Source: Methanosarcina sp. MTP4
Lineage (GTDB): Archaea > Halobacteriota > Methanosarcinia > Methanosarcinales > Methanosarcinaceae
Assembly (NCBI RefSeq): GCF_000970045.1
Contig: NZ_CP009505.1
Location: 4,116,808 to 4,180,807, forward strand
Length of the DNA: 64,000 nt
Direction of reading: 5' to 3'
This document shows positions 1 to 64,000 of this stretch, in pieces. Every line of letters begins with the position of its first letter. Within the stretch, counting starts at the first letter, position 1. Both the position numbers and the translations under genes were made by a program. Under the pieces are notes generated by a model. The model made no database searches, had not been told where the DNA came from, and was given only the letters and a program-made list of their open reading frames with translations.

Positions 1-1229
1 AAGACCTTACTATTTCTGGTAGGTATCGTCGTGTTCCGGGGAATTATGAATGCCGTCGTGTCCCCTACGGTTTCGAATCCCAGTGTAAGAGAGGTGACGT
101 CGAGGAGCACAAGATTGCCGCCATCGACCTGCTGGTTCCCGGAACTTTTCAGGTACTCGTTTCCGAGGATCCCGGCCTGGACAGCCGCTCCCATAGCCAC
201 AACTTCATCAGGGTTAATGCTCTGAAGGGGGGATTTTTCCATGAAATCTTCTACCCGTTTCGCTACGGCAGGGATTCTGGTAGACCCGCCCACAAGAATG
301 ACTTCATCAATATCTTGAGGAGAAAGGCCTGCATCTTTCAGGGATTTTTCCATGATTGAAATGGTTTTATTAACAAGGTCCTCGGTCATTGCTTCGAATT
401 GTTCCCTTGAGACCTCCATATCCAGACGTTTATTTTCAGAAATGTAAGGGAGATCAACGTTTGCAGTCATAAGGGAAGACAGGTCAACCTTGCATCTCTC
501 CGCGGCTTCCTTGATACGCTGCATGGCCTCCACATTTTCAGAGAGATCGGTCCCTTCGGCTTCCTTAAACTCCGAGAGCAAATAATCGACGATTTTCCGG
601 TCGAAGTCATCACCACCAAGTTCAGTATCCCCACAGGTAGCCAGCACTTCGAAAACACCGTGTTTGATTTTGAGGATCGATACATCAAAAGTTCCGCCGC
701 CGAGGTCGTAAACCAGGATTTTCTGGTCCTGGACACCGTCTCTCAGGCCGTAGGCAAGGGCTGCCGCTGTAGGTTCGTTTATAACCCTCAGTACATCCAA
801 GCCTGCCATTTCCCCAGCTTTTTTCGTTGCGAAGCGCTGAGAATCGTTAAAATAAGCCGGAACCGTAATCACGGCTTTTCCAACAGCATCCCCAAGGTAT
901 TTCTCCGCATCGACTTTAAGCTTCTGGAGAATCATTGCAGAGATTCCGTGCGGTGTATAGTGCTCGTTGTTCAGCGGCACCCTGTAGTCAGGTTTTCCCA
1001 TATATCGCTTTATGGACTGAACGGAATTCTCGGGATTGGAAACTATCTGCCTTTTGGCGAGTTCTCCCACAAGCAGTTCATTCTTTTTTGAAAAACCTAC
1101 AACTGAAGGTGTAAGCCTTTTTCCTTCTGAGTTTGTAATGACCTTCGGTTCCCCGAGTTCGATTATTGCTGTACACGAATTGGTGGTCCCAAGGTCTATA
1201 CCCAATACTTTACTTCTGACTTGAGCCAT
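1..1229 (-). CDS. dnaK: Chaperone DnaK (Hsp70), 3' part missing
   Basis: This is the first 409 codons of Hsp70; the rest lies beyond the left edge. It would act as a cytosolic ATP-dependent foldase with DnaJ and GrpE. The start [19 protein letters not shown] carries the phosphate-1 loop. Later come the NDSQR and [11 protein letters not shown] segments, the phosphate-2 motif [18 protein letters not shown], and [10 protein letters not shown]. The frame reaches the start of the substrate-binding domain ([26 protein letters not shown]). Between IKRYMGK and YTPHGIS the chain is short, lacking the roughly 25-residue insert of proteobacterial DnaK, so it resembles the Gram-positive type. Archaeal DnaK is known to be of bacterial origin. 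It is divergent from the thermosome gene, and no grpE is found directly upstream. Confidence 0.97.
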
Positions 1230-1566
1230 AAAGTCCCCCAAAATTTTATTATGGAGACATGAGATATTAACTTTTCTATTACAGTATTTTGACCAATCTG
1301 TTCTACCAAACCAGAAAATGGACTATATCTGTATTATAATATTTATATTAGAAGTACTTAAGATATTAATTTTTCCATTAAAATATTGAAGTATATTATT
1401 AGTTCATACCTATATTAAACTTATTAAATAATTAGACCATTAAACTATTAAAACCTTTCAATCCTTTTAAACCATTAAACTATTAGAAATTTCAATATGT
1501 TCAAACCATAAAACCCTTAAAAGCATCATCTTTTAGATTACAAGACCCCCAATCACATTAAATTAC

Positions 1567-1668
1567 TTAGACCATTAAAAGATCAAATTCGTTCAAAACA
1601 TTAGACCATTAAAAGATCAAATTCGTTCAAAACATTAGACCATTAAAAGATCAAATTTATCCAAAACA
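1567..1668. repeat. 34-bp direct repeat, three tandem copies
   Basis: Units at 1567-1600, 1601-1634 and 1635-1668 begin ttagaccattaaaagatcaa. The first two are identical and the third differs at a few bases near its end. Partial 'accattaaac' echoes lie on both sides (1432-1530 and 1669-1700). Confidence 0.9.
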
Positions 1669-1795
1669 TTAAACCATTAAACTAGTTAAACCATTAAACC
1701 GGTTAACTGGAAAATTGAACTCCGTAAAATCCTCGCCTTTAAAAGATAGGCATCAGCAAATATTTTTTTACAATGAATAATTATGAAGGGTAGTA

Positions 1796-1917
1796 AAAAA
1801 CAAGTTTATCAGGAGCAGAAATGTTGAAAAAATTATAGAAATTGACCCTGATGAACAATTTCCTTTCCTGAGGAAAAAGCAGATCCGCCTCAAGTTGACC
1901 CCGGGAATTGAGATTTA
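1796..1917 (+). pseudogene. Possible gene remnant ending in TAG
   Basis: One frame reads about 40 protein-like residues (NVEKIIEIDPDEQFPFLRKK, then QIRLKLTPGIEI) up to a TAG at 1915-1917. It has no ATG and an upstream TGA. Past the TAG the frame stays open into the thermosome promoter. I do not recognise the family. It could be a decayed gene fragment or chance. Confidence 0.25.
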
Positions 1918-1996
1918 GAAGAAAGAGTTTGCACCGGCTTTATCGATGAGAAGAGCTGCGGAAGCGCAGATGTCCCACTTAAATCAATGGGATGAC

Positions 1997-2004
1997 TTTA
2001 TATA
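1997..2004 (+). promoter_or_regulatory. TATA box of the thermosome gene
   Basis: The sequence tttatata lies 70 nt before the ATG at 2074, which predicts a transcript start near 2028. A strong ribosome-binding site (ggagg, 2060-2064) precedes the start codon. Confidence 0.7.
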
Positions 2005-2073
2005 GAAGTACAAACATGTAAAATGCGTTTTTAATTCCAAGATACCAATTCACGCTAACGGAGGATTAGATAC

Positions 2074-3735
2074 ATGGCAGGACAAGGACAGCCAATATTC
2101 ATTTTAAGAGAAGGCAGCAAAAGAACCAGAGGCAGGGATGCCCAGAACAACAACATCATGGCCGCAAAGGCAGTAGCCGAAGCAGTCAGGACAACCCTCG
2201 GCCCCAAGGGAATGGACAAGATGCTTGTTGACGGCATGGGTGATGTGGTTATCACCAATGACGGTGCTACCATCCTTAAAGAGATGGACATCGAGCACCC
2301 CGCCGCAAAGATGGTTGTGGAAGTTTCCAAGACCCAGGACGAAGAAGTCGGAGACGGAACCACCAGTGCAGCTGTAGTCGCCGGCGAACTGTTAAAGAAA
2401 GCTGAAGATTTGATCGAACAGGAAATCCACCCCACCATCATCGCCTCCGGGTACAGGCTGGCAGCCGAAAAGGCCACTGAAGTCCTGAAATCCCTGGCAA
2501 TGACCGTGGAAATGTCCAACCGGAACCTTCTGATCAGCATTTCCGAAACAGCCATGACCGGAAAGGGCGCAGAGTCTTCCAAGAGGATTCTTTCCGAAAT
2601 CGCCGTGGACGCAGTTACCAGCGTTGTAGACATAAACGAAAAGAACACTGTGGACAAAGACAACATCAACGTTGTCAAGAAAGTAGGCGGCAGGGTAGAT
2701 GATTCCGAACTTATCCCCGGCATGATAATTGACAAGGAAAGAGTCCACACCAACATGCCCGAAAAAGTCAACGATGCAAAGATCGTCCTCCTGAACTCCG
2801 CAATCGAACTCAAGGACACCGAAGTGGACGCAGAAATCTCGATCACCTCTCCGGACCAGCTCCAGTCCTTCCTTGACCAGGAAGAAAAGATGCTCAAGGA
2901 CATCGTAAACAAGGTCATCGACAGCGGGGCAAACGTCGTGTTCTGCCAGAAGGGCGTTGAAGACCTGGCCCAGCACTACCTTGCAAAGGCAGGCATCTTT
3001 GCCGTGCGCAGAGTCAAGAAGAGCGACATGGAAAAACTCGCCCGTGCAACCGGCGGCAAGCTCATCACCAACATGGACGAGATTACCCCCGAAGACCTCG
3101 GATATGCCCAGTCCGTGGAAGAAAAGAGAGTTGGCGGCGACAACATGACCTTTGTCACCGGCTGTAACAACCCGAAGGCAGTTACCATCCTCCTCCGCGG
3201 CGGTACCGAGCACGTTGTGGACAGCATCGCCAGCGCCCTTGAAGACGCAATCCGTGTAGTAGGCGTGGCAATCGAAGACGAGAAGCTCGTTGCAGGTGGC
3301 GGCTCCCCTGAAGTGGAAGTTGCACTCAGGCTCCAGGAATACGCAGCAACCCTCGAAGGCAGGGAACAGCTTGCAGTTAAAGCCTACGCCGAAGCTCTCG
3401 AAGTCATCCCGAGAACCCTTGCAGAAAACGCAGGTCTCGACCCGATTGACATGCTCATGGAGCTTCGCTCCCAGCACGAGAAAGGCGTGAAGACCGCAGG
3501 TCTCGACGTCTACGAAGGAAAGGTTGTTGACATGTGGGAAGCCTTTGTGGTCGAACCCCTCAGAGTCAAGACCCAGGTAGTCAACGCCGCAACCGAGTCC
3601 GCAGTCATGATCCTCAGGATCGACGACATCATCGCCTCCACCCGTGCAGCCCCCAGCCCAGAAGAAATGGGCGGAATGGGCGGGATGCCCCCAGGAATGG
3701 GTGGAATGCCCCCTGGAATGCCTCCAATGATGTAA
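2074..3735 (+). CDS. Thermosome subunit (group II chaperonin)
   Basis: This 553-residue subunit belongs to the double-ring archaeal chaperonin that folds proteins in an ATP-driven cycle with a built-in lid. Family signatures are [15 protein letters not shown] (about 40-54), NDGATIL (64-70), [15 protein letters not shown] (about 92-106) and [10 protein letters not shown] (about 407-416). The C-terminal tail is Gly/Met-rich ([10 protein letters not shown] repeats), typical of ring-lumen tails. Length is normal for the family. The ATG at 2074 follows a ggagg ribosome-binding site. Methanosarcina species carry several thermosome paralogues and I cannot say which this is. It lies divergent from dnaK, so two chaperone systems share one spacer. 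Confidence 0.97.
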
Positions 3736-3805
3736 ATTTCTGAAAATAAGGTTTAAAATTCGGGCAAACCCCGAAAACGAGAAAAGAAGGTGCGGTTTTT
3801 AACTG

Positions 3806-3830
3806 CCCTTTTTTTCTTTAAAAATTTTTA
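3806..3830 (+). terminator. T-rich terminator after the thermosome
   Basis: An oligo-T run (3809-3815) and a second T-rich stretch lie about 75 nt beyond the TAA. Such runs are the usual archaeal intrinsic termination signal. No strong stem is seen. Confidence 0.5.
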
Positions 3831-4071
3831 GCCAGAAACACTTGTTTTCAGGAAAATGCCTGTTGCAGGAATTCAACCTGTTGCAGGTTTTTAACAAAAT
3901 TTCTTGTGAATCTCCAAGGTTCTTTTATAAGTCCCTTAACCGGGTCTTTTAAAGAATTAAACTACATTAGGGTCTTTTTTAAAAAGATTTGCAAGAAAAA
4001 CGCACATGATATTCTTCAAATAACAGGCACAAAAAATGAAAGCACACACATACTTTCATGCCAAAAGAATA
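3831..4071. other. Convergent spacer, thermosome to orc1
   Basis: No gene is seen in this spacer between convergent genes. It contains two copies of cctgttgcagg (about 3858-3885) and a run of AT-rich sequence. Confidence 0.5.
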
Positions 4072-5199
4072 TCAGGACTTTTCAAGACAGTTCAGGATGT
4101 CATTTGCTTTAAATTTTGTAGTTATTATCCGTGTCCTGCCCCTCTGTCCTTTCCCTGTAAAGTCAGCGTCCACGTAGTTTAGGGCCTGGAGTTTGTTGAC
4201 CATGCCGTAAAAGCGCGTGTATCCCAGGTCTGTGAGTTCATGAAAAGAATTATAAAGTTCCCCGGCCTGGATTTCCCCTTTCCTTGCAACCAGTCCCAGG
4301 AGGGCCTTTTCAGGCTCAGAGAGGAGGCTTATGCCCCTGCATAGATGCAGCAGTTTGGAAGCCTCATAGGCTTTTTCCACGTCTTCGGAAGAAATTGTGC
4401 GACTCCCTCTCCGCTCGGCATTGAACCCGGAACGTTTCAGCAGGTCGATCCCGACCCTCAGGTCCCCTGTCTTTTCCACGTAAGAGACAACCATTTCAAG
4501 CACTTCTTCGGAAACCACCTTCGGGTAAAAGCCGTACTTCACCCGGTCCCTCAAAATATCCAGGATCTCCTCATACCCATACCTGGGAAAAGAAACCTCT
4601 TCCGGCAAGAAAACCGAGTTGACCCGAGCATCAAGCCGGTAGAGGTCCGAGGCGTCGTTCACGATCCCGATTACCCCTATCCTGACCCCCGGATACTGTT
4701 CATGGGCTCGCAGGAGAGAATACATGACCTCATTTGCATGCCCTTCGTAGCAGAGGTAGTTGAGGTCGTCCAGGGCCAGGAGCAACACTTTTTCGGAGGA
4801 GATCAGGAAGTCCACAACATTTTCAAAAAGTTTTCGAAAGGCGACCCCGGAGCTAGGAGGGGAAATTCCAAAAAGTTTTTTGAAAATCCTGGAAATAACC
4901 GCAAAACGAGTGGAATCAATCTGGCAGTTGACCTTCACCGGCACGACACTGGTAGTGTGGGCCTCGACTTCCCTGAACACCTTCATGACCGCACTGGTCT
5001 TTCCCGTCCCCGGGGGCCCCACCAGCAAGCAGTTCATCGGACGCATGCCGCGCAGGGCGGGGCGAAGGGCAAACCTGAGCGAGTTCAACTGAGTGTCCCT
5101 GTGGGGAAAATAGTCAGGAAGGTGGTCAGGTTCGAGTACGGAGGGGTCCTTGAAAAGGGTCTCGTCCCAGAGTAGCATGTCGTTATTAGTCAAGAGCAA
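4072..5199 (-). CDS. cdc6: Orc1/Cdc6 replication initiator
   Basis: This 375-residue AAA+ ATPase recognises replication origins and loads the MCM helicase. The Walker A motif GPPGTGKT is at residues 61-68. The Walker B region LLLALDDLN is at about 139-147, and a sensor-2-like GDLRVGIDLL segment follows later. The last roughly 80 residues form the expected winged helix (ELTDLGYTRFYGMVNKL, then RGRTRIITTKF). The longest frame starts with TTG at 5199 after a ggag; an ATG lies at 5178, so the exact start is uncertain. It is transcribed away from a 440-bp AT-rich spacer with tandem 15-mers, a common arrangement for archaeal origins. Methanosarcinales usually have more than one Orc1 paralogue. Confidence 0.93.
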   Translation of the reverse strand: MLLTNNDMLLWDETLFKDPSVLEPDHLPDYFPHRDTQLNSLRFALRPALRGMRPMNCLLVGPPGTGKTSAVMKVFREVEAHTTSVVPVKVNCQIDSTRFAVISRIFKKLFGISPPSSGVAFRKLFENVVDFLISSEKVLLLALDDLNYLCYEGHANEVMYSLLRAHEQYPGVRIGVIGIVNDASDLYRLDARVNSVFLPEEVSFPRYGYEEILDILRDRVKYGFYPKVVSEEVLEMVVSYVEKTGDLRVGIDLLKRSGFNAERRGSRTISSEDVEKAYEASKLLHLCRGISLLSEPEKALLGLVARKGEIQAGELYNSFHELTDLGYTRFYGMVNKLQALNYVDADFTGKGQRGRTRIITTKFKANDILNCLEKS

Positions 5200-5280
5200 T
5201 TACTCCATTCGCTTATGAAAGGGTACACCGGATTCATGCGGTGAATTTTTGAATATTTTTTGGCTTTGGAATTATTTTCT

Positions 5281-5450
5281 TTTAGATTATACTTAGCTTT
5301 AGATTATTTTCATCCTTAAATTATGTAGCCTTAGATTATGTAACTCTAAATTATGTAGCCTTAGATTATTTTCATCCTTAAATTATGTAACTTTAAATTA
5401 TGTAACTTTAAATTATGTAACTTTAAATTATGTAACTTTAAATTATAATC
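5281..5450. repeat. AT-rich tandem 15-mer array beside orc1/cdc6
   Basis: About ten degenerate units of a 15-nt motif around aaattatgtaacttt. The last four (starting 5381, 5396, 5411, 5426) are near-perfect. The array is almost pure A+T with an iterated spacing. It sits within 250 bp of the orc1/cdc6 start, so an origin unwinding element is a reasonable guess. A short inverted pair caccg/cggtg lies at about 5229-5243. Confidence 0.85.
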
Positions 5451-5571
5451 ATCCTTAGGTTTTACATGATGTTTATTGTAATAAATCATATAAGATACAG
5501 CTTATAGGGTGTAACTTATTTTAAAATTTTACTCCCATCAACAATTTCGTCCGCATTAAACTTAAAACCCG

Positions 5572-5583
5572 CTTTATATAAAA
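5572..5583 (+). promoter_or_regulatory. TATA box of the CYTH/CHAD gene
   Basis: The sequence ctttatataaaa lies about 60 nt before the ATG at 5644. A second TATA-like stretch (catatataag, about 5625) overlaps the ribosome-binding region and is too close to serve. Confidence 0.5.
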
Positions 5584-5643
5584 AGCAAGTTATAATACGA
5601 GAATGACTATATTGCATGCAGTCATATATAAGAAGGGGAAAGC

Positions 5644-8256
5644 ATGGAAATCGAATCGAAGTTTCTTGTGATAGATGAAGCGGACTTCCGAGACCTTGAA
5701 AAGTTGTCCAGGTTGGGGGACTATTCCCTTTCCGAAACTGTGATCCAGCCCGTAGAGGACACCTTCCTGGATACGGAGGACATGGCTGTAATGGCATCAG
5801 GCTACTACCTGAGGATGCGGAAAGATGTCGGAAAAGAGGGACATTGGGTAACCATAAAAAGTCTGGGGGGGTTCGAAGGCGGAGCCCACAAAAGAGAAGA
5901 ACATGTCAGTTTTCTGCCTGAGGGACTTTCTCTTCTGGAATGCCCGGATGCCGGGATCAGGAACAGGATTTTCGAACTTAGCGCAGGTTTTGACCTGGGC
6001 CCAATCCTGAAACTTAAACAAAAAAGAGCTATCAGCCAGGTGAAACTTGGAGAAAGGCACGTAGCCGAACTCGCCCTGGACCGTGTGGAACTGAAAAGCG
6101 AAAACAGGGAAAAGACTTACAGCGAACTTGAAGTGGAACTGAAAAGCGGCGGGACATCCGAAGACCTGGCCACAATCTCAAAATACCTTATGGAAAATTA
6201 CGACCTGAGCTGGAGCCCCTTTTCCAAATTCGAAAGAGCCCTCCTCTTCGCGAGGAATCTTCCTGATAAGACCCTGCTTACCCACCAGGAAAGGGCTGTC
6301 TGCATGCAGCTCAGAGAACACAAGAATATCTACGGGAAACAGGCCGGAATTCTCCTGGAGCTTGACAGGGGCAAATCGAGTTCTGAACTGAGCCTCCTAT
6401 TTAAAATCTCCGAACCTGAAATCAAAACCCTGAACTTGAAGTTCGAAAAAGAGAGGCTTTCCTTCTTCCCCTTTGCAACGGACGAAGCCGCAGACAGGGA
6501 ACTCCACTTTAACTCCGGAAGCGGGATACTGGACCAGGGCTGGGAAGCCATGGGTTTCGAGGAATGGACTTCCGAATCCCTCTTTGAACGCTACAGTGCG
6601 GACGAGGCAAAGGCAAAAAGGGTCAGAGATGCTGCCCTTACCCTCTTTGACGGGCTTTCCCCCTACCACGGACTTGGACCCGAAGAGAAGGAACTGCTGG
6701 CTCTGGCAGCCCTCATGGAAGACATTGGGATTTCCACATCCAGGGAAGAAAAAGCCCGGATGGGTAAGGAAATTCTCCTGAGCCACCCCCTGAAAGGTCT
6801 CCAACTCCGCAGTTTACGCATGCTCGCCCTGATTACAGAACTTCAGGACCCCGGAGTCAGTGAAAAAAATCTCGGGCAGGCCCTTAAAGGGTCACATATC
6901 CGGCTCCCTCCGGGGCTCCAGAATAAAGCCCTGGTGCTCGCAGCCTTCGTCCGGATTGCAGACCTTCTGGAAACCCAGGCTTCCCCTGTCCGGCCCGGCA
7001 GGATCCGGCAGCTCGAAGACGCCCTGGAAATCGAGCTGATAGGAACTGATGCGGAAAAAGCCGGAAAGAAAGCAGCAAAGCGAAGCGAACTCTGGGAATA
7101 CCTTTTCGGCACAAAACTCTGGTTCACCCCGACGGAGGAATCGTATGAACCCCAAACTGAAGAAGAAAAAGAGGGAGCGAAAGAAAAAGTCGGAGAAAAA
7201 GTAGAAGAGAAAAGAGAAAAAGCCGAAAAGGAAAGAGAAGCAGCTAAAGAGAAGAAAAAAGGCAAAGCTTCCAAAAAATTCACCGTCAAACCCGGAGATT
7301 CCATGGGAGAAGTCGCCCACAGGATTTTCTCCTACCAGTTTGGTCAGATGCGGTCCCACGAAAAAGGAACCCTGAAAGGGGAGGATATCGAAGAACTCCA
7401 TGACATGCGGGTTGCGGTCAGACGCATGCGGGCGGCATCAAAGGTCTTTAAAACTTATCTTGACTCAAGGCAGCTGGGCCCGCACATGAAGGGGCTTAGA
7501 CGGACCCTGGGAGCCATGGGAGATGTCCGGGATCTGGACGTTTTCCGGGAAAAGGCAGAGGAGTATCTGGAAACCCTGCCCGAGGGCCACGAACATGACC
7601 TTGAACCCCTCTTTGCCGTACTCGAAGAAGAAAGGGAAAAAGCCCGGAAGACCATGCTTGCGTACCTGAACAGCGAAAAATACGCCCGTTTCAAGAAGGA
7701 GTTCTCGGAATTCCTTGAAGTCCCGGGGGCAGGGGAGCTTCCTACCAGCAACAAAAAACATGACGCTCTTCCCCACAGGGTAAAGGACGTACTCCCCTCA
7801 GTGATTTATGCCCGCTTCTCCGACATAGGTGCCTATTCCGAATGGGTGGAAGGGCCTTACGTCTCTGTAGAGCGCCTGCACAGGCTCAGGATAGCCGCCA
7901 AGGGGCTGCGCTACACTTTCGAGTTCTTCGAAGACGTCTTGGGAGACAATGCAAAAATAATGATCAAGGACTTAAAGGGCCTGCAGAACCACCTGGGAGA
8001 CCTGCACGACGCCGTGGTCGCAATCGACCTCCTGAGTTCTTACATGAGGACCGGGGCCTGGGGCCTTGCAGAAAGCGAAACCGGGAAAAAACCCGGGAAA
8101 CAAGCAAATCTTGAAGGAATGGAAGGAATTGAAATCTACCTGGCGTCCAGAGAAGAAGAACTCCGGACCCTTCTCGACACGTTCCCCGAAGCCTGGGCAA
8201 ATTTCAGGAGCAAAGAGTTCAGGGAAAAGATCGAAGAAGCTATCGAAAACCTGTAA
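5644..8256 (+). CDS. CYTH / Ppx-HD-like / CHAD fusion protein
   Basis: This 870-residue cytosolic protein has three recognisable parts. Residues 1 to about 200 form a CYTH domain with the MEIESK form of the ExExK motif; this family binds triphosphates or polyphosphate and often hydrolyses inorganic triphosphate. Residues of about 205-500 contain a helix-turn-helix-like stretch, then a region that aligns by eye with the C-terminal HD domain of the neighbouring Ppx. Its metal motif is lost: LAALMEDIG at 354-362 replaces ATLHDIGK. After a Glu/Lys-rich linker (about 505-543), residues 546-865 form a CHAD domain, a helical polyphosphate-binding module (HDMRVAVRRMRAASKVF near its start). It lies convergent to ppx and next to ppk, so a role in polyphosphate binding or turnover is likely. 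The actual reaction is not known. Confidence 0.9.
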   Translation: MEIESKFLVIDEADFRDLEKLSRLGDYSLSETVIQPVEDTFLDTEDMAVMASGYYLRMRKDVGKEGHWVTIKSLGGFEGGAHKREEHVSFLPEGLSLLECPDAGIRNRIFELSAGFDLGPILKLKQKRAISQVKLGERHVAELALDRVELKSENREKTYSELEVELKSGGTSEDLATISKYLMENYDLSWSPFSKFERALLFARNLPDKTLLTHQERAVCMQLREHKNIYGKQAGILLELDRGKSSSELSLLFKISEPEIKTLNLKFEKERLSFFPFATDEAADRELHFNSGSGILDQGWEAMGFEEWTSESLFERYSADEAKAKRVRDAALTLFDGLSPYHGLGPEEKELLALAALMEDIGISTSREEKARMGKEILLSHPLKGLQLRSLRMLALITELQDPGVSEKNLGQALKGSHIRLPPGLQNKALVLAAFVRIADLLETQASPVRPGRIRQLEDALEIELIGTDAEKAGKKAAKRSELWEYLFGTKLWFTPTEESYEPQTEEEKEGAKEKVGEKVEEKREKAEKEREAAKEKKKGKASKKFTVKPGDSMGEVAHRIFSYQFGQMRSHEKGTLKGEDIEELHDMRVAVRRMRAASKVFKTYLDSRQLGPHMKGLRRTLGAMGDVRDLDVFREKAEEYLETLPEGHEHDLEPLFAVLEEEREKARKTMLAYLNSEKYARFKKEFSEFLEVPGAGELPTSNKKHDALPHRVKDVLPSVIYARFSDIGAYSEWVEGPYVSVERLHRLRIAAKGLRYTFEFFEDVLGDNAKIMIKDLKGLQNHLGDLHDAVVAIDLLSSYMRTGAWGLAESETGKKPGKQANLEGMEGIEIYLASREEELRTLLDTFPEAWANFRSKEFREKIEEAIENL

Positions 8257-8394
8257 GATGATCCTTCATGAGTTTCATTAATTAAAATTTTTTCAGGTGC
8301 CATTCAGCTTTTGTTTTCCTGAAAATTTATCGCGGCAGGCGGGAAGACCCCTTCCTCAACAGCCAGAGAGGGCAGGGAGGAGGGATAGTTGACA

Positions 8395-10017
8395 TCAGGT
8401 ACTTTCAAGTTCGGGCTCTTCCTCAAGGGTAGAAAAAGGTACAGCCCCCTGTTCAATGATAGTCTTGTACTGCAGATTGTACCCCAAAATTTTTGTGAAA
8501 AACTTCTTGTGCTTCTCAAGGTCCCAGAGTTCGAGCTGGCATTCTTTCCGGGCATGCATCTCAAGCACAACGGTGTCAGTTGAGGCGATATAAAAACGGA
8601 CATGGGAAATGACCCCTGTGTGGGAGCGGTCAAGGCCTTCGGCGATTCGAAGCAGGGCAGCCAGGATACGCACGCTTTTAACGGAACTTTTCTCTAGCCC
8701 TGCAAGGTTCGGGTGTTTTTTCTTGGGAGTACCTTTCCTGTGGAAATAGGCAAGATTGGCAATGATTTCGATTTCTTCGGGCTGGAAACCGGGAAGACTG
8801 CTCTCCCGGATTATGTGGTAGGCATGGGCCTGGTGGTTATCGTAGGAGAGAAACTTCCCTATATCATGCAGGGTTGCCCCGTACTCTAGCAGTTCCCTCT
8901 CTCCTTTCTCAAACTCGTAGATCCCCAGGGCCTGGGCACTGTCAAAGAGTTCCAGGGCCAGCCGGGTCACGGTATGGGCATGCTCTTCATCGAAATGACA
9001 GGCCAGGCCCAGCTGCATGATACTCCGCTTCCGGACCGACATCTGGGTGATCATGTAGGAAAATTCGCTCTTTGAAAGGTAATCAACAAGAAGCCCTTCC
9101 CTGAGTCCCCGCTTACTGACCCGGATTTCGGAAAGCCCCATTTCTTCCATAAGGGTCTCGATAATCGCAGCCCCGGCAATGATAATATCCGCTCTCTGGG
9201 AGTTGATCCCCGGGAACTTCCGGCGCTCTTCCAGAGGCAGGGCACACAGATCCCCGACTATTGTTTTCAGGTCTTCATACCCCAGGAGGTCATAGTTTTC
9301 CTGACCCGTTTTGTGCAGGTAGACAAAAGCGATCCTTGCAAGGTTTTCAATGGTCCCCGAACTTCCTACCGCACAGCTTATCCTGTACCTGGAAAGCTCC
9401 TTTATCACGAGCGCGGCTTTTCGCCGGATATGGGCCTTGATCATCCTGTAGCGCTCCATGGAAACCGGCCCTGTCTCGTCCGGAAGAAACATGTTTGTTA
9501 GGCGGATAGCTCCCAGGTTGAAGGAATGGAGGAAATAGTACTGTTTATCGCCCCCGACCGAGACCTCAGTGCTCCCACCTCCGATATCAATTAACAGAGC
9601 TCTGGAGTCCCCGAGCCGAAGCCCGCTCGAAACCCCCAGGTAAATAAGGCGGGCTTCCTCAATACCGGAAATCGGGCAGACTTCCAGGTTTGCCTCACTT
9701 TTCAGCATTTCGAGGAACTGGACCTTGTTACTGGCATCCCGGGTAGCCGAGGTAGCCACGGCTATGACCTCTTCAGCCCCGTAAGCCCGGGCAAGTTCCA
9801 CGAACTTCTTGCAAACAATGACCGCCCGTTGCATAGCTTCGGGCTGGAGGATCCTGTCAATGAATTCCTTATCCCCAAGCCTCACGGATTCTTTCTGTTT
9901 GGTCAGGGGTTTATAGGACCCGTTCGGGTTAATCCGGACCAGGAGAAGCCTGACCGAGTTTGTTCCAATGTCTATGAAAGCGACAACCCGACCTTCAGAA
10001 GGTTTTTCGGACTCCAT
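8395..10017 (-). CDS. ppx: Exopolyphosphatase, Ppx/GppA family
   Basis: This 540-residue enzyme should release phosphate from the ends of polyphosphate (or act on pppGpp, which is unlikely in archaea). The N-terminal actin-like ATPase fold shows VAFIDIGTNSVRLLLV (about 12-27) and LLIDIGGGSTEVSVGG (about 142-157). The C-terminal HD-type domain has an intact LHDIGK with His384-Asp385. The ATG at 10017 gives the normal length. It lies 260 bp downstream of ppk on the same strand, so the pair makes and breaks polyphosphate from one locus. Confidence 0.95.
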   Translation of the reverse strand: MESEKPSEGRVVAFIDIGTNSVRLLLVRINPNGSYKPLTKQKESVRLGDKEFIDRILQPEAMQRAVIVCKKFVELARAYGAEEVIAVATSATRDASNKVQFLEMLKSEANLEVCPISGIEEARLIYLGVSSGLRLGDSRALLIDIGGGSTEVSVGGDKQYYFLHSFNLGAIRLTNMFLPDETGPVSMERYRMIKAHIRRKAALVIKELSRYRISCAVGSSGTIENLARIAFVYLHKTGQENYDLLGYEDLKTIVGDLCALPLEERRKFPGINSQRADIIIAGAAIIETLMEEMGLSEIRVSKRGLREGLLVDYLSKSEFSYMITQMSVRKRSIMQLGLACHFDEEHAHTVTRLALELFDSAQALGIYEFEKGERELLEYGATLHDIGKFLSYDNHQAHAYHIIRESSLPGFQPEEIEIIANLAYFHRKGTPKKKHPNLAGLEKSSVKSVRILAALLRIAEGLDRSHTGVISHVRFYIASTDTVVLEMHARKECQLELWDLEKHKKFFTKILGYNLQYKTIIEQGAVPFSTLEEEPELEST

Positions 10018-10280
10018 TTATGATCACCTGTCAGACCTCACTGCCCTTTTACCTTTTCCCTGGGAAACCGAGTACTCCAAACTAAGTTTCATTACATTTA
10101 TCACATACTCTATTTGATATTTATTTTCCGGATTTTTTTCTTTATAAGGTGATAGTGCAACTCCTGAAACCCTGCCTGCCTGAAATAAATTTGAAAAAAG
10201 GATCTGGAGAAAGCAAAAAAGAGAACGGCAAAAAGAAGGGAGAAGATCTGAAGGTTCGAACTCCAGAAGGGCCAAACTTT

Positions 10281-12470
10281 TCAGCCCTTTTCGGGCTTGA
10301 TATCCCAGCATCCCCTGTGCTCGAGCATCCAGATCTGGGAATCGAGTTCTTCTTCTTCAGGCTGCATGTAGACTCTTTCCGACCTGCCGTTAGGGAGTAC
10401 GAGACGCGCCTTGATGTTGTCTTTCAGGTGGGTCCCCAGGACAACGTCCCGTATCAGGGGTATATATTCCTTTGCTATGGGAAAGACGACTTCAACCCTG
10501 TTATCCAGGTTTCGGGGCATGAGGTCGGCGCTTCCCATGAAGATTTCTTCATCTCCACCATTCCTGAAGTAGTAGACTCTGGGATGTTCCAGGAACCTGC
10601 CGACAATCGAAGTAACCCTGATATTTTCACTGAGCCCGCAGATCCCGGGCCTGAGGCAGCAGATTCCTCTTACCTGCAGGTCCACCTTTACCCCTGCTCG
10701 AGAGGCCCTGTAAAGTTCAAGGATGCACTGGTAGTCCACCAGGGAATTCATCTTGAAGATTATATGCCCGTTTCCTTCTTTTTCGTGCAGGTCGATCTCC
10801 CGCCGGATGCGTTCCAGAATCTGGTGCCTTAAGGTTTGGGGGGCGACCAGGAGTTTGGTATAGTGATCTTTTCTCGAGTAGCCGGTCAGGGCATTGAAAA
10901 GGTCCGAGACGTCCTTACCTATGAAAGAATCGCTTGTGAGGTAACCGAAGTCGGTGTAGAGTTTTGCAGTAACTGCGTTGTAGTTCCCGGTACCCAGGTG
11001 GGCATAGTAACGGATACCCTCTTTTTCGGCGCGGACCACCAGGCACATCTTGGAATGGATTTTCAGGCGCGGCAAACCATGGGCTACGTGGACGTTCTTG
11101 CGTTCGAGTTCTTTTGCCCATCCAACGTTGTTTTCTTCATCAAAACGGGCTTTGAGCTCTACCAGAACTGCGACCTGCTTGTTCCTATCCGCGGCTTTCA
11201 TAAGCGCCTGGATAATCCTGGAGTTGTCATCCACCCGGTACAGCGTCATCTTGATTGCCAGCACATCCGGGTCGTCGGCGGCATGTTCCACGAAATCGAT
11301 GACCGATTCGAAACTGTCATAAGGGTGGTAAAGCAGGACGTCTCCTTTTCTCAGGGCTGAAAAAATGTTTTCCTTATCAGCAAGCTGGGGATGCTTCCTG
11401 GGTTCAAGAGGTTCATATTTCAGCTCGGGACAGTCCAGTTTAGTAAGTTTCATGAGGCTTGAAAGGCCCAGGGGCGCAGCCAACCTGAACATCAGCGAAG
11501 GGGTAAGCTCCAGGTTCTCAAGCAGGATATCTGAAACACGTTCCGGCATGGTATAATCGGTCTCAAGCCGGATAGCGGACCCGAAATAGTTCCTCCCGAT
11601 CCGCTGCTGGACTGCAGTCAGGAGATCCTTGTCCCCGTCCTCGTCAAAACCAAGGTCCGCATCCCGCGTGATCCGGAAAGGATACGCCCCCAGGATATGC
11701 TGTCCCGGGAAGAGGAAATCCAGGTTTGCGGCGATAAGCTGTTCGAGCCAGACAAAACGCCCTTCTTTCAACTCATCAAGTTTCCGGCCGGTGGGCCATT
11801 CTTCGCCTTCTTTAGGAACCGGGATAAGCCTCGGGAAAAGGGGAGGAATCTTAACCCTGGCAAAGCGCTCCCCGTAATCAGGGTCGTCAATAAGTACGGC
11901 AAGGTTGAGGCTTAAGTTGGAAATATGCGGGAAAGGATGTCCGGCATCAAAACCAAGAGGGGTCAGTACCGGGAAAATGTTATTTTCAAAATAGTCCCTT
12001 AGCTTTTCCCGCTCCTTACTCGAAAGTTCGAAATAGTTGAAGACATGGACGTCCTTTTCTCTCAAAGCCGGCTGAAGGACCTCGTTCCAGCACTTATCGT
12101 GGCTGACAAGCTGTCTGAGAAGTTCTTCCCTGACAGCGCGGAGCTGCTCCAGGGCCAGTTCATCGGGTCGATCCTGCTTTGCCCCTTCAACAATCCTTTT
12201 CTGGACCCCGGAAACCCGGACCATGAAAAACTCGTCCAGGTTGCTTCCGAAAATGGAAAGAAACTTTACCCTTTCAAGCAAAGGGCTACGCTCGTCAAAA
12301 GCCTCCTCAAGCACCCTTTTGTTGAACTGGAGCCAGCTGTACTCCCGGTCCAAATACAAGCGCGGGTCACTGAGGTCAGGCATACCGGAGCTTTCCACCC
12401 GAGATCCTTCAACATTATCCGATAGTAACCTGTCAAAGTCTGCACACTGGATGGGGAAGTTACGCTCCAT
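10281..12470 (-). CDS. ppk: Polyphosphate kinase (PPK1)
   Basis: PPK1 polymerises the gamma phosphate of ATP into long-chain polyphosphate, reversibly, through a phosphohistidine. Visible motifs are YLDREYSWLQFNKRVLEEA near the start, SIFGSNLDEFFMVRVSG, the catalytic KIHSKMCLV with candidate phosphohistidine H472, YAHLGTGNYN, and the C-terminal SADLMPRNLDNRVEV segment. At 729 residues it is close to the bacterial length of about 690. I chose the ATG at 12470; a GTG lies three codons upstream. The family is common in bacteria and patchy in archaea, so ancient transfer is possible. Confidence 0.95.
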   Translation of the reverse strand: MERNFPIQCADFDRLLSDNVEGSRVESSGMPDLSDPRLYLDREYSWLQFNKRVLEEAFDERSPLLERVKFLSIFGSNLDEFFMVRVSGVQKRIVEGAKQDRPDELALEQLRAVREELLRQLVSHDKCWNEVLQPALREKDVHVFNYFELSSKEREKLRDYFENNIFPVLTPLGFDAGHPFPHISNLSLNLAVLIDDPDYGERFARVKIPPLFPRLIPVPKEGEEWPTGRKLDELKEGRFVWLEQLIAANLDFLFPGQHILGAYPFRITRDADLGFDEDGDKDLLTAVQQRIGRNYFGSAIRLETDYTMPERVSDILLENLELTPSLMFRLAAPLGLSSLMKLTKLDCPELKYEPLEPRKHPQLADKENIFSALRKGDVLLYHPYDSFESVIDFVEHAADDPDVLAIKMTLYRVDDNSRIIQALMKAADRNKQVAVLVELKARFDEENNVGWAKELERKNVHVAHGLPRLKIHSKMCLVVRAEKEGIRYYAHLGTGNYNAVTAKLYTDFGYLTSDSFIGKDVSDLFNALTGYSRKDHYTKLLVAPQTLRHQILERIRREIDLHEKEGNGHIIFKMNSLVDYQCILELYRASRAGVKVDLQVRGICCLRPGICGLSENIRVTSIVGRFLEHPRVYYFRNGGDEEIFMGSADLMPRNLDNRVEVVFPIAKEYIPLIRDVVLGTHLKDNIKARLVLPNGRSERVYMQPEEEELDSQIWMLEHRGCWDIKPEKG

Positions 12471-13012
12471 TACTACCACGCAAGAGTTGATTTTGTTCTT
12501 TCTTTAGAGCTATCCTTAACAACGTAAGATCACTGTTCATTTCATTAATTTTTAATATTTATGCTATTTTGTTATTGATGTGATACCGATGCAACAACGC
12601 CGAACCCACGGGTCCTGAAAAACCATCACAATTGAGGTTTCCCTATAAATCCAGATAAGGTTCAAAGCTTTAGTTGCCGGAACGACGAATTCCGGCTTGA
12701 TATGAGCAGCCGAAAACCGTCACACTCTCAGGAAACAACTTCCGGGATATATTAATCTTTTTTCTCAGGCCGGACAAAGCTTTCCGGTCGCCTGTTGAAA
12801 GGGAACCACATCTCAATGTAGTAATAGAAAATGGATTAAAAACAACCCCTATATAGGTTTTTGGTTCAACAAAAACCCCAGGAATACCCGGAATCTCCCG
12901 AGAAACGTGAAAGTATGTACTGATATATAGAACTAAAGATTTATAACATTATCTCTTAACAAAGAAGAAAAATAAAAAAAGATGAACAGAGAAGACTTTT
13001 AATGAAGCGGCT
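12471..13012. other. Spacer upstream of ppk
   Basis: No gene is seen in 540 bp. It carries the ppk promoter; on the minus strand a cataaatattaaa TATA-like element lies near 12555-12570. The middle (about 12600-12800) is less AT-rich but has no convincing frame. Confidence 0.5.
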
Positions 13013-15136
13013 TTACCCCCGGAATTTTCCTTTCAAATGTGCATAAAACTCCTGTTCTTTTCCTGAGGTTTTCCTGAAAAGGCGCTCCACAATCAGTTCG
13101 GGCGTACTTCTTGCCACATGGTTGTAGACCGGAGTCCTGTCCACGACCAACTCCAGGTTTGAGTCCAGGCCCTTTGCTTCGATCCCGTCCACCCGGACCT
13201 CAGCCTCCGTATCTTCCAGGATCAGCTCCGAGAGGTGAGAGACAAATATCCCAAGGCTTTGCTCGTTTCGGACAAGGTATTCAAGGATGCCCGCAATGAT
13301 CCTGGCCGAAGCCCCTGGCTCGGTGATGGACTCAAGTTCGTCGGCAAGTACCAGTTTCCCGGAACTTTCGGAGAGCACGGAGAACTGTTTAAGGGTGGTC
13401 TCGAAAGCCCCTGCGTCCAGAGTCCCTTTCGATTTCCCGAAATAGTAGAGTTCTTCGATGGGGCCGAGCTCAAGCTTTTTTGCAGGGGCAGGAAAACCCA
13501 TGTGCCCCAGAATAACGCACTGGGCAAGAAGTTCAAGCAGGGAGGTCTTGCCCCCGGAATTCACGCCGCTAAGGAGCACAACCCGGTTTTCTCCCGCGTC
13601 AGGGAAAAAACTTGCCTTTCCGACAGAATAACTGACAGGGTCAATTTCCCCATGCCTGGCTTTCAAAAAAAGGTTTTCCCCTTCCAGAAGCCCGATCCCT
13701 GCATCAGGTATCAGCTCCGGCATTTTCAGGGAAAAGTGCTCTGCAAAGCAGCCCACTGAAAAGCCCAGGTCAAATTCCAGGACTTCCCTGACGAGCTTTC
13801 CTACAAGCACCCCGTAAGCGGAAAGGACTTTTGCAATTTCCCTTTTCCGAGAAAGCCTTGCCTTTTCCAGCCCTCTGGAAAGTTTCTGCCTGAAGAGCTG
13901 GAGCTGGGCCTGGTCGGCCTGGAGGGGATAGGAAATCTCATCAGAGAAAAGAGAGTCCAGCAGCAGTTTTTCATGCGAAAGCAGCCCGAGCTTCCCTGCC
14001 AGTTCTTCCTTTACAGCTTCAAGCTCTTCCCTATAGAGTTTGTAGAGCTCCTTTGCCAGCAGGTCCTTGATTTCAATGCCCCCGCTTACGAGCTTGAGGA
14101 GGTCCTGCCCGCTAAGGGTAAGGGAACTCTCTTCAAGCGCCCGGTTCATCCGCAGGTTTGCTTCCTGTAGGGCAGTTGCAAGAACGCGGTCCAGCCCTTC
14201 AAGGGCGGCTCCCAGACGGTCCAGTTCCGGGTCAAACCCTTCTTTCGGCTTCCCGTCTTCCCCCAGCTTCGAAAGAGCGGTTTCGAGGGTTTCAAGCCCT
14301 TCTTCCGACATTTCCTCAAAGAAACTGAAATTACGGCTGCGAAGGACGGATACAACCTGCAGACAGGCCCGGATGCAGTCCAGGTTCCGGGCAAAAAAGG
14401 CAAGTTCCATTTCCGGTACTACCTGCCAGAATTCCACCTTTTCCGGGTCAGGGAAAAATTCGGGCTCAAGGTCCTCGGGCATGTCGAAGCCCAGGAAAGT
14501 GTTATCAAAAACGATCGTATGGGAATAGCCCCTGGCAAGGTCCACGAATTCGGAAAGGTTCTCCACGGCCTGGACCGGGAGAAAGGCCTGGAACCTCTCC
14601 TTTACAACCCCTAAAGTTTCCGGGTCTCCGGAGAGAATGATACGGTCTCTTGCCCGAAGGTTTCCGGGCACGGGCTTAAGCCTCCTGACCCTTGAGAGCA
14701 GACCCGGAAATTCCGAATCTCCGGAAAGGGAACGAGCAAGTTCGAGATACTCCTCCACGAAAACCCTTCTCTTCTCGATAAGGGCCCTGCGGGAAGCAGG
14801 GTAAGGATAAAAGAGGTTCATTTTGTCCCGGGCATGGGGCGTATGTGTAAAGCTTTTAACCAGTTCGAGCAGGCGGGAGTAGAGGTCTGTTGCCTCTTTA
14901 GTCTTCAAAAAATCGGAAATAGAGCAGTCTTCGGCCCTGGCTTTCGCATCCCTGGCAAGGGAAAGGGCAAAGTTATGGCTCACCCCGTTAACCTCGGAAA
15001 GCGCGGCAACGTCCCCTTCGAGAATTGCCCTGAGCGCCGCTTCTTCGGTCCCGAAATGTTCGATCAGCCTTTCGGCAACTCGTTCACCTATTCCAGAAAG
15101 TTCCTTTACACCTGAAAGCTGCTGAACAGACTCCAT
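13013..15136 (-). CDS. MutS-family ATPase with N-terminal helix-hairpin-helix
   Basis: This 707-residue protein joins an N-terminal helix-hairpin-helix region (KELSGIGERVAERLIEHFG, then LSEVNGVS) to a MutS-type ATPase. The Walker A motif GVNSGGKTS is at residues 524-532, the Walker B LVLADELES follows, and the signature region includes SITEPGASARI. The mismatch-recognition domain of MutS1 is missing, so it belongs with archaeal MutS-like proteins of the MutS2/MutS5 type. A role in recombination or branched-DNA handling is more likely than classical mismatch repair. The ATG at 15136 was preferred to a TTG two codons earlier. Confidence 0.85.
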   Translation of the reverse strand: MESVQQLSGVKELSGIGERVAERLIEHFGTEEAALRAILEGDVAALSEVNGVSHNFALSLARDAKARAEDCSISDFLKTKEATDLYSRLLELVKSFTHTPHARDKMNLFYPYPASRRALIEKRRVFVEEYLELARSLSGDSEFPGLLSRVRRLKPVPGNLRARDRIILSGDPETLGVVKERFQAFLPVQAVENLSEFVDLARGYSHTIVFDNTFLGFDMPEDLEPEFFPDPEKVEFWQVVPEMELAFFARNLDCIRACLQVVSVLRSRNFSFFEEMSEEGLETLETALSKLGEDGKPKEGFDPELDRLGAALEGLDRVLATALQEANLRMNRALEESSLTLSGQDLLKLVSGGIEIKDLLAKELYKLYREELEAVKEELAGKLGLLSHEKLLLDSLFSDEISYPLQADQAQLQLFRQKLSRGLEKARLSRKREIAKVLSAYGVLVGKLVREVLEFDLGFSVGCFAEHFSLKMPELIPDAGIGLLEGENLFLKARHGEIDPVSYSVGKASFFPDAGENRVVLLSGVNSGGKTSLLELLAQCVILGHMGFPAPAKKLELGPIEELYYFGKSKGTLDAGAFETTLKQFSVLSESSGKLVLADELESITEPGASARIIAGILEYLVRNEQSLGIFVSHLSELILEDTEAEVRVDGIEAKGLDSNLELVVDRTPVYNHVARSTPELIVERLFRKTSGKEQEFYAHLKGKFRG

Positions 15137-15203
15137 ATTCAAAACACTTTGAAAGGTTTATGAGGTTAGTTAATCAAAGGTATCGGTTAATCAAAGGTAT
15201 CGG

Positions 15204-16223
15204 TTAATCAATAAAAATGAGTGCAAGTTCCTCTTCGAGATAAGGGTGCATGGAAGCCGTATACCCGTGTGTGACCTCGCTGACATTATACATCGCCTTT
15301 GGCTCCCCTGCAAAAGAGAAAGTCCCAAGTGCCATTTCATGCGGGATCACGGTATCATTGAAAGAGTGCAGGAGCACGAACCTTGCCGGCGGGAGCTCGG
15401 AAAGATAGGTATCCGGGTCAATAGAACGGTAAAAACTGTAGACATAAGGGTCTTCTACCCGGGAAGGATCGATTTCTCCGGTGCCGTAGCCCGCGGTACT
15501 GATCCCTACCACTCCCCGCAGGGAGGGGGCAAGGGCGCAGGCAATAATCGCGAACCTGCCGCCGTTGCTTTCTCCGACGATGGCAAGCTTTTCAGGGTCG
15601 ATTTCCGGCTGGCCGGAAAGGACATCCGTGGCTTTCAGGGCATCGTAAACCATTTTGTATTCGAGAGGTTCGAGCCCGGCTTTGTAAAGTTCAAGGTCTC
15701 CTTCCGGGTTTATAGCTCCGAGATTGCGCTGGTCCAGGGTAAGAGTGGCGTATCCGAGCTTCGAAAGTTCCACTGCAAGGCCCTGTTCTTTTTCCTTGCT
15801 AATCCCAGCCCCGGGGAGCAGGACGATGCCGGGGGCGCCTGAAGAGTTTGCGGGAGAAGAGTCTGCAGGGGAAGAGCTTGCTGGAGAAGAGCCCGCGGGA
15901 ATTCTCAGAAGAGCGCGGACATTCTCGCCCCTGCTCTCAAAAGTAAGCAGTTTCAGGGAATCTTCGGATTCCGGGGCGTAAAGATCCTCGGTCACCTCAA
16001 CAGTGAACGCAGCTTCCCCTCTTTGGGGAAAAGAGAGGATTCCCTCTTCCGAAACGGTCCAGGTTGCCCCGGTGGCTTCGGAGTTTACAGGGTTGTACAG
16101 GACCCCGAAAATACCCACAAGTATGAAGAAAAAACCTAATAGAAAAATTACGGGTTTCGGAGCTTTTGCCCCTGAAGAAACGTGATTCGTTTTTTTGTTT
16201 TTCCCGGGAATTTGCTTGCTCAA
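15204..16223 (-). CDS. Membrane-anchored alpha/beta hydrolase
   Basis: A 339-residue protein with one N-terminal membrane segment (PVIFLLGFFFILVGIFGVLY, about 24-43) and an outward alpha/beta-hydrolase domain. The nucleophile elbow is GESNGG, the acid is likely in SFNDTVIPHE, and the His in EVTHGY. The oxyanion region is VLLPGAG. A Ser/Pro/Ala repeat (SSPASSSPADSSPANSS) lies between the anchor domain and the fold. The start appears to be TTG at 16223, as no ATG fits nearby. It follows sec61 beta by 26 bp and is probably co-transcribed with it. It should be an esterase or peptidase of the dienelactone-hydrolase type; the substrate is unknown. Confidence 0.8.
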   Translation of the reverse strand: MSKQIPGKNKKTNHVSSGAKAPKPVIFLLGFFFILVGIFGVLYNPVNSEATGATWTVSEEGILSFPQRGEAAFTVEVTEDLYAPESEDSLKLLTFESRGENVRALLRIPAGSSPASSSPADSSPANSSGAPGIVLLPGAGISKEKEQGLAVELSKLGYATLTLDQRNLGAINPEGDLELYKAGLEPLEYKMVYDALKATDVLSGQPEIDPEKLAIVGESNGGRFAIIACALAPSLRGVVGISTAGYGTGEIDPSRVEDPYVYSFYRSIDPDTYLSELPPARFVLLHSFNDTVIPHEMALGTFSFAGEPKAMYNVSEVTHGYTASMHPYLEEELALIFID

Positions 16224-16249
16224 GGGAACCCTGACCGGAAAAAATATGG

Positions 16250-16417
16250 TTACGGCCAGAAGCCGTTAGCCGCACTCAAGAATAATACTGCCAGTCCCAC
16301 AATGGCTCCGGCAATAAGCACCGTCTTGGGCTGGACCTGAATTGCATTTTTGTCCGCTTCGTAGTAGCGCATCAGCCCTGCGGAGGACTGAAGGCCGCTG
16401 CCTGATTTTTTAGCCAT
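16250..16417 (-). CDS. secG: Preprotein translocase Sec61 beta subunit
   Basis: This 55-residue gene encodes MAKKSGSGLQSSAGLMRYYE followed by a charged stretch and one membrane helix (TVLIAGAIVGLAVLFLSAAN), ending in GFWP. The layout (Gly/Ser-rich start, LMRYYE motif, single C-terminal membrane segment) is that of archaeal Sec61 beta, the small tail-anchored subunit of the SecYE channel. ATG at 16417, TAA at 16250. It heads a short operon with the hydrolase downstream. Confidence 0.93.
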   Translation of the reverse strand: MAKKSGSGLQSSAGLMRYYEADKNAIQVQPKTVLIAGAIVGLAVLFLSAANGFWP

Positions 16418-16685
16418 GAGTTAAACACCTTTATTGATCAATGGAAGGTCATTTTTGATGAATATCAGACGTTCGTATAAGGTAGATACAAACAATTGAA
16501 ATCAAAGTTGAGATCAAACAATTGAACTCGAACAATTGATATTTCTGCCAATTTTGATAATCATCAGGTAATTTACATTTATGATATATAAATCCAGCAG
16601 AGTGGATTCAGGGGGTGAACCCGGTAGAATAAATCCAAAAGAATGGATTCAGGAGGTGAAAGCCCGGAAAAGGGAAAAATGCCCC
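16418..16685. other. Spacer with paired small hairpins and sec61 beta promoter
   Basis: On the minus strand a tttatata element (16585-16592) may be the promoter for sec61 beta. Next to it lie two similar stem-loops, aatcca/tggatt at about 16590-16607 and 16634-16651. Each is followed by a cagg-ggtgaa-like motif. Confidence 0.5.
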
Positions 16686-17705
16686 TCAGACGCGCACCTC
16701 GTCCAGCAGGAAAGGCGGGTAAAACACTCCTTTCTCCGTGATGACCGCATTCACGTTTTCCATAGGGGTTGCATCAAAGGCAGGGTTGTAGACTTCCACA
16801 TCTTCGGGGGCTAGCTGTTCGGAGCCGAAGAAGCGAAGTTCGTCGGGGTCCCGCATCTCTATTTTCACACTGCCCTCCCAGCCCTTGAAATCAAAGCTGG
16901 AGACCGGGGCTGCAACGTAAAAGGGGATTTCATGCTCCCGCGCAAGCACTGAGTGGGTATAGGTCCCGATCTTGTTAAAGACGGCGTCCTGGGTGATCCG
17001 GTCAGCCCCTACGATCACCTTGTTTACAAGTTCCTGGCGCATTGCCCAGCCGGCCATGGAGTCCGTGATCAGGGTGACAGGAATTTTGTCCTGCATCAGT
17101 TCCCAGGTGGTAATCCGGCTGCCCTGGTTAAGGGGTCTGGTCTCGCAGGCAATGACCTTGATTTCCTTACCCCGTTCAACTGCGGAGCGTACCACGCCAA
17201 GGGCTGTGCCCCAGTCCACACAGGCCATCTTGCCGGCGTTGCAGTGCGTGAGCACAGTGTCCCCATCTTCCAGGAGTTTAGCCCCGTGTTTTCCTATCAG
17301 CTTATTGATATACACGTCTTCGTCGGCAATAGCCCGGGCCTCGTAAAGGGCAATGTCCCGGACCCCGGCGACATCATAAGCGTCCGACAAAGCATTCAGG
17401 ACCCTTTTTACGCCCCAGCCCAGGTTCACGGCTGTTGGGCGGGTTGATACTATGGCTTTTCCCGCCACCTTCAGGTCCCGCATTATGCTGTCCATATCCT
17501 TTGCGCTGCTCAGATAAGCTGCAAGAGCAATCCCGAAACCCCCGGCAGCCCCAAGCGCAGGCGCCCCCCGGACCCTGAGGCTCTTGATCGCCTCACAGAG
17601 GGAACTAAGGGTTTTGCATTCGATTACCCTGTACTCTTTAGGGAGCAGGGTCTGGTCCACAAGCATAACGGAATTGGACTCCTCATTCCAGTCAATCGTC
17701 CTCAT
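16686..17705 (-). CDS. mtnA: S-methyl-5-thioribose-1-phosphate isomerase (MtnA / aIF2B-like)
   Basis: This 339-residue enzyme should isomerise 5-methylthioribose-1-phosphate to the ribulose form in methylthioadenosine salvage. Family motifs are RVRGAPALG, RPTAVNLGWG, LTHCNAG (catalytic Cys), CETRPLNQGSR, TDSMAGWAM, VGADRI and NKIGTY. The close relatives eIF2B-alpha and ribose-1,5-bisphosphate isomerase share the fold, but the HCNAG and RPLNQGSR signatures favour MtnA. I chose the ATG at 17705; a GTG three codons upstream is open too. Confidence 0.92.
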   Translation of the reverse strand: MRTIDWNEESNSVMLVDQTLLPKEYRVIECKTLSSLCEAIKSLRVRGAPALGAAGGFGIALAAYLSSAKDMDSIMRDLKVAGKAIVSTRPTAVNLGWGVKRVLNALSDAYDVAGVRDIALYEARAIADEDVYINKLIGKHGAKLLEDGDTVLTHCNAGKMACVDWGTALGVVRSAVERGKEIKVIACETRPLNQGSRITTWELMQDKIPVTLITDSMAGWAMRQELVNKVIVGADRITQDAVFNKIGTYTHSVLAREHEIPFYVAAPVSSFDFKGWEGSVKIEMRDPDELRFFGSEQLAPEDVEVYNPAFDATPMENVNAVITEKGVFYPPFLLDEVRV

Positions 17706-18203
17706 GCAAATCACTGTCCGGTGTAAAAATTAATTTTGATGTCACTGTAAAGCTTGATTCTGCCTTAAAGCTGACTCCAGCCAAAAACCTCTGGCTTCCC
17801 TTTCAAACCCCACATCCGATAAAAAACTATTCAACTTTCGGTTCAATTTTCCAATAGACCTTTTCCCTTTTTTCAAAATAAAGAAATATTTTAATTCCCG
17901 GAGCCGGCAGAAAACTAAAGGTATTTATCGCAATAGTGAAAGACTTTTGGAAGGATTTATAATATAATTTTTATAAATAGTGATTGGACAGCGATTTTTA
18001 AATATGTATAAAATAAGTATGTATTTGGGGATATTCAGGGAAAGTTTGTATGAATTAATTTATAGAGTGACGATCTAAATAAGACAAGACTTAAAATTCA
18101 ACTAATCCAACTCAAATAAATTCAATTCAGCTAATTCAATTCAACTAAATTCAACTTCAAACAAATTAAGATAAGCAGGGTGTTCACCGGAGAGTAAACT
18201 TGT
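17706..18203. other. Spacer upstream of inositol-phosphate synthase
   Basis: No gene is seen. TATA-like stretches lie near 17957-17980. A run of related 'aattcaactaa' units covers about 18092-18165, ending 40 nt before the next start. Confidence 0.5.
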
Positions 18204-19307
18204 ATGAAAAAGATAAAAATAGCTATCACAGGGATCGGAAACTGTGCAAGCTCCCTGATACAGGGTATTGAGTACTACAAAAACGATAAGATGCGTGAAC
18301 CTATCGGGTTGATGCACCGGGAACTGGGGGGGTACAGGCCCGGCGATATTGAAGTTGTGGCCGCTTTTGACATCGACGCCCGGAAGGTGGGAAAAGATGT
18401 ATCAGAAGCTATCTTCGCTCCTCCAAACTGCACGACGGTTTTTTGTCCTGAGATTCCGGCCATGGGTGTAAAGGTTAAAATGGGAAAACTCCTTGACGGA
18501 GTCTCGGGCCATATGAAAAACTATGATGAAAAGTACACCTTTGTGCCCGCAAAAGAGCCTGACTCCACAAAAGAAGAGATTGTGGAGGAACTGAAAAGTT
18601 CGGGCGCCGAGATGCTCCTTAACTACCTTCCGGTGGGATCCGAAAAAGCCGTCCGCTTCTATGCCGAATGCGCCCTGGAAGCAGGGATCGGTTTCATAAA
18701 CAACATGCCGGTCTTCATCGCAAGCAACGAGGCCTGGGCAAAGCGTTTTGAAGAAAAGAAGCTCCCCATCATAGGAGACGATATCAAAGCCCAGCTCGGG
18801 GCAACCATTACCCACAGGATCCTGGCAGACCTCTTTGAAAAGCGCGGGGTAAAACTCGACCGGACCTACCAGCTTAATACGGGAGGAAATACCGACTTCC
18901 TTAACATGCTCAACCAGGATCGTCTGGCTTCCAAAAGGGAATCGAAAACCGAAGCAGTCCAGTCCGTGCTCTCCCAAAAACTCGAGGAAGAAAATATCCA
19001 CATCGGCCCGAGCGACTACGTGCCCTGGCAGAAAGACAACAAAGTCTGCTTCCTCAGGATGGAAGGAAAGCTCTTCGGGGACGTTCCCATGAACCTGGAA
19101 CTTCGGCTTTCGGTGGAAGACTCTCCGAACTCCGCAGGTGTGGTCATCGACGCCATCCGCTGCTGCAAACTTGCCCTGGACCGGGGAATCGGCGGCGTGC
19201 TCTATTCTCCAGCCTCCTACTTCATGAAACACCCCGCAATCCAGTACCCGGACGGTGAAGCCTACAGCCGGACCGAAGAATTCATAGCCGGAAGCAGGGA
19301 ACGCTAA
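18204..19307 (+). CDS. myo-Inositol-1-phosphate synthase
   Basis: The 367-residue enzyme converts glucose-6-phosphate to inositol-1-phosphate with NAD as internal cofactor. In archaea the product feeds inositol phospholipids. The N-terminal Rossmann motif is ITGIGNCASSLIQG (about 8-21). Further signatures are LLNYLPVGSEKA, GDDIKAQLGATI, LNTGGNTDFLNML and the C-terminal SVEDSPNSAGVVIDAIRC. A ggag lies 12 nt before the ATG. It appears monocistronic. Confidence 0.95.
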   Translation: MKKIKIAITGIGNCASSLIQGIEYYKNDKMREPIGLMHRELGGYRPGDIEVVAAFDIDARKVGKDVSEAIFAPPNCTTVFCPEIPAMGVKVKMGKLLDGVSGHMKNYDEKYTFVPAKEPDSTKEEIVEELKSSGAEMLLNYLPVGSEKAVRFYAECALEAGIGFINNMPVFIASNEAWAKRFEEKKLPIIGDDIKAQLGATITHRILADLFEKRGVKLDRTYQLNTGGNTDFLNMLNQDRLASKRESKTEAVQSVLSQKLEEENIHIGPSDYVPWQKDNKVCFLRMEGKLFGDVPMNLELRLSVEDSPNSAGVVIDAIRCCKLALDRGIGGVLYSPASYFMKHPAIQYPDGEAYSRTEEFIAGSRER

Positions 19308-19529
19308 AGAGAGGGCAAAGAAAAGGAAGAAAAACTCTGAGCAGAAATAGACTTTTAAAAACAGCTTTTGAAGCCGGAAATCCCGGAAGTTTCCGGGAAA
19401 CTTTATACTTTTTTAAAGGTTTTACGGATTTACGGATTTCTTACATCACTACTTTTTCTTTAAACCACTACTTTTTCGTTGGTTTCCACAAAAAGAACCT
19501 ATCACAGAGAACCTACAACGGAGAATCGA

Positions 19530-20255
19530 TCACCGGAGCCCGTCCGCCGTAATCGTGAACAAGCAGGTGGAACCTTCGGGGCGGGAGCGGTGTTTGAAGA
19601 GGATGGCGCGCCTTTTCCCCTCGCCAGTGCGTTCGAGCTGGAGGATGGTCTTTGAGATGTGTTCCATTGAAGTGCCGCCCAGGGGACGCACTCCGCCGGT
19701 GCTGATGTCGGAATAAACCTGGTTAGTTATGACCGCGGTAAAGCCGAATTTCCGGGCCAGGGCGTGGAGGAAACCGATCTGGCTTGCCAGTTCCCGGCGA
19801 CTTTTCAGGCTCTTTTCGTCATCCTCAAGTTCGAACCTGTAGTAAGCTGTAGCAGAGTCCAGGATAACAAGCCCTATGTTCTCACCGGCTATCTTTTCCA
19901 CTTCTCTTACTGCCGAATACTGCTCTTCAAAGTTCAGAGGCTCGTAGATTATGATTTTTTTTGCAATTTCCTTTGCATTTTCCCCGGCAATCTGCTTGAA
20001 ACGGGAAGAAGAAAGCCCTTCAGTATCGATGAAAATGACCTTTTGCCCCTGCTTTACACATTCTACGGCAAGCTGGATGCAGACGTTTGTTTTTCCGCTT
20101 CCTGCAACCCCGAAAATCTGGGTTACGATTCCTTTTTCAAAACCTCCTCCAAGGAGTTTGTCCAGGGGTTTGCAGCCGGAAGGCAGTAATTTTTCTATGG
20201 GATGACACCTCTTTTTACACTTGACAGAGGGTATAACAGACAAATGATATAACAT
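19530..20255 (-). CDS. radB: DNA repair and recombination protein RadB
   Basis: RadB is the short archaeal RecA/RadA paralogue, thought to modulate homologous recombination. This 241-residue protein begins near LPSGCKPLDKLLGGGFEKG, has the Walker A GVAGSGKTN (about 49-57), FIDTEG, and the Walker B LVILDSATAYYRF. A loop with RPLGGTSMEH matches the RadA L2 region. It lacks the N-terminal helix-hairpin-helix domain of RadA, as RadB should. The first 18 or so residues before LLPSG may not all be translated. Confidence 0.95.
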   Translation of the reverse strand: MLYHLSVIPSVKCKKRCHPIEKLLPSGCKPLDKLLGGGFEKGIVTQIFGVAGSGKTNVCIQLAVECVKQGQKVIFIDTEGLSSSRFKQIAGENAKEIAKKIIIYEPLNFEEQYSAVREVEKIAGENIGLVILDSATAYYRFELEDDEKSLKSRRELASQIGFLHALARKFGFTAVITNQVYSDISTGGVRPLGGTSMEHISKTILQLERTGEGKRRAILFKHRSRPEGSTCLFTITADGLR

Positions 20256-20843
20256 TTTTTTGTAATTAGGTTTTTTATGAAGTGTGATGTCCCCCAGAGA
20301 AGAGGGGGCGAAAAGTTGAATAAGTAAAAGGGTCCAGAAACTCGAAACCCGGAAAGCCTGAACAAAACAGCGAATATGTTGAAGTAATAATAAAATGTGG
20401 AAAAACTGATAAGTTAAGAACTGATAAACTGAAGAATCAGTAAATTGGAAAATACTGAAAAACGTAGTTCACCTAATTTGTGACCAGAGATGGTAACAAA
20501 CTAGTATTAGTTGTATACAGAACTGGAATGAAAAAGCGTTATTAAGCTCCAGAACATTTAGAATATCTACACGAAAAGTTGAAAACATCCATTCCAGAAA
20601 ATGAGAAAAACGAGATCAAATGGGGTCGCCTTCCTAAAACTGCTCTCCATGTCCCTATATTGCGGACACGGAAATTTGCAAGATATAGCTTGAGAGTCAG
20701 CTCAGGAACGGCAACTCGGGTGGGGCTTTGTTTTGTTACTGCGATGCACTTTGCATCCGGACGCTCACCCCCCACACACCATAAATAAATAGAATATGTA
20801 TGGAGAAATACAATAAATAGAAATGTAGAGAGGGTCAGGAAGC
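20256..20843. other. Long spacer upstream of the nrd operon
   Basis: No convincing gene in 588 bp. The open stretch at 20579-20788 has no family resemblance. A small stem gatgca/tgcatc lies at about 20742-20756. The likely nrd promoter is the ccataaataaata stretch at about 20780-20792, some 55 nt before nrdH. Confidence 0.5.
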
Positions 20844-21095
20844 ATGTCAAAAATAGTAGTCTACACAACAGAACGCTGCCCGAAGTGCAACAAGTTAAAA
20901 CAGTTTTTGAAAACAAATTCAGTGGACTTCGAAGTCGCGGATATGTCCACCCCGGAAGCCCTCACCGAACTGCGCTTCAATGGGGTATTTACGGTAACAG
21001 CACCTGTTTTACAGGTCGATGACACCTTCTTAACCCATGGAGAAATATTCAACGGTGATGAAGTGAATCCGGAAAAATTCCAGGGCATCCTTTAA
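20844..21095 (+). CDS. nrdH: Glutaredoxin-like redoxin (NrdH type)
   Basis: A thioredoxin-fold protein of 83 residues with the redox motif CPKC at about 13-16 (YTTERCPKCNKLKQFL), a cis-Pro region TAPVLQVDD, and a short C-terminal helix. It stands 25 bp before nrdD. Biochemistry on the Methanosarcina barkeri class III ribonucleotide reductase showed that a redoxin of this kind supplies electrons in place of formate. Placement and fold fit that role here. Confidence 0.9.
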   Translation: MSKIVVYTTERCPKCNKLKQFLKTNSVDFEVADMSTPEALTELRFNGVFTVTAPVLQVDDTFLTHGEIFNGDEVNPEKFQGIL

Positions 21096-21120
21096 GGGTC
21101 CCTGAAAACAGCAAGTGAAG

Positions 21121-23457
21121 ATGAGTAAAATGACAGGCGACACTCTCTTATCAGATGGCCAGCTCTCCGATGGCCAGCTCTCCGACAACCAGCCCGTGCA
21201 AAAAACGCTTGACGGGCTGTCCCTTCCCTCACTCCCGAAGGTCAGGACAACAGACGGTTTTATAGTTAACTGGGACCGGAACATCATTGTGAACCAGCTC
21301 CTGAAAGAAACAAAACTCAGCGAGATCTTTTACAACAAGCCCGCGATCACGAAAGAAGAAGCTGTCGATATCGCAAAAGAGGCTGAAAGAATCATCCGCA
21401 GGATGAACGCAAAGTTCCTCTCAGGCCCCCTGATCCGGGAAATAGTGAACACAATTCTCCTTGAGAGGGGACATGTGGAGTGGAGGAATATCATGACCAG
21501 GGTCGGGGCCTCGGTCTATGATGCATATGAAATTGATACGGGATACGGTTTTGAGGCAAACGACAACGCCAACCAGCTCAACAATGCCGAAACCTCCCAC
21601 AAGAAAAAAGCCGACAAGATGTCCAAGGAACAGAACCTCCTGCTCATGCCAAAGGAACTTGCCGACCTGCACCTGAACGGGGACTTCCATATCCACGACC
21701 TTGAATACATGGGGACAAGGCCATTTTGCCAGGACTGGGACCTCCGCTACTTCTTCTACTACGGGCTCATGCCCGACGGGGTAGGGACCCAGTCAAGTGT
21801 GGCAAAACCCGCAAAGAATGCCGAAGTTGCGTTCCTCCACGCGGTGAAAGCCATGGGCTCGGCCCAGACGAACTTTGCAGGCGGGCAGGGTTTTTACAAC
21901 TTCCTGACATTTCTGGCACCTTACCTTGAAGGCAAGTCCTACAAGGAAATCAAGCAGCTCATGCAGATGTTCGTCTACGAGATGATGCAGATGATGTGCG
22001 CCCGGGGTGGACAAACCGTATTTTCCTCCGTACAGCTGTCCCCCGGCATTCCCAAACTCTGGAAAGACAAGCCTGTAGTTGCTATGGGCAAGGTCTGGAA
22101 CGGGAAACAGGCAGCTCTGCGGACCTACGGGGAGCTTGAAAAGGAAGTACGCCTTGGCTTCAAGGCCATCATGGATGTCATGCTCGAAGGGGATGCCTGG
22201 GGCAAACCTTTCAGCTTCCCGAAACCCGAAATCTCCCTTGAGCCGGACTTCATGGAAGAAGACGAGGAATTCAACAGGGAACACCCTGACCTTCCGACAT
22301 ATAAAGAACTTTACAGAATGACCTTCGAACTGGCTGCCAAATTCGGAACCCCGTACTTTGACAACCAGCTTCCGGAATACAGGGGAGCAGGAGAAGGCAT
22401 TTCATGTTACCAGTGCTGTGCCTACCAGTTTTCCTCAAACCCCACCGATGATGAGGAATTCAATAACAAGCTCTATTTCGAGGACGGGAAACACTTTTCC
22501 ATGGGTTCCTGGATGGTAATGAGCCTTAACTGTCCCAGGGCAGCTTACAAAGCCGAGCAGGACGATGAAAAACTCTTCAATGAGCTGAAGTTTCTGATGA
22601 ACAAAGCCATTGAAGTTTTCAAGATCAAGCGGAGATGGATGAATAGCCTCATAAAAATGAACAGGATACCCTTTGCTTCCCAGCGCCCGAAAGACCCGAA
22701 CACGGGAGAAAAAGGCGCCATGGCGGTGGACTTCGACAGCCTTGTATATACAATCGGGGTTGTCGGGATCAACGAGATGGTCCAGTACCACACCGGGTAT
22801 CAGATGCACGAATCTCCTGCCGCGTACAAGCTTGCGATCAGGGCGATGTTTGAGATGAAAATGTATGCCCAGAAACTCTCAGAGGAAACAGGCATGGAAA
22901 TCGCCCTTGCAAGGACCCCTGCGGAAACCACAGCCCAGCGCTTTGCGGTTTCGGACATGCTCCACAAAGAGTACGCAGACAAAGCCGAGCTCACTATCAA
23001 GGGAAACCTGGACGCTGCAATGCATGAAATCCACGAAACCCATGACCTGCCCATCTACTATACGAACGGGACCCATATCCCGCCGGGCGCTGACATTTCC
23101 CTGGTGGACCGGATCAACTACGAGCACACTTTCTTCCCGGTCGTGGACGGCGGAAATATCATGCACATCTGGCTCGGGGAAGGCAACCCTGACCCTGACG
23201 GCCTGCAGGAACTTGCAATGCACATCGCAAAGAACACCCAGACAGGTTACTTTGCCTTCACGCGGGACATGACGGTCTGCACGGACGGTGGCTATGTAGC
23301 CTCAGGCCTCCTGGACAAATGCCCGAAGTGCGGCTCGGAGAATGTGGAACACCTCTCGAGGATCACAGGGTACCTCCAGCCCGTAGACGGCTGGAACAAG
23401 GGAAAACAGCAAGAACTCCTGGACAGGAAACGCTATGGGACAAGGAACCTCCAGTGA
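21121..23457 (+). CDS. nrdD: Anaerobic ribonucleoside-triphosphate reductase (class III)
   Basis: This 778-residue glycyl-radical enzyme makes deoxyribonucleotides without oxygen. The N-terminal ATP-cone region includes VRTTDGFIVNWDRNIIVNQL. The body has GFYNFLTFLAPYL and ARGGQTVFSSVQLS. The C-terminus has a zinc site (CPKCGSENVEHLSR) and the radical-bearing RKRYGTRN. I chose the ATG at 21121; a GTG two codons earlier and an ATG at 21130 are alternatives. The extreme N-terminus has a small SDGQL duplication. It is co-transcribed with nrdH and nrdG. Confidence 0.97.
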   Translation: MSKMTGDTLLSDGQLSDGQLSDNQPVQKTLDGLSLPSLPKVRTTDGFIVNWDRNIIVNQLLKETKLSEIFYNKPAITKEEAVDIAKEAERIIRRMNAKFLSGPLIREIVNTILLERGHVEWRNIMTRVGASVYDAYEIDTGYGFEANDNANQLNNAETSHKKKADKMSKEQNLLLMPKELADLHLNGDFHIHDLEYMGTRPFCQDWDLRYFFYYGLMPDGVGTQSSVAKPAKNAEVAFLHAVKAMGSAQTNFAGGQGFYNFLTFLAPYLEGKSYKEIKQLMQMFVYEMMQMMCARGGQTVFSSVQLSPGIPKLWKDKPVVAMGKVWNGKQAALRTYGELEKEVRLGFKAIMDVMLEGDAWGKPFSFPKPEISLEPDFMEEDEEFNREHPDLPTYKELYRMTFELAAKFGTPYFDNQLPEYRGAGEGISCYQCCAYQFSSNPTDDEEFNNKLYFEDGKHFSMGSWMVMSLNCPRAAYKAEQDDEKLFNELKFLMNKAIEVFKIKRRWMNSLIKMNRIPFASQRPKDPNTGEKGAMAVDFDSLVYTIGVVGINEMVQYHTGYQMHESPAAYKLAIRAMFEMKMYAQKLSEETGMEIALARTPAETTAQRFAVSDMLHKEYADKAELTIKGNLDAAMHEIHETHDLPIYYTNGTHIPPGADISLVDRINYEHTFFPVVDGGNIMHIWLGEGNPDPDGLQELAMHIAKNTQTGYFAFTRDMTVCTDGGYVASGLLDKCPKCGSENVEHLSRITGYLQPVDGWNKGKQQELLDRKRYGTRNLQ

Positions 23458-23518
23458 GGTTTTTTTAACCCCTTCTTTTTTAGTACCAGAAAAAAAACGG
23501 CAAGGAACGATAGCTGCT

Positions 23519-24289
23519 ATGAAAGTAAACTACGCAAATACGCTTTCCCTCTCCACCATGGACTGGACGGGAAAAGCCGCAGTCACCGTCTTTTTCCGGG
23601 GCTGCCCCCTTCGCTGCCCCTACTGCCAGAACCACTCCTACCTTGAAGAGCCAGACCTGAAAGAACTCGGTTTCGTGCAGGAGCAGATCAAAAAGTCCGG
23701 GCCCTTCGTGAGCGCAGCCGTGTTTTCGGGAGGAGAGCCCCTTATGCAGGCGGCAATCGTACCCCTGGCAAGGTTTGCAAAGGAACTCGGGCTTTTTGTG
23801 GGCATCCACACTAACGGTTATTATCCGGAAAGGGCTGCCGAGCTGCTCGAAAAAGGACTGGTCGACAAGTTCTTCATTGATGTGAAAGCCCCCCCGAATG
23901 ACCCCGAACTTTACGGGAAAGTCGTGGGCTGGGGAGAATACGAAGCTGTCAGGAAAAGCCCGGCAGAAATTGCAACAGCAGTTGCAAAAACAATCGAGCT
24001 CGCAGCTTCCGGAACCTCCGGACTGGAACTCCGGACAACTCTTATCCGGGACTTTATCGGAAGCAAAGAAGAGGTCGCCCGGATAGCTGCCTGGATTTCT
24101 GAAAACGTTAAAAACCGGGAAGTCAGCTACGTGCTCCAGCAGGGCATTTCCGAACACAGCATGCGGGAAAGCCTCCGGGAAATCCAGTTCCTTGACAGGG
24201 AAGAAATGCTTGAACTCGGGAAAGTGGCGAAGCAATTCCTGGAAAATGTAAGAATCCGGACAACGGAAGAAGGGGAAGAGGAAGTTTAA
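23519..24289 (+). CDS. nrdG: Anaerobic ribonucleotide reductase activating enzyme (radical SAM)
   Basis: NrdG installs the glycyl radical on NrdD by reductive cleavage of S-adenosylmethionine. The 256-residue protein starts MKVNYANTLSLSTMDWTGK. It carries the cluster motif CPLRCPYC, followed by the radical-SAM GGEP segment (FSGGEPLMQ). The open frame extends 28 codons upstream into the nrdD end, but the ATG at 23519 gives the natural N-terminus. The gene lies 61 bp after nrdD. Confidence 0.93.
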   Translation: MKVNYANTLSLSTMDWTGKAAVTVFFRGCPLRCPYCQNHSYLEEPDLKELGFVQEQIKKSGPFVSAAVFSGGEPLMQAAIVPLARFAKELGLFVGIHTNGYYPERAAELLEKGLVDKFFIDVKAPPNDPELYGKVVGWGEYEAVRKSPAEIATAVAKTIELAASGTSGLELRTTLIRDFIGSKEEVARIAAWISENVKNREVSYVLQQGISEHSMRESLREIQFLDREEMLELGKVAKQFLENVRIRTTEEGEEEV

Positions 24290-24331
24290 GGAGAGGAAAT
24301 TTAAGGAGAAGAAGTTTAAGGAGAGGAAGTT
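24278..24331 (+). repeat. 15-nt tandem repeat across the nrdG stop codon
   Basis: Units gaggaagtttaagga start at 24278, 24293, 24308 and (partial) 24323. The nrdG TAA lies inside the first unit, so each copy repeats an in-frame TAA. Confidence 0.85.
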
Positions 24332-25007
24332 TGATCCTCCTTCGTGAGGATTTCAATCCCCCAAATCCCTTTGCGTGAGGATTTCAAATCCCCGAATACC
24401 TTTTTTGCTTTAGATATCGAGTCCCGGGACTCTCACCGACCGCAGAGCGGAGCGAGGCGGACGGCCTTTCCAAAATGTAAATTAAAAAGATTTTACCCAG
24501 TTTAATAAGATTCTACCAAATTATAGTCAAAAACCCAAATTCCTTCACCGATCTCAAGTGAAATTTCAACCACGGAAAACACGGAATAAAGGAAATAGGG
24601 GCACAATCCTTCCGTGCTTTCCGTGTCTTCCGTGGTTATAAAGTAAGTGTAAGTATTTACATCCGGGACTATAAAAAGATTTTACCCAGTTTAATAAGAT
24701 TCTACAGTTTTTTAGCCCAAACTCGAAGTTTTCCTCATCTATTTTTAAAGAATTAGAGTTTAAGGTTCAAACCAATTTGAAGTTTACAAAAGTCTTATAC
24801 CTGTAGCCGATAAACGGTACTGTAACAGTGATAACTGGAAATCCCATAAAATTTTTCGTGTAACCCTTGCAGTTACAAAAATTACATAAGCAATAGAAAC
24901 TCAGTCCATTTTAGCTTTTAGTCCGGGCTATATCAACCCCTATGCTTATCCTATCCCCCCACATTTACTTGACTACAAAACTAAAAACCCTTTACGACCC
25001 TGTTATC
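24290..25007. other. Repeat-rich spacer nrdG to thiL
   Basis: No gene is seen. The region holds the tail of the 15-nt repeat, two ggatttcaa hairpin-forming motifs (about 24333-24395, including the palindrome ggatttcaaatcc), a GC-rich stretch with repeated gcgg/gcggac (about 24440-24470) and a nested repeat element (24483-24705). Confidence 0.6.
24483..24705. repeat. 34-bp direct repeats flanking an imperfect inverted repeat
   Basis: Identical 34-bp sequences lie at 24483-24516 and 24672-24705 (taaaaagattttacccagtt and on). Between them, aaccacggaaaacacgga (about 24569-24586) faces tccgtgtcttccgtggtt (about 24621-24638) as inverted arms. The layout resembles a small palindromic insertion, but the direct repeats are far too long to be a simple target duplication. 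Confidence 0.85.
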
Positions 25008-26090
25008 ATGAACTCGAAAAAAGTCTCTTCTATCGGGGAACGTGCCCTGATTACCCGTCTAACTGAAATTTTCAAATCTCCTGCAGGAAAAGAGGTCCTG
25101 GAAGGGGCCGGGAGCGATGACTGCGCCGTCCTTGACCTTGGCGGGGAAGACTGCCTGGTCATCAGTACCGATATGCTCCACAGGACAACGGATTTTCCTG
25201 AGGGGATGAGCCCCTGGCAGATGGGCTGGATGTCCGCCGCTGTAAACTTCAGCGACATTGCAGCCATGGGCGCAAAACCCCTGGGAATCCTGACAGCAAT
25301 CGGCATGCCGGCTGAGACCGAAATAAGCTTTGTTGAAGAGCTTGCGAAAGGCATTCGTGCCTGCGCCGAATTTTGCGAAACTACCGTGATAGGAGGCGAT
25401 ATCGATACCCACGAAGAACTTACCATCACGGGGACTGTACTTGGCCGGATGAAGAAAAACCAGCTGCTCCGAAGAAGCGGGGCAAAACCCGGAGACCTTG
25501 TATGCGTGACCGGCTATGCCGGATCTGCCGGGGCAGCCCTTGAGGTTCTCCAGTCGAAACAGAGGGGGCTTGAAAAGGCTGGTGAACAAAATAATAGCCC
25601 GACAGGTGAACAGAAAAATGAACAGGGAAATAAAAAAAAGGCAAGCGAAACCCTGATCAAAAGCCTGCTTGAACCCGTACCCCGCACGAAAGAGGCGCAG
25701 AAACTGGCAGCCTCAGGTTCCGTCACCTCCATGATGGACACCAGCGACGGCCTTGCCATGTCCCTCCACGACCTTGCACAGGCAGGTCGAATAGGATTCA
25801 AAATCCGGGAAAACTCCCTCCCAACCCTCCAGGAAGTCCGGGACTTTGCCTCAACTTCCAAAAACGGCCCTGAAAAATTGCTGGAACTTGCCCTTTACAC
25901 AGGCGGGGATTTCGAACTCCTTTTCACAATCAATCCCGAACGGCTTAAAAAAGTACAAAATATATGTAAGTTAAGCATCATAGGAGAATGCACGGAATAC
26001 GAAAAGGGGATTCGGCTTGAACGTCCCGACGGAAGCACCGTTCCCGTGAAACGCCGCGGATACCAGCAACTAAAAGCCGAAAACAATTGA
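25008..26090 (+). CDS. thiL: Thiamine-monophosphate kinase
   Basis: ThiL phosphorylates thiamine monophosphate to thiamine diphosphate. The 360-residue protein shows SSIGERALITRL, GAGSDDCAVLDLG, STDMLHRTTDFP (metal-binding Asp), AAVNFSDIAAMGAKPLG, GGDIDTHEELTITGTVLG and the C-terminal DTSDGLAMSLHDLAQ. The frame extends 22 codons upstream, but the ATG at 25008 matches the family start. A low-complexity insert rich in Gln, Glu, Asn and Lys (about residues 185-212) interrupts the middle. Pyruvate oxidoreductase elsewhere in the window needs the product as cofactor. Confidence 0.93.
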   Translation: MNSKKVSSIGERALITRLTEIFKSPAGKEVLEGAGSDDCAVLDLGGEDCLVISTDMLHRTTDFPEGMSPWQMGWMSAAVNFSDIAAMGAKPLGILTAIGMPAETEISFVEELAKGIRACAEFCETTVIGGDIDTHEELTITGTVLGRMKKNQLLRRSGAKPGDLVCVTGYAGSAGAALEVLQSKQRGLEKAGEQNNSPTGEQKNEQGNKKKASETLIKSLLEPVPRTKEAQKLAASGSVTSMMDTSDGLAMSLHDLAQAGRIGFKIRENSLPTLQEVRDFASTSKNGPEKLLELALYTGGDFELLFTINPERLKKVQNICKLSIIGECTEYEKGIRLERPDGSTVPVKRRGYQQLKAENN

Positions 26091-26299
26091 CCAGCCCACC
26101 CCCATGAAAATAAACATTAAGCGGAAATAATACAAAATTCAAGATTATAAAGATAACATTAAAAACATTGGCTGATAAACCTACAAATTATCAAGCGAAG
26201 TCGAAAGAAATCCAACTAGATTAATATTAAATTTACACCGAAGTTTACACAGAATACACAGAAATTACAATTTTTACACAAGGTTCAGAAGGTTCGCAC

Positions 26300-29200
26300 A
26301 TGAAAAGCCATAAAAAAATGAAGATACTTGCAGCAATTTTAATGCTGGGGTTACTTTGCGGAACCGCATTTGCGGTTCCAAACGTATTAGAATCTAATCC
26401 CGACGACAGTGAAACTATTACAAAAAACGTTGGTGAAACACAGGAATTCAACGTTACACTAACAGAAGAAGGAAACGTCACATGGTATGTTGACGGGGAC
26501 GAAAAAGAAACGGATTCAGGCACCTTCAAAGCTGTCTATGAATATACTGTCAAACTAAGCGAGGAAGTCATCAAAGCAGTTGTAAACAGAAGTCCTGAAG
26601 ATGACGTCTTCATTCAATGGACAATAGTAGGTGAAGAAAAAGAAGATCTGGAAATCACAGACTTCTACCCGGACAAAGGTGAAGATAACTGGGAAGAAGA
26701 AGATGATGGAGATTTAATAAAAACAGTAACTGAAAGCTCTTCCAACAGTACATTCGACTTCAACATTACCGTCAACCAGAACTGTACAATTGAATGGTTC
26801 GTGGATGGCAATTCCGTAGACGAAGTCACAGATGTTACATACTCTGAATATGATGAGTTTGAAGCAGGAGAAGAGATTGACGAATATACAATAACAGCAA
26901 CTGCCACCTCCGATGAGGGAGATAGCGTATCACAATCCTGGATCGTCGACGTTGTCCGCAAAGGATACTACTCAGGCAACAGGATATGGGAAGAAGGCAT
27001 GTCCACCACCTATACCTGGGACGCCCTGAGTTATTCAGGCTTCTTCTATGACCTTGACGATGGGGAATACTCGGAAACTTTGACCATCACAGGTATAGAC
27101 GACAGTATAAACGAGGAGGCTATCGAATACTCCACGGAGCCTATGGAAACTGATTTTGAATACAATAACTGGGGATCTTACCAGGTAATCGGTTTCATGG
27201 CAGAGAAGTACTTTGCAGGGTATAATGAAAACACGACTATAGAGGGGGAAAGCCTGGACGAAAGCCTGATCAAGGAAGGCGTGCTTGCCAAAGTGCTCAC
27301 TGACACTGATGACAAAGAGTCCGCTTACTCCGGTTCTTCCTTTATCCTTGAAGACGGATATGCCCTGAACATTGTGGAAGTTGATGTTAATGGGGACACT
27401 GTCTGGATCCAGCTCGAAAAGGACGGAGACGTCGTGGATGACGATTTCCTTTCCTCTAACGATGATTACGTTTATGAAGCTGACCTCGGGGATGCGGATG
27501 ACGTGCCCATAATCATTGCCCACATAGGAACCGTTTTTGCCGGGCAGGAAACATCTGCCGTATTCATAGAAGGAATCTTCCAGATCTCGGACAACTACGT
27601 CGAAATCGAGGAAGGAGACAGTTTCGGAGAAATGGAAATAAAGACCGCGTCCAGCTCCGGAATTACAATGAAAAATGAAGATGACGTTAGCCTCGACGCC
27701 GGCGACACCATCGAACTAATGGGTAAGATCCTGATCCAGGTAGCCGATGACGACGACACCCTGCGTTTTGCCCCCTACGTGGACATCTCAGAACCCGGCA
27801 CATATGAGCTGCGCGGAACAGTCTATGACGCAGAGGATGATGACCCCATCCTGACCTGGGACCCTTACAACTTTGAAGGTTTCTATTACAACATTGACGA
27901 AGGAATCGGGACCGAAGAGCTGAGGATAGAAGAGCTTAGCGGCAGGGAAATCCCGGACAATAAACTGGTCTACGAGTCAAACCCGCAACCTGTAGAGTTC
28001 GAACATGATCAATGGGGCTATTTCCAGGTAATCGGCTTCATGGCAGAGAAATACTTCGCAGGATACATTGACGAGGGAGACGAAAAAACCACTGTTGGAG
28101 ACGAAGATCTGGATGTGAGCCTCCTCTCGGACAACATCCTCTGCAAAGTCTTGACTGACACTGATGACAAAGAGTCCATGTACTCTGGCTCAGCCCTGAT
28201 CCTTGAAGAAGGCTATGCCCTGAACATCCAGGAAGTTGATATTAACGGAGAGGTCGTCTGGGTCCAGCTCGAAAAGGACGGAGATGCGGTTGACGACGCC
28301 TTTGTCGAGTCAAACGAGGATTATGTCTACGAAACCGAACTTGGCGATGCCGAAGACATACCCCTGATCATTGTCCACTTCTCAAACGTCTTTGCGGGTG
28401 CTGAAACCAATGCCGTGTTCGTGGAGGGTATCTTCCAGATTTCTGACGACTACCTTGAAATCGAAAGTGACGACAACTTCGGAGAGATGGAAGTCTCAAG
28501 CATCGGAGAAAGCGGCATCACGATGAAAAACGATGACGACATCAACCTTGATGAAGATGAGACAATTGAAATCATGGGAGAGGTCAATTTCAAGACCGCC
28601 GATGACAGCACTGTCAGGTTCTATCCCTTCGTTGAGATCGAAACCGACGGTGGAGCCAGTAGGGAACTCAGAATCGATGTGCCTGACGAAATCATTGAGG
28701 GCGAGGAATTCACGATCGAAGTGACCGCCGGCGAAGACGAAGTTGAAGACGTGACCGTAAAGGTCGACGGAAAAACTGTGGGCAAGACTGACGAGGACGG
28801 GGAGGTCACTTACAGCGACGACGCAGGCACCTACAAGGTCACCGCCGAAAAGGACGGGTACACCACCGCAAACACGAACATCGAAATCATTGAGCCAAAG
28901 ATCCAGATGACCGTCAGTGTCTCACCGAAGACGGTCTATGTAGGAGACACGATGACCATCGAGGTCCTCGAGGCAATCGGAGGAGACCCGGTTGAGGACG
29001 CAGAAATCGCCATTGACGGCGAGTTCCTGGAAGAGACCGACGAGGACGGAACCGTCACCTACTCCACCGACGAACCCGGTACGATCAAGGTCAGTGCTAC
29101 CAAGAAGGGATATCTGGACGAGAGCACAAACGTGAAGGTAAGGGAGCTTGAAGCAATCTTCGTATACTCCAACCTGGTGATCGACCCGCTTGAGGTAAGA

Positions 29201-29572
29201 GCTGAAAAAGAGGCTACCATCTCAGTAGATGTTGAAAACACGGGCAACGCCGCAGGAGACACCAATGTGGAGCTTGTTGTGAACGGAACGGTTGCCGGCT
29301 CCCAGACTATTTCCCTTGGCATAGGGGAAGGCACCACCGTTACCTTCAAACACGCAGAAGAAGTGCCCGGTACCTACACGGCTAAGGTTGGCGGAGAAAC
29401 CGGCACCTACACGGTACTCGAAAAGAGTTCTGGCCTTCTCTACGGCCTTGGAGCCCTGATCCTGGCAATCGCCGGAGGAGCTGCCTACATGTTCACAAAA
29501 GGCGGCTGGACCGTTGCAATGGTACAGGAGAAAGTACAGGAACTTCTCGATTCCGTAAAACCAAGGAAGTAA
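26300..29572 (+). CDS. S-layer-related surface protein with two S-layer duplication domains
   Basis: A 1090-residue, very acidic secreted protein. A signal peptide (MKILAAILMLGLLCGTAFAV) is followed by two Ig-like repeats with matching WYVDG and WFVDGN strands (about 40-210). Two tandem Methanosarcina S-layer duplication domains follow (about 225-505 and 505-790); both contain QVIGFMAEKYFAGY, LTDTDDKES, and FVEGIFQISD or its FIEG form. Then come two regulatory-like beta domains (GKTDEDGEVTYS, EETDEDGTVTYS) and one CARDB-like domain. The C-terminus is a membrane helix (GLGALILAIAGGAAYMF) with a short basic tail. The major Methanosarcina S-layer protein has the same tandem domains and anchor at about 670 residues, so this is a longer relative. 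Confidence 0.88.
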   Translation: MKSHKKMKILAAILMLGLLCGTAFAVPNVLESNPDDSETITKNVGETQEFNVTLTEEGNVTWYVDGDEKETDSGTFKAVYEYTVKLSEEVIKAVVNRSPEDDVFIQWTIVGEEKEDLEITDFYPDKGEDNWEEEDDGDLIKTVTESSSNSTFDFNITVNQNCTIEWFVDGNSVDEVTDVTYSEYDEFEAGEEIDEYTITATATSDEGDSVSQSWIVDVVRKGYYSGNRIWEEGMSTTYTWDALSYSGFFYDLDDGEYSETLTITGIDDSINEEAIEYSTEPMETDFEYNNWGSYQVIGFMAEKYFAGYNENTTIEGESLDESLIKEGVLAKVLTDTDDKESAYSGSSFILEDGYALNIVEVDVNGDTVWIQLEKDGDVVDDDFLSSNDDYVYEADLGDADDVPIIIAHIGTVFAGQETSAVFIEGIFQISDNYVEIEEGDSFGEMEIKTASSSGITMKNEDDVSLDAGDTIELMGKILIQVADDDDTLRFAPYVDISEPGTYELRGTVYDAEDDDPILTWDPYNFEGFYYNIDEGIGTEELRIEELSGREIPDNKLVYESNPQPVEFEHDQWGYFQVIGFMAEKYFAGYIDEGDEKTTVGDEDLDVSLLSDNILCKVLTDTDDKESMYSGSALILEEGYALNIQEVDINGEVVWVQLEKDGDAVDDAFVESNEDYVYETELGDAEDIPLIIVHFSNVFAGAETNAVFVEGIFQISDDYLEIESDDNFGEMEVSSIGESGITMKNDDDINLDEDETIEIMGEVNFKTADDSTVRFYPFVEIETDGGASRELRIDVPDEIIEGEEFTIEVTAGEDEVEDVTVKVDGKTVGKTDEDGEVTYSDDAGTYKVTAEKDGYTTANTNIEIIEPKIQMTVSVSPKTVYVGDTMTIEVLEAIGGDPVEDAEIAIDGEFLEETDEDGTVTYSTDEPGTIKVSATKKGYLDESTNVKVRELEAIFVYSNLVIDPLEVRAEKEATISVDVENTGNAAGDTNVELVVNGTVAGSQTISLGIGEGTTVTFKHAEEVPGTYTAKVGGETGTYTVLEKSSGLLYGLGALILAIAGGAAYMFTKGGWTVAMVQEKVQELLDSVKPRK

Positions 29573-29975
29573 AGCCCGAAACATCAAAAAAGTAAAAACA
29601 AATTTCAAGTACCCGCGTTAATATTGAAGACGCGGGACTTACCTCTTTTTTAAAATTTGTCCCCTCTTTTTCAATAAAAGTTTTCAACAACGTTTTCAAT
29701 AGAAGGTTTCAACAACGTTTTCAATAAAAGTTTTCAATAGAAGGTTTCAACAACGTTTTCAATAGAAGGTTTCAACAACGTTTTCAATAAAAGTTTTCAA
29801 TAGAAGGTTTCAACAACGTTTTCAATAAAAGTTTTCAATAGAAGGTTTCAACAACGTTTCCAATGACGGTTTTTAAAAAAGCTTTCAGGAAAAATTCCCT
29901 GCTGAATTTTTAATGAAATGTTCGGGGAAAATTCCTGCCTGATAAGTTTCCTGCCTGATAAGTCCGGAAAATACG
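29573..29975. other. Spacer downstream of the S-layer gene
   Basis: It contains an apparent T-rich stop (cttttttaaaatttg, about 29643-29660), then a modular repeat array (29669-29867). No gene is seen. Confidence 0.6.
29669..29867. repeat. Modular 11-14 nt repeat array
   Basis: Three related modules alternate: ttttcaataaaag, ttttcaatagaagg and (t)tttcaacaacg. Some 16 modules run head to tail in a partly ordered pattern with a higher-order unit near 38 nt. No frame is conserved across it. Confidence 0.9.
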
Positions 29976-30497
29976 TCATTCCATTTTCTTCATGGCAAGC
30001 TCGATTGCGTCTATCAGACTGCCTTTTGGGATGATGGTTGTGACCGGGATGTTCAGAATCTTTTCTACCGTGGGGCTTACGATGGGAGCGCAGACAAGGG
30101 CCTTGGCCCCATCCCTTTCAGCATGTACGGCTGCAATAATTGCCTCTTCCATGGAAGTTGCCGAGTACTCCCTGATAGTCACCAGCCTGCCTGCGATCTT
30201 TTTCTTTGTCTCCACTATGTTATCGAGCACCGAGCGGGCAGCGATGACCGCGATAAATTCTCCACTATCGGATTCCTTGATTTCCCGGATAGTCTTCACT
30301 ATCTGGCGCAGGGTCTTTATGTTCGGGTCCCTGTTCCCTGAAAGGATCTTGTAGAGGGTGCTTGGGGGGATATTTGCATGCTTGGCAAAATCAACAGCAG
30401 TGAGGTTCAGATCTTCCTTAATTACAGTGGAAAGAGTTTTTTGAAATACTTCGTCGGATTCAAATGCAGCTTTAATAACCTTGTCTGCAACATTCAT
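29976..30497 (-). CDS. XRE-type HTH regulator with PrpR-N-like C-terminal domain
   Basis: A 173-residue cytosolic protein. Residues 30-70 form a lambda-repressor-like helix-turn-helix (TAVDFAKHANIPPSTLYKIL, then SGNRDPNIKTLRQIV). The C-terminal half (RLVTIREYSATSMEEAIIAA, GAKALVCAPIVSPTVEKI, IPVTTIIP, DAIELAM) looks like the effector domain of PrpR-type activators, an assignment made by eye. It is divergent from an ABC importer operon and 350 bp from it, so it is a plausible regulator of that operon. The ligand is unknown. Confidence 0.75.
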   Translation of the reverse strand: MNVADKVIKAAFESDEVFQKTLSTVIKEDLNLTAVDFAKHANIPPSTLYKILSGNRDPNIKTLRQIVKTIREIKESDSGEFIAVIAARSVLDNIVETKKKIAGRLVTIREYSATSMEEAIIAAVHAERDGAKALVCAPIVSPTVEKILNIPVTTIIPKGSLIDAIELAMKKME

Positions 30498-30847
30498 GGA
30501 AACGCTCCTGGGATACTGGATAAAAAAACTTGGATGATATTAAAGAATTTACACTTTTTAGTGATTTTCTTCCAAAATGAGAAATATAATCAGATATATT
30601 AATACATATGGGTTATAATCCGGGGGCATTTGAGAAAGTATATATAGTAAATTTCAACGAATAATAACACATAGAAGAATATACCCCTTTATTACTCCAG
30701 GTTTACCAATTTTGACCGGGATTTTCCGATGAAAAATCCGTCTACCAGCTTATAAACCTTAGTCATAAACCTTTACTGTGAAACCCTTATTGAGACTGAA
30801 ACCCTTATTGAGAGTGTTAGATAGTGGAAAATTATTGAGGTGAGATT
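30498..30847. other. Divergent spacer: regulator and ABC importer
   Basis: It contains two plus-strand TATA candidates (gtatatata 30638-30646 and gcttataaac 30748-30757). It also has a duplicated tgaaacccttattgaga (about 30778-30815) just upstream of the importer gene, which could be an operator. The ribosome-binding site gaggtga is at 30837-30843. Confidence 0.6.
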
Positions 30848-31870
30848 TTGAAAAAATTAGGCGTATTGATCCTTACATTATTGCTCGTTGCATCTGCTTT
30901 CGTGTCCGGCTGCGTATCCGATGAGGAAGGCGGAGCTGAAGAGGACGCAGAAGAAGCCCCTGCAGTTACGGAACTGAACTTCGGATACCAGCCAAGCACA
31001 CACCAGGTTGCGTACATGACAGCCATGGAAAAGGGCTGGTGGGAAGAAGACCTGGCTCCTTTCGGAGTGGAAAAGATCAACGAATACGAATTCCCGACGG
31101 GTGCTCCTGAAATGCAGGCCATGCTCGCCGGGGACCTGGACGTGGCTTATGTTGGAGCAGCTCCAGTAATCACTGCGCTTAGCCAGGGGCTTGACGCAAA
31201 GATTATTGCTGCAGTCCAGATCCAGGGTTCAGACCTAGTTCTTCGCCCCGAATTCGAGTATGAGACCCCCCAGGACCTGGAAGGGCTCAGCATCGCTACT
31301 TTCCCTCCGGGAACCATCCAGGACACCCTGCTCCGCAACTGGCTTCAGGAAAACGGGCTTGACCCTGATACGGACGTAGATATTAAGGCCATGGGCCCGG
31401 GAGAAGCCATCAGTGCCATTTCCGCAGGGAGTGTAGATGCCGTCTTCCTGCCCCACCCTGCACCCGCAATCATTGAAAGTGAAGGGAACGGACGCCCAGT
31501 TGTGGCCTCGGGAGAGATGCAGGCAAACCACGCCTGCTGCGTGCTCGTGGCAAGCGGGGAGCTGATCAGGGGACACCCCGAACTCGTTGAACAGATTGTC
31601 GCAACCCACATCAAAGCAACCGAGTACAACAAGAACAATGTGGACGAAGCCGCCCAGATCTTCGCCGACAAGACCGGCTGGGAAGTTGAAAAGGTGGAAA
31701 AGTCCCTTGCCGACTGGGACGGCGCCTGGATCGCTGACCCCGAACTGATCGCAAATTCAACTGTCCAGTACACCCAGGTCCAGTACGAACTCGGGTACAT
31801 CCAGAAACCCCTGACAAAAGAGGAAATCTTCGATACAAGCTTCTATGAAGCAGCTTCACAGGAAGAATAA
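30848..31870 (+). CDS. ABC transporter substrate-binding lipoprotein (SsuA/TauA/NMT1 type)
   Basis: A 340-residue lipoprotein with a signal peptide ending in a lipobox (ASAFVSGC, Cys about residue 22) and a Glu/Asp-rich linker. The mature part is a periplasmic-binding fold of the SsuA/TauA/NrtA group: LNFGYQPSTHQVAYMTAMEKGWW, GDLDVAYVGAAPVI, LEGLSIATFPPGT, GSVDAVFLPHPAP. Translation begins at a TTG (30848), supported by a strong gaggtga 4 nt upstream. The family imports sulfonates, nitrate, taurine or thiamine precursors; the sequence does not tell which. Confidence 0.9.
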   Translation: MKKLGVLILTLLLVASAFVSGCVSDEEGGAEEDAEEAPAVTELNFGYQPSTHQVAYMTAMEKGWWEEDLAPFGVEKINEYEFPTGAPEMQAMLAGDLDVAYVGAAPVITALSQGLDAKIIAAVQIQGSDLVLRPEFEYETPQDLEGLSIATFPPGTIQDTLLRNWLQENGLDPDTDVDIKAMGPGEAISAISAGSVDAVFLPHPAPAIIESEGNGRPVVASGEMQANHACCVLVASGELIRGHPELVEQIVATHIKATEYNKNNVDEAAQIFADKTGWEVEKVEKSLADWDGAWIADPELIANSTVQYTQVQYELGYIQKPLTKEEIFDTSFYEAASQEE

Positions 31871-32130
31871 TGCCGGAGTTCACAGGAAAAACAAAAAAAG
31901 CTACGAAAATTGATAAAAACTGATAAAAACAGCTGTCCCTCATATAGGGGCAGCTTAGCCTCATTTTTAATGAAGAAAAGATTTGAAGGACGAAAACCCC
32001 TTTCTAGAAAGAAAATTTCAGATTCGGGATTACTTTTCGGAATAGAGAAGCTAGAAGGTTAAAATTTATTTATCCCGTAGCGCTCAGTGTTCCGGAAAAG
32101 TAAAAAAGAATCAATACTATCTAACTAGTT

Positions 32131-32919
32131 ATGAATCTTAGACTTATAAAAACGATCCGTGAAAAAGGGATGGAAGTAATCTCTCTGGTCTGCGTAATTG
32201 TCCTCTGGCAATTTACTGCAGAATGGATTGTGAAAAACAAACTTTACCTTCCAAGTTTTTATGACGTAGTCCTTTCCCTTCTTACGATTATCGAAAGTGG
32301 AGTCATTGTCACCGACCTTTTGACAAGCTTACTTCACTTCGGGATAGGGATAATTGCAGCTTTTTTCATAGGCATCCCCCTGGGAATTATTATGGGGTGG
32401 TTCAAAGAAGCAAGTGAGGCTATCGACCCCATAATCGAAATCCTCAGGCCAATTCCCCCTCTTGCCTGGATTCCTTTTGCAATGGTGTGGTTCGGGCTAA
32501 CCCACCAGGCAGCAGGATTTGTAGTATTTGTAGGGATGATTTTTCCCATCATCATCAACACCTACACGGGCTTTAAGAACATCCCCAGGGTCCATGTGGA
32601 TGCTGCAAAGGTACTGGGCTGCACCCGAAGCGTGAGCCAGATCCGCTACGTCGCCCTTCCTTCAGCCTTGCCTTCCATTATTGCGGGGATCCGGATTGCC
32701 ATGGGTGTTGGCTGGATGTGCCTGGTAGCCGCAGAAATGTTCGGGGTCAGCAGAGGAGGGTTAGGTTATTCGCTCTGGCTTAACTTCCACCTGCACAGGA
32801 TGGACTTCGTGCTTCTGTACATGCTCCTACTCGGCTTTTTGGGACTTGTCATAGACAGGGCCTTCAGGTATTACGTGGATACAAAACTTCTCAGATGGAA
32901 AGCAGGGATCGTGGTATAA
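32131..32919 (+). CDS. ABC transporter permease (SsuC/TauC type)
   Basis: This 262-residue membrane protein has about six hydrophobic helices and the permease EAA-like loop (HVDAAKVLGCTRSVSQIRYV, then LPSALPSIIAG). It also has the family segment RPIPPLAWIPFAMVWFG. It follows the binding-protein gene by 260 bp, with a TATA-like ttatttatcc in the gap at about 32065, and abuts the ATPase gene by 1 bp. Confidence 0.92.
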   Translation: MNLRLIKTIREKGMEVISLVCVIVLWQFTAEWIVKNKLYLPSFYDVVLSLLTIIESGVIVTDLLTSLLHFGIGIIAAFFIGIPLGIIMGWFKEASEAIDPIIEILRPIPPLAWIPFAMVWFGLTHQAAGFVVFVGMIFPIIINTYTGFKNIPRVHVDAAKVLGCTRSVSQIRYVALPSALPSIIAGIRIAMGVGWMCLVAAEMFGVSRGGLGYSLWLNFHLHRMDFVLLYMLLLGFLGLVIDRAFRYYVDTKLLRWKAGIVV

Positions 32920-32920
32920 A

Positions 32921-33685
32921 ATGGGCAGAGTAAGTGTAAAAAACGTCTCACGCACTTTTTCGAAAAAAGAAGACAAATCCGAAACGCAGGCCCTGGAAAA
33001 CATAAATTTCGATGTTGAGGACGGGGAATTCATCTGCCTCCTCGGACCTTCAGGCTGCGGGAAAACCACCCTGCTCCGAATAGTGGCAGGGCTCGAAACC
33101 CAGACCTCAGGAGAAATTACCCTGAACGGAGTCCCTATCACAGGTCCGGACCCCAAAAGAGGTATGGTATTCCAGCAGTATTCCCTCTTCCCCTGGAGAA
33201 CGGTCATCGACAACATCACCTTCGGGCTTGAAATGCAGGGAATAGGAAAAGGAGAAGCCCAAAAGCAGGTGGAAAAGTACCTTGACCTCGTGGGCCTTGA
33301 GCAGTTCAAGAACAGCTACCCTCACGAACTCTCAGGAGGCATGCAGCAGCGTGCTGCCATTGCAAGGGCTCTTGCCAACGAACCAGAGGTTCTCCTAATG
33401 GACGAACCCTTCGGAGCCCTGGACGCCCAGACCCGGAACATCCTCCAGGACGAGCTCCTGAAGATCTGGGAGCAAAAACACGTAACCTTCCTCTTCGTAA
33501 CCCACAGCGTGGACGAAGCAGTCTTCCTCTCGGACAGGATCGTTGTCATGACTTCCAGGCCCGGAAGGGTAAAAGAAATCATAAAAGTGGACCTCCCCCG
33601 CCCGCGGAGCCGGACCAGTCCCGAAGCCAACCGCCTGAGGGACAGGATCCTGAAACTCCTGGAACAGGAAAGGTTCACAAGGTAA
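32921..33685 (+). CDS. ABC transporter ATP-binding protein (SsuB/TauB type)
   Basis: A 254-residue ATPase with Walker A GPSGCGKT, Q-loop QQYSLFPW, signature LSGGMQQR, Walker B VLLMDEPFGALD and the switch His in FVTHSVDEA. It powers the importer formed with the two preceding genes. The sequence is closest in style to sulfonate/nitrate/taurine importers. Confidence 0.94.
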   Translation: MGRVSVKNVSRTFSKKEDKSETQALENINFDVEDGEFICLLGPSGCGKTTLLRIVAGLETQTSGEITLNGVPITGPDPKRGMVFQQYSLFPWRTVIDNITFGLEMQGIGKGEAQKQVEKYLDLVGLEQFKNSYPHELSGGMQQRAAIARALANEPEVLLMDEPFGALDAQTRNILQDELLKIWEQKHVTFLFVTHSVDEAVFLSDRIVVMTSRPGRVKEIIKVDLPRPRSRTSPEANRLRDRILKLLEQERFTR

Positions 33686-33747
33686 AGGGAAGAAGTAAAA
33701 GAAATAAATTAAAAAAGTAAAGAAAGAAGTTAAAAACGGAATTTGGG

Positions 33748-34176
33748 TCACTCTTCGGCCCTAACAACCACTTTTGTGAGAGGCTCTACTTTTTTGATCG
33801 TGACCTTTCCCACAAGTTCAAGGGTACCCCCTGAGTTTACGGAGCCCACGGCACAACCAGGCCGCATGTAAATGTCCCCGGCGCAGGATGCGGAGTTTGC
33901 CCTGGCACCGTCAAGCAGGATAAGTTCCGAAACAGCGTCTATGCTCCCGAGAACCTGTGCCCCGGCACAGACCAGGGCACTTTCAGCTTTCACATTCCCC
34001 TGGACCACTGAGCCTTTTCCAAGCTCGAGCCGTCCCGTAACCACGAGGTCTTTCCAGAAATTAACGTCCTGACCGACAATCAAGTTGCCTTCAAGCATCA
34101 GGGGCTCATCGAAAAACGCTCTTTTTTCAATCACAAAGGTATTGGAGTGGGGGTGGTACTTGATAAAACACTTCAT
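33748..34176 (-). CDS. Bactofilin-like beta-helix protein
   Basis: A 142-residue soluble protein made of short beta-helix turns (LEGNLIVGQDVNFWKDLVVTG, split here; GSVVQGNVKAESALVCAGAQ; VLGSIDAVSELILLDGA). This is the pattern of bactofilins and polymer-forming cytoskeletal proteins. It is short and lacks obvious membrane segments. Related archaeal proteins exist but their role is poorly known. It lies tail to tail with the importer operon. Confidence 0.7.
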   Translation of the reverse strand: MKCFIKYHPHSNTFVIEKRAFFDEPLMLEGNLIVGQDVNFWKDLVVTGRLELGKGSVVQGNVKAESALVCAGAQVLGSIDAVSELILLDGARANSASCAGDIYMRPGCAVGSVNSGGTLELVGKVTIKKVEPLTKVVVRAEE

Positions 34177-34558
34177 ATGGAATCACTCCGGGACCTGCCC
34201 CGGGCCTTGAAGGTCCTGAGGGAACCTTTCATATCATCAGTAAAAACTTTGTTAGCTGAATTTCGAAATCATATTTTATCCTCTATTATATAATAGCATC
34301 GAATTGAGGTATAGCATCGAATTGAGGTATAGCATCGAATTGAGATGTCGACTCAACTGTGGGTAAAAAATTCAGTAAAAGCAAAAGGGAAAAACAGAGC
34401 AAAAACGCAAGGGAAAAACAAGGAGAAAAAAATTTCCAGATAAAGAGAAAATAAGCAAAAGTCCCAGGAGTATACAAGAATTAAGAAAGAAAAGACTGAA
34501 AAAATAATCTGAGAAATTATTTTTCAGTCTAAGTTCTTCCTGTTCCTGTTTATGCTGC
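34177..34558. other. Spacer between bactofilin-like gene and TRAM cluster
   Basis: It holds an 18-nt perfect tandem repeat (34293-34346, unit atagcatcgaattgaggt, with a variant third copy). It also holds purine-rich sequence (34375-34500) downstream of the TRAM genes. No gene is seen. Confidence 0.6.
34293..34346. repeat. 18-nt tandem repeat, three copies
   Basis: The unit atagcatcgaattgaggt occurs at 34293-34310, 34311-34328 and 34329-34346 (the last with one or two changes). It lies about 120 nt upstream of the bactofilin-like gene. Confidence 0.9.
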
Positions 34559-34765
34559 TTACTCAACCAGGCTTGCAAACCCGTATTTAGGGAGTACTCT
34601 TTCGACTTTAATCCGGACTTCATCGCCAACTTTGGTTCCGGGGACGAAAACGACAAACCCTTCGATACGGGCAATACCGTCTCCCTGGCGAGCAAGATCC
34701 TGAATAGTGACATCGTAAACTTCGCCCTCTTCGACAGGGGCAGAGTGACTCTCTTCTCTAAACAT
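34559..34765 (-). CDS. TRAM-domain RNA-binding protein, copy 1 (most diverged)
   Basis: A 68-residue single TRAM domain (YDVTIQDLARQGDGIARIEG, FVVFVPGTKVGDEVRIKVER, VLPKYGFASLVE). Small archaeal TRAM proteins are five-strand beta barrels that bind RNA; those of Methanococcoides burtonii are cold-responsive RNA chaperones. I start it at the ATG of MFREES, 9 nt after aaagga. An earlier in-frame ATG touches the ribosome-binding site and is not kept in copy 5. Last gene of the five-copy array, and the copy with most substitutions. Confidence 0.9.
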   Translation of the reverse strand: MFREESHSAPVEEGEVYDVTIQDLARQGDGIARIEGFVVFVPGTKVGDEVRIKVERVLPKYGFASLVE

Positions 34766-34821
34766 GGAAACCATTCCTTTAATTGAATTAATTTAATTGC
34801 TTTATTCCGCTAAATCGAAAA

Positions 34822-35028
34822 TTACTCGACAAGACTTCCAAATGCAAATTTGGGGAGTACTCTTTCGACTTTGATCTGGACTTCATCGCCAACTTTGGTT
34901 CCCGGAACAAAAATTACAAAACCTTCAACGCGAGCGATGCCGTCTCCCTGGCGGGCAATGTCTTCGATTGTGACATCGTAAACTTCGCCCTCTTCGACAG
35001 GAACAGAGCGGCTTTCTTCTCTGAACAT
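34822..35028 (-). CDS. TRAM-domain RNA-binding protein, copy 2
   Basis: A 68-residue TRAM domain differing from copies 3 and 4 at two positions (Val for Ala near the N-terminus, FVIF for FVVF). It has the same aaagga leader and MFREES start. The spacer to copy 1 carries the same duplicated AT-rich leader. Confidence 0.9.
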   Translation of the reverse strand: MFREESRSVPVEEGEVYDVTIEDIARQGDGIARVEGFVIFVPGTKVGDEVQIKVERVLPKFAFGSLVE

Positions 35029-35070
35029 AAAAACCATTCCTTTAATTGCTTTATTCCACTAAATCGAAAA

Positions 35071-35277
35071 TTACTCGACAAGACTTCCAAATGCAAATTT
35101 GGGGAGTACTCTTTCGACTTTGATCTGGACTTCATCGCCAACTTTTGTTCCCGGAACAAAAACTACAAAACCTTCAACACGAGCGATGCCGTCTCCCTGG
35201 CGGGCAATGTCCTCAATGGTGACATCGTAAACTTCGCCCTCTTCGACAGGAGCAGAACGACTTTCTTCTCTGAACAT
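35071..35277 (-). CDS. TRAM-domain RNA-binding protein, copy 3
   Basis: A 68-residue TRAM domain whose protein is identical to copy 4. The nucleotide sequence is nearly identical as well, including the leader, so duplication was recent or gene conversion keeps the copies alike. Confidence 0.9.
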   Translation of the reverse strand: MFREESRSAPVEEGEVYDVTIEDIARQGDGIARVEGFVVFVPGTKVGDEVQIKVERVLPKFAFGSLVE

Positions 35278-35332
35278 AAAAACCATTCCTTTAATTAAAT
35301 TGATTTAATTGAATTGCTTCGTTAATCGAAAA

Positions 35333-35539
35333 TTACTCGACAAGACTTCCAAATGCAAATTTGGGGAGTACTCTTTCGACTTTGATCTGGACTTCATCGC
35401 CAACTTTTGTTCCCGGAACAAAAACTACAAAACCTTCAACACGGGCGATGCCGTCTCCCTGGCGGGCAATGTCCTCAATGGTGACATCGTAAACTTCGCC
35501 CTCTTCGACAGGAGCAGAGCGACTTTCTTCTCTGAACAT
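35333..35539 (-). CDS. TRAM-domain RNA-binding protein, copy 4
   Basis: A 68-residue TRAM domain, protein-identical to copy 3. The upstream leader (aattaaatcaatttaatt then aaagga) matches that of copy 3 closely. Confidence 0.9.
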   Translation of the reverse strand: MFREESRSAPVEEGEVYDVTIEDIARQGDGIARVEGFVVFVPGTKVGDEVQIKVERVLPKFAFGSLVE

Positions 35540-35595
35540 AAAAACCATTCCTTTAATTAAATTGATTTAATTGAATTAATTTCCTTAATCCGCGA

Positions 35596-35802
35596 TTACT
35601 CGACAACGCTTGCAAAAGCGAATTTGGGAAGTACTCTTTCGACTTTAATCTGGACTTCGTCGCCAACTTTTGTTCCCGGAACAAAAATTACAAAACCTTC
35701 AACACGAGCGATTCCGTCTCCCTGGCGGGCAATATCTTCAATAGTTACATCGTAGACTTCGCCCTCTTCGATAGGAACAGAGCGACTTTCATCTCTAAAC
35801 AT
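35596..35802 (-). CDS. TRAM-domain RNA-binding protein, copy 5 (promoter-proximal)
   Basis: A 68-residue TRAM domain starting MFRDES and ending FASVVE. Here the upstream ATG next to aaagga is out of frame, which fixes the MFR start for the whole set. As the first gene in the direction of transcription it lies next to the only clear TATA box of the array. Confidence 0.9.
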   Translation of the reverse strand: MFRDESRSVPIEEGEVYDVTIEDIARQGDGIARVEGFVIFVPGTKVGDEVQIKVERVLPKFAFASVVE

Positions 35803-35887
35803 AAAAAATCATTCCTTTAATTTACTTAATTGCTTAATTTCTTTAACTTTAATTAATCAACTCAAAAAAGCTCCATGCGCCAGAAAA

Positions 35888-35895
35888 GTATAAAA
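35888..35895 (-). promoter_or_regulatory. TATA box of the TRAM array
   Basis: On the minus strand this reads ttttatac, which predicts transcription from about 35865 and a leader of some 60 nt before copy 5. Confidence 0.55.
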
Positions 35896-35926
35896 TAGTA
35901 CTTAGCAAACCAAACTTGAGGAAATC

Positions 35927-35965
35927 AAATTTAGGAAGTACGCCTCCAACTTTATTAACTGAGCC
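35927..35965 (-). pseudogene. Relic of a sixth TRAM gene
   Basis: The stretch from tcaaatttaggaagtac to about aactttattaactgag lines up with the 3' coding end of copy 5 (gcgaatttgggaagtac to gactttaatctggact), at roughly 70 percent over 35-40 nt. Nothing of the rest of the gene is recognisable. Confidence 0.5.
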
Positions 35966-36044
35966 CCAACAGAGCTTCGGATAAGTCAACTAACTGGTCA
36001 TATTCAGATGCACTTGTATATAAGAGTTTGCTTTAAAGGGTCCA

Positions 36045-36167
36045 GAACGAACAAATTAAAGAAGTATATAAGAAAATCGTAAAAATTCTAAACCCCGAAG
36101 TACTGGTTGCCCACTTAATGAAAATATTGAGGCATACGAGAAGGGAGATCTTCCAAAATAAATAAAG
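36045..36167 (+). pseudogene. Possible gene remnant without start codon
   Basis: An open frame bounded by TAA codons reads EQIKEVYKKIVKILNPEVLV, then AHLMKILRHTRREIFQNK. It looks protein-like (amphipathic helices) but has no start codon and no family match that I know. It may be chance. Confidence 0.2.
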
Positions 36168-36323
36168 ATTTAATAAAGATTTTATTCATGAAAAGTCAAA
36201 TTTTAGACATGGGAAGTAAATTTTTTAACTGATGTGTGAAAAAAGTAGGGAAAAAACAGAGAAAAAACGGCAATTATACTTGAAAGGACCCGAAGAAATC
36301 ATAAGTTTTGGCATTCGTACCGA

Positions 36324-36335
36324 AATTTATAAATA
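36324..36335 (+). promoter_or_regulatory. TATA box of tRNA-Lys
   Basis: The sequence aatttataaata lies about 50-60 nt before the tRNA, with a purine-rich BRE-like cgaaa directly upstream. It predicts a short 5' leader. Confidence 0.6.
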
Positions 36336-36383
36336 ATGGAGATACGTTATGAGGTTCGCTCATTCAGGCAGGAAACAAAGCGT

Positions 36384-36457
36384 GGGCCCGTAGCTTAGTC
36401 AGGCAGAGCGACGGACTCTTAATCCGTAGGCCGGGGGTTCAAATCCCTTCGGGCCCG
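36384..36457 (+). tRNA. tRNA-Lys (anticodon CTT)
   Basis: A 74-nt cloverleaf. The acceptor stem pairs gggcccg (36384-36390) with cgggccc (36450-36456), discriminator G at 36457. The anticodon stem acgga/tccgt holds loop ctCTTaa. The T arm is cgggggttcaaatccc. There is no encoded CCA and no intron. Confidence 0.96.
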
Positions 36458-36872
36458 CTAATTTACTTCCTTTTCTGAAGGGTTTTTTTTCAGAATTGCT
36501 TTTTTGGCAAAGAGCCTCATTTTTACTTTCGTTTATCCTTTCGTTTATCTTTTCGTTTATCCTTTTGTTTATCCTTTCGTTTATCTTTTCGTTTATCCTT
36601 TTGTTTATCCTTTTGTTTATCCTTTTGCTTTTTCCATTTCTGTCTTTTTCCTTCAACAACAGCCTGAAAAGCCTTTTTAGGGAAAAATCAATCTGAAATA
36701 TAAATAGAAGAAATGCATTTTATCTCACATAATCTACATGGGAATTCATTGAAATTTTCGAGAGGGAAGCTACAGTTTAATAATTTTCACCCTTAAACAT
36801 TATCTCAATGAAACTGGACCCTATAACTTCAAACAATATCACTGTGAATATTACCACTGGAGCGTGACCCTG
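36458..36872. other. Spacer tRNA-Lys to ribbon-helix-helix gene
   Basis: Apart from the 12-nt array nothing coding is seen. A T-rich tract at 36479-36490 (ggttttttttcag) may end the tRNA transcript. Confidence 0.5.
36530..36628. repeat. 12-nt tandem repeat downstream of tRNA-Lys
   Basis: About nine units of tttcgtttatcc or tttgtttatcc-type motifs run head to tail. The apparent minus-strand frame through it (repeating KRIN/ERIN tetrapeptides) overlaps the tRNA and is a by-product of the repeat. Confidence 0.85.
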
Positions 36873-37043
36873 ATGCCAAAAGTAAGCGTTGAAATCCCCC
36901 AGGAACTCCTGGAAGACCTGAACAAACACGTGGGAGAAAACAAAAAATTCGTGAACCAATCCGATGCTATCCGGACCGCTATCCGGAAAATGCTTGACAT
37001 GATGGACGAAATCGATAGAAGGCACGGCAGGTTAAATGACTGA
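36873..37043 (+). CDS. Small ribbon-helix-helix DNA-binding protein
   Basis: A 56-residue protein: a beta strand (PKVSVEIPQELLEDLNKHV) followed by two helices with the RHH signature (NQSDAIRTAIRKMLDMMDEI). CopG/MetJ-type proteins bind DNA as dimers and act as repressors or antitoxins. No toxin gene is next to it, so a stand-alone repressor is more likely. ATG at 36873 with a ggag 11 nt before; TGA at 37043. Confidence 0.8.
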   Translation: MPKVSVEIPQELLEDLNKHVGENKKFVNQSDAIRTAIRKMLDMMDEIDRRHGRLND

Positions 37044-37226
37044 AAAAAGAATGAAAAAGAGAGTGGAAAAACACAATTTTAAAAACCTGTTAAATATTTA
37101 AAACCTCACCCCTTTATTTCCACTGTGTTTCAGCATCAAGTGCCTAATTTTTTAGAGAAGATGCAAATATGCAAGGTTTCCAGTGGAAAAAATAGGTATT
37201 CAGGGTATTCAGGGGAACGTGCATCG

Positions 37227-38261
37227 TTACAGGCATTCCCTGAAATCCTTGATGCCCTGAGCCACGTTTGAGAGTAGCATGAAAGATATCTTCTGGTTCG
37301 GCCAGGAACCAAGTCCGCAGTCCGGGCCGACGTATTTAATAAGATTTCCGAAGCGCCTGTAAGCAATCCTGAGCCGCTTTGTAATCACCTGTGGGGTCTC
37401 AAGTTCCGTGACGATTTCGGGCAGGTACTCCTGCTCTTTCCAGACGTTTGTGTTGTACTTTTCGTTCAGGGCGCCTGCAAGAGTGTAGATATCAGTCCTT
37501 GCAATCCCGACGCGCAGGAAAGAGTCCGTGTCTTCAAGAACTTTTTTGTCTATAAGGTCCATATAAGAAGGTGTGCCTGCAGATTCCATACCGATGACAT
37601 TGATGGTTGGGGTCTCACAGGCCAGGTTGTAGTAGAGGGCGGAATGGAGGTGGATTTCCACGTCAGCGCCCCATTTACTCGCAGCCTTCGAGCAATCGGT
37701 GAGGGCAGAAATAATCTGATCATTATCAAAAGCAAGTTCAGGGTTCAGCCCGATGCTGGGCTCGTCAATGGAGACAGTGGCAATTTTGAAGTTCTTTGCC
37801 GATTTCATGGAATTACGGACGAATTTGTTAACATTTTTTGCAAAAATAGAGTAAATATCCGCATAATTCCTCCCCCCAAATTCCTTGAGGTAAAGTTCGG
37901 CAGGCCCGGTCACGCAGATCCTGACCTGCAGGGTTTCCCCGAATTTTTCTTTGTAAACCTTTGCAACGCTTTCTATGGCATCAAGCTCTTCGATCCTGGC
38001 ACACTCAAGCTTCACTTCAAAAGGCCCGTCACAGCAGCTCTCATCCCGGATCACCTTCAGGAACTGCTCATTCATGTCCTGGTACTGGGGATAGGTGGGG
38101 ACCTGCACTCCCGCATCGATTTTCTGCTGGAAAGCGTCATTAATTACCGTGAAAAGTTTTTCATCCTCCTCCCTCGTCTTAAAGGCGTTCTGGACCCATT
38201 CCTTACTCACACCATCAGGGAGGGGATAACTCCCGATATCGTCAAAGATGATTTCTTCCAT
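37227..38261 (-). CDS. MetE-like (cobalamin-independent methionine synthase core) paralogue 1
   Basis: A 344-residue single-domain protein of the MetE C-terminal/UroD fold. In canonical MetE, zinc is held by HxC, Glu and a late Cys, and homocysteine is methylated. Here the late GPDCGLGSWP and the Glu of NVIGMES are kept. The HxC site reads HSA within EIHLHSALYY, so one ligand Cys is lost. A Cys seven residues on (ACETP) is shared with the neighbouring paralogue and could replace it. Folate-independent core methionine synthases are known in methanogens, but this pair may use another thiol or methyl donor. It lies 329 bp downstream of paralogue 2. Confidence 0.8.
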   Translation of the reverse strand: MEEIIFDDIGSYPLPDGVSKEWVQNAFKTREEDEKLFTVINDAFQQKIDAGVQVPTYPQYQDMNEQFLKVIRDESCCDGPFEVKLECARIEELDAIESVAKVYKEKFGETLQVRICVTGPAELYLKEFGGRNYADIYSIFAKNVNKFVRNSMKSAKNFKIATVSIDEPSIGLNPELAFDNDQIISALTDCSKAASKWGADVEIHLHSALYYNLACETPTINVIGMESAGTPSYMDLIDKKVLEDTDSFLRVGIARTDIYTLAGALNEKYNTNVWKEQEYLPEIVTELETPQVITKRLRIAYRRFGNLIKYVGPDCGLGSWPNQKISFMLLSNVAQGIKDFRECL

Positions 38262-38360
38262 GTCCAGTTAGTATACCTTGGAGGATTTAGCATTATTGGA
38301 AAGACTCTATAATTATAAAAAAATTGATGTGGAAATAGAAAAGCCCTGAAAATCCGAAAA

Positions 38361-38575
38361 AACAGAAAGAAAAAATAAAAAACAGAAAGAAAAAATAAAA
38401 AACAGAAAGAAAAAATAAAAAACAGAAAGAAAAATAAAAAACAGAAAGAAAAAATAAAAAACAGAAAGAAAAAATAAAAAACAGAAAGAAAAAATAAAAA
38501 ACAGAAAGAAAAAATAAAAAACAGAAAGAAAAAATAAAAAACAGAAAGAAAAATAAAAAACAGAAAGAAAAAAAG
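38361..38575. repeat. A-rich 19-20 nt tandem repeat
   Basis: Eleven copies of aacagaaagaaaaaataaaa (19-20 nt) lie between the two MetE-like genes. The minus-strand open frame made of Phe/Leu/Ser is an artefact of the repeat. Confidence 0.9.
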
Positions 38576-38590
38576 GAATGATTGGAAATT

Positions 38591-39634
38591 TTATTCCGTG
38601 CCCCTGTTTTCAGCATTAAACGCATCAATTCCTTTTGCCGTGTTCTCTAGCAGCTTGAACGCAAGTTCCTGGTCAGGCCAGAAAGCAAGGCCACAGTCCG
38701 GGCTCGCATACCTGATCCGGTCCCCGAGGACAGCAAAGGCTGTTTCAAGCCTCTTCTTTATGACTTCCGGGGTTTCCATTTCAGTTACGATCTTTTGCAT
38801 ATACTCCTTTTCCTTCCAGGCATTGACCTCATACTTTTCGTTGATGGCACCGATGAGGTTTCCAATATCAGTCCTCGAAACCCCGAGCCTGACATAGGTA
38901 CCTGACGTTTCCAGATACTCCCTGTCGAAGAGGTCAAGGTAAGAAGGAGTTGCTGCATATTCCACCCCGATCACGTTTATCGGAGTTTCACAGACGACCT
39001 TATACTTCAAGGGGGAATGCAGATGGATCTCAACATCAGCCCCCTGCTGCCGGGCATAGGTGGAAGCCAGGGTAAGCGCAGAGACGATGTCAGGGTCAAA
39101 AAACTGGATCCGGTCGTTCATCCCCAGGCTCGGTTCATCCAGGGCAATGGTCCTGATCTTGAAGTTCTTTGCAGTTTCAAAAGCCTTCCTGACAAAGCGG
39201 TCAATGTTCATGGCCATGTAGTGGTAAGCGTCCCTGAACATGCTAGTTCCGAAAGCCTGGAGGTAAAGGTCGGTGGGGCCCGCCACGCAGACCCTGACTT
39301 CCAGGGTTTCCCCGGTCTCCTCCTTATACCGCTTTGCGACCTCATCGATGATTTCAAGCTCAAGGATCTTCGCGTTCTCTTCTTTTAAAACATAGGGCTC
39401 GTAGCAGTTCTTTTCATCCTTGATGATATCCAGGAACTGCCCGATCATGTCCCGGTACTGGGGGTAGGTGGGGACATGAATCCCAACATCGATTTTCCTC
39501 TGGAAAGCCTCCCTGACGAGGGAAAAAAGCTTTTCATCCTCAGCCCTTGACTCAGCAGCAGCCTTGAACCAATCCCTTGTAACGCCCTCAGGGACCGGGA
39601 GGCTGCCTCCGTCGATAAATGTGACGTCCTGCAT
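38591..39634 (-). CDS. MetE-like paralogue 2
   Basis: A 347-residue paralogue of the preceding gene with the same order of motifs: DGGSLPVPEGVTRDWF at the start, CVAGPTDLYL, ALDEPSLGMND, EIHLHSPLKYKVVCETP, NVIGVEYA, and SPDCGLAFWPDQ. The HxC zinc site reads HSP, again without the Cys, and the downstream CETP Cys is kept. The two proteins share about half of their residues by eye, so they are an old tandem duplication. Confidence 0.8.
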   Translation of the reverse strand: MQDVTFIDGGSLPVPEGVTRDWFKAAAESRAEDEKLFSLVREAFQRKIDVGIHVPTYPQYRDMIGQFLDIIKDEKNCYEPYVLKEENAKILELEIIDEVAKRYKEETGETLEVRVCVAGPTDLYLQAFGTSMFRDAYHYMAMNIDRFVRKAFETAKNFKIRTIALDEPSLGMNDRIQFFDPDIVSALTLASTYARQQGADVEIHLHSPLKYKVVCETPINVIGVEYAATPSYLDLFDREYLETSGTYVRLGVSRTDIGNLIGAINEKYEVNAWKEKEYMQKIVTEMETPEVIKKRLETAFAVLGDRIRYASPDCGLAFWPDQELAFKLLENTAKGIDAFNAENRGTE

Positions 39635-39970
39635 ATTCAGTATTTAATATGTTAGCCTGTATTATAACTATTGGAATTGTTCCGGGTAAGAATTGTATCG
39701 TGAAATTTTAGAAGTGAAGAGACTTTGTTCAGGGAATCCGTTAAAGTATCCGTTTTAAAATATTCTGACCAGTTTCCGGTCCAAACTTCCCGGAAATCAT
39801 ATAAGTTTGATTATTTTTAGTTAAGGGATTGGTCTCCAAAACCACCAGTCATTTCAATGAGAGTGTCTCTTTTTTGTTTGACCAGTTCTCGATAGCTCGT
39901 GCCCAGCGTTCTCCATAAAAATTGACTGAAATAACCTGAAAACCCGCATAAAAAACGTTACATCAAGCTT
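39635..39970. other. Spacer with a possible small RNA
   Basis: No coding gene. A TATA-like catataag (about 39798-39805) is followed by a structured stretch with ggtctccaaaacc (about 39831-39843) and a T run (39869-39875), so a short transcript of about 50 nt is conceivable. Confidence 0.4.
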
Positions 39971-40222
39971 TCATTTGTAAATTTCCCTTCGGTGCCCGAC
40001 TTTAAGTACGAGTATCACCAGACTGCTGCCCTGAATCTCCAGAATCACCCTGTAGTCACCGACTCTCAGCCGGTAATTTGGAGACCCAACAAGTTTTGTC
40101 ACATAACGGTAAGGATCTTCCTGAAGCTCCGAAACTTTACGGAAAATGCGTTTTGCTAGCTGACGGTCCAGTTTTCTAAGCTGCTCTGCCGCAGGTTCGG
40201 ACCAGATGATTTGAAAACGCAT
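39971..40222 (-). CDS. relE: RelE/ParE-family toxin
   Basis: An 83-residue basic protein: FQIIWSEPAAEQLRKLDRQL, RIFRKVSELQEDPY, VGSPNYRLRVGDYRVILEI, VLKVGHRREIYK. This is the archaeal RelE pattern, with the C-terminal R/Y residues used for mRNA cleavage in the ribosome. The frame can be extended to a TTG overlapping the antitoxin. The ATG at 40222, 13 nt after the antitoxin stop and preceded by gggg, fits better. Confidence 0.9.
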   Translation of the reverse strand: MRFQIIWSEPAAEQLRKLDRQLAKRIFRKVSELQEDPYRYVTKLVGSPNYRLRVGDYRVILEIQGSSLVILVLKVGHRREIYK

Positions 40223-40235
40223 CAAAACCCCATTC

Positions 40236-40460
40236 TCAGAATCCAAGTTCTTCTTTCAGTTTTTCGTGCGTTACGTACCTGCCTTCTTCAACCGCTTTTC
40301 GGGCAAGTTCAATTTCTTTTTTTGTCTCTTCGTTCAGTTCCTGAACCTCTTCTATCAGCCTTTCCAGGACGTCATTATAGGTTTCCCGCTTGTAGATTTT
40401 CATGCGTTCCAGAACTTCTTTCGTGCTCTGTTTAACCTGGATGGTCGTCGTTTCAGCCAT
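40236..40460 (-). CDS. RelB-type antitoxin
   Basis: A 74-residue, helix-rich, acidic protein. The start MAETTTIQVKQSTKEVLERM, then YNDVLERLIEEVQ, looks like a ribbon-helix-helix DNA-binding part. The tail ARKAVEEGRYVTHEKLKEEL would wrap the toxin. Upstream of and translationally close to relE, so this is a standard antitoxin-toxin pair that should repress its own promoter. Confidence 0.85.
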   Translation of the reverse strand: MAETTTIQVKQSTKEVLERMKIYKRETYNDVLERLIEEVQELNEETKKEIELARKAVEEGRYVTHEKLKEELGF

Positions 40461-40599
40461 ATTTAGTTTTATGCAAGGTTTTTACTTATAACTTGCTATA
40501 ACTGGCTATAACAAATTATAGCTGGAAAAGAGATAAGGCAATTTAAGATTGATAGGAGATCTTATCCAAAGCTACCAGAATGCCGCACTTAACCGTTTT

Positions 40600-40625
40600 T
40601 GTCCCGTTCGCTTGCGAACGGTCTT
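40600..40625. repeat. GC-rich hairpin between relBE and the 243-aa gene
   Basis: A perfect stem ccgttcg/cgaacgg with loop cttg (about 40604-40621), flanked by tgtcc and tctttccc. It lies just past the 3' end of the minus-strand gene at 40715, so it may end that transcript. It resembles the hairpin at 62005-62021. Confidence 0.6.
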
Positions 40626-40714
40626 TCCCACGCCAAAAACTAAAATGAAAAAAAGAGGATACCAACATACCGGAAAACAAAATTTGCAGCTTACACACGA
40701 AACCTGACAACCGA

Positions 40715-41446
40715 TCAATACTCAGAAAGCGGATACACACCAGTGCTCCCAATGATCCTCCACACATCCCCCTTCTTTCCGATCCAGAGAACGACGGTCC
40801 ACCCAACCCTGCACATGGAACTGATTTCTCCGGAGACGAGAACAGGCCCTATAAGCTCCTTTGAGACAATATAATCTTCAAGCCATAACTTTCCGGGCTC
40901 GATTTTTTTGATGGTAAAGCGACTGTTCAGCTCTTCCGTGTACTTCCCGCGCGGAGACTTTCCGGCATACTCTGACATCAGCCTTCCCACTTCCATTGTT
41001 GCCGGGAGATCGGCCTTGAGCTCGTTTACACGTTCGTTTGTTTTCTCATACACTTCATCGGCCATGTATCCCTTCTCATGCAACCACTGCACCAGCTTGT
41101 GCATGACCCTGCCCACAACTTTCAGGAAGTTTTTGCTGGTTGCCGCGTTCAGGATAACGTAGCCGCCGAGGAATTCCTCCATTTCCGCGTACCCGATGTG
41201 TCGGGGCCCGAAAATATCACAGTACTCCAGGTCTTCCTCTTCAGAAAGTTCCTCGTAAAGGTCCAAGCCCTCCTCTTCTAAGTCCTCATCTTCCAGACGC
41301 TCCGGGCCATAAATGTCAAGGAAACGCTCAAAATATTTCATGGTGGTTTCGTAGCCGGAATAGGACTGGGGTTTCAGGTTTTGTTTTTGCTCGATCAGGA
41401 ATTCCTCTAAAACATCCTGAATGGTCTTTTCAACCGTGTTTTGCAT
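40715..41446 (-). CDS. Recombinase core-binding-like protein, paralogue A
   Basis: A 243-residue protein of unknown function. The first 140 residues (TIQDVLEEFLIEQKQNLKPQ, SYSGYETTMKYFERFLDIYG, then FLKVVGRVMHKLVQWLHEKGY) look like the SAM-like N-terminal core-binding domain of tyrosine recombinases. An acidic insert (LEDEDLEEEGLDLYEELSEE) sits in the middle. No catalytic R-H-R-Y domain follows; instead there is a beta-rich C-terminal module with EPGKLWLEDY, GPVLVSGEISS and VGW. It is third in a run of three paralogues (16 bp after B). It may bind DNA or nucleoprotein without recombining it. Confidence 0.6.
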   Translation of the reverse strand: MQNTVEKTIQDVLEEFLIEQKQNLKPQSYSGYETTMKYFERFLDIYGPERLEDEDLEEEGLDLYEELSEEEDLEYCDIFGPRHIGYAEMEEFLGGYVILNAATSKNFLKVVGRVMHKLVQWLHEKGYMADEVYEKTNERVNELKADLPATMEVGRLMSEYAGKSPRGKYTEELNSRFTIKKIEPGKLWLEDYIVSKELIGPVLVSGEISSMCRVGWTVVLWIGKKGDVWRIIGSTGVYPLSEY

Positions 41447-41462
41447 GATATCTCTCCCTTAT

Positions 41463-42173
41463 TCATCTAGGCAGCACATACCCGGTTTCCAGAATCCTCC
41501 AGACCCTGCCCGTTTTCACAGCCCACATTGAAACGGTCCAGCCCACCTTGCACTTCGAACTGATTTCCTCGGAAACGATGACTGGCCCTACGGTCTTGCC
41601 TGATTCAAGATAGTCTTCGAGCCAGAGTTTTCCAGGCTCGATTTTCACGATATCGAAATATGCGTCAAGGTCACTTGTGTACCGGGTTTCAACCGGGTGC
41701 TCCCGCACATAATCAAAAATCAGGTCGCTTACTTCCCCGACTACCGGAAGGTCGGCTTTAAGCTCTTTTACGCTTTCGGACGCTTTTTTATATTCTTCAT
41801 CCGCCATGTAGCCTTTTTCGTGAAGCCACTTCACCAGCTTGAGCATGACCCTGCCAGTGGTTTCCATGACTGTCCTGCTGCCTGCAATTTTTTTGACCAT
41901 AAAATCGGCAAGAAAGTCGTCTATTTCTGAAGAACCGAGGTGTTCGGAGCCAAAGACTTCCCAGAACTCCTTATTTTCAGAATCTGATGACTCTTCATAG
42001 CGTTCCCTTTCTTCCCTTTTAAGGTGCTGGTGTCCGTAGCCATCGAGGTATGTCCTGAAGTAATACATCGCCTCTTCGTAGCCCGAATAGGTTTTGGGGC
42101 TTAAACGGCTTTGCTGTTCGGTCAGGAATTCCTCAAAAATTTCCTGAATTGTTTTTGTAGATTCGGTTTTCAT
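41463..42173 (-). CDS. Recombinase core-binding-like protein, paralogue B
   Basis: A 236-residue paralogue of A. It has the same recombinase-like N-terminus (TIQEIFEEFLTEQQSRLSPK, TYSGYEEAMYYFRTYLDGYG, LKLVKWLHEKGYMADEEY), an acidic insert, and the same C-terminal module (KIEPGKLWLEDYLES, GPVIVSEEISSKCKVGW, GRVWRILETG). A gggag ribosome-binding site precedes the ATG. Function unknown. Confidence 0.6.
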   Translation of the reverse strand: MKTESTKTIQEIFEEFLTEQQSRLSPKTYSGYEEAMYYFRTYLDGYGHQHLKREERERYEESSDSENKEFWEVFGSEHLGSSEIDDFLADFMVKKIAGSRTVMETTGRVMLKLVKWLHEKGYMADEEYKKASESVKELKADLPVVGEVSDLIFDYVREHPVETRYTSDLDAYFDIVKIEPGKLWLEDYLESGKTVGPVIVSEEISSKCKVGWTVSMWAVKTGRVWRILETGYVLPR

Positions 42174-42274
42174 GCACTCCCTCTTTCTGTTCTTCCTTTT
42201 CTTTCTGTTCTTCCTTTTCTCTCAAATATCTAAAGGGCGATGTTCAACAATTCAGAAAGGACCTGGACTTTTCA

Positions 42275-42985
42275 TTAAGGGCAGCGCGAAGAAACACTTT
42301 CAACCATTACTATCTGCCAGAAATCCCCGGTTTTTACTATTTCGAAGTTAAGGTACCAGCCCACCTTTGCCAGCGAACTAGCCTCTTCCGAAACCATAAC
42401 AGGCCCGATTTCCCTGTAAGGATCCAGGTAATCCTCTACCCACAGCTTTCCGGGTTCAATCCTCATGATCTCGAAGTCTCCAGATTTCCAGTCGGGATTC
42501 TCTTCGACCGGATGTGAATCCACATAATTGCAAAGCTTAAGCCCGAATTCCCGGACCTGGGAAGCGGCTTTTTTCTTCTTTTCCCTGATACCCCCCACAA
42601 CTTTGGCAAGTTCACTATAATGGTCAGGCTCAACGTAAGCTTTTTCAAGAGCCCAGGGCAGGAATTTACGGAAAAACCGCCTGGAGGTTTCAACGAAAGT
42701 TGCACTCGCTCTAAAATCATTAATCAGATAATCCTCAAGGAGGTATTCAATATCATAAGCGGAGATGTACGCAAGGTCAAAAATCTGGCAGTATTCTTTG
42801 CGCTCGTTCTTGTGCTTCTCTTCATAGAGCTTCTTATCTTCTTCATATAGCTCATCGGGGACACACTCATCCAGATACTCCTCGAAAAGCGAAATTAAAT
42901 TTTCATAATCCCTGAAGGTCCGGGGACTCCTGCTAAGCTTCTGCTCATTTAGAAATTCCTGGAAAGCTTCTTTTATCGTCTTCAT
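42275..42985 (-). CDS. Recombinase core-binding-like protein, paralogue C
   Basis: A 236-residue, more diverged paralogue, first in the direction of transcription. The N-terminus is AFQEFLNEQKLSRSPRTFRD, YENLISLFEEYLDECVPDEL; the C-terminal module reads RIEPGKLWVEDYLDP, IGPVMVSEEASSLAKVGW. Conservation across all three is highest in the C-terminal module, which suggests that this part is the working end. Function unknown. Confidence 0.6.
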   Translation of the reverse strand: MKTIKEAFQEFLNEQKLSRSPRTFRDYENLISLFEEYLDECVPDELYEEDKKLYEEKHKNERKEYCQIFDLAYISAYDIEYLLEDYLINDFRASATFVETSRRFFRKFLPWALEKAYVEPDHYSELAKVVGGIREKKKKAASQVREFGLKLCNYVDSHPVEENPDWKSGDFEIMRIEPGKLWVEDYLDPYREIGPVMVSEEASSLAKVGWYLNFEIVKTGDFWQIVMVESVSSRCP

Positions 42986-43391
42986 GATACCACTGTAGGG
43001 TTATCGTTTTCCCGGTTTTTCAGGCTTTTCCTGAATATTAGAATTTCAGGCTTTCAGCCACCTTAAGGACAACAGGAACGCCTTTTTGAAGCTCACCGGG
43101 ACAAACAAAATATTTGCGACAAAATATTTGCCGATTATTCCTGTTCTCATTTTTAAATCACTGTCATGCAAAGGCCGGCTGCCTTCGGCACCCGGTGAGA
43201 GCCCCGTTCTCTGAAAATCCAGCCGAAAAAAGGTACCCTGGAGTGAAAAGAGAAGGAGGACAAAAACAAAAGAAAGAGGGACAAAAACAAAAAAGGAAAG
43301 AAAAGGAAATTGGAGAGGAATTATCCTCTCGATCTGGTTTTCTATTTTTTCACATCGATTTTTTCAAATAGAGCTCTTCAAACCGCTTTCT
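42986..43391. other. Spacer downstream of argS
   Basis: No gene is seen. A GC-rich imperfect stem ccggctgcc-ttc-ggcacccgg (about 43172-43193) and a purine-rich tract (43245-43320) are the visible structures. Confidence 0.5.
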
Positions 43392-45101
43392 TCACATCGA
43401 TTCCGGCGCACCGATTCCCAGGGTATCCAGGGCGTTTGCGATCACAATCCTTGCGCAGTCCGCGAGAACCAGCCTGGCAGCCCTTACCTGCTCGTCTTCT
43501 GCGGCTATTACGGGGACGAAGCGGTAGAACTGGTTGAAGGCGTCGGCGAGTTCCCGAGCGTAGATGGCGAGGGTGTGGGGTTTGAGTTCCCGGGCGCAGT
43601 TGTCGATGATGCTGTCGAAGAGTGCCATCTTCTTGATCAGGGCAATCTCGCTGTCCTCGACAAGGAGGGAGGAGTCGATTTCAGCATTGGGAGCCCAGGC
43701 AACCTCTTCTTTTGCTTTTTCGAGGATGCTGGAGGCACGGGCGTGGGAGTACTGGATGTAAGGGGCGCCCTGCTTTTCGAAGTCCATGGCTTCTTTCCAG
43801 TTGAAGACCGTGGACTTTTCTGGAGAGACCCTGACGATATCGTAGCGGACAGCGCCCATGCCGACCATCTCGGCGACTTTGCGCTTGAACTCCTCAGAGG
43901 TTTCCGGACGGCGGGACTCGACCTGCTCAAAGGCCTCTGTGGTTACTTTGTCAAAGAGGTCGTCGGCGCTGATGAACTGCCCGCGGCGGGTGCTCATGGA
44001 GCCTTCGGGAAGGGAGACGAACTCGAAGATCACGACTTCAGGTTCCTGGATGCCGATAGAGTTCAGGGTAGCCCTGAGCTGGCCTGAGATCAGTTTGTGG
44101 TCGGCCCCGAAGACGTCGATTATGCGGTCGGCCTGGGTGGCTTTCCACTCGTGGTAGGCAAGGTCCCTTGTCGTGTAAAGGGAGGTCCCGTTCGAGCGCT
44201 GGATGACCAGGGTCTTTTCAAAGCCGTAGTCTGAAAGGTCTACAACAAGAGCTCCTTTGTCGATGTCGGTCCTGCCGGTAGCCTTGATGCGCTCCACAAT
44301 ATCGTGCACGGCCCCGGATTTCAGGAAGGTGGATTCCTTTACGAATTTGTCGTGGGAAACGTTCAGGCGCAGCAGGGTTTCCTTGATGCCTGCAACGGAA
44401 AGGGAAACGGCCTTGTCAAAGCTCTCGATGGTCTCGACATCCCCTGCCTCCACTTTTTCCATAAGGGAGTCGATGTACTCCACGGATTCCGGACGCTCTT
44501 CAAGAGCGGCGTTGGCTTTGATGTAAACCTCGGCAATGGCAGAGTCCGACTTTTTGGAGAGATCCAGCTCAAAGCGCTCGCAAGCCCAGGAAACAACGGC
44601 AATCTGGCGGCCCATATCATTGACATAGTACTGGACCTCTACATCGTACCCTGCGCGCTTCAGGATCCTGGCGAGGGTGTCCCCTATAATGGAGTTGCGG
44701 ATGTGCCCCACATGGAGGGGTCCGTTCGGGTTTGCGGAAGTGTGTTCAAGGAGGATTTTGTCCTTCGGGGCTCCGCATCCGAACTTTTCCTGCTCGGCCC
44801 GGACGGCTTTCACAGTCCCTTCCAGGTAGCACCTGGAAGCCCAGAAGTTGATATAGGGGCCTACGGCTTTTACTTCCCCGACATAGGAACCGTCAGGGAT
44901 TTCGATCTTCGAGGCAATAAGAGAGGCAAGCTCTTTCGGATTTTTCCTGGCAAGGCTGGCCAGCTTGAAGGCGGCCCTGCTCGCAAGGTCGGCATGGGGA
45001 GAGGTTTCGAAATAGAGTTCGGAATCCTCGATTTCAAACCCGGCACTCTGGATCGCGTCTTTTAAGATTGATGCAGCCTGAATTTTAAGTTCAAGGAACA
45101 A
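43392..45101 (-). CDS. argS: Arginyl-tRNA synthetase
   Basis: The 569-residue class I synthetase charges tRNA-Arg. Motifs are HTSANPNGPLHVGHIRNS (HIGH), the KMSKS equivalent MSTRRG, and the C-terminal anticodon-binding domain with QYSHARASSIL and ALELKPHTLA-like ARELKPHTLAIYARELAD. The longest frame opens with GTG. I prefer the TTG at 45101 (giving MFLELK), which has aggtga 5 nt upstream. Length is normal. Confidence 0.95.
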   Translation of the reverse strand: MFLELKIQAASILKDAIQSAGFEIEDSELYFETSPHADLASRAAFKLASLARKNPKELASLIASKIEIPDGSYVGEVKAVGPYINFWASRCYLEGTVKAVRAEQEKFGCGAPKDKILLEHTSANPNGPLHVGHIRNSIIGDTLARILKRAGYDVEVQYYVNDMGRQIAVVSWACERFELDLSKKSDSAIAEVYIKANAALEERPESVEYIDSLMEKVEAGDVETIESFDKAVSLSVAGIKETLLRLNVSHDKFVKESTFLKSGAVHDIVERIKATGRTDIDKGALVVDLSDYGFEKTLVIQRSNGTSLYTTRDLAYHEWKATQADRIIDVFGADHKLISGQLRATLNSIGIQEPEVVIFEFVSLPEGSMSTRRGQFISADDLFDKVTTEAFEQVESRRPETSEEFKRKVAEMVGMGAVRYDIVRVSPEKSTVFNWKEAMDFEKQGAPYIQYSHARASSILEKAKEEVAWAPNAEIDSSLLVEDSEIALIKKMALFDSIIDNCARELKPHTLAIYARELADAFNQFYRFVPVIAAEDEQVRAARLVLADCARIVIANALDTLGIGAPESM

Positions 45102-45386
45102 GAGAATCACCTATGAAAATTATTAAATTTAACCTGCTAAATCTGATATTAAATCGGAAATCTGATATTTCATATCTTTTGGGATAATCCTGATGGAATG
45201 ATCCAAATGGAATGATCCTATCTAATTTGATCTAATAGAATAATGATTTGATTAAAAATTATTGGATGAATAAGGAATTATTGGGCAGTTTTAGGCAAAT
45301 TATCCGATGATCAGGAAATTACCGGGTAAATTATCAGATGTGGAACCCGGATCCGCGTCAAAAAGAGAGGAGAAAGGTAGAAGGGC

Positions 45387-46634
45387 TCAAATTCCCGTGT
45401 TGTACCTCAAGATTGCGGTAATTCCGCCAAAGGCAGTCATGAGCTGAGCCCCCTCCTCGAAATCCGTGGACACGAAGAAAACTTTTGTCCCGCTCTGGTC
45501 GCAAAGTTCGGAGAGTTCGTCTACAATGTCCGTTACATCCGTGACTTCCAGGGAGGAGCCGCATTTAGGGCAGTTCCCGGCGGTAGGTGCTGCTTCTCCG
45601 GGTTTCCAGTGCCGGGTCCACTTGTTTTCAAATCCACAGACACTGCACTTCGTGGTAACCCTTTCAGCCCGCAAGTCTTCGGAGAGCAGGAGCTTTTCCA
45701 CAGCCCCGATTTCAAGGTTTGCCCGGACCTGGTCTTCCCCATAGGCTACTTTTCCGGAGTCGGAAATCAGTTCCTTGAAGAAGTCCTGGACCACATTTTT
45801 CTGGGCAGTTAGCTCAAGGTCCTGGAGCTTGTCCGCAGCTGCGTTTACAAGCTCAGACAGGCCCGATTCGTCGGTGTAGGCAACGTCAAAGAGCCCGAGG
45901 ATCTTTTTCAGGATCTCGTGGTGGAAAAACTCCCCGTCGTAGAACTCTTCTTTTGTAGGGGAAGGCCCGCCAATAAGGACGCCTTTAAAGTCCTTATGAT
46001 CGACCGACATGAATATATCACTTGCAGCGTCCCCGATCCGTTTGTAGAACTCGTGGATCGCAATGAGCCTGAGCTGCTGGAACCTGTGTGCACTCTGCCC
46101 ACCTTTCCTCTGCTTGCCCGGAACCGTGGAGGTCAGGCGGCGAAAAGACTCGATCTTCTTTCCGGTAAGCAGACCGACGGTAGCCTCCCTGCGGTCCAGG
46201 ACCAGCAGCCCGAAAGTGCTCTTGTCCTTGAGCATATCTTCAAGGGGTTCGAGGTAAAAGGCAGAGTCACAGTGGTACTTGTAAGTGATAATGGGGTCAG
46301 GCGGGTAAATGACCTCGCTTTCCATGCTGGTCTTGTTCGCTCCGATGTCCACAGCCCCTGTAAAGTAGACGATCCCGTTTTCAGGCACCTTATCCAGATA
46401 TCTGAGCCTTGATAAGAGGGACTCGATCGCACCCTGCACGTTTGTCTTGGTAAGCTTGGACTTGATATTCGAAGCCTGCCCGTGTTCATCCTTTAGCTGG
46501 TTTGTAACATCCGAGATCTGCTTATCATGAGGGATATAAAGGGAGATCAGTTCAGTGCCTCTCCCCCGTTTATCCCGGAGACCCTCAAGTTTCTTTTTGA
46601 ACTCGTATTTTTCGTGTGCTGATTGTTCAGTCAT
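45387..46634 (-). CDS. prf1: Peptide chain release factor aRF1
   Basis: aRF1 reads all stop codons and releases the finished chain. The 415-residue protein has the decoding motif NIKS (SNIKSKL, about 56-62), the YxCxxxF equivalent region later in the N domain, the catalytic GGQ (RKGGQSAHRF, about 181), and a C-terminal zinc-ribbon-like pair (CSVCGFE, CPKCGS). In an organism that decodes UAG as pyrrolysine, competition between this factor and the suppressor tRNA sets read-through, so its presence next to a multi-UAG gene in the same window is useful. Confidence 0.96.
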   Translation of the reverse strand: MTEQSAHEKYEFKKKLEGLRDKRGRGTELISLYIPHDKQISDVTNQLKDEHGQASNIKSKLTKTNVQGAIESLLSRLRYLDKVPENGIVYFTGAVDIGANKTSMESEVIYPPDPIITYKYHCDSAFYLEPLEDMLKDKSTFGLLVLDRREATVGLLTGKKIESFRRLTSTVPGKQRKGGQSAHRFQQLRLIAIHEFYKRIGDAASDIFMSVDHKDFKGVLIGGPSPTKEEFYDGEFFHHEILKKILGLFDVAYTDESGLSELVNAAADKLQDLELTAQKNVVQDFFKELISDSGKVAYGEDQVRANLEIGAVEKLLLSEDLRAERVTTKCSVCGFENKWTRHWKPGEAAPTAGNCPKCGSSLEVTDVTDIVDELSELCDQSGTKVFFVSTDFEEGAQLMTAFGGITAILRYNTGI

Positions 46635-47434
46635 TTTTGAAATTCCCCGATGAAGAAAGTGATCTAACGATAGTTAATCTAAGTATTAATCTAATTATTT
46701 AGTCAATTTAATTTTCAGGTAGATAATTCAGTCAATTTAATTATTAATTAGACAATTCGGTTATTTTGATCATTAATTGGATGATTCAGTCAGTTTAATT
46801 ATTTAACATAACATTTCTATGAGCGTGCAGCAGATACCCGGCAGATACCCGGCAGCAAATAAAAACTATAGCAAGGATTTGATGCAACCGTGACTGCAAA
46901 AAGCTGTCTTATTGCCCGGATCCCGGGCACAAAAAACCGTTCCGAACGCTAAAAACCTGCGGGTAAGAAGCATACAACTTTGCCTGCAAAAATCTTTAGA
47001 CAGACATCTGGCATGCTACTGAAAAACCTTTTATTAAATAGCAAAACCCCGCTCAGGTTCGCATTCCGGAAATCGCACTAGATGTGAGACATGTTATACT
47101 CAAATTGGATAGCATTTGGATACTATTGGATTAAAGTAAATAACCCTGATAGGTTAGTACCTTATTGAAACTTGAGTTTATATGTGTTTCCATTCTCCAG
47201 ACATAAATAATATATTCAAGGCATTATAAAAAATTCCTATTATAAAAATTTATCTCTAATTTTCCGGCCACACCTTGAAAAAAAGAAAAAAAGGGAAAAC
47301 GGAAAGAAAAAGAGGGAAAGAAAAAAAGGAAAACGGAAAGAGAAAACGGAAAGAGAAAACGGAAAGAGAAAACGGAAAGAGAAAACGGGAAAGGGAAAAA
47401 GGAAAGAGAAAAAGGAAAGAGAAAACGGGAATAA
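46635..47434. other. Spacer between tyw1 and prf1
   Basis: This 800 bp has no gene. The half nearest prf1 (46680-46810) is made of loose repeats around 'cagtcaatttaatta'. The tyw1-proximal end is a purine-rich tandem array (47278-47430). Confidence 0.6.
47278..47430. repeat. Purine-rich 12-13 nt tandem repeat
   Basis: Repeated units of aaaacggaaagag and close variants, all purine except single C residues. Open frames through it on both strands are composition artefacts. Confidence 0.9.
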
Positions 47435-48448
47435 TCAAGTCTCTTTATTTTCCTCTAATGTTTTCTTTCTAACCGGAGACTTCTTCCCATCCTTTGAAAG
47501 CAGGACCACCCGACTTATCTCGGATTCATCTGCAATTTCATAACCCAGGTGTTTGGCGACCTGCTCCGAAAACTCCAGCACCTCCGCATGGGCCGGCATG
47601 GCAGAGCGTTCGAGACGGAGCCTGGAAAAGCCCAGATGCATGTAGGCCTTGATTTCCACGAAATCAGGAGAGGCTTTTTTGATGAGTTCGGCATAGCCTT
47701 CGGGGTTGAACATGTTCACTCCCTTGACAAGGGTTATTCTGATAACTGTCCTTGAGCTTTTCTCCTTCATGAGGGCCAGGGACTCGGAAATTTTGTCCCA
47801 GAGAGCGGGAGATTTCGGCTGGCAGACTTTCAGGTAGGTCGCCTGGTCCGGGGCGTCAAGGCTCATGTAGAGCTGGCAGGGATTGACTTTTGCAAACATC
47901 CCGGGGATTGTCCCGTTTGTGACCAGGAAAGTGGTAAAACCCCTTTTCTCGTATTCCTCGATGAGTTCGGGAAGGTAGGGGTACATCGTCGGCTCTCCGG
48001 AAAGGGAAATGGCAACGTTATTCGGGTCGTTTCCCTCAAGCCAGCGTTCCTTAAGGGCGTTTGGAGAACCTCCGAAACCCGTAATCAGTTTGCGCTGGCA
48101 GGCAATGCTCTCTTCCACGATCTTTTCAGGAGAATCCCATTCCCCGGGTGCAGGGACCGGAACCTCAGTCGGACGCCAGCAGAAAAGGCAGCTCTGGTTG
48201 CAGAGAAGGGTAGGGGTCATCTGGAGGCAGCGGTGGGACGCAACCCCGTAGAACTTTCCCTTGTAACAGAAACCTTCGTCATTCATGGCTTTTTTGAGCC
48301 AGAGACAGGTCTTTACCGCGGAATGGGAGCCTGCAAGGGCATAGCCCTGTTTTTTCAGAAGGGTCTCAAAATCCGGGATGTCGAAGGGAAGGGGTGGTTT
48401 GCCCGATGATTGGTCTTGGTTCTGGTTTTCCATTGACATTTCCGCCAT
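47435..48448 (-). CDS. 4-Demethylwyosine synthase (TYW1/Taw1)
   Basis: A radical-SAM enzyme that adds the third ring to N1-methylguanosine-37 of tRNA-Phe on the wyosine pathway. The cluster motif CNQSCLFC has Cys83, Cys87 and Cys90. Other marks are FYGVASHRCLQMTP, SLSGEPTMYPYLPEL, FLVTNGT, MSLDAPD, and VEIKAYMHLGFSR. The 337-residue length is right for archaeal TYW1. I start at the ATG of MAEMSM (48448), preceded by aaagga; the open frame extends 11 codons further. It follows the polymerase gene by 68 bp. Confidence 0.94.
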   Translation of the reverse strand: MAEMSMENQNQDQSSGKPPLPFDIPDFETLLKKQGYALAGSHSAVKTCLWLKKAMNDEGFCYKGKFYGVASHRCLQMTPTLLCNQSCLFCWRPTEVPVPAPGEWDSPEKIVEESIACQRKLITGFGGSPNALKERWLEGNDPNNVAISLSGEPTMYPYLPELIEEYEKRGFTTFLVTNGTIPGMFAKVNPCQLYMSLDAPDQATYLKVCQPKSPALWDKISESLALMKEKSSRTVIRITLVKGVNMFNPEGYAELIKKASPDFVEIKAYMHLGFSRLRLERSAMPAHAEVLEFSEQVAKHLGYEIADESEISRVVLLSKDGKKSPVRKKTLEENKET

Positions 48449-48516
48449 ATTAATCCTTTGTCGTATATATAAGGTTCGCAAAATAATTTTGGAGAAAGAG
48501 TGAAAGAGTGAAAGAG

Positions 48517-50421
48517 TTATTCATCAAACTTCAGAATCGTGACCCCGAAGTCCGCAAGGTCCACAACGGGCACCTGGGCCGGCACTGGCATGAGGTTGAC
48601 ACGCTTCTGGAACTCGGTCTGGGACTGCCAGGTCCCGGAGTTGACCAGGAGGACGTTCTTGTAGCGCTGTACCCCCAGGGTGTGCACGTGGCCGGTGTGG
48701 ATTATGTCCGGGACCGGGTCGATTATGAAATAGTCCTTCTTTTCAGGGGATATGGAGACCCTGCTCCCGTAGGTAGGAGCAAGGTGCCTGCGCTTTATCA
48801 TCTCAAGGACGGCCCCTGCAGGTTCCTGGTAAGACACTCCGGGGACGCTTGCCACAAGGTCATCGATCGAGCGTCCGTGGTAGATCAGGATGCTAACCCC
48901 GTCAAGGTCCACAAGAGCGGGGTTCCCAACAAAAGTGATGTTTGGAGGGAAATGCTCCCGGATTCGCTCCGGAAGGGCGGGCTGGGGCTCTGCCTGGCGA
49001 ACAGCGTCGTGGTTGCCAGGGCTGATGATGATCTGGATGTGTTTCGGAATTTCCCAGAAGTACTCGGCGGCTTTCCTGTACTGCTCGTAGACGTCCAGGA
49101 TAGTGAGTTCCTTGTCCTGGTCAGGGTAGATCCCAATCCCGTCCACAAGGTCTCCTGCAACAACCAGGTAGCGGACTTCCTCCGCCATTTTCTTGAGGGC
49201 TTCGGAATCTGAGTCTCCTTTCAGGAAGTCCAGGAAATTTAACCAGGAATCTTCCATGAACTGAGCACTTCCCACATGTACGTCCGAGATCAGGACAACC
49301 TTTCCTTTCGCTCCGGTCCTTCGAAGCGCACTGTTAGGGACATCGGGCTGGATGATCTTGCTGGCCATCATAAGGCCTCCGTCATTGGTGACCGAACCCG
49401 TGACCCCGATGACCTCGTCAAGGAGGATGCTTGAAGCCAGTTCGAAGAGGTCCTTATCACTGTTCCGCACCAGAACGGGAAAAGAGCCGGTCGGGTCTTC
49501 CAGGGAAAGGATCCTGTGGCCGTTGGTTGTGGTACTGGTATCTGAGACCATCCCGATTATCGAGATCTCCTCAGAGCCTTTTTCCCCTCCTCCCCGCCTG
49601 AAACTCCGGCCTTTCAGGCTCTCTATGGGCCGCGCATTGATCCTGCCCCTGATGATCTCGGAGAGCCTGCTGTACCTGTCCCTGAAGTACTGCACAAACT
49701 GCATATACTCTCCCACGCAGGTGGAATGCCCGGTGATGTCGGAAAGCACAGTAACAGGGTTCGGGCCGCCGATAGAACGCACAACTGAGGAAGGAGAAGA
49801 AGAACCTGAAGCCATCCCTGATGAAACGGCAGAAAAAGGCCTGTCCCTCGAAGCCGGGAACGGAGCCGAAAAGAGAAGCGAATTCCCAGATCCTGAAGCT
49901 GAATTTGCCCTGCCTGCAGGGCCAGAAGGTGCCGATAAAACCGGATCTGAGCCAGCACCTGAAGCAGGGTCAGGGAGAGCCCCCGGAACTGAACCGGAAA
50001 CGGGAACGAATTTGGAACCAACGGCAGAATCGGGAACCTGATCTGAAACAGGGTCCAAAACAGCATCCGGAAGGAAAGGATCCCCTGAAACGGAAAGCCT
50101 CTCAATTTCATCAGAAACCGAATCCCGGCCAAAGTCGGAACCAGGGACATTCCTGTCCTCTCCCGAAATAGCAGGTTCTGAAGAAGCGCCTGTAGCGCCT
50201 GCAACATCTGTGGCTCCTGAAACCCTTTCAACTCTCGAGGCTGCAAAGCCTGCCAGGTCAATGTGCTCAGCTTCAATGACAAAAACAGATTCATCAATGG
50301 TCGAAAGGACGTATTCGAGAAGGAGCCCGGAAACATCACTTGCTTTGATGAGTTCCGCGGCTTCCGGGCTTATCTGATACCCTTCCTCTGCAACCGCCCT
50401 TATGATATTGATTTCATTCAT
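48517..50421 (-). CDS. polB: DNA polymerase D small subunit (DP1)
   Basis: DP1 is the proofreading 3'-5' exonuclease subunit of the euryarchaeal replicative polymerase PolD. The 634-residue protein has an N-terminal helical part, a low-complexity Ser/Gly/Pro/Ala linker (about 65-205), an OB-fold region, and a calcineurin-like phosphodiesterase core with intact metal motifs: LISDVHVGS, VVAGDLVDG, SPGNHDAVR, IHTGHVHTLG. I start at the ATG 50421 (MNEINIIRAVAEEGYQI). The 40 codons upstream are in frame but are made from 10-nt DNA repeats. Confidence 0.94.
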   Translation of the reverse strand: MNEINIIRAVAEEGYQISPEAAELIKASDVSGLLLEYVLSTIDESVFVIEAEHIDLAGFAASRVERVSGATDVAGATGASSEPAISGEDRNVPGSDFGRDSVSDEIERLSVSGDPFLPDAVLDPVSDQVPDSAVGSKFVPVSGSVPGALPDPASGAGSDPVLSAPSGPAGRANSASGSGNSLLFSAPFPASRDRPFSAVSSGMASGSSSPSSVVRSIGGPNPVTVLSDITGHSTCVGEYMQFVQYFRDRYSRLSEIIRGRINARPIESLKGRSFRRGGGEKGSEEISIIGMVSDTSTTTNGHRILSLEDPTGSFPVLVRNSDKDLFELASSILLDEVIGVTGSVTNDGGLMMASKIIQPDVPNSALRRTGAKGKVVLISDVHVGSAQFMEDSWLNFLDFLKGDSDSEALKKMAEEVRYLVVAGDLVDGIGIYPDQDKELTILDVYEQYRKAAEYFWEIPKHIQIIISPGNHDAVRQAEPQPALPERIREHFPPNITFVGNPALVDLDGVSILIYHGRSIDDLVASVPGVSYQEPAGAVLEMIKRRHLAPTYGSRVSISPEKKDYFIIDPVPDIIHTGHVHTLGVQRYKNVLLVNSGTWQSQTEFQKRVNLMPVPAQVPVVDLADFGVTILKFDE

Positions 50422-50470
50422 GGTTCCGACCCGATTCTGGAAATGATTCCGAACACTATTCAAAAGTAAT

Positions 50471-50520
50471 TTGAAGCTGATTTGAAGTTGGTTGAAGTTG
50501 GTTGAAGTTGGTTGAAGCTG
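50471..50520. repeat. 10-nt tandem repeat in the polymerase leader
   Basis: Five imperfect copies of ttgaagttgg lie 50-100 nt before the DP1 start codon and explain the spurious in-frame extension. Confidence 0.85.
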
Positions 50521-50615
50521 AACTGAAGCATTAATCATCAAACTTTAACCGGATCAAAGCCTCAAGGCAAAGACCTGCTTAAAATATAAAAATTAATGTG
50601 ATACAAAATTCATGA

Positions 50616-50687
50616 AATATTATGCTGAAGAGTTTGATGAAATTTTTGATCATCAAAGAAAACTTTAGCCTCCTTCAGCATAATATT
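50616..50687. repeat. 15-bp perfect inverted repeat with nested 8-bp arms
   Basis: Outer arms aatattatgctgaag (50616-50630) and cttcagcataatatt (50673-50687) are exact complements. Inside, tttgatga (50633-50640) pairs with tcatcaaa (about 50650-50657). The whole could fold as a long hairpin of about 72 nt or be the remnant of a small mobile element. Confidence 0.85.
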
Positions 50688-51088
50688 AAAAGGTACATAC
50701 ATATTAAGAGTTACATACCAAAACTTACAGGTGGACGGCCTGGAAACCATTAAAATGAACAGAGATAGTTCTCTGTAGGACCATCCGCCCATCAGTAGAA
50801 GATGATAACTATATAAATATCATGACTGAATGAATAAATTGAAAGTTAATATATGATAAAAACAAATTGTAGTTACGTTAAGAAGAGTAGGGTGGGGAAA
50901 ATTAAGACAAAGATATAAATTGTATTAGATGGACATGGGTTGCCAACAAAAATATTAACATAAATATAATAAAGGGAAAAATTAAATGGAAAGCCGAAAG
51001 AAACTGATGAACCGAATAAAATATAAAACAACATCAGAAATAAAACGGCATTAAAAATTGAAGCGATATCAAGGGAAAAAGACTGATT

Positions 51089-51646
51089 ATGAGCGAAGCT
51101 AACAAGGAAAACAGGATTCAGGGAGAAGAAAACTTCTGGGTTTCCCTAGGAAAGGACATGCTCTCAGTTGTGGCTGTCCTGATCGCTTTCATGATTCTTT
51201 CCAAACTGGCATTCGGGCTTTGGACTCCCATGGTAGCTGTGGAGTCAGGAAGCATGGAGCCTCATATGCAGGTAGGGGACATCATCTTCATCAAGAATAT
51301 CGACAGGGTCGAACTGGTCACCAACGAAGATGGGGAAAGTTCCGACTATGAGTCCTTTGGAAACTACGGGGACGTTATCCTCTACCGGCCCTACGGGCAG
51401 GAAGGGGTAACTCCAATAATCCACAGGGCCATGTACCACGTCGAGGCCGGGGATCCAATGTGGGAAAACGGTCCAATTGCCCCTTATTCAGGGTACATCA
51501 CCAAAGGGGACAACCCTGTTACGAACAAACACTTTGACCAGGAAGGACAGATCAGCTATCATGTGCCCGTAAAGGAGGAATGGGTAATAGGAACCGCAAA
51601 GTACAGGATTCCTTACCTGGGGCATGTCAGACTTCTCTTCTCATGA
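51089..51646 (+). CDS. Signal peptidase I (archaeal type)
   Basis: A 185-residue membrane protease that removes signal peptides from secreted proteins. One N-terminal membrane helix (VVAVLIAFMILSKLAFGLW, about 27-45) is followed by the catalytic VESGSMEPHM (Ser55). The His of PIIHRAM and the Asp of TKGDNP complete the archaeal Ser/His/Asp set. It would process proteins such as the S-layer and DUF11 proteins of this window. Confidence 0.93.
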   Translation: MSEANKENRIQGEENFWVSLGKDMLSVVAVLIAFMILSKLAFGLWTPMVAVESGSMEPHMQVGDIIFIKNIDRVELVTNEDGESSDYESFGNYGDVILYRPYGQEGVTPIIHRAMYHVEAGDPMWENGPIAPYSGYITKGDNPVTNKHFDQEGQISYHVPVKEEWVIGTAKYRIPYLGHVRLLFS

Positions 51647-51995
51647 ACCTCAAATACAGGGGCAGTAAGGCTGTCCCTTTCATAAATCTCTAAAGGCTCC
51701 ATCAAATGAACTTCTAGATACCTGTTCATCAACTTTTAGTGGCCTTGATATCTACTTCACTTCCTGTTTTTACTTCACTTCCTGTTTTTACTTCACCTCC
51801 AACCCGGCTTTTTCAGGGTCTTCTTTTGCAAACCCATACCCTTTTAAGGAAGCACTTTCTTTTCAGAACTTAATCCAAAGTCTTTTTGAATTTTTAATAT
51901 ATCACGGATACATCATTGAGCATAGCATAAAACAAAAACACCACCTAACCACTCTGAAAAACGGTGGCCTCAAAAACAAAACAATCCTAAGAAAA
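51647..51995. other. Spacer upstream of dus
   Basis: No gene. A duplicated ttacttcacttcctgttttt (about 51752-51800) and an AT-rich promoter region near 51895 are seen. Confidence 0.5.
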
Positions 51996-52967
51996 ATGAA
52001 GCTCAAAAAACTGACAATCGGCAGTACCGAACTTCCGGGAAACCTTCTTCTTGCGCCTATGGCTGACGTGACGAACCTGGCTTTCAGGCTGCTCTGCAGG
52101 CAGTACGGGGCTGATCTCACGTACACGGAAATGATCAATGCAGATGCCCTGATCAATGAAAACCGGAAAGCGCTCATGAAGGGGCTGACAGATCAGGAGG
52201 ATTGGCCTTTTGGGGTTCAACTTGTAGGGAATTCCCCCGAGTCCCTGAGGGAGGCTGCGCTTTTAGTGGAGGAAGAGCTCAGGCCTGTGGTGATTGACGT
52301 GAACATGGGCTGCCCTGCAAAGTGCATCACCCGGGCAGGGTGCGGCTCGGCACTTCTTAAGTCCCCTGAAATCGTGCACAAAATAATATCCGGGCTTGTA
52401 GACTCTCTGGAAACCCCTGTTAGCGCAAAAGTCCGCATCCTGGGAAGAGAAGAAGAAAGCCTTGAAATTGCCCGACTAATAGAAGACGCGGGGGCTCTGG
52501 CCCTGACCGTTCACGGGAGGACGGCTGAGCAGATGTATTCCGGAAGCTCGGACCTTGGACAGATCCGGGCGATCAAAAATGAAGTTTCTATTCCCGTGAT
52601 CGCAAACGGGGACATCAGGGATGAGGAATCTGCAGAACATGCCCTGGAGTTTACCGGCTGCGACGGGCTTATGGTCGGACGTGCGGCAATGGGAAACCCT
52701 TTTATCTTCTGGCGGATCAGGCACTACCTGGAGACCGGAGAAAAGCTTGAGCCTGACCCGCGGACCCGGCAGTTCGAGGATTTTGAAGCCTATATCAACC
52801 TTCTGGAGGAGTATGGGATCCTGTCCTCCATCAATCTGCGGATGCAGGCCCAGTGGTTTACAAAGGGGCTGCACGGCTCGCGGCATATCCGGGAAAAAAT
52901 TAACGGTTTGAAAGATGCAAAGTCCATAATTGAGCTGATGAAAAGTTCCTGCCGGAAAGAGTATTAA
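51996..52967 (+). CDS. tRNA-dihydrouridine synthase
   Basis: A 323-residue flavoenzyme reducing uridines in tRNA. TIM-barrel motifs are LLLAPMADVTNLAFR, YTEMINADAL, VDVNMGCP-type VIDVNMGCPAKCI with GCGSALL (catalytic Cys), LTVHGRTAEQMYSG, VIANGDIRD, and GLMVGRAAMGNP. Length and order are normal for the family. Confidence 0.93.
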   Translation: MKLKKLTIGSTELPGNLLLAPMADVTNLAFRLLCRQYGADLTYTEMINADALINENRKALMKGLTDQEDWPFGVQLVGNSPESLREAALLVEEELRPVVIDVNMGCPAKCITRAGCGSALLKSPEIVHKIISGLVDSLETPVSAKVRILGREEESLEIARLIEDAGALALTVHGRTAEQMYSGSSDLGQIRAIKNEVSIPVIANGDIRDEESAEHALEFTGCDGLMVGRAAMGNPFIFWRIRHYLETGEKLEPDPRTRQFEDFEAYINLLEEYGILSSINLRMQAQWFTKGLHGSRHIREKINGLKDAKSIIELMKSSCRKEY

Positions 52968-53539
52968 AATTTTTAGACCTATTAAGAATATATGGATTGT
53001 CTACGAAAGAAGTAGGGAAAAACAGGCTCATAGAGCAGGTTAACCCTGAATAAAAGTAAATTAAATTCATCTAAAAAATAATTTGAAATAGTAAATATTT
53101 AAAACAACTCTCTTAAACTCACCGAAAAACTAATAATAAACTACACTATTATCCATGAACATCGGGACACCAAACGGCGTGAATATATAATTGAAAATAT
53201 GCTAAAAGCAATTTTAGGCACATCAAGAATAATCAAACAATTACAATATTTTCAGGTTAACAAAGCCGTCCCAAAACATTAACTTCATATCAATGTCATA
53301 CAGAAGCCACGGTGTCCGGAGATTACGGGAGATTCGAAACCGGATCTGCCGGATATGACCAATCAAGATAATTGAATCAACGGTAGGTACAGACTGGCTG
53401 GCTGTACAACAACTACCAAAAATCAACTAAAACTTAAACTACTGAAGCAGCTACCGAAAATCAACTAAAACCTAAACTACTGAAAAACGGCTAAAAAATC
53501 ACCAGGAAAAACAAATTTGTGTTTGAGAGGAGAGCTCAG
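52968..53539. other. Spacer upstream of the por operon
   Basis: No gene is convincing. A TATA-like aatatataat is at 53182-53191. A 33-nt direct repeat lies close to the por start (53413-53445 and 53451-53483). A minus-strand stretch (about 53250-53420) is richer in G+C and may be a decayed gene. Confidence 0.55.
53413..53483. repeat. 33-nt direct repeat in the por leader
   Basis: Two copies (53413-53445, 53451-53483) differ at 2 of 33 positions and lie 57 nt before the porC ATG. The unit starts ctaccaaaaatcaactaaaa. Confidence 0.9.
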
Positions 53540-54088
53540 ATGAAGGAAATCAGAATACACGGCCGAGGCGGTCAGGGTTCCGTCACTGCAGCTGAACTCC
53601 TGTCCATTGCAGCCTTTGCGGACGGGAAATTCAGCCAGGCCTTCCCTGCTTTCGGGGTGGAGCGCAGAGGCGCCCCCGTTCAGGCATTCACCAGGATCAG
53701 CGACATACCCATAAGGCTCAGAAGCCAGATCTATACACCCGACTACGTGATTGTCCAGGATGCCACCCTGCTTGAAACAGTAGATGTTGCAAGCGGGATC
53801 AAGGATGACGGGATTATCATCATCAATACGAAAGAGAAACCGGAAAACCTCAAGCTTGAAACAAGGGCAAAGGTCATGGCCGTGGACGCAACAAAAGTCG
53901 CCCTCGATATCATGGGCAGGCCCATTGTGAACACGGTCCTCCTAGGAGCCTTTGCCGGGGCCACGGGGGAAGTCAATGTGGACTCCATCAAAGACGCCGT
54001 GAAAGAACACTTTGCCGGCAAGGTTGGAGAAAAGAATGCCGAAGCCATCCAGAAAGCTTACGAGCTGACCCGGGAGAGATATGCATGA
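53540..54088 (+). CDS. porC: Pyruvate:ferredoxin oxidoreductase, gamma subunit
   Basis: The 182-residue gamma subunit of the four-part pyruvate synthase, which links acetyl-CoA, CO2 and ferredoxin to pyruvate. Signatures are [19 protein letters not shown] near the start, [13 protein letters not shown] and [10 protein letters not shown]. The ATG at 53540 follows a gaggagag; the frame is open to a GTG seven codons earlier. Overlaps porD by 4 nt. Confidence 0.95.
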
Positions 54089-54345
54089 AGATCGTTCAGG
54101 GTGGAGTCTGTGAGCCAGGTTCAACACTGGTAAACAAGACAGGAGGCTGGAGAAACTACCGGCCGGTCTATATCTATGACAAATGCACCAAGTGCGGTAT
54201 TTGCGAAATTGTCTGCCCGGACATGTCCATTAGCCCGAAGGGCGACGGCTTTTTCGAATACAACTATGACTACTGTAAAGGCTGCGGGATCTGCGCCAAC
54301 GAGTGCCCTGCAAATGCAATCGAAATGGTCCTGGAGGAGAAATAA
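54085..54345 (+). CDS. porD: Pyruvate:ferredoxin oxidoreductase, delta subunit
   Basis: An 86-residue two-cluster ferredoxin subunit with two CxxCxxCxxxCP motifs ([12 protein letters not shown] and [12 protein letters not shown]) for two [4Fe-4S] centres. It passes electrons from the TPP site to external ferredoxin. It overlaps porC (ATGA) and shares one base with the porA start. Confidence 0.96.
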
Positions 54346-55556
54346 TGGCTGTTAATGTTGCAGACAAAGACAGGATGGTTGTTGTGGAGGGTTCTTATGC
54401 AGTCGCCCACGCCGCAAAGATCTGTCGGCCGAATGTGATTTCCGCATACCCGATCACTCCCCAGACCCATATCGTGGAAGACCTCTCCCAGTTCATTGCG
54501 GACGGGGAAATCCCTAACTGCGAGTACATCAACGTGGAGTCCGAGTTCTCGGCAATCTCCGCCCTGGTAGGTTCTTCCGCAGTCGGAGCAAGGAGCTATT
54601 CCGCGACCACTTCCCAGGGGCTTTTGCTCATGCACGAGGTGCTCTTCAACGCTGCCGGGATGAGGCTTCCGATCATCATGACCGTGGCAAACAGGGCAGT
54701 GAGCGCCCCGATCAATATCTGGAACGACCACCAAGACGCAATCTCCCAGAGAGACACCGGCTGGCTCCAGCTCTATGCCGAAGACCTTCAGGAATCTGCG
54801 GACATGCTTCCCCAGATTTTCAAGGTCGCTGAAGACAAGGACGTCCTCCTGCCGGGCATGGCCTGTATGGACGGGTTCATCCTTTCCCACGTCTACGAAC
54901 CCCTGGTGCTTCTGGAACAGGACCTGACCGACGAGTTCCTGCCAGCATATGACCCCGAACACGTGCTCGACCCTGCAAATCCGATGAGTTTCGGTGCCTT
55001 TGCAGCCCCGGACACCTATGAGGAGTTCAGGTTCCTGCAGGAAAAGGCAATGCAGGCAGCTCTCCCAAAGATCGAGGCCGCGGCAAAGGAATTCGGAGAA
55101 ATTTACGGCAGGTTCCACGGCGGGCTTATCGACGAGTACCTGACCGACGATGCAGAGGTCATTATCATGGCCATGGGCTCGATTCTTGGCACTATCAAGG
55201 ACGTTGTGGACGAGTACAGGGCAAGAGGCGAAAAGATCGGCGTCCTGAAAGTCAGGTCCTTCAGACCATTCCCGAAGGAGCAGATCAGGAAAGCTATCAA
55301 GGATGCGGCAACTGTTGCCGTGCTCGACAAGAACATCTCTCTCGGGACAAACGAGGGTGCACTCTTTACCGAGACCAAGTCCTGTATGTACAACAGCAGG
55401 TGCGACATCCCGATCATCGGCTACACAATCGGGCACGGAGGCCGGGACATCCCCAAAGAAAGCATCGCAAAGATAATCGAAGAAGCCAAGAAGGTTGCAA
55501 GTTCCGGGATCAAGGTTGAAAGCCAGTTCCTGGACCTCAAGGAGGAATTGCTATGA
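54345..55556 (+). CDS. porA: Pyruvate:ferredoxin oxidoreductase, alpha subunit
   Basis: The 403-residue alpha subunit starts [20 protein letters not shown] at an ATG that overlaps the porD stop. Motifs [26 protein letters not shown] and [10 protein letters not shown] mark the pyruvate class. Overlaps porB by 4 nt, so translation of the operon is tightly coupled. Confidence 0.96.
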
Positions 55557-56443
55557 GCAAACCCGCACCCAAAACCTACCTTGCCCCGGGGCACAGGGGC
55601 TGTGCAGGCTGCTGTGACGCCCTTGCAGCAAAGTTCATGCTCATGGGCGCAGGGTCCAACTGTATCGTGGTGAACCCCACAGGCTGCCTTGAAGTCATGA
55701 CCACACCCTTCCCGGAGTCTGCCTGGCAGGTTCCCTGGATCCACTCCCTCTTCGAAAACGGACCTGCAGTCGCCTCAGGAATCGAAGCCGCCCTCAAGGC
55801 TCTTGGCAAAAAAGGAGACACAAAGGTCATCGGAGTCGGTGGAGACGGTTCAACCATGGACATCGGGATTAGATCCCTTTCAGGCGCCTTTGAGCGCGGC
55901 CACGACATGCTCTACGTCTGTGTGGACAACGAGGCTTACATGAACACCGGGATCCAGAGAAGCTCCGGAACCCCCTTCGATGCCTCCACGACCACAACCC
56001 CAGCAGGTAAAGTCTCTTTCGGAAACCCGCGCCCGAAGAAGAACATGCCCGCCATCATGGTAGCCCATGGCTCCCCTTACGTAACCACCACCTCAATCGG
56101 CTACCCCAGGGACATGATCCGCAAAGTGAAGAAGGCAACCGAAATCGAGGGCGCGACCTACGTCCACGCCCACGCTCCCTGCCCGACTGGCTGGGGCTTT
56201 GACGGCTCAAAGACTATCGAGATGGCAAAACTCGCAGTCGAGACCTGTCTCTGGCCCATGTACGAAATGGAAAATGGAGAACTCACCCAGGTCAGAAAGG
56301 TCAAGCACCCGAAACCCGTCGAGGAGTACCTCCGCGCCCAGAAGCGCTTCAAACACCTCTTCACCATGGAAGGCGGCGAGGAAGAAATCGTAAAAATCCA
56401 GGCCATAGCGGACTGGAACATCGACTACTACGGGCTTCAGTGA
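55553..56443 (+). CDS. porB: Pyruvate:ferredoxin oxidoreductase, beta subunit
   Basis: The 296-residue beta subunit binds thiamine diphosphate. [18 protein letters not shown] carries cluster-ligand cysteines, and [12 protein letters not shown] is the TPP/Mg motif. [18 protein letters not shown] and HAPCPTGWG are typical of PorB. The cofactor links it to ThiL at 25 kb. The order porC-D-A-B is that of methanogens. Confidence 0.96.
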
Positions 56444-57375
56444 AAACTGAAGTCTAAATTTTTTATTTTTGTCTTCTACAAACTTTAGTTAGGATTGAAA
56501 CCTAAATTTTGTATATTTGTTTTTATTTTTTTCCTGTTTTCCGGTTTCTTTTGGGATTTTTTGATTTTTAACCCACATGTTTATTTTGGGAATTTTCCAG
56601 AAATTCGTAAAATCTTCTTTAGAAATTTTATATTTGTACTATTTTTTGACTAACTCTTCATTTGAAGTTTCTAAATTTAGGCTGCAGAGACTGTATATTT
56701 AGGCATCATAGACTACATAATTGGAACTTTTCATAAATCTCGTTAAGCACACCGGGGTACAGCTGTGAAATGCAAAAATATGAAACAAATATGAAACAAA
56801 TATGAAACTAAAAATGAGACTAAAAATGAAACTAAAAAATAGGACAATGTTCCCTATGAAAAAAATTCACCACTATTTCAGAGACTATAGGAATTGAGTC
56901 CCAAACTACCAAAACCAGGAAAAGCAAACCCTGAAAGAAAATGAAATAAAAAAAACCTTAAAAAACCTTAAAAAACCTCAAAAACACAAAAAATAGGATT
57001 TAAAAGCCATATTAACAAATTAAATCCCATCAAATTTTTTCCATCCCAAATTATATATTATCTAGTATCTTATTAGTGATATTATTGGGAGTATTATTCT
57101 CTAAAACACGAAAAGTTTCAGATGATTAGGGATTCAATAGGGAGGTAGAGATTAAAAATTAGTATTTGTTTAGTTTGAACTTTCGTGTCTGAAATATGGA
57201 CTCTTTGAAGTAATTTGCCATAAATATTATTTTTTAAAATACATTACGTAGTGGGGGGAGGATTGAAAATTGGCATTTGTCCGGCTTAGGGTATCCTATC
57301 GAAAAATGCTGATTTTTTGAATTCACTTCTACACTATCGATTAAAAATTGTGAGGAGAAAACTGGAAGTGAATAA
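56444..57375. other. Long AT-rich spacer between por and the DUF11 gene
   Basis: No gene is seen in 930 bp. T-rich runs at 56459-56560 may end the por transcript. Short direct repeats (aaatatgaaac at about 56780-56835, aaaaaacctt at about 56950-56985) follow. A cataaatatt (57219-57228) is the best TATA candidate for the downstream gene, and ggaagtga (57363-57370) its ribosome-binding site. Confidence 0.6.
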
Positions 57376-60300
57376 ATGAATAAGAAAATTGCAAATACTG
57401 TGGCAATACCCATGCTATTGCCGACTTTGGTACTGAGAATGGCCAGTGCCACAACGCTAACGAATAGATTGATGAACATACATTGGCGTCTCAGGAAACC
57501 CGATATACGTTCGGCGTTCTTACTGATGCTCTCATTGATGTTGAGCATGACCATTGCGCTGCCTGCAATGCCAGCAGCTTCAGCAGCCTCCGGGGACTTT
57601 TCTATTGACTTTGTAGCAGCATCCCCTGAGTCCTATAACCACCTAACAGGAGGTGGCGCCTATGATAATCGAACCATCGGCGTGGACAAGGATGTCGTAG
57701 AGTCACTTGAAGGCGGTGACTTTGCTTGTGGGGACATTATCACGTTCTTCGCTACCGTCGCAGTAGATAATACCCAATCAGCAATTGATGACGGGCCACA
57801 GACCATCGAAATGAACTTTTCGTTCCTGGCTGATACTACCGGACAGTCAGGTGCAGCCATCGGGGACATCGTGAACGTCAAGGTTAACTACGGCACAATC
57901 GAAGACCTGATCCCCGGTGAAAACGACATTGACGACGGGATAATTGATGACGGGGGAAGTGTGGCAACACTTACAGATGAATACCTAACTGGCCCTCTCT
58001 TCACAGCAGGTTCGGAACTCCACGGTACAGTGGAACTCACTGACCTCGATGCCGGGGAGCAGGTAGTGGTTCGGATAGACGTCAAGCTCTTCTGCCAGCC
58101 TGGCAGTAACCCCACCGGAAACCTGCAGGGAGCTCTTACAGATGCCCGGTTGACTTTTATCCAGGATAGTGTTCCCGTAGAACCTCCAGAGGCCATCCCT
58201 GGTGGTGAACAAACAATTCCCTTCAGGCAGATTGGCGACCTAGAAGCTCCCGAGCTTAATATTCAGAAGACTGTGACTACATCCGACGGCACCTGTCCCG
58301 GCGTGGAATCGCTGACAGTGACCACAGGTGATACGGTCAAGTACTGCTATGTAGTGATCAACACGGGATCTGCTCCACTATATAATTTGAATGTTATTGA
58401 CGACGCAGGCACACCCTCAAATCCAGCCGATGATTTCACTGTCACATTGTCCTCAGGGCTGACTGATATCGATGGGGACGGGACTGCAGACGACCTTGCA
58501 GCAGGAGGTACAGCCACAGGCACGGCACTGGTAACTCTATCCACCGCAGGCACTGCCATCAACACCGCTACAGCCACAGGGGATGACTCCATCATCCAGC
58601 CGACCACGCTGACTGATAATGACACTGCCACCGTGATTGTTGAGTTTGTGCCAAACCCAGCATACACTATAGAAAAGACAGTAACGGATGTAGCGGGACA
58701 GGGACCGGAAGGGAACGTAACTGGTGTGGGAGATGTCATAAGTTACCAGATAAACGTGACCAATGACGGAAACGTTGACATCACAAATGTAACTGTGACG
58801 GATCCATTGCTGGGAACACTGACAGGGCCGACTGGAGACGATGTGGACCCGGGAGTCCTGAACGTAGGAGAGACCTGGACATATACGGGGACCTATACAG
58901 TAACCCAGGAAGACATAAACAACAATGGGAACGGAGACGGATTCATAGATAATACGGCAACAGTGCAATCGGATCAGCTGCAACCGGAAACGGATAGTGA
59001 AAAGGTACCCATAGAAGGAGCACCGGCATACACTATAGAAAAGACAGTAACGGATGTAGCGGGAAAGGGACCGGAAGGGAACGTAACTGGTGTGGGAGAT
59101 GTCATAAGTTACCAGATAAACGTGACCAATGACGGAAACGTTGACATCACAAATGTAACTGTGACGGATCCATTGCTGGGAACACTGACAGGGCCGACTG
59201 GAGACGATGTGGACACGGGAGTCCTGAACGTAGGAGAGACCTGGACATATACGGGGACCTATACAGTAACCCAGGAAGACATAAACAACAATGGGAACGG
59301 AGACGGATTCATAGATAATACGGCAACAGTGCAATCGGATCAGCTGCAACCGGAAACGGATAGTGAAAAGGTACCCATAGAAGAGGAACAGGCACCCATA
59401 GAAGAGGAACCAGCATACACCATCAACAAGACGGTAACGGATGTAGGTGGATAGGGAGCAGAAGCCAGCGTAACAGACGCTGGAGATGTAATAAGCTACC
59501 AGATAACCGTGACCAATGATGGAAATGTTGACCTGACAGGAGTTTCGGTGAAAGATTCACTGATAACACTTACAGGACCTACAGGAGATGACAAGGATCC
59601 AGAAGTCCTGAATGTTGGGGAGATATGGACCTATAAAGGGTGTTACACAGTAACCCAGGAAGACATAAACACAAACGGAGATGGGGACGGCTTCATAGAA
59701 AATACGGCAACAGTGGAATCGGATCAGCTGCAACCGGAAACGGATAGTGAAAAGGTACCCATAGAAGAGGAACAGGCACCCATAGAAGAGGAACCAGCAT
59801 ACACCATCAACAAGACGGTAACGGATGTAGGTGGATAGGGAGCAGAAGCCAGCGTAACAGACGCTGGAGATGTAATAAGCTACCAGATAACCGTGACCAA
59901 TGATGGAAATGTTGACCTGACAGGAGTTTCGGTGAAAGATTCACTGATAACACTTACAGGACCTACAGGAGATGACAAGGATCCAGGAGTCCTGAATGTT
60001 GGGGAGATATGGACCTATAAAGGGTGTTACACAGTAACCCAGGAAGACATAAACACAAACGGAGATGGGGACGGCTTCATAGAAAATACGGCAACAGTGG
60101 AATCGGATCAGCTGCAACCGGAAACGGATAGTGAACAGGTATCCATATAGGGAGCACCTTCATACAGCATTAACAAGACCGTAACAGATGTAGCAGGTCA
60201 GGGACCTGAGGGCTACGTAACAAATGAAGGAGATGTAATAAGCTACAGGATAACTGTGACCAATGACGGAAACATTGACCTGATAGGAGTTTCGGTGAAA

Positions 60301-61734
60301 GATTCACTGATAACAATCACAGGACCTACAGGAGATGACAAGGGTCCGGGAGTCCTGAATGTTGGAGAGATATGGACCTATAAAGGGTGTTACACAGTAA
60401 CCCAGGAAGACATAAACAACAATGGGAACGGAGACGGATTCATAGATAATACGGCAACAGTGGAATCGGATCAGCTGCAACCGGAAACAGATAGTGAAAA
60501 GGTACCCATAGAAGAGGAACAGGCACCCATCGAAGAGGAACCAGCATACACCATCAACAAGACGGTAACGGATGTAGGTGGATAGGGAGCAGAAGCCAGC
60601 GTAACAGACGCTGGAGATGTAATAAGCTACCAGATAACCGTGAACAATGATGGAAATGTTGACCTGACAGGAGTTTCAGTGAAAGATTCACTGATAACAC
60701 TTACAGGACCGGCAGGAGACAATGTAGATCCGGGAGTCCTGAATGTTGGAGAGATATGGACCTATAAAGGGACCTATACCGTGACCCAGGAAGACATAAG
60801 CACTGATGGGGGCGGAGACGGATTCATAGAGAACACGGCAACAGTAAGCAGTAACGAGCTCCCGGATGAAAACAGCTCTGTGGAACAGGCAATTGACATT
60901 AAAGAGACCGATGAAAATACCGCGACTGATGAAAAAGATACGGATTCAGAATCAGACACAATAACTTCTCCGGAAGAGAGTGAAGATGATGATTCCAAGG
61001 ACGGTGATTCCAGAGACAGCGGTAGCAGCCACCGCAGCGCAGGAAGTCGAGGTGTTGGCGGCAGTTCCCCTGAGCCTGCAAAAAACATTGAGGTTAAGGA
61101 ACTTTCGCAGGTCTTCATAGAAAACAGCAACAATGTAGAAATCAATTTCAGAAAGAATGCCACCTGCGTTATGTCTGTTAACTTTGACGCAAAGAAAACT
61201 GCAGGCAAGACCACAACCATCGTCGAGATGCTGAAGGGAAAATCCTCACTGGTTTCCGAAATGCCTACCGACGCAGTTTACAGGTATTTTAATATCTGGA
61301 TTGGAAACAGAGGGTTTGCGACCCCAGAAAATATCGAAAACGCGGTTATATGCTTCAAGGTCGAAAAATCTTGGCTACAGGAAAATGACATCGATGAATC
61401 TTCCATCATCCTTAACAGGTATAATGATGGAAAATGGGACAAGGCTCCAGTCAGCCTGCTAAAGCAAGACGATAAATTCCTGTATTTCACAGCCGAAACT
61501 CCTGGATTCTCTTCCTTTGCAATAACAGGTAAGATGAGAAGCGTTTCGGAAGAAAATTCAAAGAATATACAGCCTGAATCAGAGCCCGAAATGCTTAATG
61601 AAAAAGGTATTGGAAATAAGGGAATGGGAGCTGAACAGGAAGCCGAGCAGGAAGAAAGCACAAGTGCACCTGGATTTGAAATAGTTTACTGTATGACCTG
61701 CCTGCTTGCCCTATTCCTGTATAAAAGAAAGTAA
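57376..61734 (+). CDS. Giant DUF11-repeat surface protein with four in-frame UAG codons
   Basis: One frame of 1453 codons, ending in TAA, broken only by TAG at codons 693, 821, 925 and 1070. Parts in order: a signal region (hydrophobic FLLMLSLMLSMTIAL, then AASA), a beta-rich N-terminal domain (about 65-290), a first DUF11-like unit (about 294-428), six near-identical DUF11 repeats of 121-129 residues (about 430-1180), a Ser/Asp-rich linker, a PGF-pre-PGF domain (about 1237-1390, ending PGFSSFAITGK), and a PGF-CTERM-like tail (APGFE, hydrophobic helix, KRK). Without UAG decoding the product stops at 692 residues and loses its anchor. The start at 57376 has a ribosome-binding site; an ATG at 57472 is the alternative. 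Likely a cell-wall or adhesion protein. Read-through as pyrrolysine is inferred. Confidence 0.75.
59452..59454 (+). other. In-frame UAG codon 1 (residue 693)
   Basis: TAG in DVGG-UAG-GAEASV of repeat 3. Aligned repeats have Gln (CAG) or Lys (AAG). Read as pyrrolysine by inference. Confidence 0.75.
59465..59483 (+). promoter_or_regulatory. Hairpin 10 nt after UAG 1
   Basis: Perfect 7-bp stem ccagcgt/acgctgg with loop aacag, inside the coding sequence. Absent from the TAG-free repeats. Confidence 0.7.
59836..59838 (+). other. In-frame UAG codon 2 (residue 821)
   Basis: TAG at the same place in repeat 4, same context as UAG 1. Confidence 0.75.
59849..59867 (+). promoter_or_regulatory. Hairpin 10 nt after UAG 2
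   Basis: Same ccagcgt/acgctgg stem and aacag loop as after UAG 1. Confidence 0.7.
60148..60150 (+). other. In-frame UAG codon 3 (residue 925)
   Basis: TAG in the linker between repeats 4 and 5 (VSI-UAG-GAP). The matching codon after repeat 1 is GAA (VPI-E-GAP). Not in the repeat-internal position of the other three, and without the hairpin. Confidence 0.7.
60583..60585 (+). other. In-frame UAG codon 4 (residue 1070)
   Basis: TAG at the repeat-internal position in repeat 6, followed by the last DUF11 unit and the C-terminal domains. Confidence 0.75.
60596..60614 (+). promoter_or_regulatory. Hairpin 10 nt after UAG 4
   Basis: Same ccagcgt/acgctgg stem and aacag loop as after UAG 1 and 2. Confidence 0.7.
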
Positions 61735-62004
61735 AACAAGCAAATAAGGAAAAAATAGAGCGAAAGGAATTGAATTAAGAAAAATAATTGGATGAAGGCT
61801 TGATCCCTTCATCTTATTTTTTTTCATTCAGACTTTTGGTTTCTGAATCTTTTTTAGCCTCAACTTCTTTTTACCGGATTTTTAATTTTCAAGTCTGTTT
61901 TTAAGGTTTGATGCCTACTTTTTTGACTATGACCTATTTGTGAACTTTCGGTTTTTTGCTGATAACCGGGGTTACGTGAATGGTGTATTCCGGGCTGTCT
62001 TGTC

Positions 62005-62021
62005 CCGCGCCTTCGGCGCGG
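62005..62021. repeat. GC-rich hairpin ccgcgcc-ttc-ggcgcgg
   Basis: Perfect 7-bp stem with a 3-nt loop, preceded by tgtc, in an AT-rich spacer. Similar in layout to the hairpin near 40604. Confidence 0.8.
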
Positions 62022-62155
62022 CTGGAACAACAAAACCTAAAACGGTATATATCGACGTAAAGAGAACCAAAATATGCTACCCAAAAAAATAAATATCAAA
62101 ATAAACATCGTAGACACAAGTGAAATGGAGAAAAGATTTTTGCGTTGAAGGGGTA

Positions 62156-62234
62156 GGCATCTGTGTATAAGATACCGTTTTTAAAGAACCGTTTTTAAAG
62201 AACCGTTTTTAAGACACCGTTTTTCACAGATGCC
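62156..62234. repeat. 10-bp inverted repeat enclosing four direct repeats
   Basis: Arms ggcatctgtg (62156-62165) and cacagatgcc (62225-62234) enclose four copies of accgtttttaaaga or close variants. Confidence 0.85.
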
Positions 62235-62514
62235 TTGTATGCCAAATGCTTTTTACTGAATATAAGACTAAGGGTGTACTGAGATTTTTTACAAAATATG
62301 AGAAGTGCCGCGAATTATTAATACAGTGGAGGTTTCCACATAAAATCAGCTTCATGACCCTGAAATTCAGAATTTACCGGCTTCATGCTCAGGCAGGAAA
62401 CCTGCGATTCACGGGATGATTTTCCCTGAAGTAAGAGCAAAAGGAAGGGAAAATGAGCGGAAAGCTTTCGGTAATTATGACTTTTTTAACGTTGCTTAAT
62501 TTGTGCATCCTAAC

Positions 62515-63153
62515 TTATTCCGACTCTCCTTTACGTAAACTTCTACGGATATCAGCCGCCTCCGTATGAACCACACAAGCTTCATCAATCTGGCCCCTGC
62601 TGGAAAGCAAATTACCCATGTTGTCTTTGACTTTTGCCAGAGAAGAAAGGTGCTGCACATTTACGGGATCTGCTGTAAGCAGCTTTTCATAAAGCCCAAG
62701 TGCCCGGTTGAACCTTTTTTCTGCATCTTCCGTTTGCCCGAGTCGGAAAAGGAGCTTTCCGATCTTGTTTTCATTTGACGCCGACCATTCAGTAAGAACG
62801 AGGTCTGCTCCGCTATCTTCTACAACACCAGTATCGTCGGCATCGCCGACATCGTCGGTTTCAAACAGCTTTATGACCTGAAGGGATTTTTCAAAATATC
62901 TCAGGGACCTTTCGAAGTCTTCAAGGCTTGAAAAGACATCCCCTGCCATACTGTAAATGACTACAAGAGCCTCGGGTTTTCTGGATATGAAGGCAGAGTG
63001 CTCGGCCCGGACAAGAAAGTCGAGGGTTTCTTCAAGGTTTCCCTGCTTGTAGAGAGCTGTGGCTTGCTGCAGTAATTCGAAAGGGTCTTCTGACGAATCG
63101 GGAGTGTCTGAGATATCTGAAGTGTCTGAGGTGTCCGAGGTATCTTCTTGCAT
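62515..63153 (-). CDS. TPR-repeat protein
   Basis: A 212-residue acidic protein. A low-complexity Asp/Thr/Ser start (DTSDTSDTSDISDTPDSS) leads into TPR-like helix pairs: ELLQQATALYKQGNLEETLD, VIYSMAGDVFSSLEDFERSL, KIGKLLFRLGQTEDAEKRFN, and DNMGNLLSSRGQIDEACVVH. TPR proteins are scaffolds for protein contacts. No membrane or catalytic part is seen. The partner is unknown. Confidence 0.8.
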   Translation of the reverse strand: MQEDTSDTSDTSDISDTPDSSEDPFELLQQATALYKQGNLEETLDFLVRAEHSAFISRKPEALVVIYSMAGDVFSSLEDFERSLRYFEKSLQVIKLFETDDVGDADDTGVVEDSGADLVLTEWSASNENKIGKLLFRLGQTEDAEKRFNRALGLYEKLLTADPVNVQHLSSLAKVKDNMGNLLSSRGQIDEACVVHTEAADIRRSLRKGESE

Positions 63154-63336
63154 TTTCTTTCCTTACCATTAAGAGAACGTTTGGGTATAACCAAATATAA
63201 AAATAAAAATAAAGTTGTTTTAATCTGACATACACAGACATCTTATTAAGATTTGTCTGCAATATAATATGCAACTCGCCATTATTTAAGTCATGTTTTC
63301 CGAGAATCAATGAACATCTTTTCCGGAGATGGCTAA

Positions 63337-64000
63337 ATGACCTCAAAAGGCTCAGTCTTCAACGACCTTCCCTCAAGTTACGACATCCTGCAAAAACAAT
63401 GCCTTCCCAACTGGCAGGCCTTCTTCTCTACAATAATCGAATTTATCCCTGAATCAATACCTGAGTCGGTTCATGAAAAAACAGAGGGAAAGAATGAGAG
63501 GCAGAACCAGAAAATCGAGATCCTCGAACTTGGGAGCGGGACCGGCTTTTTTACGAGCCTGATAAGGAAAGAAAGACCTGATGCCAGAATCACCTGCATT
63601 GATAGAAACCCGGAAATGCTAGCTGTGGCAAAGGAGAAGCCAGAACTGCAGAAGAACGTCACCTTTATTGAAGGAGATATTCTGGAAGAGTGTGAAAAGT
63701 GGAAAGAAGAAACCGGAAGGCACGAAGAGCCAGGGGGGAAAGAAGGCCCGGAGGGAGAAGGAAAGTTTGATGTCGTGGTTTCCACGCAGTGCCTCTGCTT
63801 CCTCCCCCAGGATGCAAAGACCCGGGTTTTCAGGCGGATTTATGAGGCTCTCAAGCCGGATGGGAGCTTTATTGAAGGGGACATCTTCAGGCCCGGGAGT
63901 GAATGGAAAGAGGAGATTTACAGGGCTCACTGGAAAAAGTACATGGTTGAGCAGGAGCTCACTGTTCAAGAAGCTGAAGAGATGCTGCAGACGTTTGACG
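63337..64000 (+). CDS. SAM-dependent methyltransferase, class I (3' end off window)
   Basis: The first 221 codons of a Rossmann-fold methyltransferase. Motif I is ILELGSGTGFFTSL, motif II acidic CIDRNPEMLAVAK, motif III FIEGDIL, and post-motif VVSTQCLCFLPQDAK, with LKPDGSFIEGD after. A Glu/Gly-rich insert (about residues 110-145) lies between motifs III and IV. The substrate cannot be told; the fold is like UbiE/Cyclopropane-type enzymes acting on small molecules. The frame is still open at 64000. Confidence 0.85.
   Translation, partial: MTSKGSVFNDLPSSYDILQKQCLPNWQAFFSTIIEFIPESIPESVHEKTEGKNERQNQKIEILELGSGTGFFTSLIRKERPDARITCIDRNPEMLAVAKEKPELQKNVTFIEGDILEECEKWKEETGRHEEPGGKEGPEGEGKFDVVVSTQCLCFLPQDAKTRVFRRIYEALKPDGSFIEGDIFRPGSEWKEEIYRAHWKKYMVEQELTVQEAEEMLQTFD

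Follow-up and report, generated by a model that had tools for sequence, protein, structure and literature searches.

The gene at positions 57376-61734 of the window (the whole 64,000-nucleotide stretch of Methanosarcina sp. MTP4 DNA analysed here) is probably alive and encodes an exported, anchored surface protein with DUF11 repeats; its UAGs would be partly decoded as pyrrolysine to give a ladder of products. In the proposed mechanism, tRNA-Pyl would compete with the release factor at each UAG. The main or a partial product would be a 692-residue secreted form without the anchor, accompanied by longer forms and by the full-length protein of 1452 residues with its C-terminal anchor and up to four pyrrolysines. 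From the sequence we infer the incorporation of pyrrolysine and how efficient it is, as well as a neutral origin of the TAGs.

A surface-protein frame broken by TAG codons only

Translation of the plus strand at 57376-61734 gives a frame of 1452 residues, and its only breaks are four TAGs, at residues 693, 821, 925 and 1070. There is no TAA, TGA or frameshift before the TAA at 61732, in full agreement with the original prediction of a 4.36-kb frame broken by TAG alone. The encoded protein begins with a signal-like hydrophobic stretch, which is followed by six DUF7507/DUF11 repeats, an acidic linker and a PGF-pre-PGF domain, and it ends in a PGF-CTERM-like tail (Table 1). The repeat domain scores over the cut-off with both PF24346 (137.6 bits, cut-off 27) and PF01345 (56.3 bits, cut-off 24.6), and the PGF-pre-PGF domain matches NCBIfam TIGR04213 over its full length with 205.9 bits against a cut-off of 28. 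For the PGF-CTERM motif, positions 2 to 23 of the 23 in PF18204 are aligned with 17.4 bits, below the curated cut-off of 18.8. The 382 residues past the last TAG (1071-1452) had been predicted to hold a PGF-pre-PGF domain and a PGF-CTERM-like anchor; the profile searches recover both, the anchor as a sub-threshold match, together with a DUF7507 domain. A search for similar DNA in plasmids found none.

Table 1 Features of the surface-protein gene and its surroundings (positions in the window)
Feature	Position	Strand	Remark
Whole frame of the surface-protein gene	57376..61734	+	1452 residues, four in-frame TAGs, TAA at 61732
Hydrophobic N-terminal stretch RSAFLLMLSLMLSMTIALPAMPAASAAS	57508..57591	+	likely Sec signal peptide, inferred from the translation by eye
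DUF7507/DUF11 repeat 1	58660..59025	+	CAG at site
DUF7507/DUF11 repeat 2	59026..59412	+	AAG at site
Repeat 3	59413..59796	+	TAG at site
TAG 1, residue 693	59452..59454	+	sister species also has TAG at the same site
7-bp hairpin	59465..59483	+	begins 13 nt after the first base of TAG 1; significance doubtful
Repeat 4	59797..60159	+	TAG at site; almost identical to repeat 3
TAG 2, residue 821	59836..59838	+	same repeat site as TAG 1
TAG 3, residue 925	60148..60150	+	separate origin; other repeats have Glu (GAA)
Repeat 5	60160..60543	+	CAG at site
Repeat 6	60544..60897	+	TAG at site
TAG 4, residue 1070	60583..60585	+	same repeat site as TAG 1 and TAG 2
PGF-pre-PGF domain (TIGR04213)	61072..61530	+	profile match
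PGF-CTERM-like C-terminal anchor	61669..61731	+	profile match below curated cut-off
Terminator-like hairpin, then T-run	61790..61814	+	just after the TAA; better fold than all 200 shuffles

Repeat duplication reduces the four TAGs to two origins

Residues 693, 821 and 1070 fall on one and the same codon position of the repeat unit, in the context GGA-TAG-GGA-GCA-GAA, and repeats 1, 2 and 5 have CAG, AAG and CAG there. Repeats 3 and 4 match at about 99.7-100% across 300 nt (59386-59685 versus 59770-60069), and repeat 6 shares 87% identity with both. Judged from the repeat alignment, the repeat-site TAGs are three copies of a single site, spread by repeat duplication within the gene. At 60148, the other repeats have GAA (Glu). 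Since the TAGs at 59452, 59836 and 60583 share one repeat site and the TAG at 60148 stands apart, two origins suffice instead of four; of the four pyrrolysines originally predicted, the four TAGs stand, and four independent codons give way to two origins plus duplication. We therefore do not accept the restriction of all breaks to TAG as proof. TAG makes up 37-41% of the one-step nonsense neighbours, and with two independent events the chance that all breaks are TAG is about 0.13-0.17; with four it would be 0.02-0.03. With only two events left after duplication, this pattern is weak evidence, and the case rests on other data.

The repeat-site TAG would have arisen a single time, probably from CAG or AAG, in a tolerant exposed loop, after which duplication or conversion would have carried it into three repeats; the TAG at 60148 would have a separate origin. 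An AlphaFold2 model of repeat 3, with Lys substituted for pyrrolysine (mean pLDDT 86.3), shows a mainly beta domain with the TAG site in a loop between strands 2-11 and 26-35. By its loop position, the site is probably exposed. Related repeats are variable at the loop, and such tolerance fits a neutral gain of TAG. A fold search of solved structures gave no match at E<=0.001.

Decoding machinery and TAG use in the genome

The original prediction depended on pylT, pylS and pylBCD, and all of them are present. A complete pylTSBCD cluster (tRNA-Pyl, pylS, pylB, pylC and pylD) lies about 125 kb upstream of the surface gene on the same chromosome. The pylS match is over its profile cut-off, and tRNA-Pyl, pylB, pylC and pylD adjoin it; pylC and pylD were assigned from sequence and position (pylC between pylB and pylD) rather than by a family search, and PF21360, tried as a pylC marker, had no match in the genome. 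The genome also has two mtmB genes, each containing a single in-frame TAG; one of the two genes lies after the pyl cluster.

TAG is rare as a terminator. By simple ORF calling on 1.22 Mb sampled from the window and other genome stretches, 768 ORFs were called, ending in TGA (409), TAA (341) or TAG (18). Five of the 18 TAG ends are internal TAGs, four in the surface gene and one in mtmB, which leaves TAG terminators in about 13 of 763 called genes (1.7%); the reported values are 4-5% in Methanosarcina and 1.6% in Ca. Methanomethylophilus alvus (PMC4153887). Among stops with an extension of at least 30 codons, coding-like sequence follows directly after four of six TAGs, compared with 14 of 363 TAA or TGA codons. 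One of these four extensions belongs to a probably dead Exo_endo_phos gene (see below), so read-through does not account for all of them.

TAG can apparently still act as a true stop in this genome, for example in pylB. This gene (L052:4921-6096) ends in a TAG within TAGGATGA that overlaps the pylC start region; the site was read in three genomes (G000, G001 and G003), and the pylB match in a fourth (G002) also contains one TAG. We rejected pylB as a read-through gene because of this overlap and because the extension contains a TGA in one of the genomes. The pylB TAG has already been described as a true stop for other Methanosarcina (PMC2933860). An EamA-family transporter gene (L110:8525-9487, minus strand) likewise ends in TAG and is followed by an in-frame, charged extension of 20 residues, a possible further read-through.

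How much full-length protein would be made depends strongly on the efficiency assumed. UAG suppression measured by a reporter in M. acetivorans reached 20-30% only (PMC2933860), a range in which full-length product would stay below 1%; four UAGs read at 25% each would by computation give 0.4%. For methyltransferase genes, UAG read-through of up to 97% is quoted (PMC8211752), at which four UAGs would give about 89%.

The frame past the last TAG is constrained in a sister species

A single close relative was found, in UBA9310, a Methanosarcinaceae MAG (contig DUKH01000085.1, 9992 bases). There the orthologue occupies the same genomic place, preceded by the por genes and followed by the TPR gene. 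The UBA9310 gene is split over two contigs, the assembly breaking in the repeats, with one TAG visible and the others in the gap. In its upstream contig the shared repeat site is also TAG (1 difference in 151 nt), and this contig ends 79 bases after the start of that TAG; its downstream contig begins inside the last repeat, beyond the fourth TAG position. In the first repeat of the UBA9310 gene, the TAG site is Arg. As Q, K and R are all tolerated at this site, no special role for pyrrolysine is indicated.

The original prediction had called for a comparison of orthologues past the TAG, where random stops and frameshifts would speak against it. The UBA9310 gene shows neither in the 330 codons that can be compared past the last TAG, with 0 indels and a dN/dS of 0.24, in this one orthologue and over a short time span; for the segment before the repeats, dN/dS is 0.19. 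The post-TAG changes comprise 14 synonymous and 16 replacement changes, where neutral evolution predicts 8.3 and 22.8 along with 0.8 stops, and in a neutral simulation as many synonymous changes without a stop arise with P=0.012. In the last 230 codons, which cover the domain and the anchor, 8 synonymous changes face 2 replacements (P=0.0007, computed after the positions of the changes had been seen).

The N- and C-terminal parts of the surface gene have a dS of 0.07-0.09, compared with 0.26 for repeat 1 and 0.29-0.37 for the neighbouring porA, porB and TPR genes. The two lineages have probably exchanged the surface gene recently and piece by piece, and the TAG repeat may be among the exchanged pieces. 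Given a recent exchange, the shared TAG and the constraint span less time than the species split. Along the chromosome, window positions 56817-61904 are about 94-97% alike between the two species versus about 81-88% for the flanks. In UBA9310 (G003:C64), about 1.9 kb of additional DNA also separates the end of the surface gene from the match to window position 61887 onwards.

Other in-frame TAG genes of the genus

A PspC membrane protein with a LiaF-like C-terminus (L088:13955-14728, minus strand; G000:C1:363955-364728) has one in-frame TAG. All four genomes of the genus keep both this TAG and the frame behind it, with a protein identity of 76-91%, and in the nearest relatives beyond the genus the frame runs without a stop. 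This is independent evidence that TAG serves as a sense codon of the lineage in proteins other than the methyltransferases, and the PspC-LiaF gene is a cleaner candidate for a sense TAG than the surface protein.

An Exo_endo_phos gene (L068:12283-13053, minus strand) carries TAG at a codon that is AAG (Lys) in the sister species. Homology is lost shortly after this TAG, and we rejected the gene as a second pyrrolysine gene. It is probably dead and provides a useful contrast to the surface gene.

Alternative explanations

It is rather unlikely that the gene was recently broken, in which case TAG would be a stop, only the 692-residue fragment would be made, and the rest would be a young pseudogene with passively duplicated repeats. 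Two TAG events are enough for this, with a chance of about 0.13-0.17 that both are TAG, and the low dS leaves little time for decay; however, a second species carries the repeat-site TAG too, and both species show constraint and no indels past the TAG. The probably dead Exo_endo_phos gene is a case of a decayed TAG gene in the genome, but the genome has the pyl genes, and another protein of the genus apparently uses TAG as sense. That the segment past the last TAG is translated on its own from an internal start seems highly improbable. GTG-start ORFs do follow each TAG, yet all of these GTGs are regular valine codons within the repeats, and the product would begin within a repeat, without a signal peptide but with an extracellular anchor domain.

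Two bolder readings give pyrrolysine a function. In one, which we regard as very unlikely, the TAGs were selected as a sensor of pyrrolysine supply: the 692-residue form would be released without pyrrolysine, and the protein would be anchored with it, during methylamine growth. The position of the TAGs between the secreted repeats and the anchor would suit such a switch, and substrate-regulated reading of UAG is known in Acetohalobium (PMC4153887; PMC8211752), but the pyl genes are constitutively expressed in Methanosarcina (PMC4153887), and sister repeats tolerate Q, K and R, as neutral gain predicts. It is also unlikely that repeat-multiplied pyrrolysines on exposed extracellular loops offer a reactive imine for cross-linking or ligand binding, or that their supply sets the balance of anchored versus released protein.

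Relation to known uses of pyrrolysine

The mechanism is known and the protein is unusual. Describing the gene as a new class of use, as had been proposed, was overstated, since the site tolerates Q, K and R and pyrrolysine outside methylamine use has already been reported, for Thg1, transposases, a TetR regulator and, as predictions, 16 proteins of Ca. M. alvus. Kivenson et al. (Science 2025) have reportedly described an archaeal 'Pyl code' in which all TAG means pyrrolysine; such a code would predict a gene of this kind, but here pylB still ends in TAG. MtmB, MtbB and MttB use the same decoding machinery as proposed here, and two mtmB genes with TAG occur in this genome; their pyrrolysine is catalytic and invariant, whereas the surface-protein site varies between Q, K, R and TAG. 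Proteins of the Methanosarcinaceae combining DUF11/DUF7507, PGF-pre-PGF and PGF-CTERM share the architecture, with many intact paralogues in the genus, and among the matches listed for DUF11/DUF7507 relatives no other TAG lies inside the matched stretch.

The tRNA-His guanylyltransferase Thg1 of M. acetivorans, which likewise plays no part in methylamine use, has an in-frame TAG that can be translated as pyrrolysine and is not essential for activity, a neutral gain (PMC2933860). Thg1 is a cytosolic enzyme with one TAG and has been shown experimentally, whereas the surface protein is a repeated, exported candidate with several TAGs. Ca. M. alvus resembles the present case in its very rare TAG terminators (1.6%), its TAGs inside ordinary genes and the similar line of reasoning (PMC4153887); in the part of its list of predicted pyrrolysine proteins covered here, there is no DUF11 surface protein, and no repeat-amplified TAG is noted.

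If incorporated here, pyrrolysine would extend to an exported surface protein, one recoded codon would have been multiplied through repeat duplication, and the gene would provide a natural multi-UAG reporter for read-through efficiency in a methanogen. The surface gene and the candidate sense TAG of PspC-LiaF jointly make the genus a place to test the extent to which UAG has shifted from stop to sense.

Hairpins near the TAGs and the transcript end

The 7-bp hairpin after TAG 1 has copies after TAG 2 (59849-59867) and TAG 4 (60596-60614), and UBA9310 also has the hairpin; it is absent from the CAG/AAG repeats and at the TAG at 60148. Its z is -3.3, within the top 5% of the gene, and 11% of synonymous recodings fold equally well. 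We rejected it as a PYLIS-like element, given those recodings, a rank only in the top 5%, its absence at 60148 and its copies being of one origin. For pyrrolysine insertion, a cis element has been neither found nor required (PMC8211752).

On the plus strand of the scanned region, no terminator-like hairpin follows any of the TAGs. Terminator-like sites in the scanned region are no more numerous than in shuffles; the sole one on the coding strand, at 61790-61814, is suggestive of a transcript end after the TAA.
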